A DNA stretch of 46,668 nt from Oscillospiraceae bacterium (lineage in GTDB: Bacteria; Bacillota; Clostridia; Oscillospirales; Oscillospiraceae). Position 1 is the first letter of the stretch. Each line of letters opens with the position of its first letter. Where the stretch lies: assembly GCA_902798545.1 (NCBI GenBank), contig CADBWQ010000028.1, positions 1-46,668 of the forward strand, in the 5' to 3' direction. Shown one piece after another: positions 1 through 46,668 of the stretch. The notes beneath the pieces were generated by a model that did not search any database, was not told the origin of the DNA, and saw nothing but the letters and a program-made list of their open reading frames with translations. A program made the translations under genes and the position numbers.

Positions 1-1769
1 GTCGGGAAGGCGTTGACCCAGCCGCGGGCCGCGTAGTACTCAGGCAGCGTCAGCGGCAGCTGAGAGAGCATGCCCTTGGAAGGACCGTTGGTGATGGGCT
101 CTTCCAGCAGACGCTTGGGCAGGCGGTCATCCTCGGGCTTCATGCCGGCGGCCTTGTTGAACATACGCTCGATGTTGTAGATGCGGTCGCCGATCTCCAG
201 AAGCTGTTCCACGGTCCAGGTGGTGCCGGTGGCGGCGTTGAGCAGATCCGCGTATTCCTGGGCACCCAGGGCGAAGGAGGTGAACAGGCAGTTGCCCATG
301 GAGTCGATGACGGCGGTCAGATCCTGGAAGGTCTTGGCCCAAGCGGCCTTGTCGGTGGTGACGGTACGATCCAGCTGCTGCGGCAGACCGAGGACCTCCG
401 GAGAGATCATGTAGCCGCGCACGTGAGCGGCGCCGCAGTTGGCGGTGGCGTAGTTGATGCCGATGCCCTGGATGGCGCGGGCGTCGTAAGCGGGGATCTC
501 CTGCTTCTTGACGCTCATGGAGTACTCGGGGTGACCGTAGTGCTCGCAGAGGCGGGCGGAGCCGGAGGACATGAGCCAGTCAAGCTCGGTCTCGGGATCG
601 CCCATGCGCTTGGTCCACTCGACCAGCGCTTCCTTGCTGCCCCACTCCAGCGGCACGCCGGCGCAGTCCTCTTCCTTGATGTAGCCGCGCTGATACAGCT
701 CCATCGCGGCGGCGATGGTGCAGGGTACACCGATGGCGTCCAGGCCGTACTCGTTGCAGAGGCGGTTGCACTCGTCGATGGTGTAGAGATCATCGTTGCC
801 GCAGTCGCTGCCGTAGGCCCACAGGGGCTCGTACTCGGGGCCGCCGACGACCTTGTCGCCGTGGTTGATTACGCGGCCGCAGGCGATGGGGCAGTGATAG
901 CAGGCGCCGGGCTTCTTCAGGTATTTCTCAGCCAGCGTCTCGCCGGAGAACTGGTCGGCGGTGGGGCAGTAGCTCTCCTGCCAGTTCTTGGTGGGCAGGG
1001 CGCCGATGCCGTTGATGATGTTGACCAGAACGGCCGTGCCGAGAGCTCGCAGACCCTGGCCGGTGACGCCGTTGTCGGCGATGATCTTCAGCGCGCGCTT
1101 GTTGGCTTCCTTCAGAGCTTCCACGTCGGCGATGACGTCCAGCTGCTTGCGGGTGGCCTTGACCACGATGGCCTTGAGCTTCTTGCTGCCCATGACGGCG
1201 CCGGTACCGGAACGTCCCGCGGCGCGATCCTTGTCGTTCATGACGGCGGCCAGCAGAACCTGCTTTTCACCGGCAGGGCCGATGTTCAGGACGGAGCAGT
1301 CGGCACCGTGCTTTTCCTTCAGCTTGTCGTCAAGCTCTTCGCTCAGAACACCCAGATACTCTCTTGCATCGAGGATCTCAATCTTGTCGTCCACGATGTT
1401 CAGGTAGCACCAGTCAGGAGCCTGACCTTCGACGATCAGCGCGTCCCAGCCGGCGAACTTCAACTTGGCACCCCAAATGCCACCGGAGTTGGCGCAGGCG
1501 ATCATGCCGGTCAGCGGGGACTTGGTCACGACCATGTAGCGGCCGGAGGAGGGAGAGTTGGAGCCGGTCATGGGGCCGGTGATGTAGATGAGCTTGTTGT
1601 CCGGGGACAGAGGATCAACCGTTGCCACACCCTCATCATAGAGGATCTTGGTGCCGAGTCCGCGGCCGCCTATGAACTTTTTTGCAAGTTCCAGATCCAG
1701 CGGTTCCGCCTTGATCTCGCCGGTGCTCAGGTTTATGCGGGCGATTTTTTCATAGTAAGCGTCGCTCAT
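1..1769 (-). CDS. aor: Aldehyde:ferredoxin oxidoreductase (tungsten enzyme), 3' end cut by window
   Basis: The minus strand reads open from ATG at 1769 to the window edge (589 codons); family members are about 600-620 residues, so only a short C-terminal piece is missing. Members oxidise aldehydes to acids with a tungsto-bispterin cofactor and one [4Fe-4S] cluster and pass electrons to ferredoxin, in the cytoplasm. Seen: an N-terminal GGRGLGTKIL segment, TGPMTGSNSPSSGRY, a cluster motif CYHCPIAC (C-x2-C-x3-C) with a later Cys in GNCLF, and the cofactor-region stretch GINYATANCGAAHVRG. An AGGAGGAA site lies at 1775-1782. The neighbouring moeA genes, molbindin and tungstate importer fit a W enzyme. 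The substrate cannot be told from sequence. The long plus-strand ORF over this gene is antisense shadow. Confidence 0.95.
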   Translation of the reverse strand, partial: MSDAYYEKIARINLSTGEIKAEPLDLELAKKFIGGRGLGTKILYDEGVATVDPLSPDNKLIYITGPMTGSNSPSSGRYMVVTKSPLTGMIACANSGGIWGAKLKFAGWDALIVEGQAPDWCYLNIVDDKIEILDAREYLGVLSEELDDKLKEKHGADCSVLNIGPAGEKQVLLAAVMNDKDRAAGRSGTGAVMGSKKLKAIVVKATRKQLDVIADVEALKEANKRALKIIADNGVTGQGLRALGTAVLVNIINGIGALPTKNWQESYCPTADQFSGETLAEKYLKKPGACYHCPIACGRVINHGDKVVGGPEYEPLWAYGSDCGNDDLYTIDECNRLCNEYGLDAIGVPCTIAAAMELYQRGYIKEEDCAGVPLEWGSKEALVEWTKRMGDPETELDWLMSSGSARLCEHYGHPEYSMSVKKQEIPAYDARAIQGIGINYATANCGAAHVRGYMISPEVLGLPQQLDRTVTTDKAAWAKTFQDLTAVIDSMGNCLFTSFALGAQEYADLLNAATGTTWTVEQLLEIGDRIYNIERMFNKAAGMKPEDDRLPKRLLEEPITNGPSKGMLSQLPLTLPEYYAARGWVNAFP

Positions 1770-1824
1770 GTGTGTTCCTCCTGTATAATCTTATCTTATT
1801 TTTGTATCTGACTACTTTGATATT

Positions 1825-1853
1825 ATTATATTGTCCGGGGGCTTGCGTGCCAA
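1825..1853 (-). promoter_or_regulatory. aor promoter
   Basis: On the minus strand TTGGCA (1853-1848) and a perfect TATAAT (1830-1825) are separated by 17 bp, giving a short leader of about 45 nt before the aor start. The GAAA-block element at 1872-1899 sits 18 bp upstream of the -35 box, as expected of an activator site. Confidence 0.8.
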
Positions 1854-1871
1854 GTATTTGGCCCGAATTTC

Positions 1872-1899
1872 GCGCGAACTGATACGAAAATGGACATAC
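1872..1899 (+). promoter_or_regulatory. Phased GAAA-block operator, aor side
   Basis: Two recognisable 10-bp blocks, ending CGAACT and GATACGAAAA, are followed by a degenerate third block. GATACGAAAA recurs exactly in the tupA-upstream element (8947-8979). This is the weakest of four similar elements in the window, all placed 16-21 bp upstream of a -35 box. Confidence 0.55.
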
Positions 1900-1923
1900 C
1901 GGACATGACCGGCGGAAAAAGGC

Positions 1924-1959
1924 TGTGCGAAACGGTATGAAACCGTACGAAACTGCATA
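1924..1959 (+). promoter_or_regulatory. Phased GAAAC-block operator, regulator side
   Basis: Three consecutive 10-bp blocks, TGTGCGAAAC, GGTATGAAAC and CGTACGAAAC, are followed by TGCATA. A 10-bp period places each GAAAC on the same DNA face. The element lies 21 bp upstream of the -35 box of the HTH regulator gene, so autoregulation is plausible. Confidence 0.7.
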
Positions 1960-1980
1960 AGGGAACCGTCGTGAGCATAC

Positions 1981-2009
1981 TTGTACAGTTTCATCAAAAA
2001 AGGTATAAT
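1981..2009 (+). promoter_or_regulatory. Promoter of the regulator-moeA-flavoprotein operon
   Basis: TTGTAC (1981-1986) and TATAAT (2004-2009) are spaced by 17 bp. A GGAGGA ribosome site at 2035-2040 lies 7 nt before the ATG at 2048. Confidence 0.8.
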
Positions 2010-2047
2010 GATTTGCACATTACCAACGGGTTGCGGAGGAATGCCGT

Positions 2048-2989
2048 ATGGCGCAAAACAAATCACTTTCTACACAGGAGGTCGCGGAGATTCTCCATGT
2101 GAGCAAATCCACGATCTACGAGCTGATCCGCCGGAGTGAGATCAACTCCTACAGGGTCGGGCGCAAGGTTCGCTTTACCCAAGACGATGTGGACGCCTAC
2201 ATCGCGCGTTCGCGACATGAACAGAGCGTCCAGCCGGTCCGGCGCGTAGAGATCAGCAGTAAACTGCTTCATCCCGCCGACAGGGGAGAACACCCCTTCG
2301 TGATCTCCGGCCAAGATGTGGTGCTGGATATCCTGAGCAATTACCTGCATCAGAACGGCGTCGGAACGGACCGGTGCTATCTCAGCAGTTTTGAAGGGCT
2401 GCTGGCCTTATATGAGAAGAAAGTAGATGCGGCGGCCTGCCATCTGTACGCAGTGGATGAAAAGAGCTTCAATGTCCCATATGTCAGGCGGCTGATGCCG
2501 GGCGTAAAGGCAGTTTTGATCAATGTGTCCTATCGCAAACAGGGCTTCTATGTAGCGGCAGGCAACCCGAAAGGAATCCGTGGCTGGCGCGATCTGGCCC
2601 GGCGGGATATCTCCATTCTCAACCGCCGCCCCGGCTCTAGCGCACGCATCCTGCTGGATGAGCAGCTGTTCCGTATGGATCTGGACCCCAGGCAGATCAA
2701 GGGCTATGAACGGGAGATGAAATCCCACCTGACGATGGCTGCTGCCATCGCCGACGGAGATGCGGATCTTGCCCTTGGCACGGAGCGCGTCTCCCGGCAG
2801 ATCGACGGGCTGGACTTCATTCCCCTGTTGGAGGAACGCTATGATCTGGTGCTACGCAGAGAGACCATGGAAACCGCGGAGGGCGAGGCGATACTGGAGA
2901 TCCTGCGCTCGGCAGCTTTCAAAAGAGACATCCGCCACTTCACGGGGAATGACTACCGGGATATGGGGAAGATCATCTCGGAGGTGTAG
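2048..2989 (+). CDS. HTH transcriptional regulator with PBP-like sensor domain
   Basis: 313 residues. Residues about 5-55 form an excisionase/MerR-like helix-turn-helix (STQEVAEILHVSKSTIYELI followed by the wing-like GRKVRFTQDDVDAY). Residues about 85-305 match the PBP-superfamily domain found in molybdate/tungstate-linked regulators and fused to some MoeA proteins, with the RRPGSSARILLDEQ and KGYEREMKSH segments. The same domain ends the MoeA-like protein at 4207-6123. It opens an operon with two moeA genes, faces aor divergently, and is flanked by GAAAC-block repeats that are its likely binding sites. The ligand (tungstate, molybdate or a pterin) is not visible from sequence. The next ORF starts 2 bp after the stop. 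Confidence 0.85.
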   Translation: MAQNKSLSTQEVAEILHVSKSTIYELIRRSEINSYRVGRKVRFTQDDVDAYIARSRHEQSVQPVRRVEISSKLLHPADRGEHPFVISGQDVVLDILSNYLHQNGVGTDRCYLSSFEGLLALYEKKVDAAACHLYAVDEKSFNVPYVRRLMPGVKAVLINVSYRKQGFYVAAGNPKGIRGWRDLARRDISILNRRPGSSARILLDEQLFRMDLDPRQIKGYEREMKSHLTMAAAIADGDADLALGTERVSRQIDGLDFIPLLEERYDLVLRRETMETAEGEAILEILRSAAFKRDIRHFTGNDYRDMGKIISEV

Positions 2990-2991
2990 AG

Positions 2992-4203
2992 ATGCTTGAG
3001 GTAAAGACCCCGGAAGAGGTTCTCCGGCTGATTGAGACAAAATTCAAGCCGCTCGGCAGGACAGAGAACGTCCCGCTTTCCGCGGCACTTGGCCGTGTGC
3101 TGGCCGAACCGATTATAGCACAGGAATATGTCCCGGACTTTGACCGTTCCACCGTGGACGGCTACGCCTGCCGCGCTGCGGATACCTTTGGCTGCTCCGA
3201 CGCGATCCCGGCGATCCTGAGTGTTACCGGACAGGTGCTGATGGGTGAGAGCGCTGACTTTGCTCTTTCCCGCGATACCTGCGCCTATGTCCCAACCGGC
3301 GGCGCAATCCCCAAAGGCGCCGACTGCGCGGTGATGATCGAATATACCGAGGACTACGGCGACGGCACCGTTGGGATCATGAAACCGTGCGCGCCGGGGA
3401 TGAATCTGATCTTCCGGGGCGACGATGTGTCTCCCGGTAAGGAAATCCTCCGCAACGGGCGTGTACTCACTGCCCAGGATATCGGAGCGCTGGCAGCGAT
3501 AGGAAAGACAAGCGTGCCCGTGGTGTGCCGGGTGAAGGTCGGAGTGATCTCTACCGGGGACGAGCTGGTGCCTCCCGATGCGACACCGGGGCCCGGGCAG
3601 GTGCGGGATGTCAACGGCCCGCTTCTGACCGCCTTGCTGGAAGCTTTTGGCGCAGAGGTAATCAACTACGGCATTGTGGTGGATGATGAGGAGCTTCTGC
3701 GCCAGAAGATGCAGGTAGCAGCGCAGGAGTGCAATGCAGTGATTATCTCCGGCGGCAGCAGCGTGGGGGTCAAAGACGCGACCTGCCGCATCATCGAAAG
3801 CATGGGAGAGCTGCTTCTCCACGGCATCGCCATCAAGCCGGGCAAGCCCACCATTATGGGCAAGGCCGGCAACAAGCCTCTGATCGGCCTGCCCGGCCAT
3901 CCCGGGGCCGCCTGCTTTGTGGCACAGCTCTTCGTCCTGCCGTTGCTGGGTCGGCTTATGGGAAGAAAACAGGAAGGCTTTACGGTCACGGCGGAATTGA
4001 CTGAGAGCCTGGGCGCCAACCATGGACGGGAGCAGATCAACGCCTGCCACCTGCTGCATGAGGGTGGTAAGATTCTGGCTTCGCCCATCCGGTCCAAGTC
4101 CGGCCTGATCACGCAGCTTGCCGGGGTGGACGGTTTTTTCATCATTTCGCGTGACTGCGAGGGGCTCCCCAAGGGCGCGCAGGTGCAAGTATATCTGTAT
4201 TGA
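2992..4203 (+). CDS. moeA: Molybdopterin molybdenumtransferase MoeA
   Basis: 403 residues, the normal MoeA length. MoeA inserts Mo or W into adenylylated molybdopterin, the last step of cofactor assembly. Seen: the N-terminal domain with STVDGYA and PTGGAIPKGADCAVM, the MoaB/MogA-like domain with STGDELVPP, ISGGSSVG, KPGKPTIMGK and GLPGHPGAA, and the C-terminal domain (about 330-400). It starts 2 bp after the regulator gene and ends 3 bp before the second moeA, so translation is probably coupled. With an AOR and a tungstate importer close by, W is a reasonable metal, but sequence alone does not tell W from Mo. Confidence 0.93.
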   Translation: MLEVKTPEEVLRLIETKFKPLGRTENVPLSAALGRVLAEPIIAQEYVPDFDRSTVDGYACRAADTFGCSDAIPAILSVTGQVLMGESADFALSRDTCAYVPTGGAIPKGADCAVMIEYTEDYGDGTVGIMKPCAPGMNLIFRGDDVSPGKEILRNGRVLTAQDIGALAAIGKTSVPVVCRVKVGVISTGDELVPPDATPGPGQVRDVNGPLLTALLEAFGAEVINYGIVVDDEELLRQKMQVAAQECNAVIISGGSSVGVKDATCRIIESMGELLLHGIAIKPGKPTIMGKAGNKPLIGLPGHPGAACFVAQLFVLPLLGRLMGRKQEGFTVTAELTESLGANHGREQINACHLLHEGGKILASPIRSKSGLITQLAGVDGFFIISRDCEGLPKGAQVQVYLY

Positions 4204-4206
4204 GGT

Positions 4207-6123
4207 GTGGATATGGGCTTTGAGTATTTGACCAATGTGCCGCTGGATCGGGCAAAGAAGGAATACTTTTGGAAGCTGCAGGACAATGGCTTCAGAACAC
4301 AGCTGGAAACTGTTCCGGTACAGGAGTCTTTTGGGCGTATCACGTCCCGAGCTGTCTATGCCAGGATTAACGCGCCGCATTACGCGGCCAGCGCCATGGA
4401 CGGCGTGGCGCTGCGCGCCATGGACAGCTTCGGCGCTACTGAGACGACTCCCATCACTCTGGGGGAGGATAAGTTCATTGCCGTGGACACCGGAGACCCG
4501 ATTCCGGAAGACTGCGATGCGGTTATTATGGTGGAGGACATCGTCAAAAACGACGACGGCAGCATCACGATCCACGCCGCCGCCGCACCCTGGCAGCATA
4601 TCCGGCAGATCGGCGAAGATATCTGCGCCGGGGAAATGATCCTGCCCAGCTTTATGGAGATCACCCCCGCCGCCATCGGCGCCATGATCGCAGGAGGTGT
4701 ACTGGAGGTCGAGGTCATCCGTCGTCCGGTGGTGGGCATTGTCCCCACCGGAGACGAGATCATCCCGCCCTGCGCCAATCCCAAGCCGGGCGACATTCTG
4801 GAGTTCAACTCCTCCATCTTTTCCGCCATGCTGAAAGGCTGGGGCGCCGAACCCAAGACCTATCCCATCGTGCCGGATCGCCTGGAGACCATCAGGGATA
4901 TGGTCGCGAAAGCTGTCGACGAGTGCGACATGGTGATCCTCAATGCCGGCTCCTCAGCCGGCAGGGACGATTATTCTACCACCGCCGTGCGCGAGATCGG
5001 CGAGGTGCTGTATCATGGCGTTGCCATCAAGCCCGGCAAGCCCGCAATCCTTGGCTTTCGCGGAGCCAGGCCCATTCTGGGAGTGCCCGGCTATCCGGTA
5101 TCCGGCATCATCGTGATTGAGGAATTCCTGCAGCCGCTGATTGACGCCTGGTACGGCAGGGAGAACGACAAGGGCAGCCGCACGTGGGCAAAGCTCACAA
5201 GGCAGGTGGTCTCGGGACTCAAGTATCAGGAATTTGTGCGCCTGCGCATGGGCTATGTGGGAAATTCTTTGATGGCCTCCCCGCTGCCCCGCGGCAGTGG
5301 TGTGGTATCCTCCTTTATGAAGGCAGACGGCATGCTGGAGGTCCCGCAGGGCAAGGAGGGATATTCCGCGGGCGAAGAGGTCCGCATCCGACTGCTCAAG
5401 AGCAAGGGACAGCTGAAGAACACGCTGGTCGTCATCGGCAGCCATGACCCGCTGCTGGATGAGCTGACGGATCTGATCCACAAGGAGGATCACCGCGTCT
5501 TCCTCTCCTCGGCCCATGTGGGTTCCATGGGCGGGATCATGGCAATCCGACGGGGTGAAGCGCATGCGGCGGGCATCCATCTGCTCGATACGGAAACGGG
5601 AGAATACAACCGCAAATACATCCGAAAGTATTTTCCCCACGGCGGCGTTTATCTGGTGCGCTGCGTGGGGCGGCAGCAAGGGCTGATGCTGCAGAAGGGC
5701 AATCCGCTGAGTATCCGGAGCTTCGCGGATATCGGCAGAGACGGCGTGCGCTACGTGAACCGGCAGAAGGGCTCCGGTACGCGCATCCTGACGGACTATC
5801 TATGCCAAAAGGAGGGTGTCGACCCCGATCGGGTCTATGGCTACGAGCGGGAGGAAGTGACTCATAACGCCGTGGCCGTACAGATCGCCGGAGGCAGCGC
5901 GGACGCAGGCATGGGCATCTATTCCGCGGCAAAGCTCTATGATCTGGATTTCCTGCCCATTTGTGTGGAAGAATATGATCTGCTGATCCCGGAGAGCGTC
6001 TGGAACATAGGACTTGTCAAGCAGTTGATCCGCACGCTCAAAAGCAAGGCGTTCCGGGATCGTATCGAGGCCATGGGCGGATATACGCTGGACCGGCCGG
6101 GTGAAATCATCGACGTTTTCTGA
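4207..6123 (+). CDS. MoeA-like protein fused to C-terminal PBP-like domain
   Basis: 638 residues. Residues about 1-400 are a full MoeA, with SAMDGVALRAMDS, DTGDPIPEDCDAVIM, PTGDEIIPP, NAGSSAGRDDYS, KPGKPAILG and GVPGYPVSG. Residues about 410-635 are a PBP-superfamily domain with GSHDPLLDEL, RQKGSGTRILTDYL and YGYEREEVTH, homologous to the sensor of the regulator at 2048-2989. Two MoeA paralogues in one operon recall the MoeA1/MoeA2 pairs of tungsten users. The fused domain may bind oxyanion or a cofactor intermediate; this is inference. The stop TGA overlaps the ATG of the next gene by one base. Confidence 0.9.
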   Translation: MDMGFEYLTNVPLDRAKKEYFWKLQDNGFRTQLETVPVQESFGRITSRAVYARINAPHYAASAMDGVALRAMDSFGATETTPITLGEDKFIAVDTGDPIPEDCDAVIMVEDIVKNDDGSITIHAAAAPWQHIRQIGEDICAGEMILPSFMEITPAAIGAMIAGGVLEVEVIRRPVVGIVPTGDEIIPPCANPKPGDILEFNSSIFSAMLKGWGAEPKTYPIVPDRLETIRDMVAKAVDECDMVILNAGSSAGRDDYSTTAVREIGEVLYHGVAIKPGKPAILGFRGARPILGVPGYPVSGIIVIEEFLQPLIDAWYGRENDKGSRTWAKLTRQVVSGLKYQEFVRLRMGYVGNSLMASPLPRGSGVVSSFMKADGMLEVPQGKEGYSAGEEVRIRLLKSKGQLKNTLVVIGSHDPLLDELTDLIHKEDHRVFLSSAHVGSMGGIMAIRRGEAHAAGIHLLDTETGEYNRKYIRKYFPHGGVYLVRCVGRQQGLMLQKGNPLSIRSFADIGRDGVRYVNRQKGSGTRILTDYLCQKEGVDPDRVYGYEREEVTHNAVAVQIAGGSADAGMGIYSAAKLYDLDFLPICVEEYDLLIPESVWNIGLVKQLIRTLKSKAFRDRIEAMGGYTLDRPGEIIDVF

Positions 6124-7562
6124 TGAAGGATCTTGACGTAGTCGTCATCGGCGGCGGGCTGCTGGGCTGCTTAGCAGCGAGAAATCTCTGCCGATGGAAC
6201 CTGCATATTGCACTTCTGGAGGCGCGGGAGGATGTCTGTACGGGCATCTCCCGCGCCAATACGGCTATCGTCTACCCTGGCTATGACCACAAGCCCGGCA
6301 CGCTGAAGTCAGAGATGTGCGTCCGGGCTAATGCCCGCTTCGACGCACTCTGCCAGGAACTGGATGTGCCCTTTTCCCGCTGCGGCTCCCTGATGGTGAG
6401 CTTTGGGGAAAAGGCTGACGCTGTTTTGCGAAAGAAGTATGAAAATGGCCTTCTCCTGGGCGTGCCCGGCCTGCGTATGCTCTCCGGCGAGGAAGCCCGG
6501 AAAATGGAGCCTGCTCTCGCGGAGGGCGTCTCTTCCGCCCTGTATGCACCCACAGCCGGAACCGTCAACCCCTGGGAGCTTGGCATCGCTGCCTGCGAAA
6601 ACGCGACGGCGAATGGTGTGGAGCTCTGTCTCAACACCTGCGTGCTGGGCATCGGTCGGACGGCGAAAGGGTATCGCATCGAGACCGATCAGGAGGTCTT
6701 TTCCTGCCGCGCGGTCGTCAACTGTTCCGGACTCTCTGCGGACAGCGTGCAGAAGCTCCTGTTCCCCACGCCGGTGTATATTGCCCCGGACGCAGCGGAT
6801 TATCTGATTCTGGACAAGTCAGCAGAAAACAAACCTGCCCACATTATCCAATATGAGCCGGAGGACGGCGGCAAGGGCTTCAACGCTGTACCCACGGTGG
6901 AGGGCAGCCTGCTGCTGGGCCCCTCGGAACGGAAGAATGAGGTCGATTTTGCTGTGAGCAAGGAGGGGCTTTCCTTTGTCCGGGAGCGGGCCGCACGCGT
7001 CCTGCCCGGCTTGAATTTACAGGATACGATCCGCTCCTTCGCCGCCGTGCGTCCGAATCCGCAGCACCCCGACGGCAGCAGCATAGGCAGTTACGTGATC
7101 GACAATCCCGATTCGGGCTTTTGGAGTCTGATCGGCATCAAGACACCGGGCCTCACCTGTGCTGACGAGCTTGGACGCTATGTGGCGGATAGACTCGCTG
7201 CGGAGCTTTGCGCGGAAGAAAGACCGGGCTTTGACCCACACCGCGTGGGGATCCGCAGAGCCCGGGATCTGCCGCTTTCAGAGAGAGTGGTGCTGGTGCA
7301 GGAAAACGCGGCTTATGGCGAGATCCTCTGTCATTGTGAAGGCGTCACAAAGGCGGAGATCTTGGAAGCCATCCGGCGCGGCGCTGTCAGTGTGGACGGT
7401 GTCAAACGCCGCGCCGGCTCCGGCATGGGGTGCTGCCAGGGCAGCCGCTGCGAACGCGCCGTCATGGAGCTGCTTGCAGCGGAGCTGGGCGTTCCCGTCG
7501 GCGCGGTCAGGAAGGACGGCCCGGGCTCGGAGATCCTGGAGGGCAGCCATGGAAAGAACTGA
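6123..7562 (+). CDS. GlpA-like FAD-dependent oxidoreductase with BFD-type [2Fe-2S] domain
   Basis: 479 residues. The N-terminal DAO-type FAD fold carries GGGLLGC and the fold runs to about residue 370, resembling glycerol-3-phosphate dehydrogenase GlpA and L-2-hydroxyglutarate oxidase relatives. The C-terminus is a BFD-like [2Fe-2S] domain with Cys403, Cys405, Cys437/438 and Cys443. The final 14 bp overlap the next flavoprotein gene. In glycerol operons such pairs oxidise glycerol-3-phosphate; here the operon partners are the W-cofactor genes and, divergently, aor. A role in accepting AOR electrons or in another oxidation is inference, and the substrate is unknown. Confidence 0.85.
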   Translation: MKDLDVVVIGGGLLGCLAARNLCRWNLHIALLEAREDVCTGISRANTAIVYPGYDHKPGTLKSEMCVRANARFDALCQELDVPFSRCGSLMVSFGEKADAVLRKKYENGLLLGVPGLRMLSGEEARKMEPALAEGVSSALYAPTAGTVNPWELGIAACENATANGVELCLNTCVLGIGRTAKGYRIETDQEVFSCRAVVNCSGLSADSVQKLLFPTPVYIAPDAADYLILDKSAENKPAHIIQYEPEDGGKGFNAVPTVEGSLLLGPSERKNEVDFAVSKEGLSFVRERAARVLPGLNLQDTIRSFAAVRPNPQHPDGSSIGSYVIDNPDSGFWSLIGIKTPGLTCADELGRYVADRLAAELCAEERPGFDPHRVGIRRARDLPLSERVVLVQENAAYGEILCHCEGVTKAEILEAIRRGAVSVDGVKRRAGSGMGCCQGSRCERAVMELLAAELGVPVGAVRKDGPGSEILEGSHGKN

Positions 7563-8445
7563 GCTGCTGATTGTCGGCGCGGGGGCTGCGGGGATTTCCG
7601 CCGCCTGTGCCGCGTGGGACGCCGGCTGCCGGGATGTTCTGCTGGCAGACCGCTTGCCGTATGCGGGCGGCATTCTCCCCCAATGTATTCACGAGGGCTT
7701 TGGGCTCTCTGCCTTTGGAAGTGAGCTGACCGGCCCCGCCTATGTGGAGAGACTGGCGGAAGGTTTGGCGCAGAGAGGTGTGCGCTTTCTGCCAGGGAAG
7801 GAAGTACTGGCAGTGACAAAAGAAAAGACCGCGGTCCTGTCCGGCAAAGGCGGTGTGGAAGAAATCCGCTTTGAAAGGCTGATCCTGGCGACGGGCAGCC
7901 GAGAGCGGACGGTGGGCTCTCTCTCCATTGCCGGGACACGCCCGGCGGGGATCTTCACCGCCGGGCAGGCACAGGAAATGATCAATCTCCATCATTGGCG
8001 GCTGGGCAGCCAAGTCGTGATTCTGGGCAGCGGCGATATGGGGATGATCCTGGCAAGGCGCTTTACGCTGGAGGGGAAGCAGGTTCTGGCTGTTCTGGAG
8101 CAGGATGCGCATTACGGCGGCCTGGCCAGAAACTTCCACCGCTGCATCGAGGCGTATCAGATCCCAATTCGCTATCGCTGCACGGTCCGGGAAATCCACG
8201 GCATGCCCCGCATCACGGGAGTGACGGTGGAAGCCCTTGACAACGGCAAATCGGAGTTTCTTCCTTGCGATACGCTGGTCACAGCCATCGGCCTTGTCCC
8301 GGAGCGTGAGCTGATCAGAGGTTTTGAGAAAGAGCCATGGCTCTCTTTAGCCGGAAACTGCAGCAGGGTGTATGAACTGGCCGACTCCGCGGCCGCAGAA
8401 GGCGCGAAGGTCGGCAGATATGTCGGGAAACAGCTTGTGAAATGA
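7549..8445 (+). CDS. NAD(P)/FAD-dependent oxidoreductase (GlpB/sarcosine-oxidase-alpha-like)
   Basis: 298 residues from ATG 7549, which overlaps the previous gene by 14 bp; an in-frame upstream extension is just the shifted frame of that gene. Seen: N-terminal FAD motif VGAGAAGISAAC, the PYAGGILPQCIHEGFG segment typical of partners of GlpA-like BFD proteins, the ATGSRER motif, and a second dinucleotide motif VILGSGDMG near residue 160. It is shorter than the usual roughly 420-residue homologues and lacks a DUF1667-type partner in the window. It probably forms a two-subunit flavoenzyme with the preceding protein. It is the last gene of the operon; the next gene has its own promoter. Confidence 0.85.
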   Translation: MERTELLIVGAGAAGISAACAAWDAGCRDVLLADRLPYAGGILPQCIHEGFGLSAFGSELTGPAYVERLAEGLAQRGVRFLPGKEVLAVTKEKTAVLSGKGGVEEIRFERLILATGSRERTVGSLSIAGTRPAGIFTAGQAQEMINLHHWRLGSQVVILGSGDMGMILARRFTLEGKQVLAVLEQDAHYGGLARNFHRCIEAYQIPIRYRCTVREIHGMPRITGVTVEALDNGKSEFLPCDTLVTAIGLVPERELIRGFEKEPWLSLAGNCSRVYELADSAAAEGAKVGRYVGKQLVK

Positions 8446-8446
8446 A

Positions 8447-8474
8447 TTCATATCGTTTCAGTTCGTTTCGCACA
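8447..8474 (-). promoter_or_regulatory. Phased GAAAC-block operator upstream of molbindin gene
   Basis: Read on the minus strand it is TGTGCGAAAC, then GAACTGAAAC, then GATATGAA: the same 10-bp phasing and first block as the element at 1924. It begins right after the flavoprotein stop and ends 16 bp before a -35 box. Confidence 0.65.
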
Positions 8475-8490
8475 ATCTTTTCTGGCCTGC

Positions 8491-8519
8491 TTGCATTGCG
8501 GAGATGCCCGCATTAGAAT
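8491..8519 (+). promoter_or_regulatory. Promoter of the molbindin gene
   Basis: TTGCAT (8491-8496), a 17-bp spacer and TAGAAT (8514-8519). The leader is about 30 nt and carries AAAGGAGAAAG before the ATG at 8559. Confidence 0.7.
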
Positions 8520-8558
8520 ACTCATGATTGAATACATGCAGAAAGGAGAAAGCTGTAT

Positions 8559-8771
8559 ATGAAGCTCAGTGCGAGAAATCAGCTTAAGGGAACTGTCGTG
8601 GAAATCCAGGACGGCGCCGTCAACGGTATTGTCAAGATCGATCTCGGAAATGGCAATGTTGTCAGCGCTGTCATCACCATGTCCTCGATCCGTGAACTCG
8701 GTCTCAAGGTCGGCGGCACGGCTTACGCTGTCATCAAGGCAAGCAACGTCATGGTCGGTGTGGAGGACTGA
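8559..8771 (+). CDS. mop: Molbindin (Mop/TOBE-domain oxyanion-binding protein)
   Basis: 70 residues, exactly one TOBE/Mop domain: MKLSARNQLKGTVVEIQDG at the start, GIVKIDLGNG in the middle, and SIRELGLKVG followed by VIKASNVMVG at the end. Molbindins are small cytoplasmic oligomers that bind molybdate or tungstate at subunit interfaces and buffer or sense the anion. Its own promoter and GAAAC operator, and its position between the cofactor operon and the tungstate importer, fit intracellular tungstate storage. A strong terminator follows. Confidence 0.92.
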   Translation: MKLSARNQLKGTVVEIQDGAVNGIVKIDLGNGNVVSAVITMSSIRELGLKVGGTAYAVIKASNVMVGVED

Positions 8772-8797
8772 TTTCCACAAGACGGAAAAGCTTAAAT

Positions 8798-8840
8798 AAC
8801 ACTGCAGCGGCTCACATCATGTGGGCCGCTGCAGTGTTTT
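8798..8840 (+). terminator. Intrinsic terminator after mop
   Basis: A long stem pairs CACTGCAGCGGC (8800-8811) with GCCGCTGCAGTG (8825-8836), with an inner CACAT/ATGTG, and runs into TTTT. Confidence 0.85.
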
Positions 8841-8946
8841 ATCCACCCAAGGTGAGGAAACGAATCATGAATTGCCGATGGAAGAGAGTGACATCTTTCT
8901 ATCTTATAACAAAAGCACAGGATTGAGAAGCGGAAAAAATCTATAT

Positions 8947-8979
8947 ATGCTTTCGTTCATTTTCGTATCGTTTGGCACA
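8947..8979 (-). promoter_or_regulatory. Phased GAAA-block operator upstream of tupA
   Basis: Read on the minus strand: TGTGCCAAAC, GATACGAAAA, TGAACGAAAG, then CAT. It keeps the 10-bp period and the TGTGC lead-in of the other elements and ends 18 bp before the tupA -35 box, the same gap as at aor. Confidence 0.65.
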
Positions 8980-8997
8980 AAAGCGATCAGCATTTGA

Positions 8998-9026
8998 TTG
9001 AAATACCTCTTCGCAAATGCTACACT
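8998..9026 (+). promoter_or_regulatory. tupA promoter
   Basis: TTGAAA (8998-9003), 17-bp spacer, TACACT (9021-9026). The expected transcript start near 9033 leaves a leader of about 120 nt before tupA. Confidence 0.65.
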
Positions 9027-9041
9027 ACAGTCAAGTTAATA

Positions 9042-9135
9042 CGCTTATTGGATAAGCGGTGGACGAGCCTCTTTCCGCGAGCAGGACCGGTACAGCAGAG
9101 CTGTGCCTGTTTTGTTCTGGAGAGAGGTAATTTTT
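9042..9135 (+). promoter_or_regulatory. Structured tupA leader RNA, possible riboswitch or attenuator
   Basis: A perfect 7-bp hairpin (CGCTTAT, loop TGG, ATAAGCG; 9042-9058) is followed by a long stacked hairpin. Its layers are CCTCTTTCC (9068-9076) with GGAGAGAGG (9119-9127), CAGGAC (9082-9087) with GTTCTG (9114-9119), and GGTACAGC (9089-9096) with GCTGTGCC (9100-9107) around loop AGA. A U-rich TAATTTTT follows, then the ribosome site near 9138. The layout resembles an attenuator. I did not recognise a known riboswitch class. Confidence 0.5.
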
Positions 9136-9151
9136 ACAGGAGGAAAAGCAA

Positions 9152-10192
9152 ATGAAAAAAATCGTATCCCTGATGCTTGCACTGGTAATGTTTTTTGCAC
9201 TGGCCGTCTGCGGACAGAGCACGGCTCCCGCCTTTGCAGCAGCCGAAGAACCCGCTCCTGCCGAAGAAGCAGCGCCTGTGGAAGAGCCTGCTCGTGAGAC
9301 TGACGCAGTGGTAGTCGACACCTGCATCCTTCTGGAAGCGGACGACGCCATGATTAACAACTACAGCCTGCTGGCCGTAAACCCCGAGGCACCCTGGGTC
9401 GATGCCGACGGCAACCCGGTCAGCGACGTGGCGATCAACACTGTCGGAGCCGCAGCGCTGATCAACTGGCTGCTCTCCGAAGAAGGCCAGGAACTGGCTG
9501 CCAACTATGGTTTTGAAGAGTACGGCGAGTACCTGTTCTATCTCAAGGACGACCGCCCCGTCTCCACCGCTGAGATCCCCGCGGCTACCGAGGAGAACAG
9601 GCTGATCCGCCTCTCCACCACCACTTCCGTCAACGACTCCGGTCTGCTGGGATACATGCTGCCCATATTTGAAGAGAAGTACGGTTACGAGGTCGAGGTC
9701 TACTCCGCCGGAACCGGCAAATCCATCGCCAATGCCAAAATGGGCAACGCCGACCTGATTCTGGTCCACTCCAAAAAGCAGGAGGAAGCCTTTATTGCCG
9801 ACGGCTTCTCCTGTGTAATCGACGGCATGGAAGCCGAGCGCCTGAACTGGATGTACAACTACTTTGTGCTCTGCGGTCCCTCTGCGGATCCTGCCGGCGT
9901 CAAGGATGCTGCTGACGTAAAGGCTGCTTTTGCCGCGATCGCCGAGGGCAAGTTCCCCTTTATCTCGCGCGGCGACGGTTCCGGCACGCACACCAAGGAG
10001 CTCAGCCTTTGGCCCGAAGAACTGGGCATCACAGCCGAGGCCGAGAGCTTCAAGGATTACACAGACTGGTACATCTCCGCTAACACCGGCATGGGCGCCT
10101 GCCTGGTCATGGCCGAGGAGATGAACGCCTACATTCTCACCGACAAGGCCACCTTCCTCACATTTGTCGCCAACGACGGCGTAATGGGTTGA
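9152..10192 (+). CDS. tupA: Tungstate ABC transporter substrate-binding protein TupA, circularly permuted
   Basis: 346 residues, preceded by AGGAGG. The exported protein binds tungstate outside the membrane for the TupBC importer. A signal peptide (1-19) ends in LAVC, an imperfect lipobox, followed by a Pro/Glu/Ala linker (24-50). The usual TupA body is clear: LIRLSTTTSVNDSGLL (151-166), the SAGTGKS segment, NYFVLCGPSADPAG, SRGDGSGTHTKE (272-283) and YILTDKATFL (327-336). The segment that normally ends TupA (INNYSLLAVNP, VSDVAINTVGA, WLLSEEGQELA, YGEYLFY) is instead at 68-130, before the body, and the protein stops at 346 where that segment should follow. This is a circular permutation relative to known TupA. 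tupB and tupC follow. Confidence 0.88.
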   Translation: MKKIVSLMLALVMFFALAVCGQSTAPAFAAAEEPAPAEEAAPVEEPARETDAVVVDTCILLEADDAMINNYSLLAVNPEAPWVDADGNPVSDVAINTVGAAALINWLLSEEGQELAANYGFEEYGEYLFYLKDDRPVSTAEIPAATEENRLIRLSTTTSVNDSGLLGYMLPIFEEKYGYEVEVYSAGTGKSIANAKMGNADLILVHSKKQEEAFIADGFSCVIDGMEAERLNWMYNYFVLCGPSADPAGVKDAADVKAAFAAIAEGKFPFISRGDGSGTHTKELSLWPEELGITAEAESFKDYTDWYISANTGMGACLVMAEEMNAYILTDKATFLTFVANDGVMG

Positions 10193-10218
10193 TTCTCTGC
10201 TGAAAAATATGTAGAATG

Positions 10219-10247
10219 ATAGCCGCGGGGCTCGTCTCCGCGGCTAT
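10219..10247 (+). promoter_or_regulatory. Hairpin between tupA and tupB
   Basis: A perfect 10-bp stem pairs ATAGCCGCGG with CCGCGGCTAT around a 9-nt loop. No U-tract follows, so it is more likely a 3'-end stabiliser or partial attenuator raising tupA over tupBC, as is common after binding-protein genes. Confidence 0.6.
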
Positions 10248-10267
10248 TCTCAAAAGGACGGTGTTTT

Positions 10268-10954
10268 ATGGGTTCCTCTATCCGAAAGGCGGTCGAGCTG
10301 ATCCTCTCGGCAGATCCCGAACTTCTGAATATCCTCTCCACCACAGCGCGGGTCTGCCTGAGCAGTTCGATCCTGGCACTGATTATCGGTGTGCCTCTTG
10401 GCATCCTGTTCGGAGCGGAACGCTTCCCGGGGAGGAGAGTGCTGTTGGTGCTCAACCGCACGCTGATCGGCATGCCGCCTGTGGTCTGCGGCCTGCTGTT
10501 CTATATGCTCTTCTCCGGCGTTGGACCTTTCCGTCATCTTCATCTGCTCTTTACAGTCAAGTTGATGATCATCGCTCAGGTCGTGCTGATCACACCCATC
10601 ATTATCGGCGTCATGGAAACCTTTGTAGCGGACACCGCACCGGCCCTGCGCGAGACTGCCAGAGGCCTGGGCTTTGGCCGGATGAAAGAATACCGGCTGC
10701 TCATAAATGAGTGCCTGTATTCTATTTTCTCGTCGTATCTCCTCTCCTTTGCCCGTGCCATTGCGGAGGTTGGCGCCGTGGCCATGGTCGGCGGCGCGAT
10801 CGCCTGGAAAACGAACGTGATGACTACCGCGATCATGATGTACACCAACCGCGGCAGTTTCACCCTGGGAATCGCCTTGGGACTCATCCTGCTGTCACTT
10901 TCGCTCCTGGTGAACATTATCCTCAGCGTGATGCAAGGGAGGCTGAGCCGATGA
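10268..10954 (+). CDS. tupB: Tungstate ABC transporter permease TupB
   Basis: 228 residues with several hydrophobic helices. This is the membrane subunit of the importer. The ATG at 10268 follows AAAAGGACGG. Seen: an N-terminal periplasmic/first-helix segment, the PPVVCGLLFYMLFSG helix, the EAA-type cytoplasmic loop (ALRETARGLGFGRMKEYRLL) that docks on the ATPase, and the conserved ARAIAEVGAVAMVGG stretch characteristic of Tup/Wtp-type permeases. Its end overlaps the tupC start (ATGA). Confidence 0.9.
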   Translation: MGSSIRKAVELILSADPELLNILSTTARVCLSSSILALIIGVPLGILFGAERFPGRRVLLVLNRTLIGMPPVVCGLLFYMLFSGVGPFRHLHLLFTVKLMIIAQVVLITPIIIGVMETFVADTAPALRETARGLGFGRMKEYRLLINECLYSIFSSYLLSFARAIAEVGAVAMVGGAIAWKTNVMTTAIMMYTNRGSFTLGIALGLILLSLSLLVNIILSVMQGRLSR

Positions 10955-11604
10955 AAACGAACGCCTTTTCAAAAACGTACAACGGCCGTACTGTACTCAC
11001 CCTGCCGGCGTTGGAACTTCCGACTGGACAGATCACTGCAGTCATTGGCCCTAACGGCAGCGGTAAATCCACTTTTGCAAAAATCCTCGCGGGGATTGAG
11101 CGCACGGACGACAAGAAACCGATCCTCTCCGGTATCTCAGTCGGCTATCTTCCGCAGAAGAGCTTCCCCTTCCGCATGAGCACGGAAAAGAATATTCTGC
11201 AGAACGGGAAGAATCTCTCTCGAGCGACGAAACTCATGAAGATGCTTGGAATCGATCACCTTGCAAAGCAGAGCGCGAAAAAGCTTTCAGGAGGAGAGTC
11301 AGCTCGCATGGCTCTCTGTCGCATTCTGATGCGTCCCTATGACCTGCTGATCCTTGACGAGCCGACGACAGCCATGGATATGGAGTCCACCCTCGTTGCG
11401 GAAAAACTCATCCGCCAGACAAGCAGAGAGCAGGGCTGCGCGCTCGTGCTGATCACCCACAGCATCTCCCAGGCCCGGCGCATTGCGGACCGCGTGATTG
11501 TCCTGCATCAGGGCCAGTTCATCGAGCAGGGCCAAAGTGTTCAGGTCCTGAGCAAACCGAAGCAGGAGAAAACAAAACACTTTCTGGAATTTTATGGTTT
11601 GTAA
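10951..11604 (+). CDS. tupC: Tungstate ABC transporter ATP-binding protein TupC
   Basis: 217 residues from the ATG in the ATGA overlap with tupB; a longer in-frame reading from further upstream is only the shadow of tupB. Seen: Walker A GPNGSGKST, a Q-loop at YLPQK, signature LSGGE, Walker B LLILDEPTT and switch His in LITHS. No TOBE domain follows, as usual for TupC, so the separate mop gene may supply the anion-binding regulatory function. It hydrolyses ATP on the cytoplasmic face to drive tungstate import. Confidence 0.9.
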   Translation: MKTNAFSKTYNGRTVLTLPALELPTGQITAVIGPNGSGKSTFAKILAGIERTDDKKPILSGISVGYLPQKSFPFRMSTEKNILQNGKNLSRATKLMKMLGIDHLAKQSAKKLSGGESARMALCRILMRPYDLLILDEPTTAMDMESTLVAEKLIRQTSREQGCALVLITHSISQARRIADRVIVLHQGQFIEQGQSVQVLSKPKQEKTKHFLEFYGL

Positions 11605-11842
11605 TCGCCGGTCAATGACCGTAATCACCAATTCTATTTGTTTTATTCTCCAACCATATAATTAGAGAGTGTTTCACCGGGACAGAAATAGATTTGTTAT
11701 ATCAAAGTACTGTTTTTTGCCAGAAAGATGTAAACCTTTCACTGTGAAGTCCTGTTTGAAGTCTTGGAAAAAGCAAGCATTTATGCGGGTTTCAGGGAAG
11801 CCGCCTTTATTCACACCTTTTTCCAGCTGAATCGTTTGCAGT
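11605..11842. other. Gene-free stretch after tupC
   Basis: AT-richer than its neighbours. I see no ORF with a ribosome site and no convincing RNA structure here. The gene-free zone runs to the end of the minus-strand hydrolase gene at 12009, interrupted only by the terminator at 11843-11879. Confidence 0.5.
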
Positions 11843-11879
11843 ATGAAAAAACTCGCCAGATGCGGCGAGCTTTTTTCAT
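11843..11879. terminator. Bidirectional terminator
   Basis: ATGAAAAAACTCGCC pairs with GGCGAGCTTTTTTCAT across AGATGC. A-tract and T-tract flank the stem, so it can end the tup transcript and the convergent hydrolase transcript. Confidence 0.8.
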
Positions 11880-12008
11880 GCCTGGATCACGCTGAAAATG
11901 AATGATTCTGTTTCCTGCATCCTCTTGACTGCGACGGAGAATCATAGAACGATACAAGGCTGGCACTGAATGAGAGCGTTGAATCCGGCGAGGCGTTCGC
12001 CGTGGTCT

Positions 12009-12773
12009 TCACACGGATCCGGCGATGGTGAGGATTTCCGTGCCCGACACCGGCAGAATCCCGATCTCAACTTCCATTCCGTCTGTTGCCTTACAGGCAC
12101 AGTCGAGCGCAAGGGAAGGCCGGTTATTCTCCTGGCTCAGATGCGCCAGAAAGAAGTGCTTTGTCCCATGCTCGGCGAAGCGGGCGATGGCAGCCGCGGC
12201 ATCGGCATTGGAAAGGTGCCCGTGCGCGGAGAGAATTCGTCGCTTCAGGTAGATTGGATACCGTCCGTAGCGCAGCATCTCCTCGTCATGGTTGGACTCG
12301 ATCACAATACAGTCGCAGCCGAAGAGAAGCGCCATAGTACTCTCCGGTATAAACCCAAGGTCTGTAAGATAGCCCAGACGGTGGGCTCCGGATTCCAGAA
12401 GAAACCCGATACTGCCCGGACAGTCGTGGGAAGTGGGGATTGCGGTGACATGGATGCCAGGAAGTATTTCTGTCCTCTCTGTATAGGAGAGCGCAAACGC
12501 CCGATCCAGCATCAGGGTATCCCGGGTAGCTGCGCTGGTAAAAACCGGTGCCGAAATCCGCTTCATACAGACGTGCAGACCTTTTACGTGGTCTGAGTGC
12601 GAGTGGGTGATCAGTACGGCGTCGATGTCTTCAAAGGAATAGCCGTTTGAATTCAGTGCAGCGGTCAGAGCTTTCGCAGTGACGCCCAGATCTATCAGGA
12701 TGCGCCGCCCGCTGAAGTCGACGAGCATGCAGTTGCCGGTGGAGCCGCTGGCGATCGGCAGGAGTTGAATCAT
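12009..12773 (-). CDS. YycJ/WalJ-type metallo-beta-lactamase-fold hydrolase
   Basis: 254 residues from ATG 12773, preceded by GAGGAAC; the longer upstream in-frame reading lacks a ribosome site and runs into the promoter. Seen: the opening IQLLPIASGSTGNC, characteristic of the YycJ group, the metal-binding HSHSDHVKGL (HxHxDH), SHDCPGSIGF, the TDLG aspartate, and SAHGHLSN and AHLSQENN near the C-terminus. Homologues are cytoplasmic hydrolases, suggested nucleases linked to the WalRK locus or DNA repair. No WalRK genes are near. It is divergent from the NAD(P)HX dehydratase gene. Confidence 0.87.
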   Translation of the reverse strand: MIQLLPIASGSTGNCMLVDFSGRRILIDLGVTAKALTAALNSNGYSFEDIDAVLITHSHSDHVKGLHVCMKRISAPVFTSAATRDTLMLDRAFALSYTERTEILPGIHVTAIPTSHDCPGSIGFLLESGAHRLGYLTDLGFIPESTMALLFGCDCIVIESNHDEEMLRYGRYPIYLKRRILSAHGHLSNADAAAAIARFAEHGTKHFFLAHLSQENNRPSLALDCACKATDGMEVEIGILPVSGTEILTIAGSV

Positions 12774-12801
12774 ATACCGTTCCTCGTTTTTTATTTGGGC
12801 T

Positions 12802-12830
12802 ATTCTAGCACGAAAACGGAAAGAGGGCAA
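12802..12830 (-). promoter_or_regulatory. Promoter of the YycJ-like gene
   Basis: Minus-strand TTGCCC (12830-12825) and TAGAAT (12807-12802) are spaced by 17 bp, back to back with the nnrD promoter. Confidence 0.6.
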
Positions 12831-12840
12831 TAAGAGAACC

Positions 12841-12869
12841 TTGACCTTCTCCGGCGGATTCAGTATACT
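12841..12869 (+). promoter_or_regulatory. Promoter of the NAD(P)HX dehydratase gene
   Basis: TTGACC (12841-12846), 17-bp spacer, TATACT (12864-12869). Transcription would begin near 12876, which excludes a TTG start at 12869 and supports the ATG at 12935. Confidence 0.7.
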
Positions 12870-12934
12870 TGAAGTTGTTCATCCGTAAACAGCAGGGACG
12901 GATGGAAAACGGCGAGGGAACAGAGGAGAACACG

Positions 12935-13861
12935 ATGAAGCAGCTCAGCACGGAATTGTATCGAAACCGTTACATGGATGAGAGCGACTGCCTCAGGGAG
13001 AACGTCAAGCTGTGGGAGACGGGGGCGGAAGACTGTCGGCTCCCGCAGAGATCCACTCTCAGCCATAAGTACAGCTATGGGCGTGCGTTGATTATCAGCG
13101 GCTGCGCCGGCTTTTCCGGGGCACCGGTTCTGGCGGCGAATGCATGCGAGCGCAGCGGCGCCGGAGTGACCCGGCTGATGATTCCGGAGAGTATCTACCC
13201 AATTGCAGCGTCCCGCTGTGACGGGGCGGTTGTGACGCCGGTGGCATCGACAGAAGACGGGGCAATCAGCCGCACAGCAGCAGAAACGATCCTGTCGGCG
13301 CTGAGAAAAGCAGACGCCTGTGCCATCGGACCGGGCCTGGGACTGGGTAAGGATACGGAAGCGATTGTCACATCTGTGATCCGGAAAGCGGACTGTCCGC
13401 TGATTTTGGATGCCGATGCACTGACGATCTGCGGAAAAAACATGGAGCTGCTGTCAGAATGCAGTGCGCCGCTGATCCTGACGCCGCATGAAGGAGAGTT
13501 CCGGCGGCTGGCCGGTGACCTGAGTGCAGGGAGACTGGCAGGAGCGCTGCAGTTCACGGCGGCGTTTCCAAATGCCATCCTCGTGCTGAAAGGCTTTGGG
13601 ACGCTTGTGTGTTCCGGAGAGGATGTGAGCGTCAATCCAACAGGCTCCCCGGCTATGGCGAAGGGCGGTTCCGGTGACGTGCTGAGCGGTATGCTCTGTG
13701 CGCTGCTGGCACAGGGGTTCGAACCTTTGTTTGCGGCCAGGACTGCCGTCTATCTGCATGGGCTTGCTGGAGATCTGGCATGTGCAGAGCTTGGTGAATA
13801 CTGTGTCGCCCCGTCGGATCTGATCCGCCATCTGCCGGCGGCATTCCGTGCAGTGAGGTGA
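12935..13861 (+). CDS. nnrD: ADP/ATP-dependent NAD(P)H-hydrate dehydratase
   Basis: 308 residues from ATG 12935, with GAGGAG at 12923-12928. The enzyme repairs damaged, hydrated NAD(P)H in the cytoplasm. It is a ribokinase-like YjeF C-terminal-type domain only, without the NnrE epimerase half. Seen: SYGRALIISGCAGFSGAP, AIGPGLGLG, LDADALTICG, LTPHEGEFRRL, VLKGFGTLV and the catalytic GGSGDVLSGML. The first 50 residues are a poorly conserved lead-in. It may be transcribed with the methyltransferase gene 95 bp downstream. Confidence 0.9.
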   Translation: MKQLSTELYRNRYMDESDCLRENVKLWETGAEDCRLPQRSTLSHKYSYGRALIISGCAGFSGAPVLAANACERSGAGVTRLMIPESIYPIAASRCDGAVVTPVASTEDGAISRTAAETILSALRKADACAIGPGLGLGKDTEAIVTSVIRKADCPLILDADALTICGKNMELLSECSAPLILTPHEGEFRRLAGDLSAGRLAGALQFTAAFPNAILVLKGFGTLVCSGEDVSVNPTGSPAMAKGGSGDVLSGMLCALLAQGFEPLFAARTAVYLHGLAGDLACAELGEYCVAPSDLIRHLPAAFRAVR

Positions 13862-13956
13862 CATGACGCTTACAGGGGAATAATACACGCCCGGGAGCTG
13901 CGCCGAATCTGCCTGCGCTCAGACAATGACATGAAAGTTTCAAAGGACTGGATAAG

Positions 13957-14802
13957 ATGAAGAAGATTGTGCTATTTGGTGCCGGACAGTTCGGGGCGAT
14001 GATTTCCCGACTGATCGGGACCGGCTATGCCATCTCATGCTTTGCGGACAACTATGAGGGAAAGTGGGGGACGACGCTCGCAGGAATCCCGGTGGTCTCG
14101 CCAAAGGAAAGCATGCTTTTCGACCCGGACTGTTTCTGCATCTGCGTCATGGATGAGGAGCGGGCCGGACAGATGGAGACACAGATTCGGAAACTCGGCT
14201 TCAACGGACCGATTCTTCGGCCGGATGCACTGAGAACCTTCGATGCCCGCGTTGCCACGATGCGGCTGCTGGCAGAGCAGATCCAGGAGGAGAAGATTCC
14301 AGGTGATGTGGCGGAGCTGGGGGTGTTTCGAGGCGATTTTGCCGTACTCATCAATGCGGCCTTTCCGGATCGGACCATTCATCTGTTCGACACCTTTGAG
14401 GGCTTCCCGCCAAAGGATGTGGAGATCGAGCAGGAGCAGGGATTTTCCGGCGCAAAGGCTGGCGATTTTGCCGAAACCGCAAAGGACATTGTCGCCAAGC
14501 GTCTGCCCTGTCCGGAACAGGCCGTCTTCCATAAGGGCTACTTTCCGGCTACCTTTCGGAGCTGCATGGAGAAGACCTTCGCTTTTGTCTCGGTTGACGC
14601 AGATCTCTACGCCCCCACAGCGGCAGCGCTGCCTCTCTTCTGGGATCGCCTGTCCACGGGCGGGGCGATGCTTATCCATGATGTGAACAGCACGCAGTAT
14701 ACCGGGGCCGGCAAGGCGGTACGGGAGTTCTGCACAGAGAAGGGCCTGCTACCGATGCCGGTCTGCGACCTGCACGGCAGCGTGGTTCTGCGAAAGCCAT
14801 AA
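13957..14802 (+). CDS. TylF/macrocin-O-methyltransferase family protein with N-terminal Rossmann-like domain
   Basis: 281 residues. Residues 1-90 form a nucleotide-binding-like domain (VLFGAGQFGAM), as found on sugar-modifying enzymes. Residues about 95-280 match the TylF family of SAM- and Mg-dependent O-methyltransferases: DVAELGVFRGDFA, HLFDTFEGFPPKD, FVSVDADLY and the metal-site HDVNS. The following genes make nucleotide sugars, so a role in methylating a surface glycan is likely but inferred. AAAGGA precedes the ATG. Confidence 0.8.
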   Translation: MKKIVLFGAGQFGAMISRLIGTGYAISCFADNYEGKWGTTLAGIPVVSPKESMLFDPDCFCICVMDEERAGQMETQIRKLGFNGPILRPDALRTFDARVATMRLLAEQIQEEKIPGDVAELGVFRGDFAVLINAAFPDRTIHLFDTFEGFPPKDVEIEQEQGFSGAKAGDFAETAKDIVAKRLPCPEQAVFHKGYFPATFRSCMEKTFAFVSVDADLYAPTAAALPLFWDRLSTGGAMLIHDVNSTQYTGAGKAVREFCTEKGLLPMPVCDLHGSVVLRKP

Positions 14803-14813
14803 CAGATCATGCC

Positions 14814-14842
14814 TTGTTTTCTTCGCCTCAACCTGTTATACT
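14814..14842 (+). promoter_or_regulatory. Promoter of the dehydratase-rfbA operon
   Basis: TTGTTT (14814-14819), 17-bp spacer, TATACT (14837-14842), 33 bp before the ATG at 14876. Confidence 0.65.
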
Positions 14843-14875
14843 GAACCCAGACAACAACAGCATTTGGAGTGTTTC

Positions 14876-16945
14876 ATGAACAAGAAAACATTCGAACACT
14901 GGCAGATGATCGCAATCCTTCTGGCCGTCTATGACACGGTGGCCGTCAACCTGTCCTATCTGCTGGCACTCTGGTTCCGGTATGACGGACAGTTTTCCGG
15001 AATCCCGCATGAGTACCTGCATGCGTGGCTGCACTTTGTCCCGGTCTATACGGTTTTCTGCCTCGTGGTGTTCGTCCTGCTGAAACTCTATAAGAGCATC
15101 TGGCGCTTCGCCAGCTATACGGAACTGGTGCGGCTCGCTGCGGCGTCGGGCATCACGGCGGTGTTCCATGCTGTGGCCATCTCTCTGCTGATCTGCCGCA
15201 TGCCGGTGTCCTATTATTTCGCCGGCGCCCTGATCCAGTTCATGCTGGTGGCCGGGATCCGCTTTTCCTACCGCCTTGTGCTCATGCTGCACAAAAAGAA
15301 TCTGCGGGCGTCCAACGCCGACCGCGTGATGCTCATCGGCGCAGGCAGCGCCGGCCAGATCGTCCTGCGTGATATCCAGCGCATGGATGACATCAATGAG
15401 AAAATCGTCTGCATCATCGACGACAATCCCAACAGCTGGGGGCGGCAGATCGACGGGGTGCCCATCGTCGGTGGGCGGGAGAGCATTCTGGAGAATGTCG
15501 AAAAGTACGGGATCCGGAAAATATATCTTGCGATTCCAAGTGCTACCCTGGAACAGCGCCGTGACATCCTGAACATATGCCAGGAGACCGACTGTGAACT
15601 CAAGAGCCTGCCCGGAATCTCCCAACTGGTCAGGGGAGAGGTCTCTGTTACCAGCATGAAGGACGTCTCCGTGGAAGACCTGCTGGGACGGGAAGTGATC
15701 CAGCCGGAGATGAAGGAAGTGTTTGACTTCATCAGCGGGAAGGTCGTCCTGGTGACCGGCGGGGGCGGCTCCATCGGCTCGGAACTCTGCCGACAGATTG
15801 CGGCCCACGGCGCGAAGCAGCTCATTATTTTCGACATCTACGAAAACAACGCCTATGACATCCAGAACGAGCTGCGCGATACCCATCCGGAGCTGAACCT
15901 TGTGACGCTCATTGGCTCGGTCCGCGACAGCCGTCGTGTCCTGCAGGTGTTTCAGGAATATCACCCGCAGATTGTCTATCACGCTGCCGCGCACAAGCAT
16001 GTCCCGCTGATGGAGGACAGCCCGTGCGAGTCGATCAAGAACAACGCCATAGGCACCTATAAGACCGCCTATGCGGCCATGCTGAGCGGCTGTGAACGCT
16101 TCGTCCTGATCAGCACGGACAAGGCCGTGAACCCCACCAACATCATGGGGGCGTCCAAACGGCTGTGTGAGATGATTATCCAGACCTTTGACAGCAAGAT
16201 CAAATCCGGACATCCCGAACAGTTGCCGCAGCTCTTTACGCATCTGGGCGATGAGACCGACGGTGCGGAGCGGATTCAGGCGGATCTGAAGCATGTGAAG
16301 ACCGAGTTTGTGGCGGTGCGCTTCGGCAATGTTCTGGGTTCCAACGGTTCGGTAATCCCGATTTTCAAAAAACAGATCGCCAAGGGCGGACCGGTCACGG
16401 TAACCCATCCGGACATCATCCGGTACTTCATGACCATCCCGGAGGCAGTGCGCCTTGTGATGCTGGCGGGGATTTACGCTCACGGCGGGGAAATCTTTGT
16501 CCTTGATATGGGGAGTCCGGTGAAAATAGACACGCTGGCCAGAAATCTGATCCGTCTCTCCGGCTTTAAGCCCGATGTGGATATTAAGATTGAGTACACC
16601 GGCCTGCGTCCGGGCGAGAAGCTCTACGAGGAGAAGCTGATGGCGGAAGAGGGGCTCCGCAAGACCGACAACGAGCTGATCCATATCGGATGCCCGATTC
16701 CGTTTGACGAGGACGAATTTCTGAAGAAACTTGAAGGACTTATGAAGGCAGCCTATGCCAATCGAAAGGATATCAGGGAGCGGGTCTCGGAGATTGTGAA
16801 CACCTATCACCCGATGAACCCCGCAGTCACCGTTATCAAGGACGGAAAATACATGGCGCTGACGGCGGAAGAGGCCGGACAGAAGAATCCGGAGCCTGCT
16901 ACGGCAGGCGTACAGGCGGACAGCGACAAAAGGAGAACAGTATGA
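14876..16945 (+). CDS. Membrane nucleoside-diphosphate-sugar 4,6-dehydratase (WbpM/CapD/PglF type)
   Basis: 689 residues from ATG 14876, with TGGAGTG as ribosome site. Four N-terminal membrane helices (about 10-145) are followed by a CoA-binding-like Rossmann domain (about 155-275) and a C-terminal extended SDR (about 290-620). Seen: [30 protein letters not shown] and [17 protein letters not shown]. The catalytic position is Met-x3-Lys (MGASK) instead of Tyr-x3-Lys, as in large WbpM/PglF dehydratases. These convert UDP-GlcNAc to the 4-keto-6-deoxy sugar for surface glycans at the cytoplasmic membrane. The stop overlaps the rfbA start (ATGA). Confidence 0.92.
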
Positions 16946-17829
16946 GAGGTATTATTCTTGCAGGGGGATCCGGTACCCGGCTCTACCCGCTGACCAAAGT
17001 GACATCCAAGCAGCTCCTGCCGGTTTATGACAAGCCCATGATCTATTATCCGATCTCCACGATGATGCTGGCGGGGATCCGGGATGTCCTGATCATCTCA
17101 ACCCCGGAGGACACGCCCCGGTTCGAGACGCTGCTGGGTGACGGTGCACAGTTCGGCATGCACCTGAGTTACTGCGTTCAGCCTTCCCCTGACGGCCTGG
17201 CGCAGGCCTTTATTCTCGGTGAGAAGTTCCTCAACGGAGAGCCCGGCGCCATGATCCTCGGCGACAACATTTTCTATGGCAACGGTTTCAGCAGAATTCT
17301 GCGGACGGCAGTGGAAGATGCCGAAGAGAGGGGGCGCGCCACGGTGTTCGGGTACTATGTGACGGATCCGGAGCGCTTCGGCGTGGTAGCGTTTGATGAA
17401 AACGGGAAAGCAACCAGTATCGAGGAAAAGCCGAAAAACCCGAAGAGCAATTACGCCGTGACCGGCCTTTACTTCTATCCCGGGGACGTCAGCGCACGCG
17501 CCAGACAAGTACAACCGAGCGCCAGGGGCGAACTGGAGATCACAACCCTCAACGAGATGTATCTGCAGGACGGGCTGCTGGACGTCCAGATTCTTGGCCG
17601 CGGATTTGCCTGGCTTGATACGGGAACCTTTGCATCCCTGCTGGATGCGTCGAACTTCGTCGAGACTATCGAAAACCGCCAGGGAATCACGATCTCAGCC
17701 CCGGAGGAGATCGCATACTACAATAAATGGATCAGCTTGGATCAACTGCTGGAGGCTGCCCGGAGATATGGCAAGAGCCCGTATGGAGAGCACCTGAAGG
17801 CAGTTGCGGAAGGAAGACTCCGCTTCTGA
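16942..17829 (+). CDS. rfbA: Glucose-1-phosphate thymidylyltransferase
   Basis: 295 residues, the standard RfbA length. It makes dTDP-glucose from glucose-1-phosphate and dTTP, the first step to dTDP-rhamnose and related sugars. Seen: [11 protein letters not shown] at the nucleotide site, [44 protein letters not shown] and the WLDTGTF segment. ATGA overlap with the dehydratase gene indicates coupled expression. rfbB, rfbC and rfbD are not in the window. Confidence 0.95.
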
Positions 17830-17868
17830 TCTTCCTTTCAGATCCTCGCCGGCGACTTGAAAACAGAA

Positions 17869-17894
17869 GACGCCCCGCCTTTCGGCGGGGCGTC
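17869..17894. terminator. Bidirectional terminator between rfbA and the flavodiiron gene
   Basis: A perfect 11-bp stem pairs GACGCCCCGCC with GGCGGGGCGTC around TTTC, between two convergent genes. The flanks are only moderately T-rich. Confidence 0.8.
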
Positions 17895-17920
17895 CTGCGT
17901 TTCCAGGTGTAGATCAGAGG

Positions 17921-19936
17921 TTACTGTTCCGCGGGGACGAAGTCGTCTCTACCGTGCTTGCAGAGCGGGCAGGTATAGTCAGCCGGGAGCTCACCGTCAC
18001 AGGGCTCAAAGTGGCCGCAGACGGTGCAGACATAACCCTTCTGCTTCTTGGTGGTCACGGGTACAATGTGTTCGAAGTCCTCCTTCCCGTGCTTGCAGAG
18101 CGGGCAGACAAAGTCATCCGGCAGATCTGCACCCTCATAGACGTAACCACAGACCCGGCAGACCCAGCTTTCCTTCTGCTCGGGAGCGGGGTTCTTTTTC
18201 GGCTTGATGTGCGCGTGGTAGTAGGCGTAGGTGCAGGACGGGGCCTTGGAGAGCACCTTTGCTTCCACAACGTTGGCGACGAACAGGACAGAGGTGTCGA
18301 GATCCTCGACAGAGATCACCTCGCAGGAGAGAACGGCGTTTGTGTATTCGGGGATGTAGCGGATGCCGTTGGCCATGCGCTCAGTCCAGGAGACATCGGC
18401 GAACTTGTCGGTATCACGGCCGCTCTGGAAGCCGAAACGCTTGAACAGATCAAAGGGCGCGTCCTCGGTCAGAATGGAAATGTTGAACTTACCGGACTTC
18501 AGGATCATGTCGGCAGTATGGTTTTTCTTAATGACCGAAATGGTTACCTTTTTTGGATCGCCGGAGGCAGCCTGCCCGGCGGAGTTGATGATGCAGCCGT
18601 AATCCTTCCCATCCACAGCAGTGGTGAGAACCTCCACACCGTAGGTGAACTTGTGGAAGGCGCCGCCGTCTACCTCCAGGGGGGCGGAAGCCGCAGCAGG
18701 CGCTTCAGCCAGCGCGGACTCCACGACGACAGGCTTCGGGTTGATTTCTTCGGCGATTACATCGGCGAGAGCGTCAAGCGCCTCGGTCTGACCTTCAGCC
18801 AGAGCGGACTTGAGGGTGACATTGTCGCCGAGAAATTCGATGTTCTTCATCGGGGCAATGAGCTCGCGCATGACCTTGCCGCTCATGGGGGCCCAGCTGC
18901 CATTTTCGATGATGGCGACCTTGCGCTTCTGGAGATTATGGGCCGCAAGATCGTGCAGCAGGTTTTCCATGGTGACGAAAACACCGGCGTTGTAGGTCGT
19001 CGCGGCGAAGACCAGGTGACTGCAGCGGAACGCGTCAGAGACAATATAGCTTGCGGGGGTGACAGAAGTGTCATACATCCGAACCCGGACGCCACGCTCA
19101 ACGAGCTTGGCAGCCAGAATGTTCGCGGCATTTTCGGTGTGGCCGTACACGGAGGCATAGGCGAGCATGACACTCTGCTCCTCGGGGGTATAGCTGCTCC
19201 AAAGCAGATACTTCTCGAGAAAATCGCCGAAGTGGCTGCGCCAGACAAAGCCGTGCAGGGGGCAGACAGTGGCAATCTCCAGGGCGGAGGCTTTCTTCAG
19301 AACAGCCTGGACCTGGGGGCCATACTTGCCGACGATGTTGGTGTAGTAGCGGCGCGCTTCCCCGAGATTTTCGGCAAAGAAGTCAGTCTCGTCGTTGAAC
19401 AGACGGCCGTTCAGCGCACCGAAGGTACCGAAGGCGTCGGCAGTGAAAAGTGTTTTGTCCGTCCTGTCATAGGTCATCATGACTTCCGGCCAGTGGACCA
19501 TCGGGGCCATGATAAAGGTCAGTTCGTGGCGGCCGGCGGAGAAGACATCACCCTCCTTGACCAGATCAATGCGGTCGGAGAAATCCGTGAGAAAGAACTG
19601 GGACAGCATGGTTTTGACTTTGGCGTTGCAGAGTATACGGACCTCTGGATGGCGCAGGATCAGACTCTCAATGGTGGCGGCGTGATCCGGCTCCATATGG
19701 GAGATGACCAGATAGTCCAGTTTCCGCCCGCCCAGGGCATGGGTGACATTTTCAAAGAAGACTTCATAGACAGCTTTGTCACAGGTGTCGAACAGAACTG
19801 TTTTTTCGTCCAGAAGGAGATAGGAGTTGTAGCTGACGCCGTCGGGAACTCCGTAAACACCCTCAAAACAGGCGAGGCGGCGGTCATCGGCGCCGACCCA
19901 GATCAGGTCGTCATGTACCTTTCTTGTGCAATGCAT
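17921..19936 (-). CDS. Flavodiiron protein with flavin-reductase and two rubredoxin-like domains
   Basis: 671 residues from ATG 19936, behind GGAAAGGAGC. Family members reduce O2 and/or NO to harmless products in the cytoplasm of anaerobes. Domains: a metallo-beta-lactamase-like diiron domain (1-250; HMEPDH at 80-85, MVHWPE, TADAFGTFG, CPLHG), a flavodoxin FMN domain (about 252-395; ASVYGHTENAA), an Ala/Glu linker, a flavin-reductase domain (about 460-580), and two short rubredoxin-like knots (590-622 and 634-667). Each knot has CxxC-N14/15-CPLC, the rubrerythrin-type spacing rather than the classical rubredoxin one. The fusion could carry electrons from NAD(P)H to the diiron site within one chain. 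Expression is divergent from the gene at 20065. Confidence 0.93.
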   Translation of the reverse strand: MHCTRKVHDDLIWVGADDRRLACFEGVYGVPDGVSYNSYLLLDEKTVLFDTCDKAVYEVFFENVTHALGGRKLDYLVISHMEPDHAATIESLILRHPEVRILCNAKVKTMLSQFFLTDFSDRIDLVKEGDVFSAGRHELTFIMAPMVHWPEVMMTYDRTDKTLFTADAFGTFGALNGRLFNDETDFFAENLGEARRYYTNIVGKYGPQVQAVLKKASALEIATVCPLHGFVWRSHFGDFLEKYLLWSSYTPEEQSVMLAYASVYGHTENAANILAAKLVERGVRVRMYDTSVTPASYIVSDAFRCSHLVFAATTYNAGVFVTMENLLHDLAAHNLQKRKVAIIENGSWAPMSGKVMRELIAPMKNIEFLGDNVTLKSALAEGQTEALDALADVIAEEINPKPVVVESALAEAPAAASAPLEVDGGAFHKFTYGVEVLTTAVDGKDYGCIINSAGQAASGDPKKVTISVIKKNHTADMILKSGKFNISILTEDAPFDLFKRFGFQSGRDTDKFADVSWTERMANGIRYIPEYTNAVLSCEVISVEDLDTSVLFVANVVEAKVLSKAPSCTYAYYHAHIKPKKNPAPEQKESWVCRVCGYVYEGADLPDDFVCPLCKHGKEDFEHIVPVTTKKQKGYVCTVCGHFEPCDGELPADYTCPLCKHGRDDFVPAEQ

Positions 19937-19984
19937 GGTAGCTCCTTTCCGTCCGCTTAAGAGGCGGACTGCACAGTAAAATAC

Positions 19985-20030
19985 ATTATAGAAAATTTTG
20001 GTTGTACATGCAATCTTTTTCTGATAAAAT
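19985..20030. promoter_or_regulatory. Abutting divergent promoters
   Basis: Minus: TTGCAT (20013-20008), 17 bp, TATAAT (19990-19985), for the flavodiiron gene. Plus: TTGTAC (20002-20007), 17 bp, TAAAAT (20025-20030), for the gene at 20065. The two -35 hexamers touch, so the polymerases would exclude each other. Confidence 0.7.
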
Positions 20031-20064
20031 TTTATACCAACAATTCCCAAAGGAGGCAATACTC

Positions 20065-20436
20065 ATGGCAGAAAAGAAATTTGCAGGGGTAAACGGTACG
20101 GTTGAAGCGCCGGAGTACAGTGCAGACTATGAAAACGCCAGCGTGTTTGACAAGCTGCGTGTCGGCAGACTTGGCGTGTATTTCCGCGATGGCTTCAAGA
20201 CGAAGTTCATCCCTTTCGACTATATTGACCGGGCATTTATCCGCGTACAGGAGACCCGGGGACGCATGTGCTGCGGCCAGGCGAACTGGTACTATTACCG
20301 TGTTGTGTTCGTCCATGAAGGAAAAGAATTTGCCGATTACATGAGCGAGAAAGAGAAAGAGATGGACGACGCTCTCGCCGCGATCGGGGCACACGGTGTT
20401 ACGACCGGTTTTGTGAAGCCGGAAGAGACTGCCTGA
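20065..20436 (+). CDS. Conserved hypothetical protein, 123 aa
   Basis: Starts at ATG 20065, with AAAGGAGG at 20050-20057; in-frame codons upstream lie within the promoter. It is a soluble, mixed alpha/beta protein without a signal peptide. Seen: FRDGFKTKFIPFDYIDRAF, a CC pair in RGRMCCGQANWYYYR, and a charged helix at the C-terminus (SEKEKEMDDALAAIGAH). I do not recognise a named family. The beta-rich body followed by a helix could be a PH-like fold, which is a guess. Twenty-seven bases separate it from rdgB, so the two are probably co-transcribed. Confidence 0.75.
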   Translation: MAEKKFAGVNGTVEAPEYSADYENASVFDKLRVGRLGVYFRDGFKTKFIPFDYIDRAFIRVQETRGRMCCGQANWYYYRVVFVHEGKEFADYMSEKEKEMDDALAAIGAHGVTTGFVKPEETA

Positions 20437-20463
20437 AAAAAGAGAAAGAAGAGGACCGGAGAA

Positions 20464-21045
20464 TTGAAGCTGATTATTGCAAGCAACAATGCGCACAAAT
20501 TGATTGAAATCAGGGACATCCTGGGCAACCACTTCGGAGAGATTCTCTCCATGCGTGAAGCCGGGATCGACCACGAGACAGTGGAAGATGGAAATACCTT
20601 TATGCAGAATGCGCTTAAGAAGGCGCGGGAGATCGCTGAGATTTCCGGCTGCTGTGCCCTCGCTGACGACAGCGGCATCTGTGTCGACGCACTGGACGGA
20701 GCTCCGGGAATCTTTTCAGCACGCTTTGCAGGGACACACGGGGACGATGAGGCGAACAACGACCTGCTCCTGGAGAAGCTCTCCGGTGTAACGAACCGCA
20801 GCGCACATTATACCTGCGCCATGGCGCTGGTCTATCCGGACGGGCGGGAGCTCACCGCGGAAGGATATCTCTATGGGGAGATCGGAACAGAGCGCAGGGG
20901 CAGCAACGGCTTCGGCTATGACCCGCTGTTCATCCTGCCGGAGCGTGGCTGCACCACGGCGGAACTCTCTCCGGAGGAGAAAAACGCGATCAGCCACCGG
21001 GCCAACGCATTGCATGAGCTCGTAAAGAAGCTGGAGGCAGAGTAA
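20464..21045 (+). CDS. rdgB: XTP/dITP diphosphatase (RdgB/HAM1)
   Basis: 193 residues, starting at a TTG (20464) that gives the conserved MKLIIASNNAHK opening; GGAG precedes it. The enzyme removes deaminated purine triphosphates (dITP, XTP) from the nucleotide pool. Seen: SNNAHKLIEI (substrate loop), ALADDSGICVDAL (metal site), GFGYDPLF and SHRANAL. Length is typical. It is followed after 2 bp by the SNF2-helicase gene. Confidence 0.94.
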   Translation: MKLIIASNNAHKLIEIRDILGNHFGEILSMREAGIDHETVEDGNTFMQNALKKAREIAEISGCCALADDSGICVDALDGAPGIFSARFAGTHGDDEANNDLLLEKLSGVTNRSAHYTCAMALVYPDGRELTAEGYLYGEIGTERRGSNGFGYDPLFILPERGCTTAELSPEEKNAISHRANALHELVKKLEAE

Positions 21046-21047
21046 CC

Positions 21048-24000
21048 ATGCTCCAATGGCAGCATCTCTTTTCCACGGCGATCCTGCAGCAGGGACGGGA
21101 GTATTATAAAAAGAATAAAGTTCGCTCCCTGATCCAGGATGGGGATCTCTACTATGCCTCCGTGGAAGGAACCGAGGAATATGAGGTGCAGATCCGGATT
21201 CAGGGAAACACGGTTGAATGGATGACCTGTGAATGTCCCTATGCACAGGATGGGAACCGCTGCAAACACATGGCGGCAACACTCTATGAAATTGTAGCCA
21301 GGGAAGCTCCGGGCACAAGGAGCGAGAAAAAGGCGGCATTGGCCAGAAACAGCCACGTGAAGATCACACCCTTTGCCGAAGCAGCCGATACGGGCGAATA
21401 CCGGTATTATATGCCGGAGCGATTCACCCGAAATCTCGATATTTATGCGGACACCTGGGAGAAGGCGCAAAAGCTGCTGGAAGATGAGGAGCTTCAGGAC
21501 GTTCAGGTCCAGAACTGCTATACCGACGAGAGGGAAGCGGCCGGAAAGGCTCTGATTGCCACGGGATATCTTCGGAAGAACAGCTATTATCCTGCTCGGA
21601 TCTCGATCTCGAGGGACCGGGTCTACAGCATGAGCTGCCCGGTCTACGGCTGTAAGGGATATTACGGCAATTACCTCGGCCGGGAACAGATGGAGATCTG
21701 TGAGCACTGCCTCGCATTGCTGATTCTGACGATTGAGGAATTGAAGGGCAAGCCCTGGTGGGATGGAACGGACCAGCAGGCGCGGAAGCTGCTGGACAGT
21801 TTCTGGGGGCGGTATCGAAACACAGCTGTCCCGCCTGCGGAAGAGGAAGCTGCCGAGGCTGAAAAGGGAAACAGCGTTCGGCTTGAGCCGAGAATTGAAG
21901 ATTCGGATGAGGAGCTGATCCTCGGTTTTCGGATCGGTACGGATGAAAAACTCTATGTGCTGAAGAGTCCGGAGACACTGGTCGAGGCGGTCGAAAATGG
22001 AGGGACGTTCCCTCTCGGGAGTAAAATGTCGCTCAACTTTTCCAGAGACAGCTTTGAAGAGCGTGACCGCCGCTGGTATGATCTGATCCGGCAGGCAGTT
22101 CTGGAGAAGCGCCACCATGAGGAAAATGCATATGGACGACAGAGAAAGCTGCAGGGGATCACGCTGTACGGTGCGCTACTGGACGATTTTTATGCGCTGG
22201 CACTTGGAAGCCGTGTGGAAAGGAAGAGCTCGGAAGCCGGGAAACGATTTCTGGATGTGAGTGAAGAACCACCGCACCTGGAACTGCAGCTTCGAAAGGA
22301 TACGACGGAGGACGGCACGTTTCACGGCGTGATTCTTCAGGGCTGGCTGCCGAGTGTGCTGGACGGCGTGCATGCGCGATACTGTCTGGAAGCCGACCGT
22401 CTCAGCAGAATTGAGGGAGACGATTTTCGGATCCTGGCACCGCTGCTGGCTGCAACCAACCGAGGCAGGCTGGAGATGCACATCGGGAGAAACTATCTGA
22501 CCGATTTCTATTACCACATCATCCCGGAACTCAGCGAGAATATCGAGGTGGATGAACCGGACCGGGAGGAAATCCTGCGCTTTCTGCCCCCGGAAGTCAG
22601 CTTCCGTTTCTTCCTGGATGTGGAAGAAGGGACACCGGTCTGTCGGGCCATGGCCGACTACGGCGAGCAGGCGAGCTATCTGCTGAGCGACTGGAGAACA
22701 GACAGCATCTCGTCGACGGAGTTCCGCGACCAGCTGCAGGAGAGCGCGGTGCTCATGCGGGTGGAGGAGTATTTCCCGGAGCTGAGATCGGACGGAAGTC
22801 TCTCGGCATTCCCTGAGGAAGAAAGCGTCTACAGGGTGCTGACAGAGGGCGTAGATACGCTCTGCAGGCTGGGTGAAGTGATGAGTACAGCCCGCTTTGA
22901 CGGCCTGACAGTGCGCAGAAGTGTTAAAGTCCAGGTGGGGGTCTCGGTTGAGAGCGATCTGATGGACCTGAAGATCTCGTCAGAGGATGTGACGCTGGAG
23001 GAACTGGCGGAGATCCTGAACAGCTACCGCCTGAAGAAAAAATACCATCGGCTGAAAAACGGCGATTTTGTCCGGATGGACGAGAGCATCGGAGAGCTCT
23101 CTGCGCTTGCGGATACCCTCCGCCTGAGCAGGAAGGAACTGATGAGCGGCGATATCAGTGTACCCTCCTATCGGGCACTGTATCTGGAGCAAATGCTGGA
23201 GAATGCGCAGGAGATCTACACGACACGCGACCGGCATTATCGGCAGCTGATTAAGGATTTCAACACGGTTCGGGATTCAGACTACGAAGTACCGGAAGAG
23301 CTTCAGCAGGTATTGCGTGGGTACCAGGTCTACGGATATAAGTGGCTTCGGACCCTGGCAGCGTGCGGTTTCGGGGGAATCCTCGCGGATGAGATGGGCC
23401 TCGGGAAAACCCTGCAGATCATCTCGGCGCTTCTGGCAGAAAAACAGGAAGGCAGCATTGGAACATCCCTGATCATCTGTCCTGCGTCTCTGGTATACAA
23501 TTGGGCGGAGGAATTCCGCCGCTTCGCGCCGGAGCTCACGGTATGTCCCGTGGAGGGCAGCCAGCCGGAAAGGTGTGAAATAATCGAACGCTGCGGGAAG
23601 TGGGATGTGCTCATCAGTTCCTACGACCATCTCAAGCGGGACGTGCAGGCATACGAGGGGAAGCTGTTCCTCTATGAGGTGCTGGACGAGGCGCAGTTTA
23701 TCAAAAACCAGACCACGGCCTCTGCCAAGGCTGTCAAGGTGATTCGGGCAAAGCACCGCTTTGCTCTCACGGGAACACCCATTGAGAATCGGCTCAGCGA
23801 ACTGTGGAGCATCTTTGATTTTCTCATGCCTGGATTTCTGTATCGCTATGAGACCTTCCGCAATGAAATGGAGCGGCCAATCGCCAGAGAAGGGGACGAA
23901 GAGGCCTCGCTGCGTCTGAAGCGGATGGTTTCTCCCTTCATCCTGCGCAGACTGAAGACCGAAGTCCTGAAGGATCTGCCGGAGAAGGTTGAGGAATCGC

Positions 24001-24698
24001 ATGTCGTCCGCTTTGGGGAAGAGCAGCAGAGACTTTACGATGCGCAGGTGGCGCGGATGCGCAGCATGCTGGAAGAGGAGAACGATGAGAGCTTCCGGAA
24101 GAGCAAGATCCAGGTCCTCGCCGAGCTCACCCGAATCCGCCAGATCTGCTGTGACCCGGCGCTGCTGTTTGAAAACTATGTCGGCGGCTCAGCCAAAATG
24201 GAGGCCTGCATGGATCTGGTCCGCAGTGCCATGGAAGGGGAACATCGGATTCTGCTGTTCTCCCAGTTTACCAGTATGCTGGACCTGCTGAAGGAGCGTC
24301 TGCACCATGAGGGAATCCAATACTATGAAATCACAGGTGCCACGCCAAAGAAAGAACGGCTGCGGCTGGTGTCGGCGTTCAATACCGGCGATGTCCCGCT
24401 GTTTCTCATCTCACTCCGCGCAGGCGGAACCGGACTGAACCTGACCGGGGCAGATATCGTGATCCACTATGATCCGTGGTGGAATGCTGCGGCACAGAAC
24501 CAGGCCACGGACCGAGCCCACCGGATTGGGCAGCAGAAACCGGTCACCGTATTTAAACTGATCGCCAAGGGTTCCATTGAGGAAAAGATCCAGCAGCTGC
24601 AGGAGAAGAAGCTGAACCTGGCGGACGAGATCATCGGCGGCGAACAGGTTGCCTTCTCGTCGCTCACGAGAGAAGACCTGCTGGATATGATTCGCTGA
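21048..24698 (+). CDS. SWIM-domain SNF2/DEAD-like helicase
   Basis: 1216 residues. An N-terminal SWIM zinc finger (about 60-85; CECPYAQDGNRCKH, CxC...CxH) is followed by a long bacterial SNF2-associated region (about 100-740), then the SNF2 ATPase core. Core motifs: ILADEMGLGKTLQ near 781, DEAQFIKN near 880, LTGTPIENRLSELWS, LLFSQFTSMLDLL, LRAGGTGLNLTGAD and TDRAHRIGQ. Such proteins move along DNA or remodel protein-nucleic-acid complexes using ATP; the cellular role in Firmicutes is not settled. The start lies 2 bp after rdgB, with GGAGGCAG upstream. A terminator follows. No nuclease or methylase is adjacent that would mark a defence island. Confidence 0.93.
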   Translation: MLQWQHLFSTAILQQGREYYKKNKVRSLIQDGDLYYASVEGTEEYEVQIRIQGNTVEWMTCECPYAQDGNRCKHMAATLYEIVAREAPGTRSEKKAALARNSHVKITPFAEAADTGEYRYYMPERFTRNLDIYADTWEKAQKLLEDEELQDVQVQNCYTDEREAAGKALIATGYLRKNSYYPARISISRDRVYSMSCPVYGCKGYYGNYLGREQMEICEHCLALLILTIEELKGKPWWDGTDQQARKLLDSFWGRYRNTAVPPAEEEAAEAEKGNSVRLEPRIEDSDEELILGFRIGTDEKLYVLKSPETLVEAVENGGTFPLGSKMSLNFSRDSFEERDRRWYDLIRQAVLEKRHHEENAYGRQRKLQGITLYGALLDDFYALALGSRVERKSSEAGKRFLDVSEEPPHLELQLRKDTTEDGTFHGVILQGWLPSVLDGVHARYCLEADRLSRIEGDDFRILAPLLAATNRGRLEMHIGRNYLTDFYYHIIPELSENIEVDEPDREEILRFLPPEVSFRFFLDVEEGTPVCRAMADYGEQASYLLSDWRTDSISSTEFRDQLQESAVLMRVEEYFPELRSDGSLSAFPEEESVYRVLTEGVDTLCRLGEVMSTARFDGLTVRRSVKVQVGVSVESDLMDLKISSEDVTLEELAEILNSYRLKKKYHRLKNGDFVRMDESIGELSALADTLRLSRKELMSGDISVPSYRALYLEQMLENAQEIYTTRDRHYRQLIKDFNTVRDSDYEVPEELQQVLRGYQVYGYKWLRTLAACGFGGILADEMGLGKTLQIISALLAEKQEGSIGTSLIICPASLVYNWAEEFRRFAPELTVCPVEGSQPERCEIIERCGKWDVLISSYDHLKRDVQAYEGKLFLYEVLDEAQFIKNQTTASAKAVKVIRAKHRFALTGTPIENRLSELWSIFDFLMPGFLYRYETFRNEMERPIAREGDEEASLRLKRMVSPFILRRLKTEVLKDLPEKVEESHVVRFGEEQQRLYDAQVARMRSMLEEENDESFRKSKIQVLAELTRIRQICCDPALLFENYVGGSAKMEACMDLVRSAMEGEHRILLFSQFTSMLDLLKERLHHEGIQYYEITGATPKKERLRLVSAFNTGDVPLFLISLRAGGTGLNLTGADIVIHYDPWWNAAAQNQATDRAHRIGQQKPVTVFKLIAKGSIEEKIQQLQEKKLNLADEIIGGEQVAFSSLTREDLLDMIR

Positions 24699-24752
24699 AA
24701 ACGGAAGCATCAGAAGAAAAATGCAGAGAGTGCGGAACCCGCAGAATAACAG

Positions 24753-24778
24753 GCACCCCCACCGAACGGTGGGGGTGC
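24753..24778. terminator. Terminator after the SNF2 gene
   Basis: A perfect 11-bp stem pairs GCACCCCCACC with GGTGGGGGTGC around GAAC, between convergent genes. Confidence 0.75.
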
Positions 24779-24856
24779 GGCTGTTTCCCGACAACAGCGG
24801 GACAAAAGGACAGAACCGGTTGAAAAGGTGAGGGCCCGAAAGAGGCAGGGAAAGCC

Positions 24857-26029
24857 TCAGACCGCGATAATGTGGTGCTTCTCGGCGTAGCCGGTGAGGA
24901 AGAGCGTCAGAGCGCCGTCTCCGGTGACATTGCAGGCGGTGCCGAAGCTGTCCTGCAGAGCAAAGATCGCGAGCATCAGGGCGGTACCGGCATCGTCAAA
25001 ACCGAGGACACCGGTGATAAGACCCAGAGAGGCCATGACCGTGCCGCCGGGGACACCAGGCGCGCCGATGGCGAAGACGCCCAGCAGCAGGCAGAAGAGA
25101 ATCATGGTGCCGATATCCGGAAGCTGGCCGTACAGGATCTTGGAGATGGTCATACAGAAGAAAACCTCGGTCAGAACAGAACCGCAGAGGTGGATGTTGG
25201 CAAAGAGCGGAATGCCGAAGTCAACCATGTCGCGGCGGAGCACCTTGCTCTTGCGGGCACAGTCCAGGGCGACGGAGAGGGTGGCGGCGCTGGACATCGT
25301 GCCGACGGCCGTGAGGTAGGCAGGACCGTAGTGACGCAGAACTTCCCAGAAGCTCCTGCCGGAGTAGGCAGCGGCGATCAGATACAGTACGGCAAGCCAG
25401 ATATAATGGCCCAGCATGACGATGAGAATGATCTGAACAAAGGCGGGGAGCTGGTGGGTGATCATGCCTTCATAACTGAGGTTGCAGAAGGTCGCACAGA
25501 TATAGACGGGGAGAATGGGAATGATAATTCTTTCGACGATCTTCAGAACCATGTTCTGGAATTCTTCCAGCAGGCTGCAGGTGATCGTGCTTCTGGTCCA
25601 GACGGCCGCCAGACCGATCAGCAGCGAGAAGGCCAGCGCACTCATAACCGACATGATCTGCGGAATGTTCAGCTGGAAGACAACCGCCGGAAGATCACGG
25701 AGCCCTGCGACGTCTGTCACGATGGAGAGATGCGGAATGAGAGCGTAACCAGCAACGGTGCTCATGAAAGCGGCGCAGATCGAGCTCAGATAGGCGATCA
25801 CAACCGCGACACCAAGCATCCGTGAGGCGTTGTTGCCCATCCGTGTGATGGAGGGGGCGATAAAACCGATCACGATCAGCGGAACGCAGAACATGATGAG
25901 CTGACCGAGAATGTACTGCAGAGAGACGACAACCTTCATGGCCCCTTCGCCGAAGAACTGACCAAACAGAATACCGATGGCCAGGGCGACGAACAGCCGG
26001 AAGGGCAGGCTGGTAAAGAACTTCTTCAT
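24857..26029 (-). CDS. Dicarboxylate/amino acid:cation symporter (DAACS family)
   Basis: 390 residues from ATG 26029, behind GAGGAG. A polytopic inner-membrane protein with about 8 helices and re-entrant loops. Seen: FVALAIGILFGQFFGEG, FCVPLIVIGFIAPSI, the serine-rich hairpin region GTMSSAATLSVAL, GAPGVPGGTVMASLG and the terminal NVTGDGALTLFL. Members take up glutamate, aspartate, serine/threonine or C4-dicarboxylates with Na+ or H+; the substrate is not clear here. The promoter is strong but a terminator-like hairpin sits in the leader. Confidence 0.9.
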   Translation of the reverse strand: MKKFFTSLPFRLFVALAIGILFGQFFGEGAMKVVVSLQYILGQLIMFCVPLIVIGFIAPSITRMGNNASRMLGVAVVIAYLSSICAAFMSTVAGYALIPHLSIVTDVAGLRDLPAVVFQLNIPQIMSVMSALAFSLLIGLAAVWTRSTITCSLLEEFQNMVLKIVERIIIPILPVYICATFCNLSYEGMITHQLPAFVQIILIVMLGHYIWLAVLYLIAAAYSGRSFWEVLRHYGPAYLTAVGTMSSAATLSVALDCARKSKVLRRDMVDFGIPLFANIHLCGSVLTEVFFCMTISKILYGQLPDIGTMILFCLLLGVFAIGAPGVPGGTVMASLGLITGVLGFDDAGTALMLAIFALQDSFGTACNVTGDGALTLFLTGYAEKHHIIAV

Positions 26030-26051
26030 ATTATTTCTCCTCTTCTGTGAT

Positions 26052-26094
26052 AAAAAAGGACATCTGCAGATCCATGGCGCAGATGTTCTTTTTT
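26052..26094 (-). promoter_or_regulatory. Terminator-like hairpin in the symporter leader
   Basis: On the minus strand an A6 run, ACATCTGC, a 13-nt loop region, GCAGATGT and a T6 run lie between the promoter (26106-26133) and the ribosome site. One A/C mismatch interrupts the stem. Transcripts would meet an intrinsic-terminator shape about 45 nt after starting. No leader peptide or T-box is recognisable. Confidence 0.6.
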
Positions 26095-26105
26095 GTTTCA
26101 GTCTC

Positions 26106-26133
26106 ATTATAGTGATAAAAACTGCTTTGTCAA
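26106..26133 (-). promoter_or_regulatory. Symporter promoter
   Basis: Consensus TTGACA (26133-26128) and TATAAT (26111-26106) with a 16-bp spacer. Confidence 0.75.
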
Positions 26134-26200
26134 CTGAAAAGGGAGGAAACGGGAAAGATCAGAACAGGACGGTTTCCGGATTCAGAGGCTCAGGCAGGTA

Positions 26201-28321
26201 TCAGTCCGGATCGCGCAGAGACAGAAGCCCGGAACGGAGCGTCACGGAAAGGCTGAGCCTTCGCCTGCCGGCCCGCTCAAAATCCACGGTGATGATATCG
26301 CCGGAAATGTCGCACACCGTACCGGGACCGAAGGCTTTGTGCCTGACCGGCATGCCAGGGTGTATCCGGGAGAGAGAAACACCGATGTCCGACTCTTTCT
26401 TTGGAGAAGGGCTGCGGCTGAGAAGAGGCAGAGGGAGGTGCAGAAAGCGGAAGATGCTGCGGCGTTCGGGAGCGGGAAGAGGAAGCTCCTTTGCCACTTC
26501 ACGGGGAAAGCTTGCTCCATCCGGGGTCAGAAAGAGACAGAGTTCGTCTCTGGCCCTGGTCATGGCGACATAAAAAAGCCGCCGTTCTTCTTCATATTCG
26601 CGGATATCGTCCTCTGTTTTTGCCCGGGCTGCGGGCATACAGGGCAGAATCCCGTCCAGCATGTCCAGCAGAATGACCCGGTCATACTCCAGACCCTTGC
26701 TGGAATGAATGGTGGACAACACAAGACCACCGTGGTTTTCGTGCGTGGAGATCGCATCACGGAGCCCGCTCAGCTTCTGAAGCAGTGCGATCCCGGAAGG
26801 GAGATCTCGCGCGAGCATCCGGAGAATGAAGTACTTCCCGCTGTCCATTCCGCGGTATTCCACATACTTTCCATAGCGCATGTCCTCCCAGATCCGGCGC
26901 AGGGCTTCTCCGGCGGAATCCCCGGGCAGTCTGCGCAGGCAGAAGAGCAGGCGGGAAACAGCGTCCCGGGAGGCGGGTTTCAGATCCGGGCAGGAGACGA
27001 GCAGTTGAAAGAGATTCTCTCTGCAGCCTCTGCCCAGACGGACAGCCTGTCTGGCAGCCTCACCACCGATGCCAGCACCGAACTTATAGTAGAGACGGAG
27101 AAACAGTTCTTCGTCATGCGGATGCAGGGAGAAGCGAAGTGTGTCCAGAATATCGCAGACGACCCGGCTGCTAAAGAAACTGTCCTCATAGTTCCGGCAA
27201 TGATAAGAGAGTCCTGTCTGCTCAAAGAAATCGATCAGTGGCAGGATGCTGTCGTTGTTGCGAAAGAGAATGGCCGTCTCACTGCCCCATTCGGAAGCAT
27301 GGCGGAAAAGATAGTCGTACTGCGCCAGGCGGCTTTCAACGGTCAGAATCCGGACGGGGGTTCCGCTTTCCCGAACGGCACGCATGCTCTTTGGGTGGCG
27401 GAAACGATTCCTTGAAACAAAAAGGTTTGCGGCGGAGACGATCTCTGGCGTGGAACGGTAGTTTTCCTCAATGAGCAGTTCCCTTGCGCCGGGGTGGTCC
27501 GCAGCAAAGGTCATCAGCGCGTCAGGAAACGCTGCGCGGAAGGAGTAAATACTCTGATCTTCATCCCCAACCATAAACAGATTGTGATACCTCGCTGAGA
27601 GGCAGCGGATGATCTCGTGCTGAACCTTTGAAGTATCCTGGGCTTCATCGACGCAGAGATAGCGGTACTGCTCCTGAAAGTCGCTCAGAATATGCGGAAA
27701 GCGCCGCAGCAGTTTCAGAGCGTAGACCATCTGGTCGTCGTAATCCATCACGCGACGGCTGCGCAGTTCCGTCTGATAATTTCTGTAGATCTCCGGCAGG
27801 CGGCTGACGGACCATTTCCGGCTGTCGATCTCCTCATCGGAGAGCATCATGTTCTTGATGAAAGTGATGGCGGTACCAATGTCCCGGACCGTACTGTCTT
27901 CAGGGAACTCGTTGTTCAGCGCCTGATAAAGACGGCGGAGAATCCGGGCGCGCTCCCCTTCGTCTCCCAGCAGAGGAAATGGCTCACGTCCATAGCGGGA
28001 GGCAACCTGTGAGACCAGTCGGGCGGAGATTCCGTTGATCGTGCGGAATTGGAGGCGGCCGGCCAGGTCCTCGCCGAAAAGAGAGGCGAAGCGCTCCCGC
28101 ATGTCCTTCGCTGCGGCGCGGGTATAGGTCATGGTCAGGATGGATCGTGGATCGATCCCGCCACACAGTACCATATATCCAAGCCGCAGGACAAGGACGG
28201 TCGTCTTTCCGCTGCCGGGGGTGGCCAGAAGCAGAACCGGGCCTTCCACAGTCAGAACGGCAGTCCGCTGCTGAGGATTCAGACTGCTCAGATATCGGGC
28301 ATCAAACTCTCTAAAATCCAT
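26201..28321 (-). CDS. UvrD/PcrA-like superfamily 1 DNA helicase
   Basis: 706 residues, ATG 28321. An ATP-driven 3'-5' helicase family acting in repair and replication restart. Seen: LNPQQRTAV (Q motif), ATPGSGKTTVLVLR (Walker A), TRAAAKDMRER (Ia), DEAQDTSKVQHEII (II), GDEDQSIYSFRAA (III), EENYRST (IV), STIHSSKGLEYDRVIL (V) and VAMTRARDEL (VI). The C-terminal 80 residues include a FGPGTVCDISGD segment, the Tudor-like tail of PcrA-type helicases. No RecB-type nuclease domain is seen. Confidence 0.92.
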   Translation of the reverse strand: MDFREFDARYLSSLNPQQRTAVLTVEGPVLLLATPGSGKTTVLVLRLGYMVLCGGIDPRSILTMTYTRAAAKDMRERFASLFGEDLAGRLQFRTINGISARLVSQVASRYGREPFPLLGDEGERARILRRLYQALNNEFPEDSTVRDIGTAITFIKNMMLSDEEIDSRKWSVSRLPEIYRNYQTELRSRRVMDYDDQMVYALKLLRRFPHILSDFQEQYRYLCVDEAQDTSKVQHEIIRCLSARYHNLFMVGDEDQSIYSFRAAFPDALMTFAADHPGARELLIEENYRSTPEIVSAANLFVSRNRFRHPKSMRAVRESGTPVRILTVESRLAQYDYLFRHASEWGSETAILFRNNDSILPLIDFFEQTGLSYHCRNYEDSFFSSRVVCDILDTLRFSLHPHDEELFLRLYYKFGAGIGGEAARQAVRLGRGCRENLFQLLVSCPDLKPASRDAVSRLLFCLRRLPGDSAGEALRRIWEDMRYGKYVEYRGMDSGKYFILRMLARDLPSGIALLQKLSGLRDAISTHENHGGLVLSTIHSSKGLEYDRVILLDMLDGILPCMPAARAKTEDDIREYEEERRLFYVAMTRARDELCLFLTPDGASFPREVAKELPLPAPERRSIFRFLHLPLPLLSRSPSPKKESDIGVSLSRIHPGMPVRHKAFGPGTVCDISGDIITVDFERAGRRRLSLSVTLRSGLLSLRDPD

Positions 28322-28335
28322 AAAACCTCAAAGAA

Positions 28336-28361
28336 ACCCTCCCACCATAAGGCGGGAGGGT
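28336..28361 (-). terminator. Terminator of the msmK-like gene
   Basis: ACCCTCCC and GGGAGGGT arms (plus CC/GG across one mismatch) enclose ATAA; the minus-strand product continues into TTTCTTT. It separates the broken ATPase gene from the helicase gene. Confidence 0.7.
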
Positions 28362-28397
28362 GTGGAATCAATCAGCTTGTCAAAAGGAAGATAAGAA

Positions 28398-29583
28398 TCA
28401 GAACTCGAGGTTCTTCTCGGTTTCCTTATTGAAGACGTGGACGACATTGCCCTGGAAGGCAAAGTGGAGGGTGTCGCCGATGCTGTAGTTACCCTTCATG
28501 TCGATGGTCGGAACAATGATGATGACGTCGCGGCCTTCGGCAGACACATGCAGGTGCACGCTGGAGCCCATCATTTCAGAGACATCAACCTTTGCGGCAA
28601 CGCCCTTGTCTGCCAGGTCGGTGTGCTCGGGACGAACACCGAGAACGACATCCTGAGACTGGACATTGTTCTTCAGCAGGCGGGCTTCCTTCTCGGGGGA
28701 GAGCTCTACTTTGTAATCAGCAAGCTGAGCAAAGTACTTGTCACCCTCGCGGATGAGCTTGGCATCGAACATGTTCATGACGGGCATGCCGATAAAGCCT
28801 GCAACGAAGAGGTTGGCCGGATGATCGAAGACTTCCTGAGGAGTACCGATCTGCTGGATATAGCCGTCACGCATGATGACGATACGGTCACCGAGCGTCA
28901 TAGCCTCGGTCTGGTCATGGGTGACGTAAATGAAGGTGGTATTGATACGCTCACGGAGCTTGATGATCTCAGCACGCATCTCATTACGCAGCTTGGCGTC
29001 GAGGTTGGAGAGCGGCTCGTCCATCAGCATGACCTTCGGGTCACGGACGATGGCACGACCGATGGCGACACGCTGTCTCTGACCACCGGACAGAGCCTTG
29101 GGCTTACGCTCAAGATACTGGGTGATGTCGAGGATTTCAGCGGCTTCACGGACTTTCTTGTCAATGACGTCCTTCGGCTCCTTGCGAAGCTTCAGGGAGA
29201 AGGCCATGTTGTCATACACGGTCATGTGAGGATACAGAGCGTAGTTCTGGAAGACCATGGCGATATCGCGGTCTTTCGGCGCGACGTCGTTCACGAGCTT
29301 GCCGTCAATGATCAGCTCACCACTGCTGATCTCTTCAAGGCCGGCGACCATGCGAAGTGCGAAGGGTAGTGGACTTACCGCAGCCGGAAGGTCCGACCAG
29401 AACGATGAATTCCTTGTCGGCGATGTCAAGGTTGAATTCCTGAACGGCGACAACACCTTCATCAGTGATCTGGAGATTGACTTTCTTTTTCTCCGGTTCG
29501 TCAGCTTTCTTTTTCTTTTTCTTTTGCTCGCCGCTTACGAAGGGGTAGACTTTCTTGATGTTTTTCAGCTGAACAGTTGCCAT
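28398..29583 (-). pseudogene. msmK: MsmK/UgpC-type sugar ABC importer ATPase, frameshifted
   Basis: Two reading frames together give a complete sugar-importer ATPase of about 392 residues. Frame 1 starts at ATG 29583 ([14 protein letters not shown]), has a Lys-rich insertion, and reaches Walker [11 protein letters not shown] before stopping at HGRRP. Frame 2 resumes at [11 protein letters not shown] and continues through LSGGQRQRVAIGRA, MDEPLSNLDAKLR, VTHDQTEAMTLGD and the TOBE/OB tail (GVRPEHTDL). The break is a 7-bp tandem duplication (29351-29364); removing one copy restores one frame. Such ATPases serve several carbohydrate importers in Firmicutes, so loss would matter widely. A sequencing error or a reversible variant are alternatives. 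Confidence 0.9.
29351..29364. repeat. 7-bp tandem duplication that breaks msmK
   Basis: TGCGAAG occurs twice without a gap on the plus strand (CTTCGCA twice on the coding strand), right after the Walker A codons. One copy encodes the expected LRM; the second shifts the frame. Confidence 0.9.
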
Positions 29584-29719
29584 GCTTCCGACTCCGGATA
29601 TCCGGCCTCCGCCAGAGATATCCTCACGGTCACCTGCAGAGAGATGTACCGCATTACGACAGGTCTCCACACTGCCGCACCCCGAGCCTGGGGATGAACA
29701 CTTCCTCCTTATTAAAGCT

Positions 29720-29750
29720 GTATACGACTTAGAAATGGAGAGCCGTATAC
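29720..29750. promoter_or_regulatory. Inverted repeat in the msmK leader
   Basis: GTATACG (29720-29726) and CGTATAC (29744-29750) are perfect inverted arms 17 bp apart, 28 bp downstream of the predicted transcript start. It could be an operator or an RNA stem. An AAGGAGGAAGTG lies nearby on the minus strand, about 120 nt before the accepted start. Confidence 0.4.
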
Positions 29751-29784
29751 GCAGTCAGAATATGGGTATAAAAAACCCTACGTT

Positions 29785-29813
29785 ATTATAGCGGAAAGAC
29801 TGCGTCTTGGCAA
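29785..29813 (-). promoter_or_regulatory. msmK promoter
   Basis: TTGCCA (29813-29808), 17-bp spacer, TATAAT (29790-29785) on the minus strand. The leader to ATG 29583 is about 195 nt, unusually long. Confidence 0.65.
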
Positions 29814-29883
29814 GTAAAAAAAACCGCTTGTTTTTTGTGAAAGGTGCACAGAGAACGAATTGCGGAATGCAATGAAAAAGCGC

Positions 29884-29912
29884 TTGCAAAACGCTCGCAG
29901 ATACGATAGAAT
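29884..29912 (+). promoter_or_regulatory. efp promoter
   Basis: TTGCAA (29884-29889), 17-bp spacer, TAGAAT (29907-29912), about 50 bp before the EF-P start. Confidence 0.65.
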
Positions 29913-29964
29913 AAAGGAACAAATCCAGCAAATCAGTTCTATTCAACTATTCGGAGGTTTATTT

Positions 29965-30522
29965 ATGATCACAGCAGGCGATTTCAGAAACGGTGTAACT
30001 TTTGAGATGGACGGCCAGGTCATGCAGGTCGTGGAGTTCCAGCACGTAAAGCCCGGCAAGGGCGCGGCGTTTGTCCGTACGAAGATGAAGAATGTCATCA
30101 CCGGTGCTGTGACTGAGACTTCCTTTAACCCGACGGCCAAGTTCGAGAACGCAACGGTTGACCGTGTGAGCATGGAATACAGCTATCAGGACGGTAATCT
30201 CTACTACTTCATGAATCCCGAGACCTATGAGCTTGAGCCGGTGGACGAGAGCGTCCTGGGTGATAACTTCAAGTTTGTCAAGGAGAACATGGAGTGCACC
30301 ATCTACTCCTATAAGGGAAAGGTCTTCAATGTTGAGCCGCCTTTCTTCGTGGAGCTCGAGGTAACCGAGACGGATCCGGGATTTGCCGGCAACACTGCCA
30401 CCAACGCGACCAAGCCCGCAACGCTTGAGACCGGTGCCGAGATCAAGGTCCCGCTCTTTATTGAGCCGGGCGAGAAGATCAGGGTTGACACCCGTACGGG
30501 CGAGTATCTCTCCAGAGCATAA
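29965..30522 (+). CDS. efp: Elongation factor P
   Basis: 185 residues from ATG 29965, with CGGAGG upstream; the longer frame upstream overlaps the promoter. EF-P binds between the P and E sites and rescues ribosomes stalled at polyproline. Seen: [18 protein letters not shown], the tip loop [14 protein letters not shown] carrying the Lys that contacts the P-site tRNA, the [17 protein letters not shown] stretch, and the C-terminal OB signature [20 protein letters not shown]. The gene order with a CD1247-type protein downstream is common in Clostridia. Confidence 0.97.
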
Positions 30523-30570
30523 CAGATTCTGCCCGGCTGGCCATTTTGACGCAGAGGGGGGTATATCCAT

Positions 30571-31110
30571 ATGACCATCACAGAAAAAGCCGCGTATCTC
30601 AAAGGCCTGGTGGAAGGCAATGCGCTGGATCCGGAGTTCGGCGAGGGAAAGCTTTGGCACGTTCTGTCGGAACTGGTGAGCGATATGGCTTCAGAACTGG
30701 CAGAGCTGCGGGAGGATCAGAACAGCCTGTCGGATTCCCTGGAAGAGGTCGAAGTCGGTCTGGACTATCTGGAGGAGCTGCTCCAGGACGGATATGACGA
30801 GTACGACAGCGATACGGATGATGAGGACGAGGACGAGGACGAGGATTACTATCCCTTTGGCAGCGGCAACTTCCACGTGGTCGATTCCGACGATGAGGAA
30901 GACGCGGAGGATGACGATGGTGTCTTCTACGAAGTGGAATGCCCGAACTGCGGCGAACAGATCAGCTTTGACGATGAGACGCTGGAGGAAGGCTCCATCC
31001 AGTGCCCGAACTGCGGTGCTACACTGGAATTCGATATGAAGGGGCCGGTGGAAGAAAGCGAGCCAGCGGACCCGGAAGCGGAACCCGAAAGCGAAAAGGG
31101 CGACGACTGA
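30571..31110 (+). CDS. CD1247-type acidic zinc-ribbon protein
   Basis: 179 residues. The N-terminal helix-rich domain (about 1-70; TITEKAAYLKGLVEG, ELREDQNSLSDSLEEVE) matches the CD1247 N-terminal domain of Clostridia. A very acidic middle (Asp/Glu repeats, about 75-115) leads to a zinc ribbon with CPNCGEQ and CPNCGATL, then an acidic Pro/Glu tail. Cytoplasmic, function unknown. A GAGGGGGG ribosome site precedes the ATG. It sits 48 bp after efp and before a terminator, so it is likely in the efp operon. Confidence 0.85.
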   Translation: MTITEKAAYLKGLVEGNALDPEFGEGKLWHVLSELVSDMASELAELREDQNSLSDSLEEVEVGLDYLEELLQDGYDEYDSDTDDEDEDEDEDYYPFGSGNFHVVDSDDEEDAEDDDGVFYEVECPNCGEQISFDDETLEEGSIQCPNCGATLEFDMKGPVEESEPADPEAEPESEKGDD

Positions 31111-31132
31111 ATACTGTTTTGAAGATGATAAG

Positions 31133-31162
31133 AGCTGCCTTCCCTGTGAGGGCAGCTTTTTT
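31133..31162 (+). terminator. Terminator after the efp operon
   Basis: AGCTGCC pairs with GGCAGCT, with an inner CCCT/AGGG, followed by a T6 run. Confidence 0.85.
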
Positions 31163-31182
31163 AATGAAAGTGGGAACGAACC

Positions 31183-32451
31183 ATGATGGACAGAGAGTAT
31201 AAACCACTGGCAGACGAAATCCGTCCGAAGGATCTGGACGATGTGGTGGGACAGCAGCATATCCTGGGAAGAAACGGGCTGCTTCGCCGCATCGTCGAGA
31301 GCGGAAGTACCCCGAATATGATTTTCTATGGCCCCTCCGGAACCGGAAAGACCACCGTGGCGCGCATCATCGCGGACCGGACGCAGAGAAGCCTGCGGAA
31401 GCTCAATGCGACTACGTCAGGCATCGCGGAGATCAAGCAGATCATCGACGAGCTTGACACCTTTCTGACGCCGGGCGGCGTCCTGCTTTATCTGGATGAG
31501 ATTCAATATTTTAATAAGAAGCAGCAGCAGAGCCTTCTCGAGTTCATCGAAGACGGACGGATCACGCTGATCGCGTCGACGACGGAGAATCCGTATTTCT
31601 GCGTGTTTGGGGCGATTCTGAGCCGTTCGACGGTGTTTGAGTTCAAGCCGGTCAGCGCAGAGGATGCGGAGATCGCCGTGAAAAGAGCGGTTGACATTCT
31701 CAACAGCCGACGGGATATACCGCTCGAGGTTGAGGACGGTGTGACCCGACGCATTGCACAGGCCTGCGGCGGCGATGTACGGAAGGCCATCAACGCTGTG
31801 GAGCTGCTCTTTTCCGCCGGTGCATCGGGCGGCGTAATCACATTGGAGGACGCGGTCCTGATCTCCCAGAAGAGCTCCATGCGCTATGACCGGGACGGCG
31901 ATGAGCATTTCGATATCCTGTCGGCGATGATGAAGTCTCTCCGGGGGTCCGATCCGGACGCCGCACTGCATTATCTTGCGAGGGCAATCGAAGTCGGAGA
32001 TCTGACCGGGATCTGCCGCCGGATTCTCTGTTCGGCCAGCGAAGACATCGGGATGGCTTATCCGCAGGCGGTGCCGATTGTAAAAGCATGTGTGGACAGC
32101 GCGCTTCAGCTTGGACTGCCGGAAGCAAGGCTTCCACTGGCAGAGGCCTGTGTCCTGCTTGCCACGGCACCCAAATCCAACAGCGTTGTGATGGCCATCG
32201 ACGAAGCGATCGCAGATGTCCGGGCGGGCAAGGTTGGTTCGATCCCAAGGGAACTGCAGAATGTCCACGCGGACGGCGCCGGATTTGAGCGGGATCAGGG
32301 CTATCTCTATCCACACAATTACCCCGGACACTGGGTGCAGCAGCAATATCTGCCGGATGCGCTGAAGGGCAGAAGGTATTACGAATACGGCGATAATAAG
32401 ACGGAGCAGGCAGCGAAAAAATACTGGGACAGCATCAGGGGACAGAAGTAA
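31183..32451 (+). CDS. rarA: Replication-associated recombination protein RarA (MgsA)
   Basis: 422 residues; ATG 31183 or 31186 are both possible. A clamp-loader-like AAA+ ATPase acting at stalled forks. Seen: LADEIRPKDLDDVVGQQHI, Walker A GPSGTGKTT, Walker B LYLDEIQYFNKKQQ, sensor-1 LIASTTENP, the arginine-finger region LSRSTVFEF, and the C-terminal MgsA domain with RYDRDGDEHFDILSAMMKS and YLYPHNYPGHWVQQQYLP. The stop overlaps the next gene start (TAATG). Confidence 0.95.
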   Translation: MMDREYKPLADEIRPKDLDDVVGQQHILGRNGLLRRIVESGSTPNMIFYGPSGTGKTTVARIIADRTQRSLRKLNATTSGIAEIKQIIDELDTFLTPGGVLLYLDEIQYFNKKQQQSLLEFIEDGRITLIASTTENPYFCVFGAILSRSTVFEFKPVSAEDAEIAVKRAVDILNSRRDIPLEVEDGVTRRIAQACGGDVRKAINAVELLFSAGASGGVITLEDAVLISQKSSMRYDRDGDEHFDILSAMMKSLRGSDPDAALHYLARAIEVGDLTGICRRILCSASEDIGMAYPQAVPIVKACVDSALQLGLPEARLPLAEACVLLATAPKSNSVVMAIDEAIADVRAGKVGSIPRELQNVHADGAGFERDQGYLYPHNYPGHWVQQQYLPDALKGRRYYEYGDNKTEQAAKKYWDSIRGQK

Positions 32452-32684
32452 TGGATATCCGGGAATACGACATTCTGACCATGAAAAAAGCGCATCCCTG
32501 CGGAGGGAAGCGCTGGCAGGTGCTCCGCAGCGGTGCCGACTTCCGCCTGCGCTGCCTCGGATGCGGGCGCACTGTGGAAGGACCGCGGAGCAGGTTTGAA
32601 AAGAACATCCGCCGCCTGGAACGGGACGGTGCGGAGGTGCAAGACCCGGGGAAAACGTCCAGCCCGCCGCAGACAGCGGAATAA
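32451..32684 (+). CDS. DUF951 family protein
   Basis: 77 residues. Seen: the DUF951 pattern MKKAHPCGGKRWQVLR and RLRCLGCGRTV, with Cys residues that may bind zinc, then a basic helix (RSRFEKNIRRLER). The DUF951 core is about 60 residues; the last 15 here are a variable tail. The start overlaps the rarA stop by one base, which implies coupling. Function unknown; nucleic-acid binding is only a guess. Confidence 0.88.
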   Translation: MDIREYDILTMKKAHPCGGKRWQVLRSGADFRLRCLGCGRTVEGPRSRFEKNIRRLERDGAEVQDPGKTSSPPQTAE

Positions 32685-32717
32685 CGGGCAGGTCAGACAG
32701 AATACCGGAAGATGGGA

Positions 32718-32744
32718 ACCGGCGGGCGAAAAACGCCCGCCGGT
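32718..32744. terminator. Terminator between DUF951 and CotH genes
   Basis: A perfect 11-bp stem pairs ACCGGCGGGCG with CGCCCGCCGGT around AAAAA, serving two convergent genes. Confidence 0.8.
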
Positions 32745-32750
32745 CTTATG

Positions 32751-35108
32751 CTACCTGATATCACCGAAATACTTCTCGCGCACGGTGTCGGAGAGGTGCA
32801 GTTCCCGGCAGAGAGAATCGACATTGAACCTGGCCCAGTTGTTGCCGGTGATGAACGTACGCAGGGAATCAACGTTGGACACCCAGCTGGCATAACTGCG
32901 GTTAAAGATGGCCTGGTCACGGGCAACTTCGGGATCAATCTGATTCGCGAGGCGGTCAATCTCTGCGAGGACGGACGCATTGCTGAGCGGCCCTTTGAGC
33001 AGCTCGGCAGCACGGGAGAGAAAGCGGTCCTGAAAGTCTTCGTTGCTCCACAGGTCAACAAACAGCCCCGACACCAGGGGACACTGTACGGCGTTACGAT
33101 GAAGAAGAATCGAGTGATTGAGGTAGGGCTTGAAGAGTGTGGCATCGAGATCATAGAACATGAGACGCCACCTGCCGTCATCCTCGGAAGAACGGCAGAA
33201 GCGGAGGTTGCCGTAAGTGAGGTCGTTGTTGGCAAAGAATCCCTCCAGGAAAACCCAGTCGATTACATTGTCCAGATCAATCAGGCTTTCCAGGTGAGCA
33301 TAGTTCTCCGGATCCGTCATGTCGTTCTGCGCGGCAAACTGGAATACGTCCAGATACAGGTCGCTGTTGCGGGGGACTTCAGCGTCATAGGTGACGACAC
33401 TGTTGCGGTCAACCCCGGCAAGATGGGCATAATGCTGCTCATTCATCTTCTCCGAGAGCGCATAGATCCCGGAATAATTCCCGTTGATGAAAAGAACGCA
33501 GTAGCGGCTGCGGGAGCCGATGATATTGTCGGATGCGGCCAGGGCAAGGTTTTCACAGAGCTCATTACGGATGATACTGGCGGTCTGATCCTGGCCGCCG
33601 CGGATAACAAGATTCGTGAAGCTTGTGACACCGCCTCCGAAGATGTCGCAGTTCAGCTCCTCCAGTCCGTAACTCCCGCGGAAACGGATGCTCATGTTCT
33701 TTTTCAGGAGAATGAGACTGGTGTCTCCGTGCATGCTGATGCCGCAGGGAGCAGAGAAACAGCTGCCGCTGTCATCATAGAGGGAGAGATTCCCGGACCA
33801 TTCCAGACCTTTCCAACCGGAATTGTACATTCCGTAAAATGCGGCTTTGTCGTTAGGGACAAGACAGAGCACAGGGAGCGAAAAAGACTCGCCGATAAAA
33901 TAGTTTAATGTGAGAGGCCTGCTGGGCAGGGCGTTGTCTTCATATGCGACCGCCCGGATCACACAGGACGCGGGGACTGCCGTGGGGCCAACCCAGGGGA
34001 GCGAGGACTTTGTCGGATAAGAGGTATCAAAAGTATAGTAGATCTTCCCAGGGGATTCGAGATCGAGAATGACTTCCTCACTTCCGTCAAAGATCCCGTC
34101 CGGCGTCAATGCGACCGGCATGGCTGATACACGTCGTCTGCCATTCTGGTTTTCGGCGTCGGGTGAGGCCTTTTCAAAGAAAAAGCTGCCATTTCGCCCC
34201 GACATCCGGCCGTAACTGCCGCCATACGGAATATCCCGCAATACCAGCCAGTCCTGCAGGCCGCTCTCGTCCTGCCACAGGAAGAGAGATTCGTTTTCGG
34301 AATTGAGAGAGAGGCCGAGCTGGTCGCAGCGCAATACGGTCAGCGCACCGGGTTCCAGCGTGACGGAGGGAAGCCGCGCTTTCCGATAATCGTCTTCGTC
34401 GTCGGAGAGATACCAGCCTTTGAGACTGACGGCCTCGGAAGAGATGTTCTTCAATTCTACCCAGTCGCTGCCGTCATAGGGAGAGAAGCTGCTGTTCGGA
34501 TCCGAAACCATAACCTCGTTGATCTGCACAGGACTGGAGATCACATGCTGTTCCTGCAATTCGTCATAGGAAGCAGTTGTGTTCTCATACCAGGGGGTGG
34601 GATAGAGACACTCTTTGAAGCTGCCGTCGGGCTGCAAGGCATAACTCCGGTCGGCGTCAAGCGCAGGGCACAGAAGAGAGCTGACCACCTCTCCCTCCGG
34701 ATTCTTAAGGAAGATTTCCTCTTCTGCAGAGAGAGAAAAGGGGGCCTGCAGTTCCTCCGGAATGTCTTTCCCGGAAGCATAGACGACGAAATACGCATCG
34801 GTGGGGAGCAGAAAGGCAGGAAAAACAAGACCGTCTCGTGACCGCCGGTCAGACAGGCTCCATCCCTCCAGGTTCAGATCCTCTCCGGAATTGTTATACA
34901 GTTCGATCCAGTCCGGAAAATCCCCGTCCGGATCCTGAACCGTGGCATGGTTCTTCACCATGATTTCAGTGATGATGATATCTCCGCTGTTCCCGGAATC
35001 CCCTGATTCTGCCTCTGCCAATGCCCCGCCGGAGACCAGGGCAGCCAGAAGTAAAAAAAGAAGGAGAGAGAAAAAGAAACGGAAGAAAAATGTGATACGT
35101 TCAGTCAA
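32751..35108 (-). CDS. Secreted protein with lamin-tail domains and CotH kinase domain
   Basis: 785 residues, apparently from TTG 35108, which has CGGAGTG 7 nt upstream; no in-frame ATG upstream is better. A signal peptide with a long Phe/Leu core (about 8-30) is followed by a first lamin-tail domain (about 43-150; ITEIMVKNH, WIELYNNSGEDLNLEGW), a second (about 190-310; INEVMVSDP, WVELKNISSEAVSLKGW) and a chitobiase-like beta domain (about 330-400; IYYTFDTSYPT). The end is a CotH domain (about 410-740) with LVIRGGQDQT, VLFINGNYSGIYALSEKMNE and the metal-site LMFYDLDATL. CotH proteins phosphorylate spore-coat or surface proteins. No spore gene is adjacent. The protein is extracellular. Confidence 0.9.
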   Translation of the reverse strand: MTERITFFFRFFFSLLLFLLLAALVSGGALAEAESGDSGNSGDIIITEIMVKNHATVQDPDGDFPDWIELYNNSGEDLNLEGWSLSDRRSRDGLVFPAFLLPTDAYFVVYASGKDIPEELQAPFSLSAEEEIFLKNPEGEVVSSLLCPALDADRSYALQPDGSFKECLYPTPWYENTTASYDELQEQHVISSPVQINEVMVSDPNSSFSPYDGSDWVELKNISSEAVSLKGWYLSDDEDDYRKARLPSVTLEPGALTVLRCDQLGLSLNSENESLFLWQDESGLQDWLVLRDIPYGGSYGRMSGRNGSFFFEKASPDAENQNGRRRVSAMPVALTPDGIFDGSEEVILDLESPGKIYYTFDTSYPTKSSLPWVGPTAVPASCVIRAVAYEDNALPSRPLTLNYFIGESFSLPVLCLVPNDKAAFYGMYNSGWKGLEWSGNLSLYDDSGSCFSAPCGISMHGDTSLILLKKNMSIRFRGSYGLEELNCDIFGGGVTSFTNLVIRGGQDQTASIIRNELCENLALAASDNIIGSRSRYCVLFINGNYSGIYALSEKMNEQHYAHLAGVDRNSVVTYDAEVPRNSDLYLDVFQFAAQNDMTDPENYAHLESLIDLDNVIDWVFLEGFFANNDLTYGNLRFCRSSEDDGRWRLMFYDLDATLFKPYLNHSILLHRNAVQCPLVSGLFVDLWSNEDFQDRFLSRAAELLKGPLSNASVLAEIDRLANQIDPEVARDQAIFNRSYASWVSNVDSLRTFITGNNWARFNVDSLCRELHLSDTVREKYFGDIR

Positions 35109-35164
35109 TTCAGCACTCCGTATGACAGATAAATGAAAAGATGGATTGATTGCAAAGTGAAAAC

Positions 35165-35193
35165 ATTATAACGCGGCACGGTGTTTTTGTCTA
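35165..35193 (-). promoter_or_regulatory. Promoter of the CotH gene
   Basis: TAGACA (35193-35188), 17-bp spacer, TATAAT (35170-35165) on the minus strand. Confidence 0.6.
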
Positions 35194-35221
35194 TCCTTTT
35201 GAATTGTTTGAAGATTGTTCA

Positions 35222-35250
35222 TTGCATTGTCCCACTTAAAGTGATAAATT
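35222..35250 (+). promoter_or_regulatory. Possible promoter of the double-glycine peptide genes
   Basis: TTGCAT, 17-bp spacer, TAAATT. The leader to ATG 35407 would be about 150 nt. A direct repeat GTGTGAC (35291 and 35302, 11 bp apart) lies in it and may be a regulator site. Weak evidence. Confidence 0.35.
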
Positions 35251-35406
35251 ACATTCAGCGTAAACAGAAGCCGAAAGTCTAAGCATGAGTGTGTGACACT
35301 TGTGTGACGGAAGTTTTGATAAACTGCACACGTAAACAAGAGAAGCGGTCAGCGAAACACTTGATTGCTCTTTTGTAATAAACCAGAACAGAGGAGGAAC
35401 CTGAAA

Positions 35407-35739
35407 ATGAGTGAACTGAAGAATGTTGAGAAGCTGGCCGAGAACGAACTGGAGACAGTTGCAGGCGGCGCCACAAGAAACTATCTGGCGGCTCTGGATG
35501 TCATGAAGGGCCTCTACGGTGCCGGCGAAGAGCGGAAGCAGAGACTGACGGCGGCAGGGTATGATTACTGGGCAGTGCAGCATCTGGTGAACGGCCTTGC
35601 CCAGGGCTATGACCAGGTGGCAAGAGATGTCATCGCGGGCAAGTACGGCAATGATCAGGCCCGCCTGAACGCCCTGGCGGCAAAGGGTTACGATGCCCGT
35701 CTGGTTCAGGACATTGTTAACGGAATGCTCATGAACTGA
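35407..35739 (+). CDS. Double-glycine-leader peptide with two CW_7 wall-binding repeats
   Basis: 110 residues from ATG 35407, behind AGAGGAGG. Residues 1-21 are a classic double-glycine leader: Leu10 (-12), Leu15 (-7), Val18 (-4), Gly20-Gly21. Such leaders are cut by C39-peptidase ABC exporters. The cargo (22-110) has two repeats resembling CW_7/Cpl-7 peptidoglycan-binding motifs: 27-64 (RKQRLTAAGYDYWAVQHLVN) and 69-108 (VARDVIAGKYGNDQARLNAL, GYDARLVQDIVN). There is no catalytic domain. It reads as a secreted wall-coating module rather than a typical bacteriocin. No exporter or immunity gene is near; the next gene has the same design with LysM. Confidence 0.85.
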   Translation: MSELKNVEKLAENELETVAGGATRNYLAALDVMKGLYGAGEERKQRLTAAGYDYWAVQHLVNGLAQGYDQVARDVIAGKYGNDQARLNALAAKGYDARLVQDIVNGMLMN

Positions 35740-35782
35740 GCAAAAGAAACGTAGAAGACGACATTTCAGGAGGAGACAACTA

Positions 35783-35983
35783 ATGGAAAAAGTTTTAATG
35801 AATGATGACCAGCTGGATGCCGTGAGCGGCGGCTCCATCCTTCCTTATCAGGTTCAGCAGGGTGATTCCCTCGGCGCAATCGCAAAGAAATTCAACTGCT
35901 CGGTGGAAGATCTGATGCGTTGGAACAACATCCAGAATCCCAACATCATCACTGTCGGTCAGCAGCTGAAAGTCAAGTTCTGA
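35783..35983 (+). CDS. Double-glycine-leader peptide with LysM domain
   Basis: 66 residues from ATG 35783, with AGGAGGAGA at 35768-35776. Residues 1-17 form a double-glycine leader (Met6 at -12, Leu11 at -7, Val14 at -4, Gly16-Gly17). The cargo (18-66) is a single complete LysM: YQVQQGDSLGAIAKKFN, then VEDLMRWNNIQNP and VGQQLKV. LysM binds N-acetylglucosamine chains of peptidoglycan. It lies 43 bp after the CW_7 gene and before a strong terminator, so the two are probably one transcript. Export through a C39 transporter elsewhere in the genome is inferred. Confidence 0.88.
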   Translation: MEKVLMNDDQLDAVSGGSILPYQVQQGDSLGAIAKKFNCSVEDLMRWNNIQNPNIITVGQQLKVKF

Positions 35984-36004
35984 TTCCCAAAAGAAAAGCA
36001 TATG

Positions 36005-36040
36005 CAGAGAGCCAGCGGCAATAAAGCCGCTGGCTCTCTG
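36005..36040. terminator. Terminator after the double-glycine peptide genes
   Basis: A perfect 15-bp stem pairs CAGAGAGCCAGCGGC with GCCGCTGGCTCTCTG around AATAAA. The minus strand reads into TTTTCTTTT, so it also ends the convergent membrane-protein gene. Confidence 0.85.
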
Positions 36041-36105
36041 TATGTTGAAGAGCAGACTGCTGAAAAGAGCGGGTTGTCTGCCGCCGGCGCGATTGGTCCG
36101 GGAGA

Positions 36106-36951
36106 TTATTCCTCCTCGTCGATGGTGATGTCAGCCGGAAGATTCGGCCGGCTGCCGGGGATATGCGGACGAAGCCTGGGACGACGGATCGAAATCCGGG
36201 CACCGAGAACCTGATTGATGATCCAGAGAGAGAAGGCAAGTACCAGAAGCGGGATGACACAGGAAGTCACGATCATGACAGCCAGGCTCTCCATAAAGCG
36301 ATTCAGAAGCTCCGCGCCCCGATCCGCGATGCTTGTGGCACCTTCGGAGAGAATGCCGAATACTTTTTGGATTGCGTTCTGATCTTCTCCGGCCTCGCTG
36401 AGCTGATTTGTATCGTCGGCCAGTTCCTCTGCCGCGGTAATTGTACTGTCAATGGATGCCTGATAGGTGTCATAGATCTTGTCAGAGACATGTACACTCA
36501 GGGGAATGACAAAGTACAGCGCGAGACTCACAACAGCAATCTTGCTCAGAATCGGCCTGATCCCTTCCAGACGGCGCAAGAAACCCAAAGGATAGAGAAT
36601 ACAGGCAGCGGGAATAATAAAACGGAAGACACCGGAGCCAAGAATGGTCAGAAGGTATTTCTCGGCGTAAAGCACGCAGAGAATCAGAATGCCGTACTCG
36701 GAGAAATCAGCGAGCTTTTCAGCAATCGGAGTTCCGGCGTCACCAGGGATCGCCGTGATCCCGGCAGAAGCAGCAGTGGATGAGGCCGTCAGTTTCAGAA
36801 CGCTCTGCACCTTGTCATCCAGGGATTGGAAAATGCCGGAGTAGGTCTCCGGCGCGGACAGAAGGCGGCCAAGCACAAAGAACGAGACCGCAGCGAGCGC
36901 GATGCAGAAAAGAGATTTCAGTATAAGACCGAGCCGGTTTTCTTCCTTCAT
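36106..36951 (-). CDS. Multi-pass membrane protein of unknown function
   Basis: 281 residues from ATG 36951, behind AGGAGG. Predicted helices: about 8-29 (LILKSLFCIALAAVSFFVLG), 80-100 (YGILILCVLYAEKYLLTILG), 105-120, 138-155 (IAVVSLALYFVIPL) and 232-258 (SLAVMIVTSCVIPLLVLAFS). A soluble, Glu/Asp-rich loop (about 160-225) lies between the last two. The C-terminus is basic then acidic (RRPRLRPHIPGSRPN to DEEE). I recognise no family. It has its own promoter. Confidence 0.75.
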   Translation of the reverse strand: MKEENRLGLILKSLFCIALAAVSFFVLGRLLSAPETYSGIFQSLDDKVQSVLKLTASSTAASAGITAIPGDAGTPIAEKLADFSEYGILILCVLYAEKYLLTILGSGVFRFIIPAACILYPLGFLRRLEGIRPILSKIAVVSLALYFVIPLSVHVSDKIYDTYQASIDSTITAAEELADDTNQLSEAGEDQNAIQKVFGILSEGATSIADRGAELLNRFMESLAVMIVTSCVIPLLVLAFSLWIINQVLGARISIRRPRLRPHIPGSRPNLPADITIDEEE

Positions 36952-36991
36952 AAACAGTTCCTCCTGATTTCCGGCAGAATTATTTGGCGCT

Positions 36992-37021
36992 ACCATACCA
37001 AAAAGGAATGCAATTTGTCAA
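36992..37021 (-). promoter_or_regulatory. Promoter of the membrane protein gene
   Basis: TTGACA (37021-37016), 18-bp spacer, TATGGT (36997-36992) on the minus strand. Confidence 0.55.
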
Positions 37022-37081
37022 TACTTATACAGTACACAGCCGGAATCCCACAAAAATCATCGCAGAAATCTGAAAAGCAAA

Positions 37082-37115
37082 AAGCCACAGCATAACGAAG
37101 GTTGTGCTGCGGCTT
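37082..37115 (-). terminator. Terminator after the chimeric MATE remnant
   Basis: AAGCC...CAGCA and TGCTG...GGCTT arms with small mismatches; the minus strand runs into TTTTTGCTTTTC. Confidence 0.6.
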
Positions 37116-37146
37116 AAACGATATCAGGAATGATTCACATCCTGTG

Positions 37147-37810
37147 TCAGGCTGCGTTGTATGTAATGTAGCCCTGATCAATGACAAAGCTGACCGAGTC
37201 AGTCACATAGCTTCCGCCAAAGATATCATCAATGACAAAGGAATACAGATAAGCTCCATCGGGAAGAAGTCCAAATGAGATGTTATCATTCGATCCCCAG
37301 ATATAATCCTCACCGGAGTATTCCGATTCTTCGAATGTATCCGGATCAACAGCGTCAAAGCGAGGAACAATCCGATCACCGGGCTTCAGTGCTTCTTCCG
37401 GGCGGGCGGCTATGCCGTTGTCATCAACACCGTCCCAGAGGTCCATAAGCCTGATCTCGCTTGTGTCATAGTACCAGGCGAAGCGCAGATTGGTGTCGTT
37501 CCCGTTAACTGTGACCGGACTGGTAAAGATGCCGTAGTCAAGGGTTTCATCGATAATCTTGCGCAGAAGTGAAAAGAAGATAGCGTGTTTTGCATCTCCC
37601 AAAGCCTGGAAAGCAGACTGTCCGGCGAACTGCAATGCCATGAAAACAAAACCAAAGAAATAGATTCTAAGCAAGCCGACGCCTGCACTGATCAGAGTCG
37701 CATCGTCCGTGAAAATACCAAACCACAGCCTTGGAAACAGGTGGATAAGCAGCCAGGCCGACAGTGTGTATCCTGCACCGACAAGCGTATTGAAGCGGAT
37801 CTCTGCCCGA
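37147..37810 (-). pseudogene. Chimeric remnant: MATE efflux pump piece joined to an unrelated C-terminal domain
   Basis: In one open minus-strand frame from about 37810 the sequence reads IRFNTLVGAGYTLSAWLL, RLWFGIFTDD, RIYFFGFVFMALQFAGQSAF, then HAIFFSLLRKII: the late helices of a MATE multidrug exporter. At about 37555 it switches without a stop to a soluble beta-rich region (YGIFTSPVTVNG, IWGSNDNISFGLLPDGAYLY, SVSFVID) that resembles C-terminal domains of clostripain-like secreted proteins. No ATG or ribosome site lies at the front. Two decayed genes fused by deletion is the simplest reading. The MATE assignment is firm, the second domain weak. Confidence 0.75.
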
Positions 37811-37928
37811 TCTGCTTACCGTTCAATCTTGCGGTTTCGATCCCTTCTTTTGTGCGCTGGTGCAAGTCGGAAACTTCTTTTTCTGCCTGGCCAAAACATA
37901 TTTCGATCTGCTTCTCTGATAACTTCAC
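37805..37928 (-). pseudogene. Serine recombinase fragment
   Basis: A GTG-initiated minus-strand reading contains AEKEVSDLHQRTKEGIETAR and NGKQIGQ, the helix-E end of the resolvase catalytic domain of serine recombinases. It then breaks into the MATE remnant in another frame near 37810. The catalytic serine region is absent. A relic of a mobile element. Confidence 0.7.
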
Positions 37929-38007
37929 AAAATAATGTAGACTTTAGCGAGAGAGCCTATTATATCTAGAATACTTTTGATTGGAGCGATACTATGACGC
38001 TATGCAT

Positions 38008-38103
38008 TCATAACTGCGGTATTAAGTTGCTCATGCCAAAACCGGCGCCGAGAGCAATCACGAGAGTCTGAAGCACTCCGATTGCAGCCTGGAAAAATGC
38101 CAT
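38008..38103 (-). pseudogene. Maff2-family fragment from a conjugative element
   Basis: 31 codons read MAFFQAAIGVLQTLVIALGA then GFGMSNLIPQL. The opening matches Maff2, a small membrane protein encoded in the transfer module of Firmicute conjugative transposons; the usual conserved second half is missing. It lies near the recombinase fragment. Confidence 0.65.
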
Positions 38104-38130
38104 ATACACTCCAACAGCCGGTTCCTCCGG

Positions 38131-38498
38131 CTGCTGTCGTGACCAATGAATGTCTTAGGGAAATGTGAAAGATGCGGGGCCTAAAGGTGGCTGTTGTCCG
38201 ACCTCCTTTCCTGATAGATTTCCCGCGCCGTGCGCACACGCGAAATGCATTTGAGCATGAAAAAAGCCAGCCGGTATTTCTACCAACTGGCTCTCATGCC
38301 GATATGAGATTGTGCGTGTCTCCACAGATCCTTTATGATAATGACTGCTTTGGGCGATCTGTTAAGCCCGCCGTAACGGTCAGGCGGTCATTCTTCCTCC
38401 AGCCGTAGGTGGGCGGAGGGAATTGTTTATAGTGAGCAATGAGCGAAAGCTCACAGACAAATTAGCGTAGGTTCTTATTGTTATGATTTGCTTATGAA
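38131..38498. other. Decayed mobile-element DNA without a gene
   Basis: No ORF with a ribosome site is convincing. It holds a minus-strand terminator (38260-38292), a minus-strand AGGAAAGGAGGT near 38205-38215, and a GTGAGC/GCTCAC hairpin near 38433-38455. It is probably the upstream part of the same lost conjugative element. Confidence 0.45.
38260..38292 (-). terminator. Intrinsic terminator inside the mobile-element relic
   Basis: AGCCAG and GGTA pair with TACC and CTGGCT across a CC/AA mismatch and a TTTC loop; the minus-strand product ends in a T5 run. Confidence 0.7.
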
Positions 38499-39092
38499 TC
38501 AGAAGCGAAAGTGCTTCTCAAACTCTTCCGTAATGGAATCGCCATATTCTCTCTTGGCAGTCGGATAAGTGATCCAGAAAGACTTCAATCCATTGTCAGT
38601 TGAACTCTCCTTGGAGTAGAAAATCTCTTCTCCGTTATTGTTATATCCACTCTGGACAAACCAGTTTTCGCCCTGATTGAGATAAGTTACATCTGGATTG
38701 TTCCTTGCGATATTGTAGTCTGTTTCATACGCTCCTTCCGGAATATATCCTGGAGCGATCTCATAGACCACAATCCGAATCTCTTGATCCGGATGCCAGA
38801 ACGTATATTGATATCCGATACTCGGATTTTCATCCAGTTGGATGAAGCCCTCCGGAATCATGAATTCTGATCCCATCACGCCAACAAACCTTTCGGCAGC
38901 AGATTTTTGATCTTGACCGGATGGCTGCTCAGAAGGAACATCCATGACGGAAGTTCCGGCCTCAGATGTGACGGGTTCATTCTGGCTGGTGGGGTTGATC
39001 TCCGGATTTGGTTCCCTGTCTTTTGCCTTACAGCCGACTAACAGAAAAGCAATCAGCAAGGCAAAGATAATTGTGCATATTCTTTTTTTCAC
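38499..39092 (-). CDS. Putative lipoprotein, unknown function
   Basis: 197 residues if started at GTG 39092, which has AAAGGGAAA upstream. An ATG at 39131 adds 13 residues but has no ribosome site and overlaps the deformylase relic. A lipoprotein signal runs KKRICTIIFALLIAFLLVGC, with lipobox LVGC. A Pro/Ser/Glu-rich linker follows, then a domain with EFMIPEGFIQLDENPSIGYQ, IRIVVYEIAPGYIPEGAYET and KSFWITYPTAKREYGDSITE. It is an extracellular, membrane-anchored protein and I recognise no family. Base composition is AT-richer than the core genes, suggesting acquisition. Confidence 0.72.
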   Translation of the reverse strand: MKKRICTIIFALLIAFLLVGCKAKDREPNPEINPTSQNEPVTSEAGTSVMDVPSEQPSGQDQKSAAERFVGVMGSEFMIPEGFIQLDENPSIGYQYTFWHPDQEIRIVVYEIAPGYIPEGAYETDYNIARNNPDVTYLNQGENWFVQSGYNNNGEEIFYSKESSTDNGLKSFWITYPTAKREYGDSITEEFEKHFRF

Positions 39093-39127
39093 AGTTGTTG
39101 TTTCCCTTTTCTTTGGGCAATGATTTT

Positions 39128-39280
39128 TCATATGAGGATACCGTTGCAGTGATCTATTTCATGCTGAATAATCTGCGCGGTCCAGCCGGTATAGGTCTTG
39201 AGCCGTGTTTCAAATCGCTCGTTCTGATACTGCACTTTAATAGTTCCCTCCAAAATCATGTCAGGATACTGTAATAATAC
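39128..39280 (-). pseudogene. Peptide deformylase C-terminal fragment
   Basis: A minus-strand frame without start reads EGTIKVQYQNERFETRLK, YTGWTAQIIQHEIDHCNGIL and stops. QHEIDHxxGIL is the metal-binding HExxH signature of peptide deformylase. The N-terminal two thirds, including the GCLS cysteine, are missing upstream. A dead copy or horizontally acquired remnant; the functional def must lie elsewhere. Confidence 0.75.
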
Positions 39281-39571
39281 TTGATTGAATGTTAAAAATC
39301 AATATGTGTTGACTGCTTCTTACAGCCATTGGAGAATGAGTAAAACAGAATCAGTCTCACCGTCCAGGCGGATTCATTGCATGTTAACACTCAAATATAT
39401 TTGAACATTTGATCCCGCTTTTGAAGTATGCAAAGGAGTTGCAAGTTGCTATAATGTCGTAATAAGGAGCGGATCGGAGTCGATCCAGTTCCACATCATT
39501 CTTTGAAGTGAAGCTCATGGCACTAGAGCGCGTCACTAAAAACTATAACTACAAAAGGGGACCTTGACACA
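39281..39571. other. AT-rich gap with an extended -10 promoter
   Basis: No gene seen. TGCTATAAT at 39447-39455 is a good extended -10 about 115 bp before the small ORF at 39572, without a recognisable -35. Confidence 0.45.
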
Positions 39572-39775
39572 ATGGACATAACCAAAATGACTCCCGAGCA
39601 GGCAATCGCCTTTGAACGCTGTACAGATTTTCTTGCAGAGATGATCATTAAATATGGACCCGAGCTCGATCTTGAAGCACTCGCTCGGGAAAGGGGTGCT
39701 GCCTCTCACTCAGACGAACAAAAAAAATCCGTTCCTGACGCATTAGATCAGAGCACGAAAAGAGGCTTATACTGA
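39572..39775 (+). CDS. Small hypothetical protein, 67 aa
   Basis: AAAAGGGGACC lies 8-18 nt upstream. It begins MDITKMTPEQAIAFERC, a soluble helix-rich sequence (TDFLAEMIIKYGPELDLEAL), and ends in a hydrophilic tail. No family recognised. The same frame remains open for 60 more codons after its TGA and encodes a protein-like sequence, so it may be the front of a longer broken gene. AT-rich, in a region of mobile-element debris. Confidence 0.5.
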   Translation: MDITKMTPEQAIAFERCTDFLAEMIIKYGPELDLEALARERGAASHSDEQKKSVPDALDQSTKRGLY

Positions 39776-39957
39776 AACAACACAGAAACTATTAACCAGT
39801 TCCACGTGTTCAATTTGCGGCTGAAAACCTTTGATATTTCACTAAGTGAAAACGAAGCCTTCAAAAAGGTGCAAGATAGATTCGGTGTTTCCAGAGATTA
39901 TATAAACAATAATATCTGGAACTACCATGCATATGAGGATTACGCGCTTTATCGATA
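39776..39957 (+). pseudogene. Open frame continuing past the stop of the small ORF
   Basis: Directly after the TGA the frame reads NNTETINQFHVFNLRLKTFD, ISLSENEAFKKVQDRFGVSR, DYINNNIWNYHAYEDYALYR and then TAG. The composition is protein-like (amphipathic helix, aromatic tail) and no start codon with a ribosome site lies inside. It may be the second half of a gene split by a stop, or a truncated neighbour. Family unknown. Confidence 0.4.
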
Positions 39958-40029
39958 GGAAGCAAAAACATTTGTCCCGCGCTCTTACCACAGCTTCATT
40001 CTATGGAGATGTCATAACAAATATAAGAA

Positions 40030-40058
40030 AAGGCCGGTGCTTTTCGGGCATCGGCCTT
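40030..40058. terminator. Terminator downstream of groEL
   Basis: AAGGCCGGTGC pairs with GCATCGGCCTT (one G/U), flanked by an A-rich and a T-containing side; on the minus strand it continues into TTTTCTTAT about 130 bp after the groL stop. Confidence 0.7.
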
Positions 40059-40191
40059 AAGTTTATATCCACATTTTTGCTTTCATTTGTCGTAAGATTG
40101 TCGTATGGTTTAATTTACCCACAGTGAAAAGTTCTGAAAAATCAAAGCATTCAGCGGATTGCTATGTGTTTCTGTGTTGGAGAGTTATCTA

Positions 40192-42118
<1,927 letters not shown>

Positions 42119-42157
42119 ATTCTTAACCTCCATGAAAATAAATTACAATAATCATTA

Positions 42158-42192
42158 TCGTTAGCACTCAAATTACCTGAGTGCTAACGATG
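42158..42192. promoter_or_regulatory. CIRCE operator (HrcA site)
   Basis: The consensus TTAGCACTC-N9-GAGTGCTAA is perfect (42162-42188), and the inverted repeat extends 4 bp further on each side (ATCG/CGAT). Confidence 0.97.
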
Positions 42193-42196
42193 CTAA

Positions 42197-42224
42197 TAAT
42201 ACCACACTTTTGTTTTTTTTCAAG
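42197..42224 (-). promoter_or_regulatory. groES-groEL promoter
   Basis: TTGAAA (42224-42219), 16-bp spacer, TATTAT (42202-42197) on the minus strand, with CIRCE at the start of the transcript. Confidence 0.75.
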
Positions 42225-42272
42225 TCCCGGAAGGAGAAAATTTATAAACTTTTTGTTACGGAGAAAAATGCA

Positions 42273-42300
42273 GACCGCCCCGCCGGGGGGCGAGGCAGTC
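42273..42300 (-). terminator. Terminator of the lipid-kinase gene
   Basis: On the minus strand GACTGCCTCGCC pairs with GGCGGGGCGGTC (two G/U pairs), followed by TGCATTTTTC. Confidence 0.75.
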
Positions 42301-42338
42301 CTGAGATGATAACATAAGCACTGAAAGGGAAAATGCGG

Positions 42339-43271
42339 TTATAACGCAAGCGGAGGATTATCCATTCCGTGGCCGAGACCTGCCGGGACGATGAGCTTCA
42401 GCGCCTTCGGCAGGAGTTTCATTTTGACCGAAGTGGCCCGAAGCGCTTCTCCGTCGAGATTGATCACGTCTTCCTTTTCAAACTCGATGAAGAGCTCAGT
42501 TCCACGTAGATGTGTGATAAACTGGGGGAAATCATCCGCATGTCCGGATGCATACTTCCCGATGCAGCGGGCAAAGGTGAGCAGGGACACCTTCTTGACA
42601 ATATAAAAGTCCAGCAGCCCGTCGTCCAGTGTGGCGGTAGGGGAGGGGTTGAAGCCACCGCCGTAGAAACGACCGTTGCAGGCACAGATGAGAGAGTATT
42701 TTTCGGTAGAATCATAGTCACCGCAACGGACGTGCATCTGTGTAGCGATGCCTTTGAACGCATTTACAACGGCGGAAATCACATAGCCGCCGGCGCCGCC
42801 GATCAGGGGGAGCCCTGTGTATTTGTGAACCTCGGTACCGATGCGCGCGTCGATCCCAACGGAGCAGATGTTGGCGCTGTAGGTCCCGTTGCAGGAAATA
42901 AGATCGATCTCTCTGACCGTTCCGTCCAGCAGTGCGTTCAGATCCCGGAACAGACCCGCATCCGTCCCGAACATGCGGCAGAAGTCATTCCCGGTTCCGG
43001 TGGGGAAGGGACATACCGCCACATTCGACAGAAGAGCGGCTCCGCAGACACACTCATTGAAAGTGCCATCCCCGCCGCAGGCGTAGACACGCAGCTCTTC
43101 CCCGGAAGAAGCCTCCTGACGGATCTTCGCTGTCGCATCGCGGGGTTCCCGCGTGACATAGATTTCATATGAGTCTGAACGATCACGAAACGCTGCTTCC
43201 ACCTGGCTGCGGACATCCTCAGTGGCATCACGGCCACCGGCAATGGGGTTGACAATAAACAGATGCTTCAA
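42339..43271 (-). CDS. Diacylglycerol kinase/YegS-family lipid kinase
   Basis: 310 residues, beginning at TTG 43271 with GAAGG about 11 nt upstream (MKHLFIVNPIAGG, the normal family start). Seen: VNPIAGGRDA, the nucleotide-binding GGDGTFNECVCG, PFPTGTGNDFCRMFG and the C-terminal INLDGEALRA. DgkB/YegS proteins phosphorylate diacylglycerol or related lipids at the membrane to recycle them into phospholipid synthesis. The exact lipid is not predictable. Confidence 0.9.
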   Translation of the reverse strand: MKHLFIVNPIAGGRDATEDVRSQVEAAFRDRSDSYEIYVTREPRDATAKIRQEASSGEELRVYACGGDGTFNECVCGAALLSNVAVCPFPTGTGNDFCRMFGTDAGLFRDLNALLDGTVREIDLISCNGTYSANICSVGIDARIGTEVHKYTGLPLIGGAGGYVISAVVNAFKGIATQMHVRCGDYDSTEKYSLICACNGRFYGGGFNPSPTATLDDGLLDFYIVKKVSLLTFARCIGKYASGHADDFPQFITHLRGTELFIEFEKEDVINLDGEALRATSVKMKLLPKALKLIVPAGLGHGMDNPPLAL

Positions 43272-43339
43272 GTTTTATTCGCCTTCTTACGACTTTGATA
43301 AGTTGAAGGGAGAAAATCGGGGTTGCTAACAACACTAAA

Positions 43340-44464
43340 CTATTTATAGTACATAAAGAGATCACACTTGATCATGCCGTTATAGAGTTTGCGCTTTTTG
43401 TCCGCCTGTCTGCCGAAGCAGCGCTCAAACTCCGTATGGGAGGAGAGCAGATAGAGAGACCAGTTTTCTGTGCCGGAGAGGGCGGCGCCAAAACCGCGGT
43501 AGAGTTCCTCCGCCTGTTTCTGGTCCAGGAGACGTTCCCCATAGGGAGGGTTGGTGATGATGACGCCGCGCTCGGTTGTCCGGGAGAAGCTGCAGGCGTC
43601 TGCCACAGAGAAGCTGATCAGATGATCCACGCCGGCACGGACTGCGTTTTCCCGGGCGATCTGAACGGCCCGCGGATCAATATCGGATGCAAAAATGTGA
43701 TAATCACCGGAATACTCCGCGGCAATCGCAGTTGCGCGGGCCTCCTGCCAGAAAGAGGGATCCATGAATGACCATTCCTCGGCGGCAAAGCTGCGGTACA
43801 GACCCGGCGCCCGATTCAAAGCCGCGAGTGCGGCTTCAATCGCAATTGTTCCGCTGCCGCAGAACGGATCACAGAAATCGCCTTTTCCGCGATAGCGTGC
43901 AAGCTTCACCATGGCGGCGGCAAGTGTCTCGCGCAGCGCTGCTTCCATATGGGCAGGACGATAGCCTCGCTTATGCAGTGCCGTGCCGGAGGTGTCAAGA
44001 TAGACAGCGGCGAGGTCCTTCCGAATGGAAAAGCGGATCTTGTATTCGGCACCACTCTCGGGAAAGTGTTCCAGATGATAGCGGGACTTCATCCTCTCCA
44101 CAACCGCTTTCTTGATGATGCGCTGGCAGTCCGGGATGGAGAAGAGGGAGGAGTCGAGACTGTAGCCTGTAACGGGAAAAGCGGCATCCCGGGGAAGGAT
44201 GTTCTCCCAGGGGAGTGCGCGGACACCTTCAAACAGCTGGTCGAAGCTTCTGGCAGAGAAACTCCCGATTTCCATCAGGACACGCTCACCGCAGCGCAGG
44301 CTGAGATTGACCCGGGCGCAGTCGGTCAGACTGCCGGAAAAGAATACCCGGCCGTCTTCTGCCCGCACTTCCGGAAGGTCCATGCGGCGGAGTTCATCGG
44401 CAACAAGCCCTTCGACGCCGAACAGGCAGGGAACACAAAACTGAAACTGTAGTTGATCACTCAT
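43340..44464 (-). CDS. RlmL/YpsC-type class I SAM RNA methyltransferase
   Basis: 374 residues from ATG 44464. An N-terminal ferredoxin-like/THUMP region (about 1-155; CLFGVEGLVADELRRM, RVFFSGSL) precedes a Rossmann methyltransferase domain with GDFCDPFCGSGTIAIEAAL (SAM site), IFASDIDPRAVQIARENA and the catalytic NPPYGERLLD of N6/N2-methylating enzymes. Homologues methylate 23S rRNA guanine. Separate from the lipid-kinase gene by 68 bp and likely co-transcribed. Confidence 0.92.
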   Translation of the reverse strand: MSDQLQFQFCVPCLFGVEGLVADELRRMDLPEVRAEDGRVFFSGSLTDCARVNLSLRCGERVLMEIGSFSARSFDQLFEGVRALPWENILPRDAAFPVTGYSLDSSLFSIPDCQRIIKKAVVERMKSRYHLEHFPESGAEYKIRFSIRKDLAAVYLDTSGTALHKRGYRPAHMEAALRETLAAAMVKLARYRGKGDFCDPFCGSGTIAIEAALAALNRAPGLYRSFAAEEWSFMDPSFWQEARATAIAAEYSGDYHIFASDIDPRAVQIARENAVRAGVDHLISFSVADACSFSRTTERGVIITNPPYGERLLDQKQAEELYRGFGAALSGTENWSLYLLSSHTEFERCFGRQADKKRKLYNGMIKCDLFMYYK

Positions 44465-44715
44465 AACGAATTCCTGTTTTCTTCTTTTATCATTTTATCA
44501 ATAGAGTATAAATATGATTCCTACTCACTCCCGATTCAGTTTAAGGCGGGCCGGAAAACAGCACGGAGAGTTCCCGGAACACGCTTTTACTGCGGAATAC
44601 ACAAATCATACTGCAAAATATGAGGCCTGTAAAGTCGAAAAGGCAGATTTTGTGGCAGGCTGAAAAAGCTTAACACAAGCACTTCCAAAATTGTAAAGAT
44701 TTTTTAAATAAACTA

Positions 44716-44744
44716 TTGATTTTTTTTGATGATTGCGTTATAGT
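44716..44744 (+). promoter_or_regulatory. Promoter of the unknown gene before cstA
   Basis: TTGATT (44716-44721), 17-bp spacer, TATAGT (44739-44744). The upstream 44465-44715 stretch is AT-rich with no gene seen. Confidence 0.65.
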
Positions 44745-44760
44745 ACAGCATGTATTCAGG

Positions 44761-44796
44761 GTGGGAACGTTTCCACCTGTTCAGGAAGGGTTCCTG
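44761..44796. promoter_or_regulatory. Two palindromes between promoter and ribosome site
   Basis: GTGGGAACGTTTCCAC (44761-44776) is a near-perfect 16-bp palindrome about 10 bp after the predicted transcript start, in operator position. CAGGAA-GGG-TTCCTG (44782-44796) is a perfect hairpin that contains the ribosome site AGGAAGGG, so it could hide it. Confidence 0.55.
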
Positions 44797-44798
44797 CA

Positions 44799-45320
44799 AT
44801 GGCTATTCCGCGTCCAAAATTCCTTGAAATTCTGAAGGATTCCTACAGCGCCTATTATTCGATCCACGATAACCCCGCCGAGTTCGGAACGGAGCTCCCC
44901 CTTGCATTCCGTGCGGATTATGCGTCCCGGGATGAGCGCTACTGGCTGACCAAGAGCGTCAAAATGTGGGGAAATGAAAAGAACGAGTATGCATATATAT
45001 TCGCGGCGGACTCGTTTACACCGGAGCTTGCAGAACGGTGCATCGACTGGGCATGGCAGGACGGAATACCCAGAGTGAAACCGCACAGTGAACACCAGTG
45101 CACCAATGTAAAGGTGATTTTCATTGCTGACTCGGTCAGTGCGGAAACCGCCAAAGCAATCCAGAAAAAAAGCCGGACCAAGAGTTACAAGTTTGGCCTG
45201 CATGGATACAGCAATCTGCTGACCGGTGCAACGGACCTCGGGACGGAAAAGACCATGACCAACAAAGAAGGCCATGAGCTCGTCCCCTATTTCAAGAAGC
45301 TATTTGCTGCAAGAGCTTAA
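44799..45320 (+). CDS. Conserved hypothetical protein upstream of cstA
   Basis: 173 residues from ATG 44799, with AGGAAGGG 8 nt upstream; the longer in-frame reading crosses the palindromes and promoter. Soluble, no signal peptide. Seen: PRPKFLEILKDSYSAYYSIH, YWLTKSVKMWGNEKNEYAYI, ERCIDWAWQDGIPRVKPHSE, HQCTNVKVIFIAD and LHGYSNLLTGATDLGTEK. I recognise no family. It lies 70 bp before the cstA start, without a clear terminator between, so co-expression is likely; a role with peptide/pyruvate uptake is only contextual. Confidence 0.75.
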   Translation: MAIPRPKFLEILKDSYSAYYSIHDNPAEFGTELPLAFRADYASRDERYWLTKSVKMWGNEKNEYAYIFAADSFTPELAERCIDWAWQDGIPRVKPHSEHQCTNVKVIFIADSVSAETAKAIQKKSRTKSYKFGLHGYSNLLTGATDLGTEKTMTNKEGHELVPYFKKLFAARA

Positions 45321-45390
45321 GCAAAATCCCGATCAAGCTTGAGCGGCATTTAGTGATAAAACTATATTTTTCATCTAAGGAGTGAAAAGT

Positions 45391-46668
45391 GTGAGCGCAT
45401 TACTTATCCTCGTCGTCGCGATCGTTCTGCTTGCTCTCGGCTACGTGTTCTACGGCAGCTGGCTGGCCAAGCAGTGGGGCGTAGATCCCAATCGCGAAAC
45501 CCCGGCCCACACCAGCTATGATGGCAAGGACTTCGTCCCTGCCAACCCGGCTGTCCTGATGGGTCACCATTTCTCCTCCATCGCCGGCGCAGGCCCGATT
45601 AACGGACCGATCCAGGCTGCAGTCTTCGGCTGGGTGCCTGTTTTCCTGTGGTGCGTCCTCGGTGGTATCTTCTTCCGTCACAACGGCGGATCCGTCGGTG
45701 AGATCATGAAGGACTCCATGGGTGTCAAGTCCCAGCGCCTCTTCATCATCTTTGCTCTGGCGGTTCTGATCCTCGTCATCGCCTCCTTCACGGCGGTTGT
45801 CGCAGGCACCTTCGTGTCGGTTGATCCCGCTGCCCCGACTTATGCGGCCAACGGCTCCACGGCAATGACCTCCATCCTGTTCATCGTCATTGCTGCCATC
45901 TTCGGCTTCTTTGTGTATCGCAAGAATGCCAAGATCGGCCCTGCCACCATCATCGGCATCATCGGCATTGTCGCGATTGTTTTCCTTGGCCAGCACATCG
46001 GCCTGCACTTCAGCCGTACATTCTGGGTGCTCTTCATTGCTGCGTACGTCACGGTTGCTTCTCTGCTTCCGGTATGGATTCTGCTCCAGCCGCGTGACTA
46101 CCTGAGCTCCTTCCTGCTCTATGCAATGATGATCATCGCGGTCATCGCCATTGTCGGCGGCTCCTTCACCGGCGCTGCCACCATGGAAGGCCCTGCCTTC
46201 TACGGATGGAAGAACCCGGCCGGCCAGCCGCTCTTCCCGTTCCTGTTCATCACGGTTGCCTGCGGCGCCTGCTCCGGCTTCCACTCCCTGATCAGCTCCG
46301 GTACTTCCTCCATGGTCATTGAGTCCGCTCTCGGCGTTATCTCCCTGATCGCCATCATGGTCGTGTGGAGCCAGACCTCCGCCGGCGGCGGTGACAAGTT
46401 CCAGCTGAGCGCACCTCCCACGATCTTCGCCGGTGGTATTGCCACCATGTTTGCGTCCTTCGCGGGCGAGAAGAGCTATCCGGTGATCTACAACCTGTTC
46501 ACCCTGGCTGTCTCCGTCTTCGCGCTGACCTCCCTCGACTCTGCAACCCGTCTCTGCCGTTACCTGTTCGCTGAGCTCCTCACTCCGGAAGGAAAGACCC
46601 ACGAGGATCTGACCGGCGCTGCGAAGTTCTTCAGCACCCCGATCGTCTCCACCCTGATCATGGTCGTC
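45391..46668 (+). CDS. cstA: CstA-family carbon starvation/peptide-pyruvate transporter, 3' end cut by window
   Basis: 426 codons from GTG 45391, behind AAGGAG, to the window edge. Polytopic membrane protein. Seen: YVFYGSWLAKQWGVDPNRET, PANPAVLMGHHFSSIAGAGP, INGPIQAAVFGWVPVFLWCV, LLPVWILLQPRDYLSSFLLY, CGACSGFHSLISSGTSS and LTSLDSATRLCRYL. E. coli relatives CstA and BtsT import peptides or pyruvate. After SSGTSS the sequence goes straight to MVIESALGVISLIA; the 16-17 residues usually found there (basic/acidic, ending in a GYG motif) are missing in frame. Confidence 0.92.
   Translation, partial: MSALLILVVAIVLLALGYVFYGSWLAKQWGVDPNRETPAHTSYDGKDFVPANPAVLMGHHFSSIAGAGPINGPIQAAVFGWVPVFLWCVLGGIFFRHNGGSVGEIMKDSMGVKSQRLFIIFALAVLILVIASFTAVVAGTFVSVDPAAPTYAANGSTAMTSILFIVIAAIFGFFVYRKNAKIGPATIIGIIGIVAIVFLGQHIGLHFSRTFWVLFIAAYVTVASLLPVWILLQPRDYLSSFLLYAMMIIAVIAIVGGSFTGAATMEGPAFYGWKNPAGQPLFPFLFITVACGACSGFHSLISSGTSSMVIESALGVISLIAIMVVWSQTSAGGGDKFQLSAPPTIFAGGIATMFASFAGEKSYPVIYNLFTLAVSVFALTSLDSATRLCRYLFAELLTPEGKTHEDLTGAAKFFSTPIVSTLIMVV

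Follow-up and report, generated by a model that had tools for sequence, protein, structure and literature searches.

A natural circular permutation of the tungstate-binding protein TupA, predicted to be functional, in an Oscillospiraceae bacterium and its relatives

Natural circular permutation of the binding protein of an ABC importer has been described for TpMglB-2 (Tp0684) of Treponema pallidum, a circularly permuted glucose-binding protein for which the class 'Type Ic' was proposed (PMC4990184). In the literature that we searched, as far as its texts were available, this is the nearest precedent for the protein described here and the sole described case of its kind. Canonical TupA is represented by the structures 3lr1 (Geobacter) and 5my5 (D. 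alaskensis), with which 3muq (Vibrio), an entry that names no function, was grouped in this study. According to the accessible part of PMC5517513, lobe A of TupA comprises residues 2-76 and 201-251, the central strand residues 77-89, and lobe B residues 91-200; the ligand residues of the D. alaskensis protein are T9-11, S12, H59, R118, T124, and D170. At the RNA level, the Moco/Tuco riboswitch has been found ahead of molybdenum/tungsten transport and cofactor genes, in some cases with terminator-like stems, as described in the available part of PMC2408646. Among enzymes, the members of the tungsten oxidoreductase family nearly all use tungsten, according to the available part of PMC11980592.

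The stretch of DNA analysed here, referred to as the window, comprises 46,668 nucleotides of an Oscillospiraceae bacterium. It carries a tupA gene in which the last quarter of the canonical protein stands first (Table 1). No earlier report of a permuted TupA was found in the open literature searched, among the matches listed.

Table 1. Features of the tupA locus and its surroundings in the window
Feature	Coordinates	Strand	Basis
Aldehyde ferredoxin oxidoreductase (AOR) family, tungsten enzyme family, cut by window end	6..1769	-	PF01314, 433.7 bits at 15-1106
Three molybdopterin-biosynthesis-type genes, including a MoeA-like gene and a MoeA fusion	2048..6123	+	PRK14498
Promoter-like site TTGAAA-17-TACACT, TG before second hexamer	8998..9026	+	consensus match only
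Conserved leader hairpin, invariant GGTGGACGAGCC at 9058-9069	9041..9086	+	pair counts
Attenuator-like long hairpin (9067-9128, predicted) and U run (9131-9135); overlaps the conserved hairpin	9067..9135	+	folding
Circularly permuted tupA, 346 aa	9152..10192	+	single frame, profile and PDB matches
Signal peptide and Ala/Glu/Pro-rich tether, residues 1-53, weak lipobox LAVC	9152..9310	+	sequence
Old C-terminal segment, residues 55-132	9314..9547	+	profile match, canonical TupA positions 184-250
New linker, residues 131-149, old C-terminus to old N-terminus	9542..9598	+	alignment, rotation test
Old N-terminal body, residues 147-341, TTTS 156-159, H206, R273, T279, D331	9590..10174	+	profiles, PDB alignment
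tupB permease	10268..10954	+	NF038017 ABC_perm1 passed (181 bits, cut-off 100); TupB NF041773 fell short (143.8 bits, cut-off 320)
tupC ATPase, named by position	10951..11604	+	ABC ATPase, PF00005, 86.4 bits

Order of parts in the window TupA

The original prediction had placed the C-terminal segment of TupA at residues about 56-130 and the body at 150-346, and the profile comparison located them at 55-132 and 147-341, respectively. The linker (LKDDRPVSTAEIPAATEEN, residues 131-149) joins the old C-terminus to the old N-terminus as predicted. The single frame of 346 aa, the ribosome site (AGGAGG at 9138-9143, 8 bases ahead of the ATG), and the permease and ABC ATPase genes downstream likewise agreed with what had been claimed from the letters.

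In the phmmer search, the best PDB match was 3lr1, whose chain residues 5-178 were aligned with window residues 149-338. A second piece of 3lr1 was matched out of order, residues 55-80 falling on 183-208 with 4.2 bits, which is weak when taken alone; for 3muq, the second piece (residues 56-117 on 183-233) reached 10.3 bits. The best stretch against the NCBIfam TupA model NF041772 was residues 151-341 on model positions 16-192 of 266. A profile of 252 positions was built in this analysis from 38 canonical TupAs. The native chain matched this profile in two pieces, namely residues 147-338 on positions 3-180 (228.5 bits) and residues 55-132 on positions 184-250 (42.3 bits). Residues 51-346 were then rotated and all 296 rotations were scored against the profile. 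The best rotations, with cuts at 135-145, gave a single piece on positions 3-250 with 278.0 bits. Among the rotations printed (every eighth), cuts 123 to 155 resulted in one piece, and cuts 51-115 and 163-339 in two. The canonical order, body followed by C-terminal segment, was absent from the window TupA in this test. The rotated chain also matched NF041772 in one piece (18-252 of 266, 146 bits). The curated cut-off of that model, 400, was missed by the native chain (136), the rotated chain (146), and the canonical relative L187 (210) alike.

The occurrence of the permuted order in other genomes was monitored at increasing taxonomic distance. It was present in 47 of 102 sampled genomes of the genus, the window genome included (long matches; in two frames in one genome), and no canonical TupA was seen in the same 102 genomes among the matches listed; in E-value order, the matches below the permuted ones cover only the query start, that is, signal peptide and tether. 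Sixty of the 400 genomes of the family sample had a match, 41 of them permuted and 10 in canonical order; the other nine were six lobe-A-like proteins, one divergent protein (G141), one weak body-only match (G429), and one short match (G114). The permuted order occurred in 4 of 394 genomes of the order sample and 4 of 391 of the class sample, with the window's own genome counted in each. In the phylum sample, 147 of 299 genomes had some match, and among the matches listed the permuted order appeared only in the window's own genome. Permuted TupAs thus cluster in a single family and occur only sporadically in the other families of the class. Overall, 221 loci were fetched, overlapping ones counted, of which 176 were permuted, 40 were canonical, and 5 were body-only ORFs. 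One permuted tupA lies on a 4.8-kb contig labelled Coriobacteriales, another phylum, which may reflect transfer or mis-binning.

Two explanations would deny a genuine permutation. A faulty assembly or binning could have joined pieces of contigs into the permuted order, and it could be noted in favour of this that the best 80 of 205 relatives from the named collections, all permuted, are mostly MAGs (labelled Oscillospiraceae, Ruminococcaceae, Lachnospiraceae, Clostridia or similar), and that the copy L052 (G052:C89) is broken over two frames. However, dozens of assemblies, drawn from many genera, show the same junction, at 71-85% identity in 15 aligned relatives. Close homologues, which the original prediction had named as the place to look for the canonical order, have the permuted one (47/102, 41/400, and the best 80 of 205 in the samples above). 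Since the order is also found in the single-contig genome G178 of the family sample and in Flavonifractor sp. An92 (L150), a record without a MAG label, misassembly is out, and we give it practically no weight. The circular permutation of the window TupA is real. The other explanation is that the N-terminal segment is an unrelated domain with similar residues acquired by convergence, for which its modest score by itself, 42.3 bits, could speak. Nevertheless, the segment fits those profile positions that are missing from the body match, segment and body become one continuous match on rotation, and the canonical L083 matches the segment at 53% identity; convergence is thus a very improbable reading.

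Lobes, ligand residues and gene neighbourhood

The window protein was mapped onto 5my5 (chain number = residue + 23), using lobe limits and ligand residues as given in the accessible part of PMC5517513. The ligand residues fell on window positions 156-159, 206, 273, 279, and 331, and the TTTS, His, Arg, Thr, and Asp so defined showed no variation across all 55 permuted sequences compared. Y201 of TupA corresponded to window Y71 and the central strand to residues 231-243, with which the long strand of the structure model (231-242) agrees. By this mapping, the cut would lie at about TupA 180-184, in lobe B ahead of its last strand, and segment 55-132 would consist of the last strand of lobe B (55-70) and the C-terminal part of lobe A (71-132). 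Lobe A, which is discontinuous in canonical TupA, would be one piece here (71-230), lobe B would be discontinuous (54-70 plus 244-341), and the N-terminal tether would have moved from lobe A to lobe B. The alignment with the published lobe limits therefore supports the earlier suggestion that the anchor is placed on a different lobe. As for the lipid anchor itself, the window lipobox is weaker than had been stated, being LAVC with Val before the Cys. A start could be identified for 108 distinct permuted proteins (12 without a start found and 56 duplicates omitted). Of these 108, 86 had a lipobox, 7 had a weak one of the window's LAVC sort, and 15 had no Cys. Lipidation of permuted TupA is not universal.

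The structure model, putatively two-lobed, had a mean pLDDT of 92.4 and a pTM of 0.85, values that lend no support to the concern that it might fail to close. Since the linker is gapless in 16 aligned permuted sequences, carries a motif like EIPAATEET, and was modelled at high confidence, it is probably structured. Foldseek returned 11 matches with an E of 0.001 or lower. The top three were 3lr1, 3muq, and 5my5, so that the tungstate-binding 3lr1 and 5my5 rank first and third. The alignments with these TupAs spanned about 190-204 columns, approximately the body, with query TM of 0.31-0.52 and rmsd of 3.9-9.4. Foldseek is a sequential aligner and therefore covers only about the body; given this coverage and the low query TM, the place of the segment in space rests on homology and on the model's own confidence.

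Behind the 176 permuted ORFs, overlapping loci counted, tupB was found on the same strand in 166 and tupC in 160. In six, where no more than 1700 bases followed, tupB alone was found, and ten, with no more than 900 bases of contig left, had neither; the spacing of tupA and tupB/tupC was printed for three loci only. Upstream of the window tupA, the AOR-family and MoeA-type genes lie within 7.5 kb. The AOR-family gene scored 203 bits against NF007354, under its cut-off of 868; PRK14498 scored 724 bits, above its cut-off, for 4207-6120, and the other two genes were below cut-off. We take PF01314 to belong to the tungsten oxidoreductase family. The AOR family was also matched in 5 of 14 control genomes, including E. 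coli, and is thus not specific to TupA carriers. No second, canonical TupA was detected in the window genome at E 0.001, the only further matches being two of the signal-peptide kind. XdhC, presumably a molybdenum-hydroxylase helper, is also encoded in this genome. Elsewhere in the window, a malK-I RNA (Rfam RF03069, 132.9 bits) is located at 29578-29758 on the minus strand.

The dN/dS ratio with the window was 0.03-0.11 in all 11 pairs (dN 0.035-0.069, dS 0.52-1.44), the 11 loci being taken from those with a gapless 879-base match. The permuted tupA is under purifying selection. Together, the conserved order, this selection, the intact ligand residues, and the tupBC linkage bear out the original remark that the protein looks functional.

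Alternatively, the protein could be a neofunctionalised paralogue, having lost tungstate binding and reusing tupBC for a different oxyanion, for instance molybdate or sulfate. This might account for the three short insertions relative to the canonical sisters (seen by eye), for the NF041772 score under the TupA cut-off, and for the presence of XdhC in the genome. However, all TupA ligand residues reported in the available part of the source are invariant in the 55 permuted sequences, and the protein is the sole TupA match of its genome and is encoded near a tungsten-type AOR; we regard such a change of function as improbable. From sequence and gene neighbours, we suggest that the permuted TupA still works, and it is very probably a functional, natural circularly permuted TupA serving as the extracytoplasmic tungstate receptor of a TupABC importer. 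The old C-terminal segment would pack as in canonical TupA, the cleft would bind tungstate and close on it, and the loaded protein would dock on TupB2C2 as usual.

Origin, shortened relatives and leader RNA

In a tree of body plus segment, 48 permuted rows (thinned at 86% identity, a few retained by choice) were separated from 38 canonical rows by one branch with support of 100/100. In the phylum-sample tree (19 canonical, 20 permuted), the permuted clade was nested within canonical diversity, as sister to the canonical L083, L084, L187, and L256 (97/81); the bootstrap of this tree was not settled, and some long branches join elsewhere in it. The TupB partners, for those loci with a TupB match (43 vs 25), were divided alike (100/99), in a tree with a long-branch warning among the canonical rows. 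Since the permuted proteins form one clade nested among canonical TupAs and TupB splits alike, the permuted order is most likely derived, and the last quarter was apparently moved to the front once in evolution. The protein L102 had an end branch of about 10 in a first quick tree, in which the permuted rows required two changes, and was dropped from the 48-vs-38 tree; the 5 body-only ORFs were otherwise excluded from the trees. The likeliest route would be a tandem duplication whose two copies fused and then lost their outer parts, although no intermediate of such a duplication was found. The frames of 695 aa (G028) and 553 aa (G036), considered as fused double copies, each proved to contain a single permuted protein of the ordinary kind, preceded by open frame. 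The locus L281 (G1500:C8) has a canonical tupA on either side of tupBC, which hints at duplication only; its first copy (L256) groups in the sister of the permuted clade.

Diverged and shortened proteins were also encountered. The G141 protein (L102/L253, G141:C31) is a diverged full-length relative, in permuted order by eye, that has lost the ligand motifs, and no permease or ABC ATPase was recognised among its listed neighbours. Short proteins (L275-L280) occur in 6 of 400 family genomes (G450, G346, G475, G420, G184, and G388). With the start guessed, they are about 200-230 aa long, and by eye each has a Cys-type signal peptide. Their matches, at 34-44% identity, are confined to window residues 62-227 (segment, linker, and the first half of the body). 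TTTS is absent from all six, a linker motif can still be recognised by eye in five, and the 2.3-4 kb fetched around them contained no match to tupB or tupC. Because of the order of their parts, we read them as candidate single-lobe derivatives of the permuted form.

Three promoter-like sites of the kind listed in Table 1 were found where 0.7 were expected. At minimum energy (-51.8 kcal/mol, z -7.44), 9041-9146 folds into a structure that includes the long hairpin and leaves out the conserved one, and the consensus scan called only the inner hairpin 9089-9107 terminator-like. Since the two hairpins overlap and the fold holds the long one only, this suggests two exclusive states and, thus, attenuation. 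The pairing of the conserved hairpin was tested on a diverse choice of 54 sequences out of the 72 distinct ones. Overall, 82.3% of cells could pair, and 60 cells were changed on both sides, compared with 20.8 (sd 6.1) in shuffled data. Slid partners paired less, 72.9% at +1 and 61.1% at -1. The +1 slide came near on covariation (54 cells, score 0.282 vs 0.302), probably due to an outer stem that is shifted by one base between sequences. As the sequences were picked via the 12-mer GGTGGACGAGCC, the two pairs within the 12-mer itself are uninformative.

Of 108 distinct permuted loci, 73 have the exact 12-mer no more than 500 bases ahead of the first conserved segment, and of 37 canonical loci none does; duplicates (57 permuted, 2 canonical) and short loci (9 permuted, 1 canonical) were set aside. 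The model R1, run on 72 chosen loci (40 non-permuted), gave 7 matches at E<=0.05, all permuted, the best non-permuted one having an E of 0.83. The locus of Flavonifractor sp. An92, which carries the permuted operon, gave no R1 match at E<=1. In the window genome, R1 had one match at E<=1 (150 of 907 candidates scored). Across 400 family genomes, 27 matches in 25 genomes passed 1e-3, and 23 of them were at permuted tupA. The one in G128 lies ahead of a short gene near a contig end; those in G187 and G311 lie ahead of an operon for a lipoprotein of about 1000 aa and a FecB-like transporter, with PF00174 (molybdopterin-binding, 35.2 bits) and PF01497 in G187. The remaining match, G184:C29, is within an ORF and was taken as chance. 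Three loci (L061, L067, and L078) have two tandem copies of the 12-mer, 73-77 bases apart. The leader hairpin had no match in Rfam, the Moco/Tuco model included. We regard the leader RNA as a lead, a candidate riboswitch. Should it sense a ligand, tungsten uptake in gut bacteria would have a new regulator.

Comparison with known systems

Like the window leader, the Moco/Tuco motif lies ahead of genes for molybdenum/tungsten transport and cofactors and may carry terminator-like stems. As described in the available part of PMC2408646, it has a central multistem junction, whereas the window leader shows a single conserved hairpin. The window protein shares with canonical TupA (3lr1, 5my5) the homologous body and segment, the same ligand residues, and the tupABC set. 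It differs in that the last quarter comes first, the tether enters lobe B by the mapping, a new conserved linker is present, and there are the insertions mentioned above. Surveys using full-length TupA scores may overlook such proteins, which were found here in many gut bacteria related to Clostridia.

A broader proposal is put forward tentatively and with some doubt. This may be the first natural circular permutation of the ModA/TupA type, with the tether transferred to the other lobe and with a lobe A that is contiguous and separable and later escaped as single-lobe lipoproteins. The permuted form would also travel with a leader RNA of a new class, by which tungsten and molybdopterin operons are attenuated.

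As far as the accessible part of PMC4990184 describes it, TpMglB-2 resembles the window protein in being a natural circular permutation of a tethered ABC binding protein with ligand binding kept, which for the window protein is a prediction. TpMglB-2 has the Type I sugar fold, a different cut, and an added fourth crossover; the window protein does not have the Type I sugar-binding fold, its homology being to TupA. The permuted part of TpMglB-2 has only 13% identity with its canonical counterpart, whereas the TupA homology of the window protein is clear. The permuted TupA stands beside TpMglB-2 as a second case. Its homology is clear on both sides of the cut, canonical sisters are still extant, the origin is single, and the linker is conserved. 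It permits a direct test of whether the tethered lobe matters and of how hinge topology affects closing and docking.
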